From an uncultured Pelagibacteraceae bacterium (GTDB lineage: Bacteria; Pseudomonadota; Alphaproteobacteria; Pelagibacterales; Pelagibacteraceae), in the NCBI GenBank assembly GCA_902515185.1, contig CABXTN010000006.1, forward strand, positions 1 through 51,967: a stretch of 51,967 bases of DNA, given 5' to 3'. The notes under the pieces were generated by a model. That model ran no database searches. It saw only the letters and a list, made by a program, of their open reading frames with translations, and was not told where the DNA came from. This document shows positions 1 to 51,967 of this stretch, in pieces. Positions within the stretch are counted from its first letter, which is position 1; every line of letters starts with the position of its first letter. The position numbers and the translations under genes are program-made.

Positions 1-2
1 TT

Positions 3-1217
3 TTTCTTTTTCTTTATCTAAGTCTTATAATTGGTTTTTATTTTGATGAAAATTTAAATCTTGGTGCTTATTTTGACTGGTTATATACTGACACACCAGT
101 TATAAAAGCTTCAGCCTTAGATTTAAAAGATACAATTTTAAATTATGATAATTTTGGTCACAGACATTCACCTGTTTATTTAATTTTTTTAGGTTATTTA
201 AAAAAAATTGGATTATCTTTGGATAGTATAAGATTTTTACATTTAAATTTTTCTATAATCTTAATTTTCCTATTTTACAAATGTTTGAATTTTAAATTTC
301 AAGAAGTTGACAAAAATATACTTCTAATTCTTTCATTTTCACTATTTTTATCTCCAACTTTTAGATCTTTGTCGATTTGGCCAAGCACAAGAATTATTGG
401 TTTAATATTTTTTGTTATGTCTATCTATGAATTTCTAAAATATCAAAAATATGGGGAAAAAGTTTTTATTTGGAAAAATTTATTTTATTTAATATTATGC
501 TCATATATCAGTCCAAATTTCTCAATTTTTGTTATTTATTTTTTTTATTATTATTTAAAAAACGAGAGTATTTTTAGCGTTATAAAATTATTAATATTTT
601 GTCTTATATTATCATTTCCAGCAATTTACTATGTTTTTATTTTAAAGGTAAACTTTTTTATAGCTGGCACACCTGGAAATAATGAGATAGATGCTGTTAG
701 CTTCAGTTTTAACTTTTCAAATAAAATATTAATTATATCGTCAATAATATTTTTTCACTTAATACCATTTCTTATAAATAAAAATTTTTTTAAAAGTATT
801 AATTTAGTTTCATATAAGTATTTTAGTTTTTTGGTATTCTTCTTTTTTATAAATATATATTTTTTTAATTATGTAACTAATTACACAGGCGGTGGTATTT
901 TTTTTCAATTTTCAAACTATGTTTTTAATAATAATTATATCTTTTATTTAGTTTGTTTTATCTCGTTAATTACATTAGGAATTTTTTCTTTAAATAACCT
1001 GAATAATTTTTTAATATTTTTAGTACTAGTCATATCAAATATTCAAAATACTATTTATCATAAATATTATGATCCATTAATTTTAATATTATTTTTCACT
1101 ATAATTTCAACGCCACTAAATAGTTATTTTTTATCAAAAAAAAGATATTTAATTTATTTATATGGTTTTTATTCTTTTTTTATATTTGTAAGAGTTTTGA
1201 AGAATTATTATATTTAA
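3..1217 (+). CDS. Polytopic membrane protein, probable GT-C type glycosyltransferase (5' truncated)
   Basis: The frame is open from the window edge, so the true start lies outside; a TTG at 219 is in frame but is unlikely to be the start, because the same frame reads without a stop from base 3. About 404 residues are visible. The upstream part has a soluble-looking loop with acidic residues and the stretch DNFGHRHSPVYL, followed by roughly eight to ten hydrophobic segments rich in Phe, Ile, Tyr and Asn. That layout resembles GT-C (dolichyl-phosphate-mannose or ArnT-like) glycosyltransferases, but I see no diagnostic motif. It ends 8 bp from the tRNA-fMet 3' end on the opposite strand. Base composition is even more AT-rich than its neighbours. 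An O-antigen or other polysaccharide membrane protein is an alternative. Confidence 0.6.
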   Translation, partial: FLFLYLSLIIGFYFDENLNLGAYFDWLYTDTPVIKASALDLKDTILNYDNFGHRHSPVYLIFLGYLKKIGLSLDSIRFLHLNFSIILIFLFYKCLNFKFQEVDKNILLILSFSLFLSPTFRSLSIWPSTRIIGLIFFVMSIYEFLKYQKYGEKVFIWKNLFYLILCSYISPNFSIFVIYFFYYYLKNESIFSVIKLLIFCLILSFPAIYYVFILKVNFFIAGTPGNNEIDAVSFSFNFSNKILIISSIIFFHLIPFLINKNFFKSINLVSYKYFSFLVFFFFINIYFFNYVTNYTGGGIFFQFSNYVFNNNYIFYLVCFISLITLGIFSLNNLNNFLIFLVLVISNIQNTIYHKYYDPLILILFFTIISTPLNSYFLSKKRYLIYLYGFYSFFIFVRVLKNYYI

Positions 1218-1225
1218 AGTAAATT

Positions 1226-1302
<77 letters not shown>

Positions 1303-1305
1303 ATA

Positions 1306-1506
1306 TTAAATTCTATTTTTGAGTTTTTTTAGTTTTTTAACTCTCTTTATATTTTCCTGCAGAATTCTTTTTTTTTTTTCAGAGGGCTTTTCATAAGTAT
1401 CTTTAAGTCTTATTATCCTAAAGAAACCATCTCTTTGAAGCTTTCTCTTTAAAACTCGAAGAGCTTGCTCAACATTATTATCTTTAACGTCTATTTTAAT
1501 AACCAC
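1306..1506 (-). CDS. rpsU: Small ribosomal subunit protein bS21
   Basis: Encodes bS21, which sits beside the 3' end of 16S rRNA and helps mRNA initiation. The sequence is basic, with the family core KDNNVEQALRVLKRKLQRDG and YEKPSEKKKR. The coordinates use the upstream GTG (1504-1506). That GTG is the last part of an 8-base match to the 16S 3' end (AGGAGGTG), so a ribosome bound there could hardly start on it. An in-frame ATT at 1498-1500 sits 5 nt after AGGAGG and aligns with the first Met of rhizobial S21 (MQVLVRDNNV versus IKIDVKDNNV). The real start may therefore be ATT, giving 64 residues. It is followed 3 nt later by the initiator tRNA. Confidence 0.95.
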   Translation of the reverse strand: MVIKIDVKDNNVEQALRVLKRKLQRDGFFRIIRLKDTYEKPSEKKKRILQENIKRVKKLKKLKNRI

Positions 1507-1513
1507 CTCCTGA
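1506..1513 (-). promoter_or_regulatory. Extended Shine-Dalgarno of rpsU
   Basis: The minus strand reads TCAGGAGGTGGTTATT. AGGAGGTG is a perfect 8-base complement of the CACCTCCT at the usual bacterial 16S 3' end, and it swallows the nearest GTG codon. The 5-nt gap from AGGAGG to the ATT codon is a normal SD spacing. This site decides the start discussed for rpsU. Confidence 0.7.
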
Positions 1514-1522
1514 AAGAAAAGT

Positions 1523-1551
1523 TTAATAACACTTTAATATTTTGTTGTCTA
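1523..1551 (-). promoter_or_regulatory. Candidate sigma-70 promoter for rpsU and tRNA-fMet
   Basis: On the minus strand TAGACA (-35, 1551-1546) and TATTAA (-10, 1528-1523) are separated by 17 nt. The predicted start is only about 15 to 20 nt before the rpsU initiation codon, in the 59-bp spacer after trcR. It was read by eye in AT-rich DNA, so the assignment is modest. Confidence 0.4.
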
Positions 1552-1565
1552 TAGAATTTCTGCAT

Positions 1566-2138
1566 TTATTGTGAAACCGACTTAGCTTTCTCCTTATCTC
1601 TTTTTTCTCTTTTAATACGTCTTTCCGCTTTTTCTATTGCTAATACCAAATCTTTTTGGGTAAATAAATTAATTGACACCGGATCTTTAGGATTTAAATT
1701 ATTAAAATTCCAATAACTTTTATTTCTTATTGATGTTACTGAATTTTTTGTAATCCCTACTAATTTTGCAATTTGAGAGTCTTTTAGCAACGAATGATTT
1801 CTGATTAACCACAAAGCAGAATCAGGTTTATCTTGTCTTTTAGACAATGGAATATACTTTTTCGTTTTTACGTTTTTTTCTGTTATTGCGATGTCATTAA
1901 TTTTAATTTGCAAAGGTCTACTTTCATCTTTTGATGACAAATCAATCTCATCTTTTGTAAGTTGACCCGCAATAATTGGGTTATAAGGTTTAATCCCTTT
2001 TGCAACCTCACCATCTGCAATTCCTTGAATTTCAACCTCGTGAAGATTACAAAAATTAGCAATTTGTTTGAATGTTAATGTTGTATTTTCAACTAACCAT
2101 ACAGCAGTAGCTATTGGCATTAATAATCCATTATTCAT
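1566..2138 (-). CDS. trcR: TrcR/DUF1013 family cell-cycle regulator
   Basis: The 190-residue protein resembles the alphaproteobacterial DUF1013 family, now named TrcR (transcriptional cell-cycle regulator). Two similar helix-turn-helix-like modules are visible: residues 11-43 (TAVWLVENTTLTFKQIANF) and 107-142 (SALWLIRNHSLLKDSQIAKL), each with WL(V/I)xN, QIA and a downstream V..I pattern. The C-terminus is a highly charged helix rich in Lys, Arg and Glu. The ATG overlaps the rpmE stop by one base, so the two are probably translated in sequence. DNA binding is inferred from the family and the HTH look. The placement between rpmE and rpsU suggests co-expression with ribosomal genes. Confidence 0.8.
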   Translation of the reverse strand: MNNGLLMPIATAVWLVENTTLTFKQIANFCNLHEVEIQGIADGEVAKGIKPYNPIIAGQLTKDEIDLSSKDESRPLQIKINDIAITEKNVKTKKYIPLSKRQDKPDSALWLIRNHSLLKDSQIAKLVGITKNSVTSIRNKSYWNFNNLNPKDPVSINLFTQKDLVLAIEKAERRIKREKRDKEKAKSVSQ

Positions 2139-2365
2139 TAATTTTTTTCTGATCTAAAATTTTGAAATTTTTTATTAAATTTACTGACTCTTCCTTTATC
2201 TAGAATTCTCTGCTTGCCGCCTGTCCATGCAGAATGTGATTTTGGATCTATTTCAAGCTTAAGTACTTCGCCTTCTTTTCCCCAAGTAGACCTAGTTTCA
2301 AATTGAGTACCGTCAGTCATTTCAACTTTAATTTTGTGGTATTTAGGGTGTATATCTTTTTTCAT
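2138..2365 (-). CDS. rpmE: Large ribosomal subunit protein bL31, zinc-free type
   Basis: A 75-residue bL31 beginning [10 protein letters not shown] and carrying the TRSTWGKEG and SAWTGGKQR segments typical of alphaproteobacterial L31. It has no cysteine at all, so it is the form without the CxxC zinc ribbon and would not act as a zinc store. bL31 bridges the head of the 30S and the central protuberance of the 50S. It follows suhB by 35 bp and touches trcR, in an operon-like minus-strand run. Confidence 0.93.
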
Positions 2366-2400
2366 AACGAGACTTATAGCAAAAGAATTTGATAAAACAA

Positions 2401-3141
2401 TTAAAAGTTATTGATATTTTTCAACATTTTTTCGTTTATAGTTGTACTAGATGTAATAATTTCAATTTCGTTATTCTGATGCTTATTAAAATTATTAATA
2501 ATTCCTCCAGCTTCATTGACCAAAATTATACCTGATGCAATATCCCATAAATTTAAGTTTTCTTGGAAAAAACCATCATATCTTCCAGAGGCAACATATG
2601 CCATATCTAGCGCTGCGCTTCCTGATTTTCTAGTTGTAAGACCAACATCTTTATATTTTATTCCATTAGTTGCAAATAAACATTCTTCCAATTTTTTTTT
2701 TTTTGAAACTCTTATTCTTTTGTTATTCAAGAAAGAACCACTATTTTTTTCAGCATAAAACATTTCATCTTTTATTGGATCAAAAACTAATCCTGAAATA
2801 ATTTCATTATCTGATTTTAGAGCAACAGATATAGCAAAATGTGGAATACCATGTAAAAAATTTGTAGTACCATCAATTGGGTCTATTATCCATATATTTT
2901 TTGTATCTTTATTTTTAATAAATCCAGATTCTTCACTTAAGACAGAAAAATTTTTTTTTGATTTTAATAATTCTTCTATAAGTATTTTTTCAACTTTTTT
3001 ATCTGCATTGGTTACAAAATCTGAAGGCCCTTTCATAGAAACTTGTAAGTTTTCTACTTCACCAAAATCTCTTATCAATATTTTTGATGCTTTTTCACAA
3101 GCCTTGATCATTATATTTAGATTTGGTGAAATAGAATTCAT
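2401..3141 (-). CDS. suhB: Inositol-1-monophosphatase family protein (SuhB-like)
   Basis: Family members hydrolyse inositol-1-phosphate and related sugar phosphates with Mg2+. The metal motifs are intact: E70-E71 in VLSEES, the D87-P-I-D90-G-T-T signature in the stretch [12 protein letters not shown], and W199-D200-IASG near the C-terminus, all followed by the usual AGG. At 246 residues it is close to normal length. It starts 5 bp after the efp stop. In Escherichia coli SuhB also binds the transcription machinery at rRNA operons; whether that holds here is unknown. CysQ or histidinol-phosphatase relatives are less likely alternatives. Confidence 0.88.
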
Positions 3142-3146
3142 TTAGC

Positions 3147-3707
3147 TCAAACTTTTTTAATATATTCTATTGTTCTAGTATCAATAATAATTTCATCACC
3201 ACTTTCTATAAATGGCGGAACTTGTATTTTTAATCCATTTTCTAATATCGCCGGCTTGTAAGATGATGACACTGTTTGCCCTTTTAGAGCAACATCTGTT
3301 GTATCCACTTTACAATTAATTTGATTAGGCAATTGTATAGTTAATGGATTTTCATCATAGAAACTAACGCTAATTTCTAAATTTTCACTAAGCATTTTAC
3401 CTTTTTCACCAATCAAGCTTTTCTTGATATTAATTTGTTCAAAAGATTTTGGATCAATAAAAAAATAATTTTCTTCATCTTCATATGAATAACTCAATTT
3501 CTTTTCTTCAACAGATGCTTTCTCAATAGATTCGTTGGACCTAAATCTTTCATTTATTTTTGTATTCTTATTAAGACTCTTCATTTCAACTTGTGCGAAC
3601 GCTCCACCTTTGCCTGGTTTAACGTGTTGAGTTTTTAGAACTTCCCATAAATCATTTTTGTATTCCAATAACATTCCCACTCTTATTTCATTAGCTGATA
3701 TTTTCAT
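3147..3707 (-). CDS. efp: Translation elongation factor P
   Basis: EF-P enters the ribosomal E site and rescues stalling at polyproline. The 186-residue, three-domain protein has the tip loop KPGKGGAF with Lys33 at the position that carries beta-lysine in Escherichia coli. The C-terminal domain has the family signature (DTTDVALKG, KIQVPPFIESGDEIIIDTRT). The start overlaps the end of thiE by 4 bp, so translation is probably coupled. Which enzyme modifies Lys33, if any, cannot be told from this window. Confidence 0.95.
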   Translation of the reverse strand: MKISANEIRVGMLLEYKNDLWEVLKTQHVKPGKGGAFAQVEMKSLNKNTKINERFRSNESIEKASVEEKKLSYSYEDEENYFFIDPKSFEQINIKKSLIGEKGKMLSENLEISVSFYDENPLTIQLPNQINCKVDTTDVALKGQTVSSSYKPAILENGLKIQVPPFIESGDEIIIDTRTIEYIKKV

Positions 3708-4327
3708 TTTATCTTTTTTATTGCATCACTTGGTTTATAAGTTTTATTTTTCCAAATGTAGCTTGAAATAGCTAAAAAGTTTGCCTTATTCAATAAAAGT
3801 TTTTTATAATTATTTAATTTTATACCACCAATCACTACTATCGGTATTTTTGTAATCTTTTTTGTATATTTTAGTAGTTTAATTGAAGCTTTATATTTTA
3901 CTCTTTTTGTCTTTGTATTAAAAAAAGCTCCAATTGCTATATAGTCAGCCTTATTTTTAATTGCTTTATGAATAAGGATCTTAGAATTATGACATGTTAC
4001 CCCTATAATTTTATTTTTTAAAATTTTCCTAGCCTTTGTAATTTTCATATCATTTTGGCCTAAATGACATCCATCACAACCTAGTTTGCTAGCTAAAAAA
4101 GGGTCATCATTTAAAATAAATTTTACCCTATTTTTTTTACAAATTTTTTTTATTTTTTTGCCTATAGAATAAATTTTATTATTACTTTGTTTTTTTATTC
4201 TTAGTTGAAAAAATTCAACTTTATTAGTTTTTAAAATTTTATCTAGTTGAAATAAAAAATGAGGAATTCGTATATCGTTTGGAGAAATTAGGTAAATAAA
4301 TTTTTTATTACTTTTAATTTTTTTCAA
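3704..4327 (-). CDS. thiE: Thiamine-phosphate synthase
   Basis: Joins HMP-diphosphate and thiazole phosphate to make thiamine phosphate. The TIM-barrel landmarks are present: QLRIK (41-45), the NDD metal pair (73-75), HLGQND (88-93), GVTCH (109-113), GAFFNTKTK (133-141) and the phosphate loop IGGI (166-169). The 207-residue length is normal. It overlaps the end of the aldolase gene by 14 bp and efp by 4 bp, so it lies inside the sugar-phosphate operon rather than in a thiamine operon. No TPP riboswitch is visible. ThiD lies elsewhere in the window (23105); thiC is not in it. A TenI-like aromatase is the main alternative. Confidence 0.85.
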   Translation of the reverse strand: MKKIKSNKKFIYLISPNDIRIPHFLFQLDKILKTNKVEFFQLRIKKQSNNKIYSIGKKIKKICKKNRVKFILNDDPFLASKLGCDGCHLGQNDMKITKARKILKNKIIGVTCHNSKILIHKAIKNKADYIAIGAFFNTKTKRVKYKASIKLLKYTKKITKIPIVVIGGIKLNNYKKLLLNKANFLAISSYIWKNKTYKPSDAIKKIK

Positions 4328-5324
4328 GACTTTCTGACCAATTACCCTGAGAAGCTAATGAGCACATTTTTGCCCTGTGATTAAAAATTTTTTGAGTTCC
4401 TTCAATATTTTTTATATCTCTCGACCAAAATTTTAATGCACTTTGTTGTAAAGCTCTTCCATAGGAATAAGTCATTACAAAATTAGTATCATTTATTAAA
4501 TTTATACTATTTAAATTTTTTGTAGCATCAATTTCAGATTGACCACCCGATAAAAAAGTAATCCCTGGAACTTCTGTGGGTACTGAGATTTTTAAACACT
4601 TAAGGGTAAGCTCTGCTACTTTTTTAGTGGTTATATTTTTTTTTGACTCTGAGCCAGGTAAAATCATATTTGGTTTTAGAATTGTACCTTTTAAGTCAAC
4701 TTTATGTTTTAACAGTTCGTCGTAACATTTCTTTATAACTTCTGATGTTTTGTTAAAGCATTCTTCGGCTCCGTGATTGCCATCCATTAAAACTTCTGGT
4801 TCAATAATTGGAACCATTCCACATTCTTGAACTAATGCTGCATATCTAGCTAGAGCATGAGCATTTGAATAAATAGAGAGTTTACTTGGATAATTTTCTG
4901 AAATTATATAAACAGCTCTCCATTTAGTGAATCTTGCACCAAGCTTATAATATTCCAGGAGTCTATCCCTAAGTCCATCTAATCCTTCTGTAATCTTTTC
5001 TTCTGAAGAATTTGCTAAAATTTTAGCTCCTGTATCAACTTTAATACCAGGTATTGCACCAGTATTGAATATTAACTCGGGAATTTTTTTTTTTGATAAA
5101 CTACTTTGTTTTATTGTTTCATCATACAAAATCACTCCGCCAATATAATTCTTCATAGCATCGGATGAAAAAAGAGTTTCTCTGAATAAAAGCCTATTTT
5201 TAGAAGTAGAAGTAACACCAACTGACTCAAGACGTTTAGTCATTGTTCCTGTACTTTCATCAGCCGCTAAAATTCCCTTGCCTTTTCCGATGATTTTTTT
5301 TACGATATTATTCAATTCATTCAT
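4314..5324 (-). CDS. Fructose-bisphosphate aldolase, class I
   Basis: Reversibly joins dihydroxyacetone phosphate and glyceraldehyde-3-phosphate. The protein is a eukaryote-type class I aldolase of 336 residues: GKGILAADESTGTMTKRL near the N-terminus, KWRA (K134), IEPEV (E175) and LKPNM with the Schiff-base lysine K217. It is metal-free, unlike the class II enzyme common in bacteria. Its start overlaps the pgk stop by one base, within a tkt-gap-pgk-fba run, which supports the assignment. The C-terminus is shorter than in animal enzymes. Confidence 0.93.
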   Translation of the reverse strand: MNELNNIVKKIIGKGKGILAADESTGTMTKRLESVGVTSTSKNRLLFRETLFSSDAMKNYIGGVILYDETIKQSSLSKKKIPELIFNTGAIPGIKVDTGAKILANSSEEKITEGLDGLRDRLLEYYKLGARFTKWRAVYIISENYPSKLSIYSNAHALARYAALVQECGMVPIIEPEVLMDGNHGAEECFNKTSEVIKKCYDELLKHKVDLKGTILKPNMILPGSESKKNITTKKVAELTLKCLKISVPTEVPGITFLSGGQSEIDATKNLNSINLINDTNFVMTYSYGRALQQSALKFWSRDIKNIEGTQKIFNHRAKMCSLASQGNWSESLEKN

Positions 5325-6502
5325 TAGTTTAATGCCTTTATACCAGGAAGATCTTTTCCTTCAAGAAATTCTAAAAATGCTCCACCAGCAGTTGAAACAA
5401 AATCAAAATCATCAGTTAACTCAAAATTGTTAAGAACAGCTACAGTATCTCCACCCCCGGCAACACAATAAATTTTATTTTGTTTTTTTCTATTAACAAT
5501 TTTTTTAGCAATTTCGAAGCTGCCATTAGAAAAATTAGGATTTTCGAAATAACCTGCTGGACCATTCCAAAGAATTGTACTCGAACTGTTAATGATGTCT
5601 TGAATTAAACTAATTGTTTTTGGACCTATGTCTAAAATCATATCATCGCTAGATAATTCATCTACATTTTTAATTATAGATTTATCGTCTTTACTTTTTC
5701 CAGTACCGACATCTAATGGAAAAATAATTTTACAATTATTTTTTTGTGAAAGATTAAAAATATCATCAATTATATTTTCACAATTTTCTTCATAAATTGA
5801 TTTTCCAATCTCATAATTTTTAAATTTAAGAATATTATTAGCCATTCCACCTACAAAAATAATATTTTCAAATTTATTAATTAAATTTTTTATTACACTT
5901 ATCTTAGTAGAAATTTTAGAGCCTCCAATTATGCATGAAATTGGTCTTTTAATGTTATCAGTTATTCTTTTTAACGAATTCACTTCTGTCACAAGCTGAA
6001 TTCCACAGTATGATGGTATAAAATCGGTTATTGAGTGGACAGAAGCATGCTTTCTGTGCGAACAAGAAAATGCTTCATTGACGTAAATATCAGCAAGTCT
6101 TGCTAGTTTCTTTGCAAAGTCCGTGTCATCATTTTCTTCTTCTTTATAAAATCTTAAATTTTCCAGCATAACTATATTGCAATTTTTGTTTAAAAAATCT
6201 TCTATTTTTATCTCATTTATTTTTTGATTTATTAATATAATTTCTTGATCTAATTTTTTAACTAGATCATCACGAACAGGTTTTAAAGAAAGTTCATTTA
6301 CTATTCTTCCTTTTGGTCTACCAATATGCGAAAGTATGATTATTTTTGCGTTTTTTTTTAATAAGTAATCTAAGGTAGGAATAATTTTATCAATTCTATT
6401 TGTATCAACAATTTTTTTTCCATTGAGGGGAACATTTAAATCAAGTCTGATCAAAACTTTTTTTTGATTTAAATCTAAATCTTTACTTTGAATACTTTTC
6501 AT
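5324..6502 (-). CDS. pgk: Phosphoglycerate kinase
   Basis: Interconverts 1,3-bisphosphoglycerate and 3-phosphoglycerate with ADP/ATP. Both lobes are present in 392 residues: the N-terminal substrate motifs KKVLIRLDLNVPL, SHIGRPKG and MLENLRF, and the C-terminal nucleotide lobe with LWNGPAGYFE and GGGDT. It shares one base with the upstream gap stop and one with the downstream aldolase start, so the three are tightly coupled. Nothing unusual is seen apart from high Lys/Ile/Asn content. Confidence 0.97.
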   Translation of the reverse strand: MKSIQSKDLDLNQKKVLIRLDLNVPLNGKKIVDTNRIDKIIPTLDYLLKKNAKIIILSHIGRPKGRIVNELSLKPVRDDLVKKLDQEIILINQKINEIKIEDFLNKNCNIVMLENLRFYKEEENDDTDFAKKLARLADIYVNEAFSCSHRKHASVHSITDFIPSYCGIQLVTEVNSLKRITDNIKRPISCIIGGSKISTKISVIKNLINKFENIIFVGGMANNILKFKNYEIGKSIYEENCENIIDDIFNLSQKNNCKIIFPLDVGTGKSKDDKSIIKNVDELSSDDMILDIGPKTISLIQDIINSSSTILWNGPAGYFENPNFSNGSFEIAKKIVNRKKQNKIYCVAGGGDTVAVLNNFELTDDFDFVSTAGGAFLEFLEGKDLPGIKALN

Positions 6503-7509
6503 TAAATTTTTTTATGAACGTACTCTACCAAATCACACATCCTACATGAAAAACCCCATTCATTATCGTACCACGCAGAGATTTTACCCATTTTTTTTCC
6601 AATTACATTTGTTAAGCTCGCATCAACAACTGCAGAAAATAGACTATGATTAAAGTCAACTGAGACTAATTTTTCATTAGTAATATTTAGAATTCCTTTT
6701 AAACTTTTTTTAGATTCAGTGGCAAAAGTATTATTTATTTCTTTTATAGTTAAATTTTTATTTGTACAAAAAACGAGTTCAATAATAGAGACATTAGGGG
6801 TAGGAACCCTCATTGCAATACCTTCGAGTTTTCCTTTAAGCGAAGGTATAATCTCTCCAATTGCTTTTGAGGCTCCGGTAGATGTTGGAACAATAGATTG
6901 ACTTGCTGATCTAGCTCTCCGGGGATCCTTATGTGAATTGTCCAGTATTCTTTGGTCACTTGTAAAAGCATGTATTGTTGTCATAAACCCTTTTTCAATT
7001 TTAAATTTGTCATTTAATATCTTAACCACCGGAGCCAAACAGTTTGTTGTGCATGAAGCTGCAGATATAATTTTATCGTTTTTACCTAAAGTATTCTCAT
7101 TAACTCCATACACAATTGTTTTATCAGAATTTTTGCATGGTGCTGACACTATAACTTTTTTAGCTCCATTTTTTAAATGAGATATAAGTTTATCTTTAGA
7201 ATTAAATTTCCCTGTACACTCTAATACAACATCAATATTATTTTTCTCCCATTTAATGTTTTGAATATCTGTTTCTTGGGTAAAAGGTATTTTATTACCA
7301 TCAATTATAATATTTTTTTTATCAAAATTTATTTTAGATTTAAACTGACCATGTATAGAATCGTATTTTAATAAGGATGCACTAACTTCAGAATCTGATC
7401 TATTATTTATATGTGCAATTTTAATGTTTTTATATTTATTTTCAAAAACAGCCCTAATAACCATTCTTCCAATTCTACCAAGTCCATTAATTCCTATTTT
7501 TATCGTCAT
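6502..7509 (-). CDS. gap: Glyceraldehyde-3-phosphate dehydrogenase, type I
   Basis: Interconverts glyceraldehyde-3-phosphate and 1,3-bisphosphoglycerate. The Rossmann motif GINGLGRIGR starts at residue 6; the catalytic pair is C153 (SAASCTTNCLAP) and H180 (TTIHAFTSDQR); STGASKAIG and WYDNEWGFS are intact in 335 residues. After the second beta strand, where NAD-specific enzymes usually carry Asp, the sequence reads INNRSDS (N36-R37-S38). An uncharged residue followed by Arg and Ser is more typical of NADP-accepting Rossmann folds, so cofactor choice may differ. It starts 4 bp after the tkt stop. Confidence 0.96.
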   Translation of the reverse strand: MTIKIGINGLGRIGRMVIRAVFENKYKNIKIAHINNRSDSEVSASLLKYDSIHGQFKSKINFDKKNIIIDGNKIPFTQETDIQNIKWEKNNIDVVLECTGKFNSKDKLISHLKNGAKKVIVSAPCKNSDKTIVYGVNENTLGKNDKIISAASCTTNCLAPVVKILNDKFKIEKGFMTTIHAFTSDQRILDNSHKDPRRARSASQSIVPTSTGASKAIGEIIPSLKGKLEGIAMRVPTPNVSIIELVFCTNKNLTIKEINNTFATESKKSLKGILNITNEKLVSVDFNHSLFSAVVDASLTNVIGKKMGKISAWYDNEWGFSCRMCDLVEYVHKKI

Positions 7510-7513
7510 AATC

Positions 7514-9475
7514 TTATTTGTTGTTAATCATTTTTTTGGTCGAGTCGACTATATCCTCTGCAGTTAATTTAAAATTTTTATAAATATCTTTATAAGGTGC
7601 ACTTTTACCAAAATTATTTACCCCAAATGAAATGCCTTTACTTCCAACATATTTTTTCCAGCAATCGGTTGTACCAGCTTCAATTGAGATTTTATTTTTA
7701 GTTTCGTTTAAAATCTCATCTTTATATTCATCATTCTGTTTATCAAATAATTCATGACAAGGAACAGAAATAACTTTTGAGTAAATGTTTTCTGTGGCAA
7801 GTTTATGACAAACTTCTATTGCTAATGAAACTTCAGATCCAGAGGCAAATATTGAACAATTAATAATTTTTTCACTTCTTATTACTTCGTACGCTCCTAA
7901 AGAACACTTGTTATTAGACGAATATTCCTTTCTAATTGGATTAACTTTTTGACGAGTTAACGCTAAAATACTTGGAGTATTTTTGCTATTTAAAGCTAAT
8001 TGCCAACATTCTATTGTTTCAATCGAGTCCGCTGGCCTTAAAACATTTAAATTGGGAATTGATCTTAAACCAGATAGTTGCTCGATAGGTTGATGTGTTG
8101 GACCATCTTCTCCTAAACCAATTGAATCATGTGTCATTACATAAACTACTCTCAATCCCATTAATGCTGACAAACGTATCGAAGGTTTGCAATAATCACT
8201 AAAAATTAAAAAAGTACCTCCATAAGGTATTATCCCACTATGCAAAGCAAGGCCATTCATGATACCTGCCATAGCATGTTCCCTAACCCCATAATGAATA
8301 TAGTTACCTTTAAAATTATTTTTTTTTATTGGTATATGATTTTTTGTTTTAGTATTATTTGATCCCGCTAGGTCTGCTGACCCACCAATTATTAACTTAT
8401 TTACTCTAACTATCTCATTTAATATATTTTCAGATGATTTTCTTGTAGCAATTGAAACTAGGTTTTGAATTGTCTTCTTTTTTTCTTCAATAAAAATTTT
8501 TTTCAATTCGGAATTAAAATTATTATTAATTTTTAATTTTACTTTTTTATATTTTTGGTTCCATTCATCCTCATATTTTTTACCTCTAGAGCCTATTTTT
8601 TTCCATTCATTTAAAATTTCATTAGGTATATCAAAAGGTTTATAACTCCACTTTAATTTTTTTCTAACCAAGCTTATTTCCTCTTCACCTAGTGGACTTC
8701 CATGAACTGAAGCTTTCCCCGATTTATTTGGTGAACCAAAACCAATTGTTGTTACACAAGATATAACTGTTGGCTTTTTTGCACTTTGAACTTTTTTTAA
8801 AGCTTTAAATATTTGTTTTTCATTATGCCCATCAATTTTTATATAATCCCATCCATAAGAATTAAATCTTTTTTTATAATCATCAGACACAGCGAGATTA
8901 GTAGGACCATCAATTGAAATTGAATTATTATCAAATAGCATTATTAAGTTTTTTAATTTTAGGTGCCCAGCCAAACTCAAAGCTTCATGACTTATACCTT
9001 CCATCAAACATCCATCACCAGCTAGCACATATGTTTTATGATTAAAAAGCTCTTTACCAAATTTCTCTTTATAAATTTCTTCTGCTATCGCAAAACCAAC
9101 TGCGTTTGATATTCCTTGACCCAAGGGACCGGTAGTTGTTTCAATACCTGAATTTGGATGATATTCAGGATGACCAGCACAAATAGAGTCTAACTGCCTG
9201 AAATTTTTTATATCTTTTAATGAAATACTTTTATAACCAGTCAAATATAATAAAGAGTATAAAAGCATTGACCCATGCCCTGCTGATAAAATAAATCTAT
9301 CTCGATTTAACCAATTTGGATTTTGCGGATTGAATTTAAGAAAATCTTTAAATAAAACAGTAGCAACGTCGGCCATTCCCATAGGCAAACCCGGATGACC
9401 TGAATTTGCCTTCTCAACTGCATCAATTGACAGAAATCTTACAGCATTTGACAAGTTTTTATGTTGCTTACTCAA
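7514..9475 (-). CDS. tkt: Transketolase
   Basis: Transfers two-carbon units between sugar phosphates in the pentose phosphate pathway using thiamine diphosphate. The 653-residue protein has the N-terminal GHPGLPMGMADV, the ThDP/metal motif GDGCLMEGISHEA running to the NN pair in LFDNNSISIDG, and the pyrimidine-domain segments GVREHAMAGIMNG and HDSIGLGEDGPTHQPIEQL. It is the first gene of the minus-strand sugar-phosphate run and diverges from the gene at 9530 across a 54-bp spacer that should hold both promoters. Confidence 0.96.
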   Translation of the reverse strand: MSKQHKNLSNAVRFLSIDAVEKANSGHPGLPMGMADVATVLFKDFLKFNPQNPNWLNRDRFILSAGHGSMLLYSLLYLTGYKSISLKDIKNFRQLDSICAGHPEYHPNSGIETTTGPLGQGISNAVGFAIAEEIYKEKFGKELFNHKTYVLAGDGCLMEGISHEALSLAGHLKLKNLIMLFDNNSISIDGPTNLAVSDDYKKRFNSYGWDYIKIDGHNEKQIFKALKKVQSAKKPTVISCVTTIGFGSPNKSGKASVHGSPLGEEEISLVRKKLKWSYKPFDIPNEILNEWKKIGSRGKKYEDEWNQKYKKVKLKINNNFNSELKKIFIEEKKKTIQNLVSIATRKSSENILNEIVRVNKLIIGGSADLAGSNNTKTKNHIPIKKNNFKGNYIHYGVREHAMAGIMNGLALHSGIIPYGGTFLIFSDYCKPSIRLSALMGLRVVYVMTHDSIGLGEDGPTHQPIEQLSGLRSIPNLNVLRPADSIETIECWQLALNSKNTPSILALTRQKVNPIRKEYSSNNKCSLGAYEVIRSEKIINCSIFASGSEVSLAIEVCHKLATENIYSKVISVPCHELFDKQNDEYKDEILNETKNKISIEAGTTDCWKKYVGSKGISFGVNNFGKSAPYKDIYKNFKLTAEDIVDSTKKMINNK

Positions 9476-9529
9476 TAATAATCCTATCTAGACTAAGAAG
9501 ACTCAATTTAATAATATAAATATATATAT

Positions 9530-9844
9530 ATGAAAACTTTCAATGAAAAAGAAGAAAAACTTAATTTTGCACTAAAGAAATTAAAAAATTTAAAGTTAAC
9601 AAACCCAAAATTAAAAGAGCACTCAGCACATTTGTCAAATCAAAGAAATCAATTAGAAATTGAAAAAAAGGAAATAGAGCAAAAGTACCAGGTTCTTCTT
9701 TCTGAGCATGACAGTTTAAAACAGAAAATCAAACAGGAGAATCAATCTCAGAGAGATAAAGAACTCATATTTAATGAAAAAATTGATGAATTAAATCAAG
9801 AAACAGATATTTTGTTAGAAGAAGTAGATAAATGGCAAACGTAA
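9530..9844 (+). CDS. Small coiled-coil protein preceding zapA (DUF4164-like)
   Basis: A 104-residue, highly charged protein that is nearly all predicted coiled coil from about residue 5 to 100 (long Lys/Glu/Gln heptads, no Gly after the start, no Cys). Its stop overlaps the zapA start by 13 bp, so the two are probably co-translated. Alphaproteobacteria often carry a small coiled-coil gene (DUF4164) between tkt and zapA, and this position matches. A role with ZapA at the division ring is inference from position and shape only; no motif proves it. Confidence 0.65.
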   Translation: MKTFNEKEEKLNFALKKLKNLKLTNPKLKEHSAHLSNQRNQLEIEKKEIEQKYQVLLSEHDSLKQKIKQENQSQRDKELIFNEKIDELNQETDILLEEVDKWQT

Positions 9845-10278
9845 ACATTAAATTTAATGGAAAAGAATTCCTTCTTTCTTGTGATGATGGACAAGAGGAA
9901 CATTTAGAAGAGCTATCTTTAGTATTAAATAAAAAATTTGAGGAATTAAAAAAAAATTTAGGCAATATAGGTGAGAATAAGCTTCTTTTAATAACTTCAA
10001 TTAAAATAATGGATGAGTATTTTGAGACTATGAAAAAAATAGATAACAAGAAAAAAGAATTAGAATTACTGAAAAATAAATTTATAGATTTAAAGAAATT
10101 AGTCTATGAATATAAAGACAATAAAGAGAATGAAATCAAAGAACTAATGAGCAATCAAGAAAGTTTAAAAAAGGAAATTGATGAAGTAAATAAAAATTAT
10201 TCTAAGATTATAGACGATACCACAAAACAAATAGATGATTTTGTTGAAAAAATAAGTCTAGAAAATTCTGTTCAATAA
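9832..10278 (+). CDS. zapA: Cell division protein ZapA
   Basis: ZapA binds FtsZ and bundles protofilaments. The N-terminal 45 residues form the ZapA globular head (VNIKFNGKEFLLSCDDGQEEHLEELSLVLNKK), followed by a helix with LLLITSIKIMDEY and then a long charged coiled coil. At 148 residues it is longer than the roughly 110 of Escherichia coli ZapA. It overlaps the preceding coiled-coil gene and is followed 3 bp later by the 5-FCL gene, leaving no room for the 6S RNA that often lies at this junction. Confidence 0.85.
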   Translation: MANVNIKFNGKEFLLSCDDGQEEHLEELSLVLNKKFEELKKNLGNIGENKLLLITSIKIMDEYFETMKKIDNKKKELELLKNKFIDLKKLVYEYKDNKENEIKELMSNQESLKKEIDEVNKNYSKIIDDTTKQIDDFVEKISLENSVQ

Positions 10279-10281
10279 ATT

Positions 10282-10821
10282 GTGTCAAAAAATCAATTAA
10301 GAAAAAAAATTCTAAAAATCAGAGAAAAAAATTATTATCGCAATAAACTTAATGTAGATAGAATTTTAAATATAGTAAAAAATTGTAAAAAAAATAAAAA
10401 AGTTATTGGATGTTATTTTGCGGTAAATTTTGAAGTAAATACAGATAGACTTATTGAAGTTTTAGATAAAAAAAAATTTATTATTTGCTTACCAGTTATA
10501 AAAAAAAATAAAGAAATGGAATTTTATAGATATAAAAAAAATGATCCTCTGTACGTGAATAAATATGGAATACCAGAACCTAAGCAGAAAAAAAAAATGA
10601 TACCAGATATCCTTTTAATTCCAATAGTTGCATTTGATAAAGAGCTAAACAGATTGGGCTACGGAGGTGGTTTTTATGATCGTTATTTAAAAAAAACTAC
10701 TAAACAAAAGATTTTTAAGATTGGATTAGCCTTATCATGCCAAAATGTAAAAAAAATTCCAATAGAAAAATTTGATAAAAAAATGGATGCAATAATAACT
10801 GAGAAAAAGATTTATATTTAA
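10282..10821 (+). CDS. 5-formyltetrahydrofolate cyclo-ligase family protein
   Basis: Converts 5-formyl-THF to 5,10-methenyl-THF with ATP. The family signature GYGGGFYDRYL is present at about residues 128-138, after ILLIPIVAFDKELNRLG. The 179-residue length is normal. The start is a GTG 3 bp after the zapA stop. The zapA-fau neighbourhood is conserved across proteobacteria, which supports the call. Another GTG or ATG further in would remove the N-terminal basic helix of the fold. Confidence 0.9.
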   Translation: MSKNQLRKKILKIREKNYYRNKLNVDRILNIVKNCKKNKKVIGCYFAVNFEVNTDRLIEVLDKKKFIICLPVIKKNKEMEFYRYKKNDPLYVNKYGIPEPKQKKKMIPDILLIPIVAFDKELNRLGYGGGFYDRYLKKTTKQKIFKIGLALSCQNVKKIPIEKFDKKMDAIITEKKIYI

Positions 10822-10824
10822 AAA

Positions 10825-11631
10825 ATGAGAATTTTATTTTTAGGAGATGTAGTGGGTCCATCAGGGTGTAAAGCAATTGAAGAAAATTTGAAATATCAAA
10901 TAATAAAAAATAAAATTGATTTTGTAGTTGTAAATGGAGAGAACGCAGGAGAAGGTGGGGTTGGAATTACAGAAAAAATTTCAGAAGATTTTTTTAATTA
11001 TGGTGTTGATGTAATAACAACTGGAAACCACGTGTGGGATGAAAAAGAAACTGCTGAATATATATCAAAAGAAAACAGACTTTTAAGACCTCATAATTTA
11101 ATCTCGCCGTCTCCAGGAAAAGGTTTTGAAATATATAAATCAAAAAATGGTTTTAAAATTGGTGTATTAAATCTTATGGGAAATATTTTTATGAAAAAAT
11201 GTGAAAATGTTTTTGAATCTGCAAAAAAATTTGTTTTACAAAATACACTCAAAAAAAATTATGATTTTTTAATTGTAGACTTTCACGGAGAGACAACTAG
11301 TGAAAAGATGGCAATAGGTCATTTTTTAGATGGTAAAGCAACATTAGTTATTGGAACTCATACGCATGTTCCAACTAATGATACTCGAATTTTAAAAAAT
11401 GGAACAGCATACCAAACTGATGCAGGAATGTGCGGCGATTATGATTCTGTTATTGGAATGAATAAAGAAAATTCTATTAATAAATTTTTTAGACTTGAAG
11501 CAAAAAAACATTTTCCAGCCGAAGGTAAAGGAACCTTATCAGGTGTTATTGTGGATTGTAATGATGAAACTGGATTAGCAAATGATATAAGTAGCTTTAT
11601 TCTTGGAGTAGACTTAAAAAATACAAATTAA
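10825..11631 (+). CDS. ymdB: YmdB-family metallophosphoesterase
   Basis: A 268-residue member of the TIGR00282 metallophosphoesterase family, whose Bacillus member hydrolyses 2',3'-cyclic nucleotides. Metal ligands are visible: D8 in LFLGDVVG, the NGENAGEGGVGIT segment, TGNHVWDEKE and the C-terminal GTHTHVPTND. The start lies 3 bp after the 5-FCL stop and the stop is 2 bp before yebC. The physiological substrate in this group is not known to me. Confidence 0.88.
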   Translation: MRILFLGDVVGPSGCKAIEENLKYQIIKNKIDFVVVNGENAGEGGVGITEKISEDFFNYGVDVITTGNHVWDEKETAEYISKENRLLRPHNLISPSPGKGFEIYKSKNGFKIGVLNLMGNIFMKKCENVFESAKKFVLQNTLKKNYDFLIVDFHGETTSEKMAIGHFLDGKATLVIGTHTHVPTNDTRILKNGTAYQTDAGMCGDYDSVIGMNKENSINKFFRLEAKKHFPAEGKGTLSGVIVDCNDETGLANDISSFILGVDLKNTN

Positions 11632-11633
11632 TT

Positions 11634-12359
11634 ATGGCAGGACATTCTCATTGGGCAGGTATAAAGCATAAAAAAGGAAAGGCTGACAAACAAAGATCTA
11701 AAATTTTCTCAAAATTATCAAAAGAAATCACTGTTGCTGCTAAGCTCGGTGATAATGACCCTGACATGAATCCTAGACTTAGATCTGCAATTCAAGCCGC
11801 AAGATCAGCCAATATGCCTAAAGACAATATAGAGAGAGCTATAGATAAATCTTCCAATAATGATATTCAAAATTTTGAAAATATGAGGTACGAAGGTTTT
11901 GGACCTGAAAAGATAGCTGTGATAATTGAAACACTTACGGATAATAAAAATAGAACTGCTTCTAAAATTAGAACAATTTTTCAAAAAAATGGAGGAAATC
12001 TTGGCACTACAGGATCAGCTTCTCATAATTTTAAACAAGTGGGTGTAATAAAGATTAGTTTAGCTGAAATTTCAGAGGAAAAAATAATAGACCTTGCAAT
12101 AAACTCTGGTGCGGAGGACTGTTTTACTAATAAAGATTATCATGAGATACATTGTAAAAAAAATGAAATTTATGATGTTAAAAAAAAACTTGAAGTTTCT
12201 ATTAATAATTTTGTTTCCACAGAGCTTGAATGGATACCACTAAATAGTGTAATTATCTCAAAAGATAAAATCGATGAAGTAAAAGATTTTTTAGAAAGTC
12301 TAGACAATGAGGATGATATACAAAATATATTTACAAATTTAAAAATGGTTAGTAATTAA
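11634..12359 (+). CDS. yebC: YebC/PmpR family translational/transcriptional regulator
   Basis: The protein starts with the diagnostic AGHSHWAGIKHKKGKADKQR and contains MPKDNIERAI, YEGFGP and NGGNLG, all core YebC (TACO1) elements, in 241 residues. Family members have been described as transcription factors and, more recently, as factors that relieve ribosome stalling at prolines; the latter would be a functional parallel to the efp gene in this window. It overlaps the following ruvC-type gene by one base. Confidence 0.95.
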   Translation: MAGHSHWAGIKHKKGKADKQRSKIFSKLSKEITVAAKLGDNDPDMNPRLRSAIQAARSANMPKDNIERAIDKSSNNDIQNFENMRYEGFGPEKIAVIIETLTDNKNRTASKIRTIFQKNGGNLGTTGSASHNFKQVGVIKISLAEISEEKIIDLAINSGAEDCFTNKDYHEIHCKKNEIYDVKKKLEVSINNFVSTELEWIPLNSVIISKDKIDEVKDFLESLDNEDDIQNIFTNLKMVSN

Positions 12360-12850
12360 TGATGATTATCGGAATTGACCCAGGTATTTCTGGAGCTATT
12401 TGTTTTATGGAAAATGGAAAAATTATTGACGTTATTGAAATGCCGAATATGACAGACGGGAAAAAAAATAAGAAACAGGTGAATGGATCTCAAATTTTTA
12501 ATGAAATTTCATTCAAAATAAAAGACTTAAAAAAAGATAATATTAAAGTAGTAATCGAACATGTATCAGCTATGCCAGGCCAGGGAGTGACAAGTATGTT
12601 TAACTTTGGACAATCATTTGGAATATTAAAAGGTATTTGTTCTGCAATGAGTTTACCCATGTATTTTGTAAGACCTGCAAAATGGAAGAAATATTTTAAT
12701 TTAATTAATACTGAAAAAGACGCCAGCAGGACTAAAGCGATAGAAATATTTCCTTATTATTCAGTCAATTTATCTAAGAAAAAGGATGCAAATAAAGCTG
12801 ATGCCATGCTTATTGCGAGTTATTTTCATGAAACTTTAAGATTAGAATAG
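12359..12850 (+). CDS. RuvC-like Holliday junction resolvase, phage type
   Basis: A 163-residue RNase H-fold nuclease with four acidic residues placed as in RuvC: D7 (IGIDPG), E67 (VVIEHV), and D143 and D148 (KKDANKADAMLIA). The segment VRPAKWKKYF followed by KDASRTKAIEIFP is typical of the resolvases found in phages and some bacteria, and unlike canonical RuvC, which lacks the WK insert. It sits directly after yebC, where ruvC, ruvA and ruvB normally lie, and is followed by tolQ, so ruvAB are missing from this position. It probably cuts Holliday junctions; partner helicases are not evident here. Confidence 0.8.
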   Translation: MMIIGIDPGISGAICFMENGKIIDVIEMPNMTDGKKNKKQVNGSQIFNEISFKIKDLKKDNIKVVIEHVSAMPGQGVTSMFNFGQSFGILKGICSAMSLPMYFVRPAKWKKYFNLINTEKDASRTKAIEIFPYYSVNLSKKKDANKADAMLIASYFHETLRLE

Positions 12851-12905
12851 GTAGATTTATTCAAATCAGTCAAATTGATGACACAATTAAGTGGGAAATA
12901 ATTTT

Positions 12906-13580
12906 ATGGAAGCTGATATAGCATCACAAACAGTTGGTTTAGCCAGTAACACGGACTTTTCACTTATACAGTTATTTATAAGAGCAGATATAATTGTTAA
13001 ATCTGTAATACTAATTCTTATAGCATGCTCAGTTTATTCGTGGGCAATAATTATTGAAAAAGTAAAGTTATTTAAAAAAATTAATTTATCTTCAGAGGAA
13101 TTTGAAGAGAGATTTTGGAAATCTAAGTCTGCGGAATCATTTTATAACAATATTCCAAAAAATATAGATGATCCTATGGCATTAGTTTTCAAAGCTTCTA
13201 TGGAAGCTGCATTAAAAACAAGATCGAAATCTCAACTTAACGATAGATTATCTAACATGCTTCAAATTAATATCGAAAAACAAATGAATAAAATCGAAAA
13301 AAGTTATACTTTTTTAGCCACTGTAGGATCGACAGCACCTTTTATTGGTTTGTTTGGAACTGTGTGGGGCATCATGAATTCATTTCAATCAATAGCAATA
13401 TCAAGAAATACTAGTTTGGCAATTGTTGCACCAGGCATAGCAGAAGCCCTTTTTGCAACTGCACTAGGTTTGTTAGCTGCTATACCAGCGGTAGTAGCAT
13501 ATAACAAATTTAATAGTGACTCAAAAAAGTATTCTCAGAGATTAGAAAACTTCTCAAAGAGATTTTTAACAATTATTTAA
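12906..13580 (+). CDS. tolQ: Tol-Pal system proton channel subunit TolQ
   Basis: Inner-membrane motor subunit of the Tol-Pal complex, which constricts the outer membrane during division. I chose the ATG at 12906 over a GTG five codons earlier because MEADIASQTVGLA matches alphaproteobacterial TolQ starts and a GTGGGA ribosome site precedes it. Three membrane segments are visible at about residues 26-46, 130-155 and 170-190, with the conserved LFGTVWGIMNSF and ALFATALGLLAAIPAVVAYN. The 224-residue length is normal. tolR follows directly. Confidence 0.95.
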   Translation: MEADIASQTVGLASNTDFSLIQLFIRADIIVKSVILILIACSVYSWAIIIEKVKLFKKINLSSEEFEERFWKSKSAESFYNNIPKNIDDPMALVFKASMEAALKTRSKSQLNDRLSNMLQINIEKQMNKIEKSYTFLATVGSTAPFIGLFGTVWGIMNSFQSIAISRNTSLAIVAPGIAEALFATALGLLAAIPAVVAYNKFNSDSKKYSQRLENFSKRFLTII

Positions 13581-13997
13581 ATGTCTTTTAATTTTAAAAG
13601 ATCTTCCAAAGAGCCAATGAGTGAAATAAACGTTACACCATTTGTAGATGTAATGTTAGTTCTTCTAATCATATTCATGGTAACAGCACCTTTGTTAACT
13701 GTTGGTGTTCAAGTAGATTTACCAGAAAGTTCTGCAGACTCTTTACCTGAAGAACAGGAACCTTTAACTTTAACTATTAATTCAAAGGGTGAAATTTTTA
13801 TTCAAGAATCAAAAGTTGAATATGAGAAAATTATTGCAAAAATATTAGCGGTATCAAAAAATAGAACGGATACTAGAATTTATGTAAGGGGTGATAAAAC
13901 TATAAACTACGGTCGTGTACTAGAAGTTATGGGCATGCTTTCAGGTTCGGGATTTACCAAGGTAGCATTAATCTCAGAACCATATAAAGAAAGGTAA
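13581..13997 (+). CDS. tolR: Tol-Pal system protein TolR
   Basis: Partner of TolQ in the proton channel. The single N-terminal membrane helix follows MSEINVTPFVDVMLVLLIIFMV, with the conserved channel Asp in VDVMLVLL. The periplasmic domain of about 90 residues ends with the ExbD/TolR pattern YVRGDKTINYGRVLEVMGMLSGSGFTKVALIS. The 138-residue length is typical. There is no gap between the tolQ stop and this start. Confidence 0.95.
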   Translation: MSFNFKRSSKEPMSEINVTPFVDVMLVLLIIFMVTAPLLTVGVQVDLPESSADSLPEEQEPLTLTINSKGEIFIQESKVEYEKIIAKILAVSKNRTDTRIYVRGDKTINYGRVLEVMGMLSGSGFTKVALISEPYKER

Positions 13998-14001
13998 TTA
14001 C

Positions 14002-14814
14002 TTGGTCAGAAATATTATCATTTCATCTGGCTTTCACTTCATGATAGTATTTATTACTGCATTAAGTTTACCATTTTTGGCAAAAAAACCAATTGATTTA
14101 CCACCTATAGTATCTGTTGAGCTAATACAAATAAGCGATAAAACAAATATTCCTTTTGCACCAAAAGCTAAAAAAATCATTGAAGAGATCAAGAAAAAAG
14201 AAGAAGATAAATTGACATCTGCACAAGCACCGCCAAAAAAAGTTAAAAAAGAAAAACCAGATGCTGTACCATTACCAGATGAAAATATTGAAAAAATTAA
14301 AAAGATTGAGGAAAAAAAACAAAATCCAGAAAAACTTGACGAAGAAGTGAAGCAAGTCTCTGAATTTGAAAAAAAAGAACTTTTTGATCCAAATAATATT
14401 GCTGCATTAATTGATAAATCAAAAGAAGAAACAGCAGAAACTGATAAAAAAACCAATAAAATTACACAATCACAGGATAAAGATTTAAGTTCACTCGGGC
14501 TTTCACTAAGTGAGGAAGATGCTTTAAAAGCGCAAATTTTTGGTTGCTGGAGTATTCCTTTAGGATTACCATATAACGAAAACTTATTAGTGAGGATTAA
14601 ACTGAATTTAAAACCTGATGGGACTGTTGTAAAATCTGAGATATTAGATCATGCAAGAATGAATAAACCAGGACAAGGATTTTATAAAGTGCTTGCAGAA
14701 AGTGCTTTAAGAGCAGTGAAAATGTGTCAGCCTTTGAGAGTTCCAACAGAGGGCTACGAGAGATGGAAGGAATTACAATTAAATTTTGATGCTAGGGAGA
14801 TGTTAGAAGGATGA
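14002..14814 (+). CDS. tolA: Tol-Pal system protein TolA
   Basis: Links the TolQR motor to TolB/Pal. Layout in 270 residues: an N-terminal membrane anchor (residues 3-22), a Lys/Glu/Pro-rich periplasmic stretch (about 45-155) much shorter than in Escherichia coli, then a C-terminal domain from [18 protein letters not shown] to the end with the usual [15 protein letters not shown]. The start is a TTG 4 bp after the tolR stop; the next in-frame ATG would cut the membrane anchor in half. Its stop overlaps the tolB start (ATGA). Confidence 0.9.
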
Positions 14815-16157
14815 TAAAATATTTGAGATATATACTAATTTTTTTTATTTTTGCTCCTACTTCAACTTTAGCTTTAATAGAAGTTGATATTACAAGAGGA
14901 AATCTTAATCCATTGCCAGTTGCAGTATCTCCATTATCAATTGATGCAAAGTCAAACGATGAATTAAAAAAAATTCTAAAAAAAAAAGATATTGGGTCGG
15001 AAATTTCAAAAGTTGTTGAGAATAATTTGTTAACATCAGGATTATTTAATCCTTTAGATAAAGATGCCTTTCTACAAAAGGCAGATATTGCCCATCTTAA
15101 ACCTAGATTTGAAGACTGGGCATTGATTAAAGCGCAAGCATTAATTACAGGAAAAGTAATTTATTCTGATGAAAAATTAAGAGTTGAATTTAGACTTTGG
15201 GATGTTTTGGCTGGAAAAGAAATGATGGCTTTAGCATTTACAACTGTACCAACAAACTGGAGAAGAGTAGGACATATAATTACAGATAAAGTTTATGAAA
15301 GACTGACAGGTGAAAGAGGATATTTTGATACTCGTATTATATACGTAGCTGAAGAGGGACCAAAAACAAAAAGAATAAAAAAATTAGCAATCATGGATCA
15401 AGATGGTTTTAATACAAAATATTTAACTCTTGGTAACGAGTTAGTTTTGACACCTAGATTTAATCCAACAAATCAAATGGTTACTTATTTATCCTACTTT
15501 AGAAATCTTCCTAGAGTTTATCTTTTAGATATAGAAACTGGAATACAAGAAGTTGTAGGAGATTTTCCAGGAATGACTTTTGCTCCAAGGTTTTCTCCAG
15601 ATGGTAAAAAAATTATAATGAGTTTTGCAATGGATGGAAATTCAGACATCTATACCATGGACTTAGAAAACAGAGTTGTAGAGAGGATCACTAATCATCC
15701 ATCAATAGACACCTCTCCCTCATACTCTCCAGATGGAAAATATATTTGCTTTAATTCTGATCGGAGTGGTTATCAACAGATTTATGTTATGAGAAGTGAC
15801 GGCTCAAAAGTAAAAAGAATTTCTTTTGGAAAAGGTCTGTATGGAACCCCTGTTTGGTCTCCAAGGGGAGACTTAATAGCTTTTACAAAACTTCACAAAA
15901 AAAAATTTTATATAGGGGTAATGAGAACAGACGGATCTGGCGAAAGACTTTTAACTGAAAACTACTATCAAGAAGCTCCATCTTGGTCACCAAATGGAAG
16001 AGTGTTAATTTTCTATAGGGAAACAAAGTCAGATTCTGAAGGAAAAGGATTTTCTGCAAAATTGTGGTCTATTGATTTAACGGGCTACAATGAGAGATTG
16101 GTGGATACAGAAACTGATGCTTCAGACCCATCTTGGTCGTCTTTATTAAGTAATTAG
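14811..16157 (+). CDS. tolB: Tol-Pal system beta-propeller protein TolB
   Basis: Periplasmic protein bridging TolA and Pal. An N-terminal signal peptide covers about residues 1-21 (cleavage near STLA-LIEVD). A mixed alpha/beta domain follows, then six propeller blades with the repeating (S/N)PxG core, including [47 protein letters not shown] and [15 protein letters not shown]. At 448 residues it is close to the family norm. It overlaps tolA by 4 bp. Confidence 0.96.
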
Positions 16158-16235
16158 TATTAAATAGTTGATTTTTATACTTGAAACATTTAATTAGTTG
16201 TGAAAAACTTAAAATATTCAAATAAGGAGTAGTTA

Positions 16236-16712
16236 ATGATTTTAACGAAAATTTTAAAGAACGCATTTTTAATAATGCTAACAAGTTTAGTACTTTCTGC
16301 TTGTGCAACTAAAAAAGTTACAAATCAAATGCAGGGCGATGTTTACACTGGAAAAGACACGGTTGAATACTTAGCATCTGGAGTTGCTGATAGAGTTTTC
16401 TTTGCAACTAATGAATCAGTGTTAACTACTGCTTCAAGAGAAACTTTAAGAAAGCAAGCAGCTTGGTTGAGAAAGAATTCAAAAATAAACATTGTACTTG
16501 AAGGTCATGCTGACGAAAGAGGAACTAGAGAATATAACTTAGCTCTGGGTGAGAGAAGAGCTAATTCAGCAAAAGATTATTTAATGACATACGGAATTTC
16601 TGGAAATAGAATTTCAGTAATTAGTTACGGTAAAGAGAGACCAGTTGACTCAGGATCAAATCCTTTAGCTTGGTCAAAAAATAGAAGATCAGTATCTGTA
16701 AAAGCAAACTAA
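16236..16712 (+). CDS. pal: Peptidoglycan-associated lipoprotein Pal
   Basis: Outer-membrane lipoprotein that binds peptidoglycan and TolB. The lipobox is LSAC, with the lipidated Cys at residue 23 after a hydrophobic signal. The OmpA-like domain carries VFFATNESVL and EGHADERGTREYNLALGERRANSAKDYL, with the conserved Asp and Arg that bind meso-diaminopimelate. An AAGGAG ribosome site lies 6 nt before the ATG. A 78-bp spacer separates it from tolB, so it may have its own promoter; a strong terminator follows. Confidence 0.96.
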   Translation: MILTKILKNAFLIMLTSLVLSACATKKVTNQMQGDVYTGKDTVEYLASGVADRVFFATNESVLTTASRETLRKQAAWLRKNSKINIVLEGHADERGTREYNLALGERRANSAKDYLMTYGISGNRISVISYGKERPVDSGSNPLAWSKNRRSVSVKAN

Positions 16713-16724
16713 TAAAAAACTTTT

Positions 16725-16760
16725 AAAGACCCTGGAGTAAAATACCAGGGTCTTTTTTTT
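16725..16760 (+). terminator. Rho-independent terminator after pal
   Basis: An 11-bp perfect stem (AAAGACCCTGG / CCAGGGTCTTT) with a 9-nt loop is followed by a run of T to 16760. It closes the tol-pal transcript 13 bp after the pal stop. It is one of only two convincing intrinsic terminators I can find in the window. Confidence 0.92.
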
Positions 16761-16788
16761 GCCATCATTATAATTACAAATAAATCAA

Positions 16789-17769
16789 ATGACTAATTTT
16801 AAAAAGATCAATGTACTATTTCTATTAGTAATTTCGATTTTTGTATCAAAATTATCTTATGCTGACTCTCATAATTTAATAGAAACTTTAAAAATTATTC
16901 AACAAGATCTAAAGACATTAGAAAAAGCAGTTTACTCAAATTCACAAAGTACAAATTCAAATAATAATGTATCATTAATGGATCAAAATTCAGAGGAAGT
17001 CTTAACAAGACATCTATTAAAACTTTCTGAGATTGAAAATCAATTTCAACAACTAACTAATAAATTTGAAGAAATTAATTTTAAATTAGACAAATTATCA
17101 AGTAGGCTTTCAAAGGCACAAGCAGATAATCAAATGAGATTTCAGCAACTAGAGTCCGGATCTATTGAAATAAATACTGAAAAAAAAGTTACTAGTTCTA
17201 AAAATGATAATAAAGACTCTTTACCGGGGTCATCTGAACCTCAGGACTTAGGATCTATATCTTATAAAGATAACGAGACAAAACTTGAAGAACAACAAAT
17301 ACAATCGATTGATAGCACTGGCACGGTTGTGACGGAGACATTTATTTCTGAAGAAAAAATTTTACCGGAAGGAAGTCCATCAAAGCAATATGAATTTGCG
17401 ACAAGTTTTTTAAAGGTAGGAGACTATAATATGGCAGAAAGAGCATTTAGAGAATTTGTAAATACAAATCCAGATCATAATTTAGCAGGTAATGCACAAT
17501 ATTGGTATGCTGAAACATTTAGAATAAGACAATTATTCACTGATGCTGCCTCTGCATACTTAGAGGGTTATCAAAAATATCCCAAAAGCGAGAAGGCTCC
17601 TATAAATTTATTAAAACTTGGTGTATCATTAGTTCAAATTGGAGAAAAAGATCAAGGTTGTTTAATGATAACAGGTGTTAAAGAACAATACCCAAAAGCT
17701 AATCAATCTGTTCTTCAAAAAGCAAAATATGAAGAAAAAAAGTTTGAATGTAAAAAAGATAAATCATAG
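16789..17769 (+). CDS. cpoB: Tol-Pal associated protein CpoB (YbgF)
   Basis: Periplasmic protein that coordinates Tol-Pal with cell-wall synthesis at division. A signal peptide ends at about residue 25 (KLSYA-DS). Residues 30-125 are coiled coil (the trimerisation region), residues 130-195 are low-complexity Ser/Glu/Asp, and from residue 197 there are TPR repeats beginning KQYEFATSFLKVGDYNMAERAFREFV. The 326-residue length is normal. It is separated from pal by a terminator, so it needs either readthrough or its own promoter; the tilS start lies inside its 3' end. Confidence 0.9.
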   Translation: MTNFKKINVLFLLVISIFVSKLSYADSHNLIETLKIIQQDLKTLEKAVYSNSQSTNSNNNVSLMDQNSEEVLTRHLLKLSEIENQFQQLTNKFEEINFKLDKLSSRLSKAQADNQMRFQQLESGSIEINTEKKVTSSKNDNKDSLPGSSEPQDLGSISYKDNETKLEEQQIQSIDSTGTVVTETFISEEKILPEGSPSKQYEFATSFLKVGDYNMAERAFREFVNTNPDHNLAGNAQYWYAETFRIRQLFTDAASAYLEGYQKYPKSEKAPINLLKLGVSLVQIGEKDQGCLMITGVKEQYPKANQSVLQKAKYEEKKFECKKDKS

Positions 17770-18763
17770 CCTTTTAAATAATTTTTTAAATCAAGATTCA
17801 ATAAGAGTAGTTTTTAAAAAATTCAAAACAAAAATAAGTACTAATGAAAATTACTTAGTGGCTGTATCTGGGGGGCCAGATAGTCTGGCTTTAGCTTTTT
17901 TAGCGAAATGTTTTGAAAACAAATATAATTCAAAGTTTAATTATTGTCATATTGATCATAAACTGAGACCTGAATCCTCAAAAGAAGCTTTAAAGGTAGT
18001 TAGAATATTAAAAAAAATAAATATTAACTGTAAAGTTATAAAATGGAGAGGCAAAAAACCAAAGTCAAATATACAATCAATTGCTAGGCTAAATAGATAC
18101 TCTTTACTGGCAAAGGAGTGTTTAAAAATTAAGTCTAAAAATATCTTATTAGCTCATCATAAGGACGATTTAGGTGAAAATTTCTTTATAAGAATGTTAA
18201 GAGGAAGTGGATTAAAAGGATTAGTTTCAATGGGGGAAAGTTCTAAATTAAATAAAATAAATTGTATAAGACCACTTCTTGACTTTAATAAAAATGAACT
18301 TAAAAGAATATCATTAAAAGTTTTTAGTACTTTTATCAAAGACTCTTCAAATTTTGATAATTCTTTTAAAAGAATAAGAATACGAAATTTATTACAAAAA
18401 TTAAAATTAGAAGGTTTAGATGAAAAAAAGCTAAATTTGACTATTAAAAATTTAACAAATGCAAATAGTGCATTGGACTATTATTCAAAAAAAAATATCA
18501 AAGATAACTCATTCTTTGATTTAAATAATAATAGGGCAGTTTTAAACAAAAATTTTTTCTATCAGCCTAAGGAAATTATTTTAAGGTCATTAACAAAAAT
18601 AATTCAAAAAATTGGAAAAAAATACTACCCACCTAGAGGTAAAAGCGCTTGTAATCTTATTGATGAGCTTAAAGTTAGCCCAAAATTAAAAAATATGACC
18701 CTTGGGGGCTGTTTATTTAAAAAAGTCAATGAAACCATTATAATTTCATCGGAAAGAGGTTAA
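17729..18763 (+). CDS. tilS: tRNA(Ile)-lysidine synthase
   Basis: Converts C34 of tRNA-Ile(CAU) to lysidine, changing its decoding from Met to Ile. The PP-loop [14 protein letters not shown] and the following [14 protein letters not shown] are intact, as is [23 protein letters not shown]. The start is uncertain: the frame is open from 17675, and ATG 17729 or TTG 17744 give a more usual short N-terminus, all overlapping cpoB. The C-terminal part is short (344 residues in all) compared with Escherichia coli TilS. Confidence 0.9.
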
Positions 18764-18806
18764 AATAGATACTTGTTTAATTTTTAATAATTCTTATCTT
18801 ATAACT

Positions 18807-20711
18807 ATGAATTTTAGAAATTTAGCAATGTGGGCAATTATAGTTTTTCTTACAATAGGTCTCTATAATATGTTCAAAAATCCACAGAGTTCAACAACCA
18901 CCTTAGAAAAGATTAATTTCTCAACTTTCTTAACTGAAGTTGAAAACGGAAGAGTTATGCAAGTTGAAATAAAAGGAAACAATATTAGTGGCGTTCTTTC
19001 TGATGGCAACAGATTCTCAACCTACTCTCCAAATGATCCAAACTTAATTCAGAAATTATCTGACAAAGGAGTAAGCATTACCGCAGCCCCGTTAGATGAA
19101 AAAATGCCATCTTTATTCGGTGTTTTATTGTCATGGTTTCCCATGCTTCTTTTAATTGCAGTATGGATATTTTTTATGAGACAGATGCAAGGAGGAAAAG
19201 GTGGAGCAATGGGATTTGGTAGATCTAAAGCAAAAATGATGAATGAATTAAAAGGCAAAGTTACTTTTAGTGATGTTGCTGGAGTTGAAGAAGCAAAAGA
19301 AGAGGTCGAAGAAGTTGTTGAATTTTTAAAAGACCCAAGAAAATTTAGTAGACTTGGCGGTAAAATTCCTAGAGGATGTCTCCTTGTTGGTCCCCCAGGA
19401 ACAGGAAAGACATTATTAGCACGAGCAATAGCTGGAGAAGCAGGAGTTCCATTTTTTACAATATCGGGATCTGATTTTGTAGAGATGTTTGTTGGAGTGG
19501 GTGCATCTCGAGTAAGAGATATGTTTGAACAAGGTAAAAAACACTCTCCATGTATTATATTTATAGATGAAATAGATGCAGTTGGAAGAAGTCGAGGAGC
19601 GGGCCTAGGTGGAGGAAATGATGAGAGAGAACAAACTTTAAACCAATTATTAGTTGAAATGGATGGTTTTGAAACTAATGAAGGAGTTATAATAATTGCC
19701 GCAACAAACAGACCTGATGTTTTAGACCCCGCATTATTAAGACCTGGTAGGTTTGATAGACAAGTTGTTGTATCTAACCCAGATATAATTGGAAGAGAAA
19801 AAATACTTAAAGTGCATGTAAAAAAAATATCTATGTCACCAGATGTTAATTTGAGAACGATTGCAAGGGGAACACCTGGTTTTTCAGGAGCTGATTTAGC
19901 AAATCTTGTTAACGAGTCTGCCTTATTAGCAGCAAGGAAAAATAAAAGAATTGTTACATTTCAAGAATTTGAAGAAGCCAAAGATAAAGTGATGATGGGA
20001 GCAGAAAGAAGATCAATGGTAATGACTGAAGATGAAAAGAAATTAACTGCTTATCATGAAGGAGGACATGCATTAGTTTCTTTCAATATGCCAAGTTATG
20101 ACCCAATTCATAAAGCTACTATAATACCTAGGGGTAGAGCTTTAGGTATGGTGATGAATTTACCCGAAAGAGATAAACATGGACACTCAATAAAATATTT
20201 AAAAGCTAGATTAGCGGTTTGTTTTGGAGGACGAGTTGCGGAAGAATTAATTTTTGGAAAAGATAATATATCTACAGGTGCAGGTGGTGGTAGTGGTTCA
20301 GATATAAATCAAGCTACTCAATTAGCTCGAGCGATGGTTACAAAATATGGTATGAGTGAGGAATTAGGTCCGGTTGAATATGGTGAAAATCAAGAAGAGG
20401 TTTTTCTAGGCAGATCTGTAACTCAAACGCAGAGTGTTTCAGAGGCAGTAGCACAAAAAATTGATAAAGAAATTAGAAAGCTAGTAGACGAGGGTTACAA
20501 TCAAGCCAAAAAGATATTAACTGAAAAAGTTGATGATTTACATAAAATAGCTAAGGCTTTATTAACTTATGAAACATTAACAGGGGAAGAAATAGAAAAT
20601 ATTGTTAATAAAAATATTTATCCCGCAAATAAGGAAAACCTCAAATCAGATGAAAGTGATCAAAGTTCCGCTTTAGGATCAATAGGACTAAAACCAAAGA
20701 TAGTTCATTAA
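18807..20711 (+). CDS. ftsH: ATP-dependent zinc metalloprotease FtsH
   Basis: Membrane-anchored AAA+ protease that degrades misfolded membrane proteins and regulators such as sigma-32 (rpoH is in this window) and LpxC. Two membrane helices at residues 7-22 and 103-124 flank a periplasmic domain. Walker A GPPGTGKT is at 195-202, Walker [10 protein letters not shown] at 250-258, the SRH arginines in [19 protein letters not shown], and the zinc motif H417-EGGH-421. Length is 634 residues. It follows tilS by 43 bp. Confidence 0.97.
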
Positions 20712-20717
20712 AATATA

Positions 20718-21764
20718 ATGGAGAAATGTTACACAAGGGCGTGTAATTTCTTTTATGGTAAAAATTCACTTGAAAAAGTAAAAAGCAAAAAGGCACTTCC
20801 CTTAAGCGGAAATAATCGTATTTCATTTGATAACATAGAAATTATCACAAAAAAAGGATGTAAGACTTATCATATTAAAAGCATTAATAAATTAAATAAA
20901 AAATTAAAGAATAAAATTAAATTAGATATAGTAAAAATTACTAAAAAAAAACTTTTTAAAAAATTAAGTTTTTTTGATTTGCCTATATTAATGGGAGTAA
21001 TTAATTTAACTCCTGATAGTTTCTCAGATGGTGGAAAGTATAATAGAAAAAATTTAGCCTTTAAGCGTGCGAAATATTTAATTAGTAAAGGATGTAAAAT
21101 AATTGATATAGGCGGTGAGTCCACAAGACCAGGTGCTAAGAATGTTGAGACAAGCATTGAATGGCAAAGAATTCTTGAATCATTAAAAAAAATAAAAAAA
21201 TTAAATAAAGCTATTTCAGTCGATACTAGAAAAAGTATTATAATGGAAAAAGCCATTAAAAAGAAAATTAATATTATTAACGATGTGTCGGGACTTAGTT
21301 ATGATGAAAATACAATTAAGGTTTTAAAAAAATCAAAGGTCCCTTTTATTATTCATCATTCTCAGGGTAACCCCCAAACAATGCAAAAAAAACCTAGATA
21401 CCAGAATGTACTTATTGAAATATTTGAGTTTTTTGAAAATAAAATAAAAGAACTCAGAAAGTCTGGAATATCTCATAATAATATTATTTTAGATCCAGGA
21501 ATAGGATTTGGTAAAAACTTGAAACATAATATTACTTTAATAAAGAAGATTTCACTTTTTCATTCACTTGGTTTCCCTATAATGATTGGAACTTCCAGAA
21601 AAAGATTTATAAAAGATTTATCTGGAATTAATGATAGTAAAGAAAGATTAGGAGGAACTATTTCATCAAGTATATATGCAATGATGCAAGGCGTACAGAT
21701 ACTTAGAGTTCACGATATAAATGAAATAAATCAAAGTTTAAAAGTTTTTAAATCACTTATCTAA
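20718..21764 (+). CDS. folP: Dihydropteroate synthase with N-terminal extension
   Basis: Condenses p-aminobenzoate with hydroxymethyl-dihydropterin diphosphate in folate synthesis. The TIM barrel begins at about residue 89 with MGVINLTPDSFSDGG, followed by DIGGESTRPG, SVDTRKS, NDVSGL and PGIGFGK. The first 88 residues (YTRACNFFYG, then a Lys-rich stretch) are an extension absent from Escherichia coli FolP but, as I recall, similar to that in other alphaproteobacteria. It follows ftsH by 6 bp and precedes glmM by 7 bp, the conserved ftsH-folP-glmM order. Confidence 0.94.
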   Translation: MEKCYTRACNFFYGKNSLEKVKSKKALPLSGNNRISFDNIEIITKKGCKTYHIKSINKLNKKLKNKIKLDIVKITKKKLFKKLSFFDLPILMGVINLTPDSFSDGGKYNRKNLAFKRAKYLISKGCKIIDIGGESTRPGAKNVETSIEWQRILESLKKIKKLNKAISVDTRKSIIMEKAIKKKINIINDVSGLSYDENTIKVLKKSKVPFIIHHSQGNPQTMQKKPRYQNVLIEIFEFFENKIKELRKSGISHNNIILDPGIGFGKNLKHNITLIKKISLFHSLGFPIMIGTSRKRFIKDLSGINDSKERLGGTISSSIYAMMQGVQILRVHDINEINQSLKVFKSLI

Positions 21765-21771
21765 ATAAATA

Positions 21772-23103
21772 ATGTCAAAAAAATATTTTGGAACTGATGG
21801 AATAAGAGGAAAAGTTAATAATGGAAATATTAATGGTGAAATGTTTTTTAAGTTCGGTCTAGCAGCAGGAACTTATTTTAAAAATTTGAAAAAAGTAAAA
21901 CAAACAGCGATTATTGCAAAAGATACAAGATTATCAGGTTATACTTTAGAGCCCGCTTTGGTCTCTGGGCTTACCTCAGCAGGTATGCACGTTTATACTT
22001 TGGGTCCTTTGCCTACCAATGGACTAGCAATGTTAACAAAAAGAATGAGTGCTAATATGGGCATTATGATTACAGCTTCCCATAATCCTTACTATGATAA
22101 TGGACTAAAATTATTTGGACCCGATGGTTTAAAATTATCCGATAAAATAGAAAAAAAAATAGAAAGATTAATAGATTCAAAAATAATTAAAAATTTATCA
22201 AAACCTGAGTCTTTAGGTAGGGTTAAAAGACTAGAGGATGCTAATGACAGATATATAAAAATATTAAAAAATAATTTCCCAAAAAACTTTAGTCTAAAAG
22301 GGATAAAAATTGCAATAGATTGTGCTAATGGAGCTGGCTATAAATCAGGACCAAAATTATTAAGATCCTTAGGTGCAAAAGTTTATCAAATTGGAACATC
22401 ACCAAATGGTTTAAATATAAATCAAAATTGTGGATCTACTTTTCCAAATCATATTAAAAAGCTAGTTAAAAAAAACAAAGTTGATTTAGGTATATCATTA
22501 GATGGTGATGCAGATAGAGTTATTTTATGTAATGAAAAAGGTAAAATTATTGATGGTGACCAAATAATTGCAATGTTAGCCAGTAGATGGAAAAGAAAAG
22601 GAATCCTTAAAGGAGGGGTGGTTGGAACACTTATGTCAAATTATGGTTTGCAAAAATTTTTTAACAATCAAAAAATTAAATTTGTCAGAGCTCAGGTTGG
22701 TGACAGATATGTTAAAGAGAAAATGAAAAATAAAAATTTTAATTTAGGGGGAGAACAGTCTGGTCATATAATTTTAGGTAAATTTGCCACAACAGGTGAT
22801 GGTTTGCTTGTAGCACTTGAAATATTATTTTCTCTGAGAAAAGGTAAAAAAGCGAGTGAAATTTTTAATAATTTTAAAATTACGCCACAAATATTAATTA
22901 ACGTTAACGTCAAAGACAAAAACATTATCAATTCAAAAAAATGTAAAATTGCTATTAAAAAAGCTGAAAAAATTATTAAGGGCCATGGAAGAATGTTAGT
23001 GAGAAAATCTGGAACTGAGCCAAAAATAAGAATTATGGGAGAGTCTGAAAATAAAAATTTATTAAGAAAATGTATTAAAATAGTCAAAAGGACAATCAAT
23101 TAA
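21772..23103 (+). CDS. glmM: Phosphoglucosamine mutase
   Basis: Interconverts glucosamine-6-phosphate and glucosamine-1-phosphate for UDP-GlcNAc and cell-wall synthesis. The start MSKKYFGTDGIRGKVN, the phosphoserine loop MITASHNPYYDNGLKLFG, the metal loop SLDGDADRVI, the sugar-binding GGEQSGHII and the C-terminal RKSGTEPKIRIMGE are all present in 443 residues. It lies directly before thiD with 1 bp between. Confidence 0.97.
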   Translation: MSKKYFGTDGIRGKVNNGNINGEMFFKFGLAAGTYFKNLKKVKQTAIIAKDTRLSGYTLEPALVSGLTSAGMHVYTLGPLPTNGLAMLTKRMSANMGIMITASHNPYYDNGLKLFGPDGLKLSDKIEKKIERLIDSKIIKNLSKPESLGRVKRLEDANDRYIKILKNNFPKNFSLKGIKIAIDCANGAGYKSGPKLLRSLGAKVYQIGTSPNGLNINQNCGSTFPNHIKKLVKKNKVDLGISLDGDADRVILCNEKGKIIDGDQIIAMLASRWKRKGILKGGVVGTLMSNYGLQKFFNNQKIKFVRAQVGDRYVKEKMKNKNFNLGGEQSGHIILGKFATTGDGLLVALEILFSLRKGKKASEIFNNFKITPQILINVNVKDKNIINSKKCKIAIKKAEKIIKGHGRMLVRKSGTEPKIRIMGESENKNLLRKCIKIVKRTIN

Positions 23104-23104
23104 T

Positions 23105-26093
<2,989 letters not shown>

Positions 26094-26135
26094 TGTGTTA
26101 TTTATTTAATAAACTATATAAATTTTACAATCCTT

Positions 26136-27116
26136 TTATTTACTAGCATTTTTAAGGTTTTTTAAAATATAATCTAAATCTTTTGGTAAATTTGAACTAA
26201 ATTCCATCATTTTACCATTAATTGGATGTTCAAATCCTAACGTTTTAGCATGAAGAAATTGTCTATTCAAATTAATTAATAGTTTCTCTATATCTTTATT
26301 AATATTTTTTAATCTCTTAAACTTCTTTTTATATTTCTTATCTCCTAAAATATTATTACCTTTATAGGACATATGAACTCTTATTTGATGAGTTCTTCCT
26401 GTCTCAAGCCTACATTCTACAAAACTTAAAGTAGGTATTGTATCTTTTTCAAAGACATTTAAAGTTTTATAATTTGTAATAGCATTTTTACCTTTAATAA
26501 TTCCTACTTCCATTAACTGTCTATTTTTAGTACTTCTTGTTATTAGCGTATGAATTTTTCCACTTTGTGGTCTTAACTTACCCCATATTAGTGTTTGATA
26601 AATTCTTTTAATACTATGGGAGCTAAACTGATTTGACAGTCTTTCATGTGATAAATTATTTTTTGCAATGACTACCAGTCCCGAGGTTTCTTTATCAATT
26701 CTATGAACAATTCCTGGTCTTAATTCATCACCAATACTTGATAAATTCTTTTTATCATAGTTAATTAAAGCATTAACCAATGTTTTGTCATAATCACCAG
26801 CACCTGGATGCATTGATATACCCGCGGGTTTGTTAATTACTAAAATGTTTTCATCTTCAAAAACTATATCTAATTTGAAGTCATAAGGTTTTAAAGAAAT
26901 TTTTTTTGGATTTGGAATGTTAAGCAGGATATTATCCCCTGATAAGATTTTTTTTGATGGGTTTGTAATTATTTTATTATTTATTTTTAAGTTTTTATCT
27001 ATAATCAAATTTTTTATTCTAGTTCTACTTAAATTTTCATACTTTTTTGCTAAATATTGATCAACCCTTTGATTATGATCATTATTAGTAATAATTATAT
27101 TAATGTTATTTTTCAT
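26136..27116 (-). CDS. rluD: RluA-family 23S rRNA pseudouridine synthase (RluD-like)
   Basis: An S4 RNA-binding domain covers about residues 16-60, then the pseudouridine synthase domain with the catalytic Asp141 in RPGIVHRIDKETSGLVVIAKN. ILVINKPAGISMHPGAG and GRTHQIRVHM are also typical. The 326 residues and the S4 domain fit RluD, which modifies helix 69 of 23S rRNA; RluC is an alternative. It lies 42 bp downstream of rpoH on the same strand coordinates but upstream in transcription, and diverges from tRNA-Arg across 23 bp. Confidence 0.88.
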   Translation of the reverse strand: MKNNINIIITNNDHNQRVDQYLAKKYENLSRTRIKNLIIDKNLKINNKIITNPSKKILSGDNILLNIPNPKKISLKPYDFKLDIVFEDENILVINKPAGISMHPGAGDYDKTLVNALINYDKKNLSSIGDELRPGIVHRIDKETSGLVVIAKNNLSHERLSNQFSSHSIKRIYQTLIWGKLRPQSGKIHTLITRSTKNRQLMEVGIIKGKNAITNYKTLNVFEKDTIPTLSFVECRLETGRTHQIRVHMSYKGNNILGDKKYKKKFKRLKNINKDIEKLLINLNRQFLHAKTLGFEHPINGKMMEFSSNLPKDLDYILKNLKNASK

Positions 27117-27139
27117 AAATTATAATAATAATACTATAT

Positions 27140-27216
27140 GCGCTTGTAGCTCAATTGGATAGAGCGCCTGACTTCGGATCAGGAGGTTCTGGGTTCGACT
27201 CCTAGCAGGCGCACCA
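27140..27216 (+). tRNA. tRNA-Arg (TCG)
   Basis: A 77-nt cloverleaf with encoded CCA. The acceptor stem is GCGCTTG/CAGGCGC, the D arm is GCTCAATTGGATAGAGC, the anticodon stem CCTGA/TCAGG holds the loop CTTCGGA with anticodon TCG, and the T loop is TTCGACT. The final A of CCA is the base next to the stop codon of the oppositely oriented permease gene. A TATAAT at 27121-27126 is a plausible -10 box. Confidence 0.96.
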
Positions 27217-28008
27217 TTATTCACCAATATTTATAAGAGAACCTTTTTCTCTTGCTTTACTAAATGAGTAATAAAAAAGCACAATACCAGAAAAAAGATA
27301 AAAACTATTAAGAATAAAGGCATTTTTAATATTAGAGTAATCAACATATTGATTTACTAAAATCGACCTGGCTTCTTCAAAAATATAAACAAGTGGAAGT
27401 GCTTTTGCTAATATTTGAAGAATATCTGGTAAAATTTCTATTGGATAATAAATACATCCTAACGGAGCCAATAAAAATAAAGAAGACCAAGCAATGTTTT
27501 CAAAAGCGGGTCCAAATCTCAATAACCCAGATGAAACAAACAAACCTAGAGTTATTCCAAAAATATATAAACTTAAAAATAAAAAAAATAAAGGAACACC
27601 AAGATTCAGGATTGAAATACCAAATAGTGGACTAGTAATTAATATTGCTGGCACCAAACCAATAAGAGTCCTAATCAGAGCTGTTAAAACTAAAGATATT
27701 ATTATTTCACTTATTCTCATTGGCGCAATAAAAAGATTAGTAAAATTTCTACTCCAGATTTCCTCTAAAAAAAGCATATTAAAACTTATGCTAGATCTAA
27801 ACAGAAAGTCATAAAGAATAGCACATGTTAGTATGACTCCTAAAGTGTTATTGTAATAGTTGCTGTAAGTTGAAAAAAATAGCGAGATAAATCCCCATAA
27901 AATTATCTGAATTGTTGGCCAGTAAATAAGATCTAAAATTCTTGGCAGTGAACTTTTAATTAAAAAAAAATGTCTTAAAAAAAGTCCATAAATTCTGTTA
28001 AAGTTCAT
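27217..28008 (-). CDS. ABC-2 type transporter permease
   Basis: A 263-residue inner-membrane protein with about six hydrophobic helices and the ABC-2 permease look, including LNMLFLEEIWSRNFTNLFIAPMRISEIIIS and LGCIYYPIEILPDILQILAKALPLVYIFEEAR (the conserved P-pattern before the last helices). It overlaps the ATPase gene by 11 bp, so the two form one exporter, probably as a dimer of each. The substrate cannot be told; relatives move drugs, polysaccharides or lipids. Confidence 0.85.
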   Translation of the reverse strand: MNFNRIYGLFLRHFFLIKSSLPRILDLIYWPTIQIILWGFISLFFSTYSNYYNNTLGVILTCAILYDFLFRSSISFNMLFLEEIWSRNFTNLFIAPMRISEIIISLVLTALIRTLIGLVPAILITSPLFGISILNLGVPLFFLFLSLYIFGITLGLFVSSGLLRFGPAFENIAWSSLFLLAPLGCIYYPIEILPDILQILAKALPLVYIFEEARSILVNQYVDYSNIKNAFILNSFYLFSGIVLFYYSFSKAREKGSLINIGE

Positions 28009-28732
28009 CTTTACTCCTATTTAATTTTAAGAAAACCTCTTCAAGATTAATTTTACCGTGTTTTTTTATTAGATCATTGGGTGTTCCTTGATCAATTAAA
28101 GAACCATCTTTCATCATTAAAACATTTTGACAAAGTCTTTTTACCTCGTCCATATTGTGAGAAGCTAAGAGGATAGACATTTTTTTTTCTTTTGAAATTC
28201 TTTCAATAAAAGTTCTAATAAAATCCCCTGTTTCTGGATCTAATGAGGCGGTTGGCTCATCCAGAAATAATATTTTTGGGTCATTAATTAAAGCTTTTGC
28301 TAAGCTAACTCTATTCTTTTGTCCAGATGATAGCTCACCTGTTTTTTTATTTAAAAAATCGTTTAATCTTAATTTTTCAGACAAATAATTAATTCTTAAA
28401 GAAATTTCTTTTACACCATAAAGTTTTCCGTAAACGATTAAATTTTCTTTTACAGTAAGTTTTTTTGGTAATTCTATATAGGGTGAGATAAAATTCATTT
28501 TATGAAGAAGTGAAATTCTGTTTTGTTCTATATCTTTACCATTTATTAATACTTTTCCACTTGAAGGTTTTAGAAGACCCAACATCATAGCAATGGTTGT
28601 TGTTTTGCCACAGCCATTTGGACCAAGTAAACCTAATATTTCATTTTCATCAATTTTAAAATTAATATTCTTAACAGCTTCTTTATCTAAATAATTTTTT
28701 GAAAGATTTTTTACAACTATTGGATATCGCAT
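27998..28732 (-). CDS. ABC transporter ATP-binding protein
   Basis: A 244-residue ATPase with Walker A GPNGCGKTT at about residues 34-42, the Q-loop near MNFISPYIELP, the signature LSSGQKNRVSLAKAL, Walker B ILFLDEPTASLDPETGD and the switch His in LLASHNMDEV. It pairs with the ABC-2 permease that follows. The first codon overlaps the stop of the Sua5/TsaC gene by one base, so the three genes run as one unit. Confidence 0.92.
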   Translation of the reverse strand: MRYPIVVKNLSKNYLDKEAVKNINFKIDENEILGLLGPNGCGKTTTIAMMLGLLKPSSGKVLINGKDIEQNRISLLHKMNFISPYIELPKKLTVKENLIVYGKLYGVKEISLRINYLSEKLRLNDFLNKKTGELSSGQKNRVSLAKALINDPKILFLDEPTASLDPETGDFIRTFIERISKEKKMSILLASHNMDEVKRLCQNVLMMKDGSLIDQGTPNDLIKKHGKINLEEVFLKLNRSKDEL

Positions 28733-29664
28733 TATTTTTTTGAAGCTCTTATTAATCTGTCATTTATAGTTTGTCCAATACCAATATTTGGAATTTTCTC
28801 GACAGATATACTTTTATATTTTAGTTTCTTTATCATTCTTAAAGTTTTATATAAATTCTTTCCAGCTTCTTTTAAATTATTATTTTTAGTTAGATAAAAA
28901 TAATTTTTAACATTAATTTTTCTTTTTTTAATTAATATAAATGCCTCATGTATTTTTGGATTTCTTGCGTTAAGTCTTATTTTTATACCTGGTGAATAGT
29001 GAAGGGCTCCCTGCCCAGGAACAACAGTTTTTGTAGATTTTATTTTAAAATTAATTTTATTTTTAAAAACTTTTTTAATTTTACTGAGCTCTATGCCTCC
29101 TAATCTTAAAATCTCAGGTTTATTTATTAAACTAACGATAGTTGATTCTAAACCGATTTTAGAAGTGCCCCCATCTAAAATATACTTGACTTTATTTCCA
29201 AACTCTTCAGCAACATCGCTCCTGCAAACCGCACTGACTTTTGATGAAATATTCGCACTTGGGGCTGCCAAGGGATAACTTATATTTTTTAATAACTTTC
29301 GAGCTAAATAATGTTTTGGAAATCTTACCGCAAGAGTTCTCTTCATGTTGGTTACATTTTTTGAAATTTTACTTTTTTTTTTTAATTTAAGTACAAAAGT
29401 TATTGGTCCTGGGCAGAATATTTTATAAAGTTTTTCAAAGTTTGAATTAATTTCACAATCTCTTTTCAAATCTTTTATTGAGTAATAATGTACTATTAGA
29501 GGATTTTTTTTTGATCTTTTCTTAAGTTTAAAAATTTTAGCAGTTGCCTCGTTAGAATATGCATTTGCTGCTAGACCATAGACAGTTTCTGTTGGTATTC
29601 CAACACATTCGTTTTTATTTAAATAAAATTCACTCTTTTTAATATTTGAAAGATCTTTTTTCAT
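28732..29664 (-). CDS. Threonylcarbamoyl-AMP synthase (Sua5/TsaC family)
   Basis: Makes threonylcarbamoyl-AMP for the t6A37 modification of ANN-decoding tRNAs. The YrdC-like domain has GIPTETVYGLAANAYS, IFKLKKRSKKNPLIVHY, CPGPITFVL, RFPKHYLARKLL and APSANISSKVSA. A C-terminal Sua5 domain follows, giving 310 residues, so this is the long Sua5 form. I chose the ATG at 29664 (MKKDLSN); the frame runs 45 codons further upstream, but that part is not family-like and would overlap the divergent xseB gene. Confidence 0.9.
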   Translation of the reverse strand: MKKDLSNIKKSEFYLNKNECVGIPTETVYGLAANAYSNEATAKIFKLKKRSKKNPLIVHYYSIKDLKRDCEINSNFEKLYKIFCPGPITFVLKLKKKSKISKNVTNMKRTLAVRFPKHYLARKLLKNISYPLAAPSANISSKVSAVCRSDVAEEFGNKVKYILDGGTSKIGLESTIVSLINKPEILRLGGIELSKIKKVFKNKINFKIKSTKTVVPGQGALHYSPGIKIRLNARNPKIHEAFILIKKRKINVKNYFYLTKNNNLKEAGKNLYKTLRMIKKLKYKSISVEKIPNIGIGQTINDRLIRASKK

Positions 29665-29684
29665 GTAATAATAACACTTTTTAT

Positions 29685-29939
29685 ATGAAAGATAAAAATT
29701 TACCACATGATATTCAAAGCAAATCTGTTGAGGAGTTAACAGATTTAGCAAATAATATAATTGAAAATCTCGAAAATAAAAATAACCTTGAAAGTTCAAT
29801 TGATGAATATCATATGTTAATAAAATTGAATAATTTGATTGAAAAAAAATTTCAAAGGAATTCTAAGAAAATAAGTGAAAGTACTAAGGAGAAAATACAA
29901 GAGGTATTAAAAAAAGACAATGGAAAAAAAGTTAAGTAA
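29685..29939 (+). CDS. xseB: Exodeoxyribonuclease VII small subunit
   Basis: A short helical protein (84 residues from the ATG at 29685) with the XseB pattern: SVEELTDLANNIIENLENKNNLESSIDEYHMLIKLNNLIEKK. The frame extends 13 codons upstream, but those would overlap the start of the Sua5 gene, so I chose the inner ATG. It overlaps ispA by 20 bp. The xseB-ispA-dxs order is widely conserved and supports a call the length alone would leave weak. Confidence 0.82.
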   Translation: MKDKNLPHDIQSKSVEELTDLANNIIENLENKNNLESSIDEYHMLIKLNNLIEKKFQRNSKKISESTKEKIQEVLKKDNGKKVK

Positions 29940-30789
29940 AATCGCAAACCATACTAATATTTTTTTAAAAAATTTTTTTTTAAAACAAAAGAAATCAGAT
30001 CTTATTTTTCCAATGAGATACGGAATATTTCCAGGAGGAAAAAAAATAAGATCTAAAATTATTATTGATATCGGAAGTATTTTTAATATTAAATATAAAA
30101 ATCTAATTCAAGTAGCTGCAGCTGTAGAATGTATACATGCATACTCTTTAATACACGATGACTTACCATGCATGGATAATGATAATTTAAGAAGAGGAAA
30201 ATTGTCAACACATAAAAAATATGGTGAATCAACAGCTATTCTAGCAGGCAACTCTTTGCTAACTATTGCATTTGAAATCTTGTCAGATGATAACCTAAAA
30301 ATAAATAGCAGCAGTAAAATAAAATTAATGAATTCTATATCAAAATGTGCAGGTCATTCAGGTATTGCTGGCGGTCAATACCTAGATCTCAGCTTTGAAA
30401 AAAAAAATGTTTCTACTAAAAAAATTAAAATAATGCAGGTAAAAAAAACAGGTATGCTTTTTAGTTTTTGTTGTATGGCTCCTGTTATTATTTCGAATAA
30501 ATTAAATCATGTAAAAAAATTTAAAGATATTGGTGAAAAAATTGGCCTGTTATTTCAAATAGTAGATGATTTAATTGATCTTAAGGGTTCCTCCAAAAAA
30601 GCAGGAAAAAAAACTAAAAAGGATATGAAAAAAGGAAAAGCAACTTTAATCAAAGCTTTAGGCTATAAAAATACTATTGATTATCGTGATAAATTAAAAT
30701 TAAATATATTAAATAAAATTGATCAATTTGGAAATAAATCTGACAATTTAAAGGAAACAATTAATTATATAGTAAGTAGAAGTAAATGA
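29920..30789 (+). CDS. ispA: Farnesyl/geranyl diphosphate synthase
   Basis: Condenses isopentenyl diphosphate with allylic diphosphates to C10 and C15 chains. The first Asp-rich motif is in [15 protein letters not shown] (DDxxxxD, long spacing as in bacterial IspA), the second in [27 protein letters not shown] near residue 38 binds diphosphate. Length is 289 residues. It overlaps dxs by 4 bp (ATGA), so precursor supply and chain elongation are co-translated. Product length cannot be settled by eye. Confidence 0.92.
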
Positions 30790-32699
30790 ATAAAAATTAT
30801 AAATTTTTAAATAGTATAAATTTTCCTAAGGATATTAAAAGGTTATCTCAATCTGAATTAAAAATTTTAATAAAGGAAGTAAGAGATGAACTCATTGATG
30901 CAGTTTCTGAAACAGGTGGTCATTTAGGAGCAGGTTTGGGTGTTGTTGAGTTGACTGTTGCTTTGCACTATATTTTTAATACTCCAAGCGATAAAATAAT
31001 ATGGGATGTTGGACACCAATCATATCCTCATAAAATTTTAACAGGCAGGAAGGACAGAATTAGAACTTTAAGAAAAGGAGGCGGACTATCTGGCTTTACA
31101 AAAAGATCAGAAAGTGAATACGATCCTTTCGGTGCAGCCCACAGCTCAACATCAATATCATCAGCCTTCGGTGTAGCAGTCGCAAATAAACTTTCAAATA
31201 AAACAGATCAAGTTATAGCTGTTATTGGAGATGGGGCAATCAGTGCAGGTATGGCCTATGAAGCAATGAATAACGCTGGGTCAAGCAAAACCAAAATGAT
31301 TGTAATATTAAACGATAATGATATGTCAATTGCGAAACCCGTTGGTGCAATGAGGGCCTATCTTGCTAAAATTTTATCTGGTAAATTATATTTTAGTTTT
31401 AGAGAAACACTTAAACTTATAATATCTGCTTTTTCAAAAAGATTTAGCAAAAGAGCTGGTAAAGCTGAAGATTTCCTAAGATCAGCAATGACTGGTGGGA
31501 CTCTTTTTAGCTCCATGGGTTTTTATTATATCGGCCCTATAGATGGACATGATATAGATGCACTTATTTCAGTGCTTAAGAATGCAAAAGAAATTAATTA
31601 TGATGGTCCCATTATGATTCATGTAAAAACTGAAAAAGGGAAGGGATATAAATTTGCTGAAAAATCAAAAGATAAGTTTCATGGAGTTTCAAAATTCAAT
31701 GTGAATACAGGTATACAAGAGAAAGCCAAATCTAATACACCTTCTTATACAAAAGTTTTTGCTAATACTTTAATTAAACATGCAGAAAAAGATAGTAAGA
31801 TAGTTGGAATTACTGCTGCAATGCCGTCTGGTACCGGAATGGATCTATTTGGGGAAAAATTTCCATTAAGAATGTTTGACGTCGGGATTGCAGAGCAACA
31901 CGCTGTAACTTTTGCAGCGGGTTTATCAACAGAAGGATATAAGCCATTTGCTGCAATTTACTCTACTTTTTTACAAAGAGCTTACGATCAAGTTGTTCAT
32001 GATGTTGCAGTCCAAAATCTACCAGTTCGTTTTGCTATAGATAGAGCAGGACTTGTTGGTGCAGATGGTCCTACACACGCGGGATCTTTTGATATAACAT
32101 ATCTCTCAACTCTTCCAAATTTTGTAGTTATGGCAGCTAGCGATGAAGCTGAACTTGTTAGGATGGTGAATACCTCTGTAGACATTAATGATAAACCTTC
32201 TGCGTTTAGATATCCGAGAGGGAATGGTATTGGAGTTAGTTTACCTTCAATTGATGAAAAAATAGAAATTGGAAAAGGAAGAATAATTAAAGAGGGTAAG
32301 AAAATTGCAATAATAAATTTTGGGGCAAGATTGAATGAATGTTTAATTGCTTATGAAAATCTATTAAAAAAGGGTGTCAATCCAACCATTGTAGATGCAA
32401 GATTTGCAAAACCCTTAGATGAAAATCTTTTTTGGCAGTTAGCAATTGATCATGAGGCTATAATATCTATTGAGGAAGGGTCAATAGGAGGTTTTGGATC
32501 GCATTTGTCACAATTTTTTACAGAAAAAGGTTTGCTTGATAATAATTTAAAATTTAGATCTATGATATTACCAGATACTTTTATTGATCACGACAAACTT
32601 GACTTAATGTATAAAATCGCTGGCCTTGATGCACAAACAATCGAAAACAAAGTTTTTGATACTTTAAATTCAAAAGTAGTAATAAAAAAAACTAATTAA
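30786..32699 (+). CDS. dxs: 1-deoxy-D-xylulose-5-phosphate synthase
   Basis: First enzyme of the MEP isoprenoid pathway: pyruvate plus glyceraldehyde-3-phosphate to DXP. The ThDP motif starts at about residue 148 ([18 protein letters not shown]); [43 protein letters not shown] and [18 protein letters not shown] are all present in 637 residues. It could feed the polyprenyl synthase at 34438 and carotenoid/retinal made elsewhere. Its stop interlocks with the aroC stop (shared TTAA). Confidence 0.97.
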
Positions 32700-33781
32700 A
32701 CTAAACATTGTGCACTATTCATTAAATAGTGATCAAGCAGAACACAATGCATCATTGCTTCACCAATTGGTACAGCCCTGATTCCAACACAAGGATCATG
32801 TCTACCTCTAACAGAAATGGTTGTATTCTTTCCAAATTTATCAATCGTTTTTCTTGATGTAAGTATTGAGGATGTTGGTTTGACTGCAAAAGATATAATT
32901 ATATCTTGTCCAGTAGATATTCCACCAAGTATTCCACCAGCATTGTTAGACTTAAATTTAGTAGATTTTCCTTTTTGTAAAATTTCATCAGAATTTTTTT
33001 CTCCAGTTAATTGTGCTGAATTCATTCCCGATCCTATATTTACTCCTTTTACTGCATTAATACTCATCATTGCAGATGCAATATCCATATCAAGTTTTGA
33101 GTAAATAGGAGCACCTAATCCTACAGGAATGCCTCTTGCTCGAATCTCAATAATTGCACCACATGATGAGCCTGCTTTTCTAATACTAAGTAAATATTTT
33201 TCCCATAACTTTAAAATATTTTTATCTGGGCAAAAAAATGGATTTTTTGAGATAAATTTATCATTCCATTTATTAACATCACAACCTAGAATACCAAGTT
33301 GTGTAACAGCTCCGATAACTTTATATTTTTTTCCTATTTTTTTTTCTAAAACTTTTTTAGCAATTGCCCCTGCAGCAACTCTTGCAGCTGTTTCTCTTGC
33401 AGATTGTCTACCACCACCTCTGTAATCTCTAATTCCATATTTTTTAAAATAAGTATAATCAGCATGCCCAGGTCTAAATTTATTTTTAATAGTCTCATAA
33501 TCTCTAGACTTCATATCCTTATTGTAAATAATCATAGATATTGGAGTGCCTGTTGTTTTACCCTCAAATACTCCAGATAATATATTCACTTTATCATCCT
33601 CTTTTCTTTGAGTAGTAAATTTAGATTGACCAGGCTTTCTTTTGTTAAGTTCAATTTGTATATCTTTCTCAGAAATGTAAATATTTGGAGGACATCCATC
33701 TACAACACAGCCAATTGCTGGACCATGAGATTCTCCCCAGGTAGTGAAACGAAATATCTTTCCAAAAGTGTTAAATGACAT
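32696..33781 (-). CDS. aroC: Chorismate synthase
   Basis: Converts EPSP to chorismate with reduced FMN, the last common step to aromatic amino acids and folate. Motifs: [59 protein letters not shown] as split segments near residues 95-135, and [14 protein letters not shown] at the C-terminus. Length is 361 residues. The gene diverges from pdxH across 33 bp and converges on dxs with a 4-bp overlap. Confidence 0.97.
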
Positions 33782-33814
33782 TAAATATATTATATAAATT
33801 ATTTTGTTTAAATT

Positions 33815-34441
33815 ATGAATGAAAAAAACTCTTTAGGACTAGATAATTGCTTTAAGGACTATGAAAACCCTTTAGAATTATTTAAAGAATGGTTCGCTGA
33901 GGCAAAAAAAACTGAGATTAACGATCCAAATGCGTTAGCATTAGGCACTAGCACAAAAGAAGGAGTGCCCTCTGTAAGAATGGTCTTATTAAAAGATTTT
34001 AATGAGAAAGGTTTTGTTTTTTATACAAACCTAAATAGTAAAAAAAGCAATGATATAAAATGTAATCCCTGGGCTTCGATGTGCTTTCACTGGAAAAGTA
34101 TTCTAAGACAAATTAGAATAGTCGGAAAATTAAATAAAGTTTCTAATACAGAAGCAGATTTATATTATAACTCAAGATCCTATGAAAGTAGAATAGGAGC
34201 TTGGGCATCAAAACAAAGTACAATATTGAAAAATAGAGATGAACTATTAAAATCTATAGAAGATTTTAAAAAAAAATATCCAGACGAAAAAAAATTGCCT
34301 AGGCCTGATTACTGGTCAGGATGGATTTTATCTCCAACCGAGATTGAGTTCTGGCTTGATGGAGATAATAGAATTCACCAAAGACTCAAATATAATAAAA
34401 TTTCAAATGATAAATGGGAAAAAATTTTATTAAGTCCTTAA
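33815..34441 (+). CDS. pdxH: Pyridoxamine 5'-phosphate oxidase
   Basis: Oxidises pyridoxine or pyridoxamine phosphate to PLP using FMN. The 208-residue protein has [66 protein letters not shown] and the C-terminal [18 protein letters not shown], matching PdxH throughout. Its stop codon interlocks with that of the polyprenyl synthase (shared TTAA at 34438-34441). Confidence 0.95.
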
Positions 34442-35451
34442 AAACTTCTTTCTAAACTGAAAGATGTTAATTTTTTAAGTATATCTTTTTCTTTAGACTC
34501 TTCAAAAATACTTAGTGCATTTGATGCGAGGTTTATAAAATATTCTGCCTTAGAATAACAATCATTAATTATATTATTTTTTTTTATTAAATTTAAAATA
34601 AAATTTAACTCTTCTTGACTTCTCTCTTTTTTATTAAAAATATTTTTAATATCTTCTTTTTCCATTTTATTTAACTTTTGATAAAGTAGTATTATTGGTA
34701 AAGTAATTTTACCTTCATAAAAATCATTACCAATTACTTTTCCAAAAAACTTAAGATCTGAATTATAGTCTAAAGTATCATCTGCAATTTGAAAGGTTAA
34801 ACCTAAATTTTTTCCATAAAACTCTAAAGCATCTTTTATTTTTTTATCTTTATTAGCTAGTATTGATCCCACTTTAGTAGCTGCAGCAAACAATGATGCA
34901 GTCTTTGCTGAAATAATTTTTAAATATGTTTCTTCCAACATATCAACCTCACCCTTGTGTTGAAGTTGTAATACTTCACCTTGTGATATTTCTGCAGATG
35001 TTGAAGATAGGAGTTTTAAAACTTCAAGATTTCCATCTTCCACCATCATTTCAAAACATCTACTCAACAAATAGTCGCCAACAAGAATTGATGATTGGTT
35101 TCCCCAAATTTTATTTAAAGTTTTTTTGCCTCTACGCACATCACCATTATCTATAACATCATCATGCATTAATGTAGCAGCATGAATTAATTCAACACAC
35201 GCAGCTAAATTAATATCCCTAGAACCTTTTTGATAATTACATAACTTTGCTGAACCTAAAGTTAACATTGCTCTTAATCTTTTGCCACCTGTTCCCAGGT
35301 GGTATTTTGTCATTTCATCAACCAAATCTACTTTACTTGATAACTTAGTTTTAATTTTTTCTTCAACTAAAATTAACTTATCTTCAACTGAACTTTTGAG
35401 TTCTGAATATGAATTATTTATCCTATTTTTTAGCTGAACAACTGTCCCCAT
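34438..35451 (-). CDS. ispB: Long-chain polyprenyl diphosphate synthase (octaprenyl-type)
   Basis: Builds the ubiquinone side chain. GGKRLRAML, the first motif MHDDVIDNGDVRRGKKT (DDxxD, the long-chain type) and the second IADDTLDYNSD are intact in 337 residues. The amino acid five places before the first motif is Ala, compatible with a long product, but chain length is not settled by eye. It diverges from the S49 peptidase gene across a 109-bp spacer. Confidence 0.9.
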   Translation of the reverse strand: MGTVVQLKNRINNSYSELKSSVEDKLILVEEKIKTKLSSKVDLVDEMTKYHLGTGGKRLRAMLTLGSAKLCNYQKGSRDINLAACVELIHAATLMHDDVIDNGDVRRGKKTLNKIWGNQSSILVGDYLLSRCFEMMVEDGNLEVLKLLSSTSAEISQGEVLQLQHKGEVDMLEETYLKIISAKTASLFAAATKVGSILANKDKKIKDALEFYGKNLGLTFQIADDTLDYNSDLKFFGKVIGNDFYEGKITLPIILLYQKLNKMEKEDIKNIFNKKERSQEELNFILNLIKKNNIINDCYSKAEYFINLASNALSIFEESKEKDILKKLTSFSLERSF

Positions 35452-35493
35452 GTATATAAACTAGTACAATACTAACAATATTATACTTATCAA

Positions 35494-35521
35494 TTGACGC
35501 ACCTTAAACTTCAACTATAAG
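35494..35521 (+). promoter_or_regulatory. Candidate sigma-70 promoter for the S49 peptidase gene
   Basis: TTGACG (35494-35499) and TATAAG (35516-35521) are separated by 16 nt, one of the best -35/-10 pairs I found. It sits about 40 bp before the ATG at 35561, in the spacer divergent from ispB. The downstream glyQ, glyS and ppdK genes could be served by the same transcript. Confidence 0.5.
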
Positions 35522-35560
35522 TAGACTTTATATTTTATTATAAATTTTATAAGCATAGAT

Positions 35561-36367
35561 ATGTTTTCATTTTTCAAAAAAAAAAAAATTATACCTCATA
35601 TCAAACTAAGTGGTGTAATTGGGAACGTGGGAAAGTTTAAACAGGGTATAGATTTTGCCAGCCAGGAAGAGATAATAAAAAAAGCTTTTTCTATTAAGAA
35701 AGCACCAGCTGTAGCAATTTCAATTAATTCTCCTGGTGGATCTCCAGTCCAATCACATTTAATTCATGACCAAATAAGATCATTAGCTAAAAAAAATAAT
35801 AAAAAAGTATTAATTTTTGCAGAAGATGTTGCTGCTTCAGGTGGATACCTGATTGCCTGTTCAGGAGATGAAATTTATGCTAATCAAAGTTCTATAATTG
35901 GTTCCATAGGAGTTATATATTCATCTTTTGGATTTACTGAACTAATTAGTAAAATAGGCGTACAAAGAAGAGTTTACACAGCTGGAAAGAATAAAAGTAC
36001 CTTGGATCCTTTTATGGAAGAAAAAAAAGAAGATATAGAGAGACTTAAAAATATTCAGCTAGATCTCCATAAAGATTTTATTGATGTTGTTGAGGCAAGC
36101 CGTTCAAGTAAATTAAAAAAAGAGTCTGGCATCGAGTTATTTTCTGGAGAATTTTGGTCTGGTAAAAAAGCTAAAGAATTAGGTCTTGTAGATGGCATTG
36201 GAAATGCAGATAAAATTTTGAAAGAAAAATTTGGTGAAGATGTTGTTATTAAAAAATTTGAAAAACAAAAAGGTTGGCTTGCTAGAAAATTATCCTCTGA
36301 AAATCATACTGATAAAGTTATAAGTATAATGGAAGAAAGATCTATCTGGCAAAGATATGGTTTCTAA
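35561..36367 (+). CDS. S49 family signal-peptide peptidase-like protein (short SppA/SohB type)
   Basis: The ClpP-fold serine peptidase carries [10 protein letters not shown] (residues 56-64), the nucleophile S93 in [23 protein letters not shown] and the general-base lysine K145 in [11 protein letters not shown]. The Ser-Lys spacing of 52 equals that of Bacillus SppA. At 268 residues it is the short single-domain form. There is no clear N-terminal membrane helix, only a short FSFFKKKK start, so membrane attachment is uncertain. It overlaps glyQ by 11 bp. Confidence 0.88.
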
Positions 36368-37238
36368 AAAAAAGAAAACAAAACCAAAATATCAAAATTT
36401 TCAAGATACAATCTTGAATTTGCAAAAATATTGGAGTAAACAGGGTTGCGTTATTTTACAACCTTATGACATGGAAGTGGGAGCGGGAACTTTTCACCCA
36501 GCAACTACCCTAAGGTCATTAGGACCTAAACATTGGAGAGCTGCTTACGTTCAGCCTTCTAGAAGACCAACAGACGGGAGGTATGGAGATAACCCAAACA
36601 GGCTTCAGCATTATTACCAGTTTCAAGTGATAATAAAACCTTCACCAAAAAATATTAAAAAACTTTATTTGAATAGTCTAAATACTATTGGGATAAATTA
36701 TAAAGATCATGATATTAGATTTGTCGAAGATGATTGGGAAAGCCCAACGCTAGGAGCAGCTGGTCTAGGGTGGGAAGTTTGGTGTGACGGTATGGAGATT
36801 ACACAGTTTACTTATTTTCAACAAATGGCAGGATTTGAGTGCAAACCTGTTTCGGTTGAACTTACTTATGGAATTGAAAGAATTTGTATGTTTACACAGC
36901 AGAAAAAAAATGTTTATGATTTAGATTGGAACAGCCAGGGAGTAAAATATAGAGAAGTATTTCATCAAGCGGAAAAAGAATTTTCTTCTTATAATTTTGA
37001 GCTAGCCAATACTGATAATTTATTTAAGATTTTTGAAATGACTGAGCAAGAGGCAAATAATTTAATTTCTAAAAACGTATCTTTGCCTGCATACGACCAA
37101 TGTTTGAAAGCAAGTCATATTTTTAATATATTAGATGCGCGAGGAGTTATTAGTGTAGCTCAAAGGGCAGAGTACATTGGAAGAATAAGAGATATAACAA
37201 AAGGTGTAGCTGAGATTTGGATTAAAAATCAAAAATAG
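36357..37238 (+). CDS. glyQ: Glycyl-tRNA synthetase alpha subunit
   Basis: Catalytic subunit of the bacterial alpha2beta2 enzyme. Landmarks are [36 protein letters not shown] in pieces near residues 15-50, [25 protein letters not shown], and the class II motif 3-like [12 protein letters not shown]. Length is 293 residues. It starts inside the end of the S49 gene and glyS begins 2 bp after its stop. Confidence 0.97.
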
Positions 37239-37240
37239 AA

Positions 37241-39307
37241 ATGTCTGAATTTTTTTTAGAACTTTTTACAGAAGAGGTGCCAGCAAAACTTCAATCAGGT
37301 GCTAGGAATTTTTTATTAACTAATTTTGAAAAATTATTTCATGAAAAAAGTGTTATATTTAAAAAAAGTTTGACTTATTCAGTACCAAATCGTCTTCTTA
37401 TATATTTTGACGGAGTTAATAAACAGATTATTGAAAAAAAAGAGGAAAAAAAAGGCCCAAGTATATTAGTACAAAAACAAGCGTTAGATGGTTTCTTAAA
37501 ATCAAATAAACTTTTGGAAAAAGATATTTTTAAAAAAAAAACAGATAAAGGAGAGTTTTATTTTTATATTAAGCCCGAGAAAAAAATTGAAACTTTAAAT
37601 ATTTTAAAAGATTCAATACCAAAAATTTTAGACAGGATAGATTGGAAGAAGTCTATGAGATGGGGCAATAATTCATTAATTTGGGCCAGGCCTTTGAAAT
37701 CAATTTTAGCTATATTTGATAACAAAATAGTCGATTTTAATTATCACCATTTATCAAGTACTAACTATACTTATTTAGACAAAGAATTTGAGGAAAAAAC
37801 TAAAAAAGTAAGAAGCTATAAAGATTATAGAGATAGCATAAAAAAACTGGATATAATTATTGATCAGAATGAAAGAAAAGATTTTATCAAAAAAGAAATT
37901 GATAAAATTTCAAAAAAAAACAATCTTAAAGTAGAGATAAACCATTTTCTTTTGGAAGAGGTAACAAATTTAGTTGAACAACCAAATATTCTTTTATGTA
38001 AATTTGATAAAAAGTTTTTACAAATTCCAAGAGAAATTTTAATTATCACTATGCAAAATCATCAAAAATACTTCCACACATTGGATAATAAGGGAAATAT
38101 AACAAATCAGTTCATAGTAGTTGCAAATAATAAGGATTTAAAAGGTTTTATTAGGTTAGGAAATGAAAGAGTAGTCGAGGCAAGACTAAGAGATGCAGAG
38201 TTCTTTTGGAATAAAAATAAAAATCAAAATTTACTAAAGCAAATATCAAAATTGAAAACTATGAACTATTTTAAAGGTTTGGGATCTTATTACGATAAAA
38301 TGCAAAGAATGAGAAAATTAGGTGGTTTTATTTCTGATCATTTATTAATTAGTAAGGAGAAAATTGAAATAGCATGTTCGATTTGTAAGGTAGATTTGGT
38401 TTCAGATTTAGTTGGTGAATTTCCCGAACTACAAGGTATTATGGGAGGATACTTTGCTGAAGAACAAGGCTTTGAAAAAGATGTATCACTATCTATAAAG
38501 GAACATTACTTACCAAACTCTTTGGAGAGCAAAATACCAAAAAAATATTTTAGTGTTGGGCTCTCTTTAACAGATAAGCTAGACACACTTGTTGGTTTTT
38601 TTGGAATAAATCTTAAACCTTCAAGTTCAAAAGATCCTTTTGCATTGAGGAGAGCAGCTATTGGAATTATTAGATTAATTGTTGAAAATAATATTGATTT
38701 AAAAATAAAAGATTTGATAAATTATTCACTTGTTTTATATCAAGAAAATAACTTTGTATTTGAAAACAAAGTTACTCAAAAAGACTTAGAAAATTTTATA
38801 TTAGAAAGACTGAAATATTACATGAAAGAAAAAAATATTAGAAGTGATGTAATAAATGCAAGTTTATATACATTTGGAATAAATCATATAAATAAAATTT
38901 ATAGAAAATCTTTAGCTTTTAATAAAATTATTAATAAAGAAAGTGGTTTAGATATTATTGCAAGTTATAAAAGAGCATTAAATATATTAGAAAGCGAGGT
39001 TCAAAAGAATAATTTAGAACTATCTGAAATTGCTGACCCAGGGCTTTTTAAAAATGAATTTGAAAAAAAACTATATAAGAAAATTAAGGAATTAAAAAAA
39101 TATTTTGTAAATATTAACAATGATGAGAATTATGAAATAACTTTAGACAACTTAAGATCAGCAAAACCAGTTATTTTTGAATTTTTTGATAATATCATTG
39201 TGAATGATGAAAATAACGCAATAAGAAAAAATCGTTTGGAACTTTTACAAATGTTCTGTAAAACTTTCGATAACTATATAAATTTTTCAAAAATTGAGAG
39301 TGTTTAG
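37241..39307 (+). CDS. glyS: Glycyl-tRNA synthetase beta subunit
   Basis: Binds and positions tRNA-Gly for GlyQ. The N-terminus MSEFFLELFTEEVPAKLQ is diagnostic; IDWKKSMRWGN, VEQPNILLCKFDKKFLQIP, TMQNHQKYFHTLD and the HD-like stretch DLVGEFPELQGIMGGYFA are present in 688 residues. Its TAG stop shares a base with the GTG start of ppdK, so expression is likely coupled. Confidence 0.97.
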   Translation: MSEFFLELFTEEVPAKLQSGARNFLLTNFEKLFHEKSVIFKKSLTYSVPNRLLIYFDGVNKQIIEKKEEKKGPSILVQKQALDGFLKSNKLLEKDIFKKKTDKGEFYFYIKPEKKIETLNILKDSIPKILDRIDWKKSMRWGNNSLIWARPLKSILAIFDNKIVDFNYHHLSSTNYTYLDKEFEEKTKKVRSYKDYRDSIKKLDIIIDQNERKDFIKKEIDKISKKNNLKVEINHFLLEEVTNLVEQPNILLCKFDKKFLQIPREILIITMQNHQKYFHTLDNKGNITNQFIVVANNKDLKGFIRLGNERVVEARLRDAEFFWNKNKNQNLLKQISKLKTMNYFKGLGSYYDKMQRMRKLGGFISDHLLISKEKIEIACSICKVDLVSDLVGEFPELQGIMGGYFAEEQGFEKDVSLSIKEHYLPNSLESKIPKKYFSVGLSLTDKLDTLVGFFGINLKPSSSKDPFALRRAAIGIIRLIVENNIDLKIKDLINYSLVLYQENNFVFENKVTQKDLENFILERLKYYMKEKNIRSDVINASLYTFGINHINKIYRKSLAFNKIINKESGLDIIASYKRALNILESEVQKNNLELSEIADPGLFKNEFEKKLYKKIKELKKYFVNINNDENYEITLDNLRSAKPVIFEFFDNIIVNDENNAIRKNRLELLQMFCKTFDNYINFSKIESV

Positions 39308-41967
39308 TGAAGAATCATGTAATAAACTTTAATTCTAAAATTATAAAGAAGATAAAAAACCCAAAAAATTTTTTAGGTGGTAAAGGAGCTAATTTAGCCC
39401 AAATGGGAAAAATGGGTTTACCAGTTCCGCCAGGATTTACAATCTCAACTCAAGTTTGTGAATTTTTTTATAAAAATAAAAAAAAATTAAATAATAAAAT
39501 CTCAAAAGAAATTAAAAAAGAATTAAAAATTGTTGAAAAACTCACGGGTAAAAAATTTGGGGATTTGAATAATCCTTTATTAGTTTCTGTTAGATCTGGG
39601 GCCAGAGTTTCCATGCCGGGTATGATGGATACTATTTTGAACTTAGGACTTAATGATAAAACAGTCTTATCTCTGGCAAAAAAAACACATAATGAGAGAT
39701 TTGCAAAAGATAGTTATAGAAGATTCATACAAATGTATTCAAGTGTAGTGTTAAATGTAGAAAGTTATAACTTCGAAGAATTAATTGAAAATTATAAGCT
39801 AACAAAAGGAGTTTTATTAGATACAGAACTTAACGCCAAAGATTGGGACGACTTAATTCGAGATTTTAAAAATGTTGTAAAAGATAAAACAAAAAAAGAA
39901 TTTCCCCAAGATGTTCATCAACAGCTTTATGGCGCAATAAGTGCTGTCTTTCTATCCTGGGAAAGTCATAGAGCAAAAGTATACAGAAAATTAAATCAAA
40001 TACCCAGTCACTGGGGTACAGCTGTAAATGTGCAAGCAATGGTTTTTGGAAATATGGGTAATGACTGTGCAACTGGAGTAGTGTTTACTAGAGATCCATC
40101 AAGTGGAAATAATAACATTTATGGGGAATACCTAATTAATGCTCAAGGTGAAGATGTTGTAGCAGGTATTCGTACACCTCAACATATAACAAAAAAATCT
40201 AGAATTGAATCAAATGCAGAAGAGTTATCCATGGAAGAGGTAATGCCTAATGTATTTATAAAGTTAAAAAAAATACTTAAAGGTTTAGAAAAGTTTTACA
40301 AAGATATGCAAGATGTGGAATTTACAGTAGAGAATAATAAACTATGGATGCTACAAACTAGGTCTGGAAAGAGGACATCAAAGTCAGCTGTCAAAATTGC
40401 TGTTGATATGGTCAAAGAAAAATTAATTTCAAAAAAAGAAGCTATTTTAAGAATTGATCCAAATTCTTTAGATACATTGTTACATCCAACTTTGGATGAA
40501 AAAAGTAATATTGAAGTTATAGCAAAAGGGTTGCCAGCCTCTCCAGGAGCCGTAAGTGGTAAAGTTGTTTTTTCCTCAGATGAAGCGGAAAGATTAAATG
40601 GAATGATGCAAAATACAATTTTAGTAAGAATTGAAACTTCACCAGAAGATATACATGGAATGCATGCAGCAAAAGGAATTCTTACCTCAAGGGGAGGAAT
40701 GACCAGTCATGCAGCAGTTGTTGCAAGAGGTATGGGTAGACCATGTGTTTCAGGCTCTAGTGAAATTAATATTGATTATGAGAAATCTCTATTTAAAGCA
40801 AACAATATAGAGATTAAAGAAGGTGATGTAATTACAATTGATGGATCTACTGGGAGGATAATATTGGGTGAAGTAAAAACAGTTAAGCCTGAGATATCTG
40901 GAGATTTTTCTAAATTAATGAGTTGGGCAGATAAATTTAGAAAACTGAATGTAAGGACTAACTCTGAGACACCCTTAGATACAAAAACAGCAAGGGAGTT
41001 TGGCGCTGAGGGTATAGGTTTATGTAGAACTGAACATATGTTTTTTGATGAAGATAGAATTTTATCAGTAAGAGAAATGATACTATCAAAAACTTCAGAA
41101 GACAGGAATAAAGCTTTAACTAAGCTTTTACCCCATCAAAAAAAAGATTTTATAAAAATTTTTAAAATTATGAATGGATTACCTGTCACAGTTAGACTTT
41201 TAGATCCCCCTTTGCATGAATTTTTGCCCAAAAACCAGAAAGAAATTAAAGATGTATCGAATGCACTTAGTTTATCAATTAAAGAAATAGAATCTAGAAT
41301 AGGAGAGCTTCATGAACATAATCCAATGCTAGGTCATAGAGGATGCAGATTAGCAATTTCCTTTCCCGAAATTTATGAGATGCAATGTAGAGCTATTTTT
41401 GAAGCATTGGTTGAGTGTAAAAATAAAAGAATTAAATCAATTACACCCGAAATAATGATACCTTTAGTTTCGACTGAAGCAGAAATTGAGATAATGAAAA
41501 ATCTTGTTGATAGAGTTGCTAAACAGGTTCAAGAGGAGAATAAAATAAAGATCAACTACTTAGTTGGAACAATGATTGAACTGCCAAGAGCGGCAATTAA
41601 AGCAAAAGATATTGCAAAACATGCAGATTTTTTTAGTTTTGGAACTAATGACTTAACACAAACGACTTTTGGTATAAGTCGAGATGATAGTGGAAAGTTT
41701 TTAAATGATTACATAGAAAACAAAATTTTTGATATTGATCCTTTCATTTCTATTGATGAAGGAGTGGGTGATCTAATTGAAATAGCTACAATAAAAGGTA
41801 GAAAGCAAAACAAAAAAATTAAACTTGGAATATGTGGTGAACATGGAGGAGATCCTAAAAGTATTAATTTTTGCTCAAGAACAGGTTTAAATTATGTATC
41901 TTGTTCACCCTATAGAGTTCCAATTGCTAGACTTGCTGCTGCACAAGCTCAACTTAAAAAAAAATAA
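39307..41967 (+). CDS. ppdK: Pyruvate, phosphate dikinase
   Basis: Reversibly interconverts pyruvate, ATP and Pi with PEP, AMP and PPi. Motifs: the N-terminal nucleotide-grasp segment GGKGANLAQMGKMGLPVPPGFTI, RSGARVSMPGMMDTILNLG, the phosphohistidine H468 in SRGGMTSHAAVVARGMG, and the C-terminal PEP-domain Cys843 in LGICGEHGGDP. The 886-residue length is normal. The start is GTG overlapping the glyS stop. With the class I aldolase it points to a reversible, gluconeogenesis-capable triose pathway. Confidence 0.97.
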   Translation: MKNHVINFNSKIIKKIKNPKNFLGGKGANLAQMGKMGLPVPPGFTISTQVCEFFYKNKKKLNNKISKEIKKELKIVEKLTGKKFGDLNNPLLVSVRSGARVSMPGMMDTILNLGLNDKTVLSLAKKTHNERFAKDSYRRFIQMYSSVVLNVESYNFEELIENYKLTKGVLLDTELNAKDWDDLIRDFKNVVKDKTKKEFPQDVHQQLYGAISAVFLSWESHRAKVYRKLNQIPSHWGTAVNVQAMVFGNMGNDCATGVVFTRDPSSGNNNIYGEYLINAQGEDVVAGIRTPQHITKKSRIESNAEELSMEEVMPNVFIKLKKILKGLEKFYKDMQDVEFTVENNKLWMLQTRSGKRTSKSAVKIAVDMVKEKLISKKEAILRIDPNSLDTLLHPTLDEKSNIEVIAKGLPASPGAVSGKVVFSSDEAERLNGMMQNTILVRIETSPEDIHGMHAAKGILTSRGGMTSHAAVVARGMGRPCVSGSSEINIDYEKSLFKANNIEIKEGDVITIDGSTGRIILGEVKTVKPEISGDFSKLMSWADKFRKLNVRTNSETPLDTKTAREFGAEGIGLCRTEHMFFDEDRILSVREMILSKTSEDRNKALTKLLPHQKKDFIKIFKIMNGLPVTVRLLDPPLHEFLPKNQKEIKDVSNALSLSIKEIESRIGELHEHNPMLGHRGCRLAISFPEIYEMQCRAIFEALVECKNKRIKSITPEIMIPLVSTEAEIEIMKNLVDRVAKQVQEENKIKINYLVGTMIELPRAAIKAKDIAKHADFFSFGTNDLTQTTFGISRDDSGKFLNDYIENKIFDIDPFISIDEGVGDLIEIATIKGRKQNKKIKLGICGEHGGDPKSINFCSRTGLNYVSCSPYRVPIARLAAAQAQLKKK

Positions 41968-41977
41968 AATTGATCAA

Positions 41978-42805
41978 TTAAATCTCTAATTTAAGGTCAA
42001 TAGCAGAAATACTGTGAGTCAATCTACCAATTGAGATTCTATTAACACCGGTTGAGGCTATTTTTTTAACATTTTTAATATTCACATTTCCAGATGCCTC
42101 TGTTGCGAATTTTTTTCCTACAATCTTCAAACCTTTTCTTAAATCATTAATATTCATATTATCGAATAATACTACATCAAATTTAAGATCTATAATTTTT
42201 TTTAGTTGTTTTAAATTATCAATTTCAACAGTTATCTTTTTTTTATTATTTTTTGCACTCAAAATTAAATTTCTTAAATTAGAAGTAGCAATATGATTAT
42301 CTTTTATTAAATATTCATCACTCAAGTTAAACCTATGATTATGACCCCCGCCCAAACCCACAGAGTATTTTTGAAGAGCTCTTAGATTGGGTATAGTTTT
42401 TCTTGTACAACATATTTTTGTCTTCTTTCCAGCTTTTTTAACAAAAGTATCTGTCTTAGTAGCTATCCCTGAGACATGTGAAAGAAAGTTTAATGCAACT
42501 CTTTCACCTATTAATATACTTTTAGTATCTCCTTTAACAATTGCAATTAGCTCATTTTTTTTAATTCTAGATCCCTCTTTTTTTTTTATTTTAAAGGATA
42601 TATTTTTATTAACTAATTTAAAAACTTGTTTAGCTAAATCTAAACCCCCAATAATACCTTTTGAGTTTGATATTATTTTTGCCAAAGATTTTTTATTATT
42701 TTTGATGAGCTTTGATGTAATATCTCCTGATGGGTAAAGATCTTCTTTGAGAGCATCTTTACAAACTCTAAAAATATATTTTTTTGATAACTTAATTTTA
42801 GACAC
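41978..42805 (-). CDS. nadC: Nicotinate-nucleotide pyrophosphorylase (carboxylating)
   Basis: Turns quinolinate and PRPP into nicotinate mononucleotide. EDLYPSGDITS, ERVALNFLSHVSGIAT, CCTRKTIPNLRALQKYSVGLGGGHNHRFNLSD (in pieces near residues 131-162), VEIDNL, LFDNM and ATEASGNVN follow the family order in 275 residues. The start is a GTG 5 bp after the nadA stop. nadB is not in the window, so the iminoaspartate source is unknown here. Confidence 0.95.
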   Translation of the reverse strand: MSKIKLSKKYIFRVCKDALKEDLYPSGDITSKLIKNNKKSLAKIISNSKGIIGGLDLAKQVFKLVNKNISFKIKKKEGSRIKKNELIAIVKGDTKSILIGERVALNFLSHVSGIATKTDTFVKKAGKKTKICCTRKTIPNLRALQKYSVGLGGGHNHRFNLSDEYLIKDNHIATSNLRNLILSAKNNKKKITVEIDNLKQLKKIIDLKFDVVLFDNMNINDLRKGLKIVGKKFATEASGNVNIKNVKKIASTGVNRISIGRLTHSISAIDLKLEI

Positions 42806-42810
42806 AGAAT

Positions 42811-43800
42811 TTATCTGCCTATCTTTGTCATTCTCTCAACCGATTTTCTTGCTTTTTCTATTGTTTTATTACTCATTAAAATCTCATTAGTTTCGTGTTT
42901 TAAACATTCTAAAATTTTAGGCAGAGTAATTCTTTTCATGTGAGGACACAAATTACACGGTCTTATAAACTGAACATTTGGATTATCAATTTGTACATTA
43001 TCACTCATGGAACATTCTGTTACCATCATTACTTTTTCAGGCTGATTATCCTTAACATATTTTATCATCCCACTTGTTGACCCAGCAAAATCACTCGCAT
43101 TAATTACGTCTGGAGGACATTCAGGGTGGGCAATAATTTTAATTCCAGGATTGTTCTTTCGAATTTGATTAATTTCTTCATCATTAAACTGTTCGTGAAC
43201 TTCGCAAGTTCCTTTCCATGAAATAATCTCAACATCTGTTTGTGATGCTACATATTTTGCAAGATAATCATCTGGTAAAAAAATAACTTTTTTCACCTCT
43301 AGAGAATTTACAATTTTTACTGCATTTGCAGAAGTACAACACACATCTGTTTCTGCTTTTACATCAGCAGAGGTATTTACATATGAAACTACCGGAACTC
43401 CTGGATATTTCTTTTTGAGATTTCTTACATCGTCACCTGTTATTGAAGATGACAGTGAACAACCAGCTTGCATATCAGGGAGAAGAACTTTTTTTTTAGG
43501 ACTCATTAGTTTTGCAGTTTCTGCCATGAAGTGTACTCCACACATCACTATTATATCAGCTTTAGTTTTTGCTGCCTCTATAGCAAGCGCAAGAGAGTCA
43601 GCGGAAAAATCAGAAATACCATGATATATTTCAGGTGTTTGGTAATTGTGAGCAAGAATAACAGCATTTTTTTCTTTTTTAAGTTTATTAATTTCATAGA
43701 TATAAGGGGCATGCGTAGACCATTCAATTTCAGGCATAGTCCTTGAAATTTTCTGATAAATTGTGTCAGTTGCTTTTTTTATTTCTGCGTTAAATTCCAT
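42811..43800 (-). CDS. nadA: Quinolinate synthase
   Basis: Condenses iminoaspartate with dihydroxyacetone phosphate using a 4Fe-4S cluster. The likely cluster cysteines are C114 (DMQAGCSLSSS), C199 (GTCEVHEQF) and C285 (CNLCPHMKRI), matching the spacing of characterised NadA proteins. ILAHNYQTPEI and HPECPP are also present. Length is 329 residues. It diverges from tRNA-Leu across 57 bp and is followed by nadC. Confidence 0.96.
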   Translation of the reverse strand: MEFNAEIKKATDTIYQKISRTMPEIEWSTHAPYIYEINKLKKEKNAVILAHNYQTPEIYHGISDFSADSLALAIEAAKTKADIIVMCGVHFMAETAKLMSPKKKVLLPDMQAGCSLSSSITGDDVRNLKKKYPGVPVVSYVNTSADVKAETDVCCTSANAVKIVNSLEVKKVIFLPDDYLAKYVASQTDVEIISWKGTCEVHEQFNDEEINQIRKNNPGIKIIAHPECPPDVINASDFAGSTSGMIKYVKDNQPEKVMMVTECSMSDNVQIDNPNVQFIRPCNLCPHMKRITLPKILECLKHETNEILMSNKTIEKARKSVERMTKIGR

Positions 43801-43857
43801 ATAATAAATCTATCAACTTGAAAGATAATTGTCATTCACTTATTCTGCCGCACAATT

Positions 43858-43943
43858 GCGGCCATGCTGAAATTGGTAGACAGGCACGGTTGAGGGCCGT
43901 GTGAGCCTAGCTCATGTGAGTTCAAATCTCACTGGCCGCACCA
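43858..43943 (+). tRNA. tRNA-Leu (GAG)
   Basis: An 86-nt class II tRNA with encoded CCA. The acceptor stem is GCGGCCA/TGGCCGC, the D loop contains AAATTGGTAGACA, and the anticodon stem CACGG/CCGTG encloses TTGAGGG, giving anticodon GAG. A long variable arm and a T loop TTCAAAT complete it. A GCCGCA upstream (43847-43852) can pair with its first bases. ygfZ ends 5 bp away on the other strand. Confidence 0.96.
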
Positions 43944-43948
43944 GTAAC

Positions 43949-44836
43949 TTAATTAAGCCATTCAGGCTTTAATATTTTTATTTTTCCTTTGCCACAATCA
44001 AACTCTTTGTTGAAATCAAATAATATGCTTTTGAACTTTAATAGACCAAACGGGTAGCTATCACCGATTAGAACCTTTCCTAATTCTTCTCCATTAGATT
44101 TAATTTGGTCATTATCATAAATAACACCTTTAGTAACTTTTAGTGGAAAAAGTCTTTTTGATAGTTTTTCTTTCAATTTTATTCTTGCAGTATTTTCTTG
44201 TCCTATAAAACATCCTTTTTTAAAATCAATTGCATTAAGTTCTTCCAAATTATATTCAGCAGCAAATAATTTGTTCTGAAGCTTATGTGTGTTTATTTGA
44301 GGAATTCCAATTTTAAAACTGTAATCGTAATAATCTTTACTATTAGAAGCCTTTAAATTTAAATTTTTTATAGACATGTAAAGTTTTTCTAAGTTAATAA
44401 TTAGCCTTCCTCCTAAGCAGATATTTCTAGGATCAAATATGAGTGGATCTTCTTTTAATTTAGTGGTTACACCAGGCTTAATTGAAATATTTTCAAAACT
44501 TGAAAATTTTTCTTTAGTTATCACAGCAACAATAAATTCATTACTGAGATTTAATATTTCAATTTTTGATCTGAGCTTATAAAGATTTAATTGTTTTTGT
44601 AGATTTTCAATTTGCTGTTTTTCACAATCTAAGAAAAAACCATTTTTATGTTTAGCGATTATAAAGTCAAAGAGATATTTTCCCTGGGGTGTTAATAAAG
44701 ATGCATAACAGCTGAAATTATCAGAAACTTTGTTAATATCGTTAGTGATAATATTTTGTAAAAATTCTTTACAGTCTTTACCGTTTATATAAAGAATACC
44801 TCGGTCATCTAATGTATATATTTTGTTAATATTCAT
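43949..44836 (-). CDS. ygfZ: YgfZ/GcvT-domain folate-binding protein
   Basis: Folate-dependent helper in iron-sulfur cluster assembly or repair, related to GcvT. The diagnostic K207-G-C-F-I-G-Q-E motif is intact, with the family's key Cys209. I chose the ATG at 44836 (MNINKIYTLDDRG, 295 residues) because the 21 codons further upstream are not family-like and would nearly fill the 43-bp spacer to the divergent dihydroorotase gene. The window's NadA and ferredoxin are iron-sulfur proteins that such a factor could serve, but that link is inference. Confidence 0.88.
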   Translation of the reverse strand: MNINKIYTLDDRGILYINGKDCKEFLQNIITNDINKVSDNFSCYASLLTPQGKYLFDFIIAKHKNGFFLDCEKQQIENLQKQLNLYKLRSKIEILNLSNEFIVAVITKEKFSSFENISIKPGVTTKLKEDPLIFDPRNICLGGRLIINLEKLYMSIKNLNLKASNSKDYYDYSFKIGIPQINTHKLQNKLFAAEYNLEELNAIDFKKGCFIGQENTARIKLKEKLSKRLFPLKVTKGVIYDNDQIKSNGEELGKVLIGDSYPFGLLKFKSILFDFNKEFDCGKGKIKILKPEWLN

Positions 44837-44879
44837 AATTGATTTAAAATTAATTATAATATAGTTAGTTTTTTTAGAA

Positions 44880-46190
44880 ATGTTAGATCTTATAATCAAA
44901 AATGGTAGTTGTTTTATTGATGGTAAACTTCAAAAGAAAGATATAGGGGTCACAAAAGGTAAAATTATAAATATTAGCGATTCTATCTCTGAAGAGGCCA
45001 ATATAGTATATGATGCGTTAAGCCAGACTGTCTTACCAGGATGCATAGATACTCAAACTCATTTTAGAGAACCAGGCTCAACTGATACTGAAGATCTTCA
45101 CTCTGGAAGTAAAGCGGCAGTAGCAGGTGGTATCACAGCAGTATTTGAAATGCCAAATACCAACCCTCCAACTTCTAGCAAAAAAGAATTTCAAAGAAAG
45201 TTAGACCTTGCAAAAAATAGAATGTATTGCAATTATGCTTTTTATTTTGGGGCGACAGCTAATAACTCAAACGAACTAGCAGATTTAAAAAATCTTGAGG
45301 GATGCTGTGGAATCAAACTTTTTGCAGGCTCTTCAACTGGTAACCTCTTAGTTGCAAATGAGGAAGATATTGATAAGGTTTTTCAAAATAGCTCCAAAGT
45401 GGTAGCAGTTCATTCTGAAGACGAGGAAATTTTGAATAAGAATAAAAAATTAATTAAAAGTGGAGATGTCCACTCACATCCAGTTTGGAGAAGTGAGGAA
45501 TGCGCCATGTCTTCTACAAGAAGAATAGTTAAAATTGCAGAAAGACATAATAAAAAAGCTCACGTTCTTCATGTTTCTACTAAGCAAGAGGTAGACTTTT
45601 TATCTCAGCACAAAGGTAATATCACTTTTGAGATTACACCCCAGCATTTAACAATTTTTGCTCCAGATTGTTATGATAAGTTAGGTACATACGCACAGAT
45701 GAATCCTCCTATTCGAGACAAATCTCACTACGATAAATTGTGGTACGCAGTTAAAAAAAATCTTAATGACACTATAGGATCAGATCATGCACCTCATTTA
45801 AAAGTGAATAAAGACAAAGAATACCCAAATTCACCATCAGGCATGCCAGGTGTACAAACCTTAATGACAGTTATGTTAGATCATGTAAACAATGAAAATT
45901 TATCATTAAATCAATTAATTAAACTAGTTTGTGAAAATCCAATTAAAATTTTTGGAATAAAAAATAAAGGACTCATAAAAGAAGGCTTTGACGCAGATTT
46001 TACGATAGTTGATATGAATAAAAAAATTATAATAAAAAATGATAATATAGAAAGTAAATGTGGATGGACTCCATTTAATGGCTCTGAATTTAAAGGGACT
46101 CCTGTTGCAACTATTATTAATGGAAAAATAAAAATGAAAGAAGGTAAAATTATTGGAGAACCAGAGGGAACGCCCTTAGAATTCAATTAA
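44880..46190 (+). CDS. pyrC: Dihydroorotase (amidohydrolase family)
   Basis: Cyclises carbamoyl-aspartate to dihydroorotate in pyrimidine synthesis. The binuclear-site pattern is largely there: D57-T-Q59-T-H61-F-R in the first strand, carboxylated-lysine candidate K146 (GIKLFAGSS), H178 (VHSED), H231 (HVLHVST) and D302 (SDHAPH). The first His of the usual DxHxH is Gln59. The substrate Arg63 and the FEMPNTNPP segment are kept. At 436 residues it is the long AllB/class I-like type. An allantoinase or hydantoinase role is possible, but I think dihydroorotase is more likely. Confidence 0.82.
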   Translation: MLDLIIKNGSCFIDGKLQKKDIGVTKGKIINISDSISEEANIVYDALSQTVLPGCIDTQTHFREPGSTDTEDLHSGSKAAVAGGITAVFEMPNTNPPTSSKKEFQRKLDLAKNRMYCNYAFYFGATANNSNELADLKNLEGCCGIKLFAGSSTGNLLVANEEDIDKVFQNSSKVVAVHSEDEEILNKNKKLIKSGDVHSHPVWRSEECAMSSTRRIVKIAERHNKKAHVLHVSTKQEVDFLSQHKGNITFEITPQHLTIFAPDCYDKLGTYAQMNPPIRDKSHYDKLWYAVKKNLNDTIGSDHAPHLKVNKDKEYPNSPSGMPGVQTLMTVMLDHVNNENLSLNQLIKLVCENPIKIFGIKNKGLIKEGFDADFTIVDMNKKIIIKNDNIESKCGWTPFNGSEFKGTPVATIINGKIKMKEGKIIGEPEGTPLEFN

Positions 46191-46193
46191 GAT

Positions 46194-46838
46194 TTAATTA
46201 TTATATTTTTTACAAATAAAAATATCTTGCTCAATATCCCATTCGAATTCGTTTTTCATACACCAATCAACTAAGTAATTTTTTTTTGGATAATTTTGAA
46301 ATTGATCGTTAAAAAGTCTAATGTCATCAATCAAAATATTTACTTTATTAAATTTTTTTAAGTGAACTTCGATTGAATATAATTCTTTTTTAATTGGAGT
46401 TGCATTTTTTTCTTCCCCAAAAGTTTTAATATTTTTTATATGATCATGACAGAGATGTGCATCTAGATAAATACAAATATTTTTATAACCAATAAGTTTT
46501 TGGACTGAATTCTCAAGAATATCTTCACTTTTTCCAAAGACTAATTCTACATTTTTAAGATGAACTAATTTTTTTTTTGCTAAATCGTATAAACTCTTAT
46601 CAGCTTCAATTGAGATTGTTTTTTTTGATATTTTTGATAAGATCTTCGTAGTTTCACCATAATATGTTCCGGTCTCTATCCATGCTGAATTTTCAAGATT
46701 ATTATTTTGAATAATCATATGTTTAATAAATTCAGGAGAAGGTGGCGTAAAGTTTCTTTTCCTCCAATTTTTAATTTGCTTTTGATTTTTTAGTAGCCAC
46801 AAAATATTTTTAAAAGTATTTATTTTCAATTTGTTCAA
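46194..46838 (-). CDS. SAM-dependent methyltransferase-like protein, substrate unknown
   Basis: The 214-residue protein has a Rossmann-type start IETGTYYGETTKIL (residues 54-67), then ISIEADKSLYDLAKKK (acidic residue ending strand 2), VELVFGKSEDIL, a YLDAH segment near residue 130 and IDDIRLF. That order resembles small class I methyltransferases found near polysaccharide genes. I cannot name a substrate. It ends 3 bp from pyrC and starts 2 bp after the acyl-CoA synthetase stop, so it is probably co-transcribed with the latter. Confidence 0.6.
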   Translation of the reverse strand: MNKLKINTFKNILWLLKNQKQIKNWRKRNFTPPSPEFIKHMIIQNNNLENSAWIETGTYYGETTKILSKISKKTISIEADKSLYDLAKKKLVHLKNVELVFGKSEDILENSVQKLIGYKNICIYLDAHLCHDHIKNIKTFGEEKNATPIKKELYSIEVHLKKFNKVNILIDDIRLFNDQFQNYPKKNYLVDWCMKNEFEWDIEQDIFICKKYNN

Positions 46839-46840
46839 AA

Positions 46841-48730
46841 CTATTTTAAAATGTTATTTTTGATTAAATCATCCTTAATTTCATCTAGAATTTTTGGGTC
46901 ATCAATTGTTGCTGGCATTTTATATTCTTCTTTATCAGCTATTTTTCTCACTGTTCCTCTTAGTATTTTGCCAGATCTTGTTTTAGGAAGTCTTTTTACA
47001 ACAATAGCTATTTTAAATGCTGCAACAGGGCCAATTTTGTCCCTTACCATTTTTATACATTCTTTAGAAATAGTTTCATTATCCTGATCAACTCCAGCTT
47101 TTAAGGTTAATAAACCAATTGGTAATTGTCCTTTAAGTTTATCAGCTATACCAATCACGGCGCATTCGGCAACAGATTTGTGTTCAGATAAAACTTCTTC
47201 AATTGCTCCTGTAGATAGTCTGTGACCAGCTACATTAATAATGTCATCCGTACGTGACATGATCCAGATATAACCATCCTCATCAATATGTCCTGCATCA
47301 TAAGTTTGATAATAACCTTTATAATTTGACATATAGTTATCTTTGTATCTTTTATCTGCATTCCACAAAGTTGGGAAAGTCCCTGGAGGAAGTGGAAGTT
47401 TTACAACTATATCTCCCATCTCATTTGGTTTAGCAATAGTTTGATCTGGTTTAATTATCTTTACATCATAGCCTGGTACTGCTTTACAAGCAGAGCCATA
47501 TTTTGTTTTCATCATTTCTATTCCAGTGCAATTAGAACTGATAGCCCAACTAGTTTCTGTTTGCCACCAATGATCAATAACTGGAACTTTTAATAAATTT
47601 TCAGCCCATTTGATAGTATCTGGATCTGCTCTTTCTCCAGCTAAAAATAAAGATTTAAAAGAACTTAAATCATATTTAGAAAAAAATTTTCCATCAGGAT
47701 CTTCTTTTTTAATTGCCCTAAAGGCTGTAGGCGCAGTGAATAAAGATTTAATTTTATATTCAGATATTACTCTCCAAAAAACCCCAGCATCTGGAGTTCC
47801 AACAGGTTTACCCTCGAATAGTAGAGTGGTACATCCTTTAAACAGTGGTGCATAAACTATATATGAGTGACCTACAATCCACCCAATATCACTTGCAGAC
47901 CACCAAATATCTTCTTGATTAATATTATAAATATTTTTCATAGTCCATTTAAGAGCTACAATATGGCCGCCGATATCTCTCACAATACCTTTCGGAATCC
48001 CTGTTGTTCCCGAAGTATAAAGAATATATGCATAATCATTTGAATTCATTTCAACACAATCTGTATCTTTGGCATTAGCTAAACTTTCATCCCAACTTAT
48101 CTCGAGAGGTGAATTTAATTTTATTTCATTACCTTTTCTTTGATAAAAAATAACTTTTTGTAACTTATGTTTTGCTAATTTAAGAGCTCCATCTACTAGA
48201 GGTCTGTATTCAACTATTCTTCCAGGTTCAAATCCACATGATGCAGTTACCAAAATTTTTGCTTTACTATCATCTATACGACTAGCTAGTTCATTTGACG
48301 CAAATCCACCAAATACAACCGAGTGTATTGCGCCTATTCTACCGCATGCGAGCATCGCAATAACTGCTTCTGGTACCATGGGCATATAAATTACAACTCT
48401 ATCTCCTTTTTCAACACCTTGATTTTTGAGTGCCCCGGCAAATTTAGAAACTCTTTTCCTCAATTCATTGAAAGTTAATTTTGACTTATTCCCTGTAATG
48501 GGGCTATCATAAATTAGGGCTGTTTTATCTCCTAAACCATTATCTATGTGCAAGTCTACTGCATTATAACAAGTATTAGTTTTGCCATCCTCATACCATT
48601 TGTAAAATGGGGATTTTGAGCTATTAAGGATTTTTGTTGGTTTCTTAAACCAAAAAATATCATCTGATAATGATTTCCAAAATTCTTCAGGATTTTTAAT
48701 TGATTTTTCGTAAATATCTTTAAAACTCAT
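46841..48730 (-). CDS. prpE: Acetyl/propionyl-CoA synthetase (PrpE-like)
   Basis: AMP-forming acyl-CoA synthetase of 629 residues, the length of PrpE rather than Acs (about 650). Key motifs are the P-loop YTSGTTGIPKG, DIWWSASDIGWIVGHSYIVY, EYKIKSLFTAPTAFRAIKKEDP, DHWWQTETSWAI, and the C-terminal RTRSGKILRG-type segment (TRSGKILRG) with the acetylatable Lys. The EYKI..LFTAPTA segment is closer to propionyl-CoA synthetases, but acetate use is possible. It diverges from the proteorhodopsin gene across 217 bp. Confidence 0.87.
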   Translation of the reverse strand: MSFKDIYEKSIKNPEEFWKSLSDDIFWFKKPTKILNSSKSPFYKWYEDGKTNTCYNAVDLHIDNGLGDKTALIYDSPITGNKSKLTFNELRKRVSKFAGALKNQGVEKGDRVVIYMPMVPEAVIAMLACGRIGAIHSVVFGGFASNELASRIDDSKAKILVTASCGFEPGRIVEYRPLVDGALKLAKHKLQKVIFYQRKGNEIKLNSPLEISWDESLANAKDTDCVEMNSNDYAYILYTSGTTGIPKGIVRDIGGHIVALKWTMKNIYNINQEDIWWSASDIGWIVGHSYIVYAPLFKGCTTLLFEGKPVGTPDAGVFWRVISEYKIKSLFTAPTAFRAIKKEDPDGKFFSKYDLSSFKSLFLAGERADPDTIKWAENLLKVPVIDHWWQTETSWAISSNCTGIEMMKTKYGSACKAVPGYDVKIIKPDQTIAKPNEMGDIVVKLPLPPGTFPTLWNADKRYKDNYMSNYKGYYQTYDAGHIDEDGYIWIMSRTDDIINVAGHRLSTGAIEEVLSEHKSVAECAVIGIADKLKGQLPIGLLTLKAGVDQDNETISKECIKMVRDKIGPVAAFKIAIVVKRLPKTRSGKILRGTVRKIADKEEYKMPATIDDPKILDEIKDDLIKNNILK

Positions 48731-48750
48731 AATTATTATAACTGATTCAA

Positions 48751-48788
48751 AATTGCTTTAATTGCTTGATATTTAAGCAACAAGTTGC
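48751..48788. promoter_or_regulatory. Repeat cluster on the synthetase side of the divergent spacer
   Basis: AATTGCTT occurs at 48751-48758 and again at 48760-48767 with a 9-bp period; the inverted AAGCAA follows at 48775-48780, making a TTGCTT-7-AAGCAA inverted repeat. GCAAC-AA-GTTGC (48777-48788) overlaps it. The position, 20 to 60 bp before the synthetase start, suits an operator. No regulator can be named. Confidence 0.4.
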
Positions 48789-48883
48789 ATTTAATTTCAA
48801 AAAGCTAGTAAAATCAACATAAATAAGAGGTAAAAAAGTCTTCTATAAACCACAGTAATTTGGTAATTAAGCCCTTAACTTTG

Positions 48884-48921
48884 GTAGATAAAAATATCTA
48901 CTATAGTTTATATAAACTATA
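48884..48921. promoter_or_regulatory. Paired inverted repeats upstream of proteorhodopsin
   Basis: Two inverted repeats lie end to end. GTAGATA-AAAA-TATCTAC (48884-48901) is followed at once by the perfect 20-bp palindrome TATAGTTTATATAAACTATA (48902-48921). They end 26 bp before the ATG of the rhodopsin gene, where the core promoter or 5' leader should be. They could be operators or leader hairpins. AT-rich DNA makes short palindromes common, but a perfect 20-mer next to a second repeat is unusual. Confidence 0.5.
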
Positions 48922-48947
48922 AAAACTAACTAAAGAGGGAGTTTTTT

Positions 48948-49718
48948 ATGAAAAAACTTAAATTGTTTGCTTTAGCAGCTGTAGCTTTATTAGGCTTTGC
49001 TGGTTCTGCAAATGCGGAAACAGTCCTTCTAGCATCTGACGACTTTGTTGGAATATCTTTTTGGATAATTTCAATGGGTATGTTAGCTGCTACAGCATTC
49101 TTTTTCTTAGAAAGAGGATCAGTAGCTGCTGGATGGAAAACATCAGTAACAGTAGCAGGACTTGTAACTGGTATTGCATTCATTCACTATGTTTACATGA
49201 GAGGTGTATGGGTTCAAACAGGTGACTCACCAACAGTATATAGATATATTGATTGGTTAATCACTGTACCATTACAGATGATAGAATTTTATTTAATTCT
49301 AGCAGCTGTGAGAAAAGTATCAGCTAACATCTTCTGGAGACTATTAATTGGTTCTCTAGTAATGTTAATTGGAGGATACTTAGGAGAAGCAGGTTACATC
49401 AACGCAATGCTTGGTTTCATAATCGGTATGGCTGGATGGATCTACATCTTATATGAAGTATTTTCTGGTGAAGCTGGAAAAATGGCAGCTAAAAGCGGTA
49501 ACAGAGGTTTAAGTACTGCATTTGGTGCTATGAGAATGATCGTAACAGTAGGTTGGGCGATTTACCCATTAGGTTATGTATTTGGTTACTTAACAGGTGG
49601 AGTAGATGCTAACACACTTAACGTGATTTATAACTTAGCTGACTTTATTAACAAGATCGCATTCGGTCTAGTTATTTGGAGTGCAGCTGTTTCTCAGCCA
49701 GGAGCTAGAAGAGCATAA
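48948..49718 (+). CDS. Proteorhodopsin (light-driven proton pump, blue-type)
   Basis: Seven-helix retinal protein of 256 residues with an N-terminal signal (cleavage near SANA-ET, residue 23). Using standard proteorhodopsin numbering (offset 5), the residues are H80 (H75), D102 (D97, proton acceptor), E113 (E108, proton donor) and K236 (K231, Schiff base). Position 105 is Gln (Q110 here), the blue-absorbing variant. A GAGGGAG ribosome site precedes the ATG. Codon choice is markedly less AT-extreme than in the neighbours, fitting high expression. The retinal synthesis genes are not adjacent. Confidence 0.97.
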   Translation: MKKLKLFALAAVALLGFAGSANAETVLLASDDFVGISFWIISMGMLAATAFFFLERGSVAAGWKTSVTVAGLVTGIAFIHYVYMRGVWVQTGDSPTVYRYIDWLITVPLQMIEFYLILAAVRKVSANIFWRLLIGSLVMLIGGYLGEAGYINAMLGFIIGMAGWIYILYEVFSGEAGKMAAKSGNRGLSTAFGAMRMIVTVGWAIYPLGYVFGYLTGGVDANTLNVIYNLADFINKIAFGLVIWSAAVSQPGARRA

Positions 49719-49736
49719 TAATAACTGAAGTTATTT

Positions 49737-49776
49737 AAATAGGGCGATATGTTTACATATTGCCCTATTTTTTTTT
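49737..49776 (+). terminator. Rho-independent terminator after proteorhodopsin
   Basis: A 15-bp stem (from AAATAGGGC to GCCCTATTT, continued by ATATG/CATAT with one G-T pair between) encloses a TTTA loop and is followed by a T-run to 49776. It makes proteorhodopsin likely to be mainly a single-gene transcript. Confidence 0.9.
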
Positions 49777-49793
49777 GTCCTTATATTAAATGA

Positions 49794-50111
49794 ATGCCAA
49801 AGATTACATATATAGAAAACAATGGAAAGTCCCACACTGTAGAGGTTGATAAAGGCTTAACAGTAATGGAGGGGGCAGTTCAAAATAATATTCCAGGGAT
49901 TGATGCTGATTGTGGAGGTGGCATGGCTTGTGCAACATGCCATGTTTATGTCAAAGATGAATGGTATAACAAGATAAACGAAAAATCAGAGGGGGAAGAC
50001 GATATGTTGGACCAAGCATTTGAACCAAATAAATTTAGTAGACTAAGTTGTCAGATTTTAGTTAGCGAAGAAATAGATGGATTAACGGTAGACCTTCCAA
50101 AAAAACAATGA
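49794..50111 (+). CDS. [2Fe-2S] ferredoxin, adrenodoxin type
   Basis: A 105-residue electron carrier with cluster cysteines C40, C46, C49 and C86 (C-x5-C-x2-C...C) in [16 protein letters not shown] and LSCQILV, the vertebrate/bacterial adrenodoxin pattern. The start ATG lies 18 bp after the terminator T-run, so it has its own promoter or depends on readthrough. It overlaps the reductase gene by 4 bp (ATGA), making the reductase its probable electron donor. Confidence 0.95.
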
Positions 50112-51124
50112 TTAAAACTGATGCATTAATAATTGGCGCAGGTCCCACAGGTTTGTTTACAGCACATCAATTAAAATTAATCGGCCTTTCTTGTGAGGTC
50201 GTAGATAATTTAGATAAAATTGGAGGACAGTGTATTGAGCTCTATCCAGACAAACCTATATACGATATCCCAGCAGTACCGGAATGTACTGGTGAAGAAC
50301 TTACAAATAATTTGATAAATCAATTAAAACCTTTTGATATTAAGTTTCATTTAAGTGAAAGAGTTGATGAAGTAAAAAAAGAAAAAGATTTATGGCAAGT
50401 AAAGACAAATAATGGAACAATTTTTAATACACCAAATATTATCATTGCTGGTGGTGTTGGATCTTTCGAGCCTAGAAAATTCTCTTCAAAAGAGTGCGAA
50501 AAATATGAGGGAGAGTCAATTTTTTACTCTATCAAAAATAAAACAATTTTTAAAAATAAAACAATATCAATTTTTGGAGGTGGAGATAGTGCTTTAGATT
50601 GGGCTGTTGAATTATCTTCAAACTCTAAAGTAAATTTGATTCATAGACGCGAAGAGTTTAGAGGAGCAAAAGCTACATTAAATAGAGTTCACGAGCTTGA
50701 AAAAGAGGGTAAAATAAGTTTATTCACTAAGTATCAATTAAAAACAGTAAAAGGTAATGGCAAACTTAATAGCATAGATATAGAGCACGATAACAAGGAA
50801 ATAAAAAACCTCAAAACTGATTATGTATTAGGTTTTTTTGGTCTAATAATGCAACTTGGCCCGATAGCTAATTGGGGATTAAATTTAAATAAAAAAACTA
50901 TAGAGGTAGACACAGAAAAGTTTGAAACAAATCAGAAAGGAATTTATGCTGTGGGTGATATATGCTCATATCCAGGAAAATTAAAACTTATTTTATCTGG
51001 TTTTCACGAAGGTGCTTTAGCAGCAAGAGCATGCTTTAGACTCGCCAAACCAGATGAAAAATATAGATTTGAATTTACCACAACCTCAACAAGTTTACTA
51101 AAAAGACTTGGTAAAAAAGAGTGA
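50108..51124 (+). CDS. Ferredoxin-NADP+ reductase, thioredoxin-reductase-like type
   Basis: A 338-residue FAD protein with the dinucleotide motif [14 protein letters not shown] at residues 9-22, GGQCIELYP, the second NADPH motif [14 protein letters not shown] followed by [12 protein letters not shown], and [14 protein letters not shown]. It has no CxxC redox pair, so it is not a thioredoxin reductase but the Bacillus YumC-like FNR. It is translationally coupled to the ferredoxin upstream and, by a GTGA overlap, to the GST downstream. Confidence 0.93.
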
Positions 51125-51747
51125 TTGAGCTTTTTTCAGCTGATACTCCAAATGGAAAAAAAATTGGTATCATGCTGGAAGAAATAAAATTTAAATATAA
51201 AGTTACTATAGTTGATATAAATAAAGGTGAGCAATTTAAACCAAAGTTTAGAAAAATAAGTCCATTTTCTAAAATTCCAGTTATTTTTGATCATGAAAAT
51301 CAAATAGAAGTGTTTGAGTCAGGAGCAATACTTATTTATTTAGCGGAGAAAAGTAAAAAATTTTATGATGACTCCGAAAAATTAAAAATAAATCAATGGT
51401 TGATGGCTCAAATAGGATATATTGGACCATTAATAGGACAGCATCATCAATTCCATCATTACAATTCTGGAAAAAGTAAATTTGGCGAAGAAAGATATCT
51501 AAAAATTACCGAGTCAATTTATAAAGATTTAGATGAAAGATTATCAAAGTCAAAATATTTGGCTGGAGAAAATTATACAATAGCAGACATAGCTTCATGG
51601 CCCTGGATCGCAAGACACGAGTGGCATGATATCGGTCTTATAAAATTTAAAAATCTTTATAGATGGTATTTAGAGATTTCTGAAAGAGAAGCAGTTATAA
51701 GAGGTTATGATTTTATGAAAAAAGGTTTAAAAATACCAAAACCATAA
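51121..51747 (+). CDS. Glutathione S-transferase family protein (nu-class-like)
   Basis: A 208-residue GST with an N-terminal thioredoxin fold, SADTPNGKKIGIMLEE, matching the TPNG start of nu-class YfcG proteins, then KISPFSKIPVI with the cis-proline and FESGAILIYLAEKS for glutathione binding. The C-terminal helical domain includes NYTIADIASWPWIARHEW. The start is a GTG overlapping the reductase stop (GTGA). Disulfide reductase activity is likely from YfcG but not shown here. Confidence 0.9.
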   Translation: MIELFSADTPNGKKIGIMLEEIKFKYKVTIVDINKGEQFKPKFRKISPFSKIPVIFDHENQIEVFESGAILIYLAEKSKKFYDDSEKLKINQWLMAQIGYIGPLIGQHHQFHHYNSGKSKFGEERYLKITESIYKDLDERLSKSKYLAGENYTIADIASWPWIARHEWHDIGLIKFKNLYRWYLEISEREAVIRGYDFMKKGLKIPKP

Positions 51748-51753
51748 TAGTTA

Positions 51754-51967
51754 ATGATATATCGAAATAACATTATAGTAACTTTTCTAATTATTTTATC
51801 ACTAGTCTTTACGACTTCTATATGGGAAAAAATAATCTTCCCTTTTAATGATCCTTTGATTGTAGGAGAGTATTCAGACAAGAACTTTAATCCAATTAAT
51901 GATATCTTTAGATATTTAGTATTTATATTTGTACCAATATTAATTTTTTTCAGTCAAATCTTCTTTG
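51754..51967 (+). CDS. Membrane protein, 3' part outside the window
   Basis: An ATG 6 bp after the GST stop opens a frame that stays open to the edge (about 71 residues). There is an N-terminal hydrophobic segment (residues 7-22), then a polar loop FPFNDPLIVGEYSDKNFNP, then a second membrane segment starting YLVFIFVPILIFFSQ. It resembles the start of a polytopic, possibly glycosyltransferase-like, membrane protein, but not enough is visible to name it. Confidence 0.6.
   Translation, partial: MIYRNNIIVTFLIILSLVFTTSIWEKIIFPFNDPLIVGEYSDKNFNPINDIFRYLVFIFVPILIFFSQIFF

Follow-up and report, generated by a model that had tools for sequence, protein, structure and literature searches.

The repeats upstream of the proteorhodopsin gene

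Two inverted repeats stand side by side shortly before the proteorhodopsin (PR) gene of an uncultured Pelagibacteraceae bacterium, and the question raised by this locus is what role, if any, they serve. The preliminary description of the window (the whole stretch of 51,967 nucleotides that was analysed) placed a GTAGATA-AAAA-TATCTAC repeat flush against a perfect 20-bp palindrome, TATAGTTTATATAAACTATA, that ends 26 nt before the PR start codon, and all of this was confirmed on the sequence (Table 1). The spacer that holds both repeats had been called the largest of the genome, and at 217 bp (23.5% G+C) it does rank first in a crude ORF tiling of the window. A search for the same palindrome in the bacterium's own genome (86.6% complete), as had been proposed, found a single copy when up to two mismatches were allowed.

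Table 1. Features of the proteorhodopsin locus, in window coordinates
Feature	Position	Strand	Basis or remark
Divergent gene bounding the PR spacer	46841..48730	-	ORF
Predicted -35 element, TTCTAT	48841..48846	+	Aligned with the mapped HTCC7211 start
Predicted extended -10 element, TG-G-TAATTA	48861..48869	+	Aligned with the mapped HTCC7211 start; corresponds to TTTGN-TA of relatives
Predicted transcription start (+1)	48877	+	Homology with the mapped HTCC7211 start; 7 nt past the -10 element, as in HTCC7211
Predicted 71-nt 5' UTR (leader)	48877..48947	+	From the predicted start; the HTCC7211 leader has 74 nt
Hairpin 1, GTAGATA-AAAA-TATCTAC	48884..48901	+	Stem kept while its sequence varies; for the window a pairing of about 0.95 is predicted at 20 °C
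Hairpin 2, perfect palindrome TATAGTTTATATAAACTATA	48902..48921	+	Arms conserved, centre variable; for the window a probability of only about 0.2 is predicted
AAAAACT, possible 5' arm of hairpin 3 (tentative)	48921..48927	+	Inverted repeat; matching forms in other genera
Shine-Dalgarno-like GAGGGAG	48935..48941	+	Sequence; conserved in relatives
AGTTTTT, possible 3' arm of hairpin 3 or partner of codons 2-4	48940..48946	+	Inverted repeat, relatives and predicted folds
Proteorhodopsin gene	48948..49718	+	256-aa ORF; named in the preliminary description and from the bacteriorhodopsin product of the HTCC7211 counterpart

Judging from its sequence, we take the divergent gene to be acyl-CoA synthetase-like. 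Some 20 to 30 bp ahead of the PR -35 element, at 48808-48819, stands a GTAAAATCAACA-type box that was recognised by eye in many PR loci of SAR11; its minus strand reads TTGATTTTAC and could be the -35 element of the divergent gene. Directly 3' of PR lies a terminator-like hairpin with a T run (49737-49770), followed by ORFs that, from their sequences, are presumably ferredoxin-like, reductase-like and GST-like.

The palindrome had been thought to be the only perfect one of its size, which is incorrect, as a second one of 20 bp, TATTAAAAATATTTTTAATA, is found at 34632-34651. When the window was simulated 60 times with a first-order Markov model, one third of the simulated sequences contained a perfect palindrome of at least 20 bp, as did 49 of 20,000 simulated spacers of the same length and composition. 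Rarity by size was therefore rejected as an argument. The preliminary description had named a lack of conservation in close relatives as a refuting condition, and the conservation seen in relatives favours a real feature. Because the size is ordinary for the composition, the case must rest on comparison with relatives.

The repeats lie downstream of the predicted promoter

An mdRNA-Seq study of the Red Sea lists PB7211_669 (bacteriorhodopsin) of HTCC7211 in its Table 2 at 529616-530457 (PMC5069720). The PR coding sequence in the genome concerned (G035, locus L149) spans 529690-530457, and the listed Start thus precedes the ATG by 74 nt, falling on the A of ATCTTGG; hairpin 1 has its foot here, with its first paired base 5 nt further on. 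We infer that this column gives transcription start sites, and glcB was used as a check: the text of the study places the start of this gene 162 nt upstream of its codon (PMC5069720), and the glcB ATG stands exactly 162 nt after its listed Start. This check is stronger than a -10 consensus test over 21 HTCC7211 starts (20 other starts were inspected), which yielded a modest peak only, on an AT-rich background. In one ocean sample, the SAR11 PR message ranked tenth among the mapped SAR11 starts (PMC5069720).

The promoter predicted for the window by alignment to this start has a 17-bp spacer between its -35 and -10 elements. Of 174 leaders (161 distinct ones; the window is entered twice, as L001 and L002), 145 contain TTTGN-TANNNN. 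In 133 of these 145 it is preceded at 17 bp by a TTC-type hexamer, and TTTGN-TA precedes the TTTA of the palindrome by 34 to 39 bp in 139 of the 174. By homology with HTCC7211, the repeats should occupy about +8 to +45 of the PR mRNA leader, which is the 5' UTR and not the promoter. The earlier expectation that the core promoter lies in the repeat region did not hold, since both repeats come after the predicted promoter, and in HTCC7211 the mapped start coincides with the base of hairpin 1.

Distribution of the leader among relatives

A PR match was detected in 233 of 297 genomes of the family, 172 of 197 of the order and 35 of 385 of the class. For comparison, 229 PR loci of the order (L numbers, with some duplicates) were used; these are the best matches per search, so close relatives dominate. 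One locus set comprises the best 80 of 516 matches and, having no genus code, was treated as g1-like (codes f and g denote families and genera). A symmetric TTTA..TAAA core is absent from 51 of the 229 loci, among them loci cut at a contig end and loci of other genera.

The window's genus, g2, g4 and g14 share an arrangement in which a hairpin of variable stem is followed, flush or after a few nucleotides, by a GTTTA..TAAAC-type palindrome, an A-rich linker, the Shine-Dalgarno sequence and the ATG. Loci of g7, g9 and g12 have a hairpin and then a TTTTTGTTTAAACAAAAA-type palindrome near the Shine-Dalgarno sequence, and in family f2 TAATTTTATAAAATTA-type palindromes abut the Shine-Dalgarno sequence with no obvious first hairpin. 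The f2 palindromes of L215-L228 are AT palindromes of 12 to 20 bp that lie at most 3 nt from a GGGGA-type PR Shine-Dalgarno sequence; L227 has none.

A perfect palindrome of at least 14 bp lies within 45 nt before the Shine-Dalgarno sequence in 53 of 73 loci (12 of 14 in f2 and 41 of 59 in f1). This count started from 76 hand-listed loci of the 229, namely six of g1 and most of the others, and no Shine-Dalgarno sequence was found in L123, L131 and L136; it does not include nine g4 loci (L171-L177, L210, L212), L229, the cut loci or the paralogues L140 and L198 (about 46% identity). Three loci of g7 and g9 (L129, L183, L184) were scored as misses through a fault of the start finder, as the palindrome is visible in their leaders. 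Palindromes of at least 14 bp are absent from 10 of 11 g5, all three g6, the one g13 and one of three g3 loci tested. Two g6 and two g5 loci of this kind have 12-bp palindromes, and g5, g6 and g13 loci still carry PR.

For class members outside the order, 20 leaders from the 30 members with a PR-like match contain no such palindrome near the Shine-Dalgarno sequence. Three of four loci of f10, a family of another order (L258-L260), have a hairpin followed by an AT-rich near-palindrome before the PR Shine-Dalgarno sequence, which in L259 is perfect and 12 bp long; this is possibly a distant parallel; the fourth, L257, does not have this arrangement.

A covariance model was built from a MAFFT alignment of 59 leaders; it holds only five pairs and consists mostly of sequence, and the genome search with it scored 150 first-look candidates per genome. 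The PR leader was its best match in all 14 genomes of g1, g2 and g4 (E of 1e-6 or better), and six genomes of other genera gave nothing better than E 0.049. The two next-best matches lie in coding sequence (L250, presumably ribosomal-protein-like genes, and L251, presumably a peptidase-like ORF), and no second copy occurs in the genomes searched.

Hairpin 1 retains its pairing while its sequence varies

The preliminary description had proposed an alignment across SAR11 strains for covariation and conservation. Carried out on these relatives, the comparison favours a real feature, as both the pairing of hairpin 1 and the palindrome are kept while the sequence changes. Hairpin 1 was placed by Watson-Crick scoring alone, so that neither strand was favoured. 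The 108 distinct hairpins contain 720 Watson-Crick pairs, 36 G-U pairs, three A-C mismatches and 27 other mismatches, compared with 126 G-U to 73 A-C in shuffles of the same segments. Their mean Watson-Crick score is 6.0, versus 3.7 for shuffles and 3.8 for chimeras of halves; taken singly, 46 of 116 segments beat their own shuffles at 1 in 60.

Two sets of sequences sharing a common dyad were evaluated for covariation. Set 1 (30 of 32 listed sequences, after L148, which is weakly paired, and L166, of another genus type, were dropped) has 94.2% of its cells paired and two-sided changes in seven of eight pairs, and the outermost pair is unpaired in 14 of the 30 sequences. Set 2 (all 20 listed sequences) has 88.5% of its cells paired and two-sided changes in eight of ten pairs. 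The covariation score was reached by none of 500 shuffles in either set. Relatedness inflates counts of two-sided changes, and controls with slid partners, which keep relatedness, gave lower values for every measure, far below the observed ones in both sets.

Because the mismatches on the sense strand are overwhelmingly G-U rather than A-C, the compared sequences say that selection on hairpin 1 acts at the level of the sense RNA. The same bias (36 to 3) speaks against a DNA cruciform for hairpin 1, one of the functions suggested in the preliminary description.

Hairpin 2 has fixed arms and a self-complementary centre

The palindrome is flanked by TAG and CTA in 154 of 178 loci. A search for its centre that did not require symmetry found 159 symmetric loci and 19 others. 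Six centres occur in the 159 (AAATTT in 75, ATAT in 68, ATATAT in 11, AATATT in two, ATTAAT in two and AATATATT in one), all self-complementary. The 19 others comprise 11 start-codon matches that hide a symmetric leader match, six matches outside the leader position (L134, L191, L194, L197, L219 and L223) and two near it, both in g5 (L139 and L190). Thus, with symmetry not required, the centre is self-complementary in 170 of 172 leader-position matches among GTTT..AAAC leaders, including positions that are unable to pair inside one RNA hairpin. A tree of 160 PR genes, picked with symmetry as a condition, implies 11 or more changes of the centre, and not all of these changes are independent evidence, since slippage of TA units can preserve symmetry by itself.

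Centres of 4, 6 and 8 bp make the distance between the arms variable, which fits a hairpin of six to eight pairs with a four-base loop. Departures from the arm sequence include G-U forms, 3 of 59 at one pair, and no A-C forms.

Predicted folds of the leader

Folds were predicted for 26 chosen leaders. At 20 °C, the probability of hairpin 1 is at least 0.67 in 25 of these (the L005 type is weak, at 0.21), and that of hairpin 2 is at least 0.64 in 24, with 0.19 in the window and 0.23 in L164. The window leader plus 30 nt of the gene has a predicted energy of -19.8 kcal/mol (z of -2.9; 1 of 200 shuffles as good), and its minimum-energy fold holds hairpin 1 and not hairpin 2 as drawn, the left arm of the latter being paired otherwise. 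RNAalifold, applied to the alignment of 59 leaders, finds hairpin 2 only, because the hairpin 1 dyad shifts between clades.

A probable constitutive structural leader

On balance, we favour the reading that the two repeats are tandem, flush hairpins of the PR mRNA leader that act as a constitutive structural leader, the function being the part that we infer. Hairpin 1, whose stem begins 5 to 7 nt into the message, would slow 5'-end-dependent decay by RppH and then RNase E, and its sequence would be free because only the stem matters. Hairpin 2 would stack on hairpin 1 and keep its own U-rich left arm off the A-rich ribosome-binding stretch, and the Shine-Dalgarno sequence would thereby be presented in a defined, weakly paired context. 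SAR11, which makes PR constitutively, would in this way obtain an mRNA that is long-lived and well translated.

A leader hairpin guarding the mRNA was among the earlier guesses, and it is the one favoured by the leader position and by the signs that hairpin 1 is selected as RNA. All five genomes searched, the bacterium's own included, encode RNase E/G and an RppH-type protein above the curated cut-off, and a 5' hairpin can stabilise an mRNA and impede RppH (PMC3997798). In Candidatus P. ubique, light is reported to alter neither PR protein content nor PR gene expression, PR being constitutive (PMC3090418), and a light-responsive operator is therefore not needed.

Several observations count against a stabiliser. 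The 5 to 7 unpaired 5' nucleotides should leave RppH some access, the window's own leader has hairpin 2 at a predicted probability of only about 0.2, and the palindrome is missing from most loci of g5. Nor would a simple stabiliser require arms that are fixed or a centre that is self-complementary in nearly every case. Loops need not be self-complementary, yet the centres of hairpin 2 are, and this one feature is not well explained. Our verdict, drawn from comparison of sequences, is that this is probably a real, conserved structured leader, and no earlier description of a structured PR leader was found in the open-access literature searched.

Alternative explanations

The main rival, which we consider doubtful, is that the hairpins are part of a translational switch responding to temperature, an RNA-binding protein or a small RNA. 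Here, a third hairpin formed by AAAAACT and AGTTTTT would loop out most of the Shine-Dalgarno sequence and compete with hairpin 2 for the A-rich linker. These two segments flank the Shine-Dalgarno sequence in most g1 leaders, and they are replaced, with matching changes of letters and length, by GAAAACT/GGTTTTC in g2 and g4 and by GAAACT/GGTTTC in L168 and L169. However, these changes represent few events, and the L004-type clade, L121 and L167 do not retain the pairing; hairpin 3 is proposed only tentatively.

A switch would also accord with the mutual complementarity of the TAGTTT left arm, the AAACTA right arm, the linker AAAAACTAAC, AGTTTTTT and codons 2-4, among whose pairings the predicted ensemble is split. 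For the window, the fold prediction at 20 °C favours codons 2-4 as the partner of AGTTTTTT (0.83), and in some leaders (L081, L113) warming from 10 to 30 °C moves the predicted partner from the linker side to these codons. Against a switch, the predicted accessibility of the partly paired Shine-Dalgarno sequence changes by at most 0.16 over this range in the 26 leaders, up or down, and PR is reported as constitutive and light-independent (PMC3090418). Nor does Rfam offer a match: the seven hits to window positions 48600-49100 at E up to 10 are all below the gathering score, and leaders L134, L154 and L215 gave one tRNA only.

As a separate observation, AGTTTTTT-ATG-AAAAAACT at 48940-48958 could form an 8-bp hairpin with the start codon in its loop; this arrangement occurs in many g1 genomes and not in those with other codons 2-4.

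A centre that changes at least 11 times among 160 PR genes, yet is self-complementary in 170 of 172 leader-position matches, also at positions unable to pair within one RNA, raises a second alternative, namely that hairpin 2 is selected as a true duplex palindrome and not as a hairpin alone. The PR mRNA leader could form a homodimer with hairpin 1 as a flanking stem, or the same bases could serve as an RNA hairpin and a DNA dyad. We regard this as unlikely. If it were true, homodimerisation would directly tune PR translation, as a palindrome, of different sequence, is again found at the Shine-Dalgarno sequence in f2, g7, g9 and g12.

It is more improbable still that the palindrome is the DNA operator of a dimeric repressor or activator, with hairpin 1 as a separate RNA element. 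The conserved TAG and CTA flanks and a perfect dyad that runs through the centre in 170 leaders, beyond what can pair inside one RNA hairpin, would suit such a site. A rigid dimer rarely tolerates a variable distance between half-sites, however, and here the arms are separated by centres of three lengths; their departures include G-U and no A-C forms. The site is also single-copy within two mismatches and lies inside the transcribed leader. An operator for the palindrome was rejected on these half-site distances and because it starts at about +26, neither overlapping nor adjoining the core promoter. The operator of a light- or redox-responsive repressor, as earlier imagined, faces the same variable spacing, single copy and position at about +26 to +45, and for light in addition the reported lack of an effect on PR (PMC3090418).

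A transcription attenuator, in which hairpin 1 would be a terminator-like leader stem, appears very improbable. Loci of g7, g9 and g12 do have a first hairpin and then a T run before GTTTAAAC, but hairpin 1 of the window lacks such a T run, and a terminator scan, under its own rules, flags nothing in the window leader or in the g9 leader L134. No GC-rich stem with a U-tract, as in an intrinsic terminator, is found in these two leaders, and a terminator was rejected. The combination of a hairpin, a T run and a GTTTAAAC palindrome is seen in g9 (L129, L130, L134, L183, L191, L194), g7 (L126, L184) and g12 (L133, L138, L185, L188).

Finally, a functionless palindrome, arising by chance or by quasi-palindrome correction at replication, is scarcely credible: template switching can perfect inverted repeats and a third of the simulated windows contain palindromes this long, but from genus to genus the sequence changes and the location, the palindromic symmetry and the pairing of hairpin 1 are kept, and the bias of G-U over A-C is not explained by a DNA-level mechanism.

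Significance and comparison with known systems

SAR11 genomes have very short spacers, and the PR leader is kept as a structure across much of the order, which suggests that PR dosage is tuned at the mRNA level. With its roughly 70 nt, the leader is also a motif that can be searched for in metatranscriptomes, and a directly testable element for why PR is constitutive.

Like the PR leader, the motifs of Meyer et al. (2009) are covarying SAR11 leaders found by comparison; these are candidate RNAs of Candidatus P. ubique before the genes for ribosomal proteins S2 and S12 and before ffh, a methionine-associated riboswitch and four weaker motifs (PMC2704228). The main text of that paper does not contain the word 'rhodopsin', and no motif of its abstract or section 10 is located at PR. 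Its screen was aimed at long, relatively GC-rich spacers, unlike the PR spacer.

The palindrome resembles the operators of dimeric repressors in being a perfect dyad near a promoter, and differs from them in lying downstream of the start, in its variable half-site spacing and in its single copy. RNA thermometers and Shine-Dalgarno hairpins use a weak AU hairpin near the Shine-Dalgarno sequence, and the PR leader has one as well. In the PR leader, however, the Shine-Dalgarno sequence is mostly in the predicted loop and not in the stem, and its predicted accessibility changes little from 10 to 30 °C.

The closest comparison is with the 5' stabilising stem-loops of E. coli mRNAs such as ompA and papA, although no common descent is claimed. 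The PR leader differs from these in having two flush hairpins, the second of which is a sequence-conserved AU palindrome, and in its 5 to 7 nt predicted to be unpaired at the 5' end, where the ompA type has few or none. A stem at or within a few nucleotides of the 5' end is found in HTCC7211, and for the window it is predicted by homology only; that the stem matters and not its sequence is indicated by evolution only. As in the ompA/papA type, the stem is near the 5' end of the mRNA of an abundant membrane protein and its sequence is free, and, as for ompA, the host possesses RNase E and an RppH-type enzyme.
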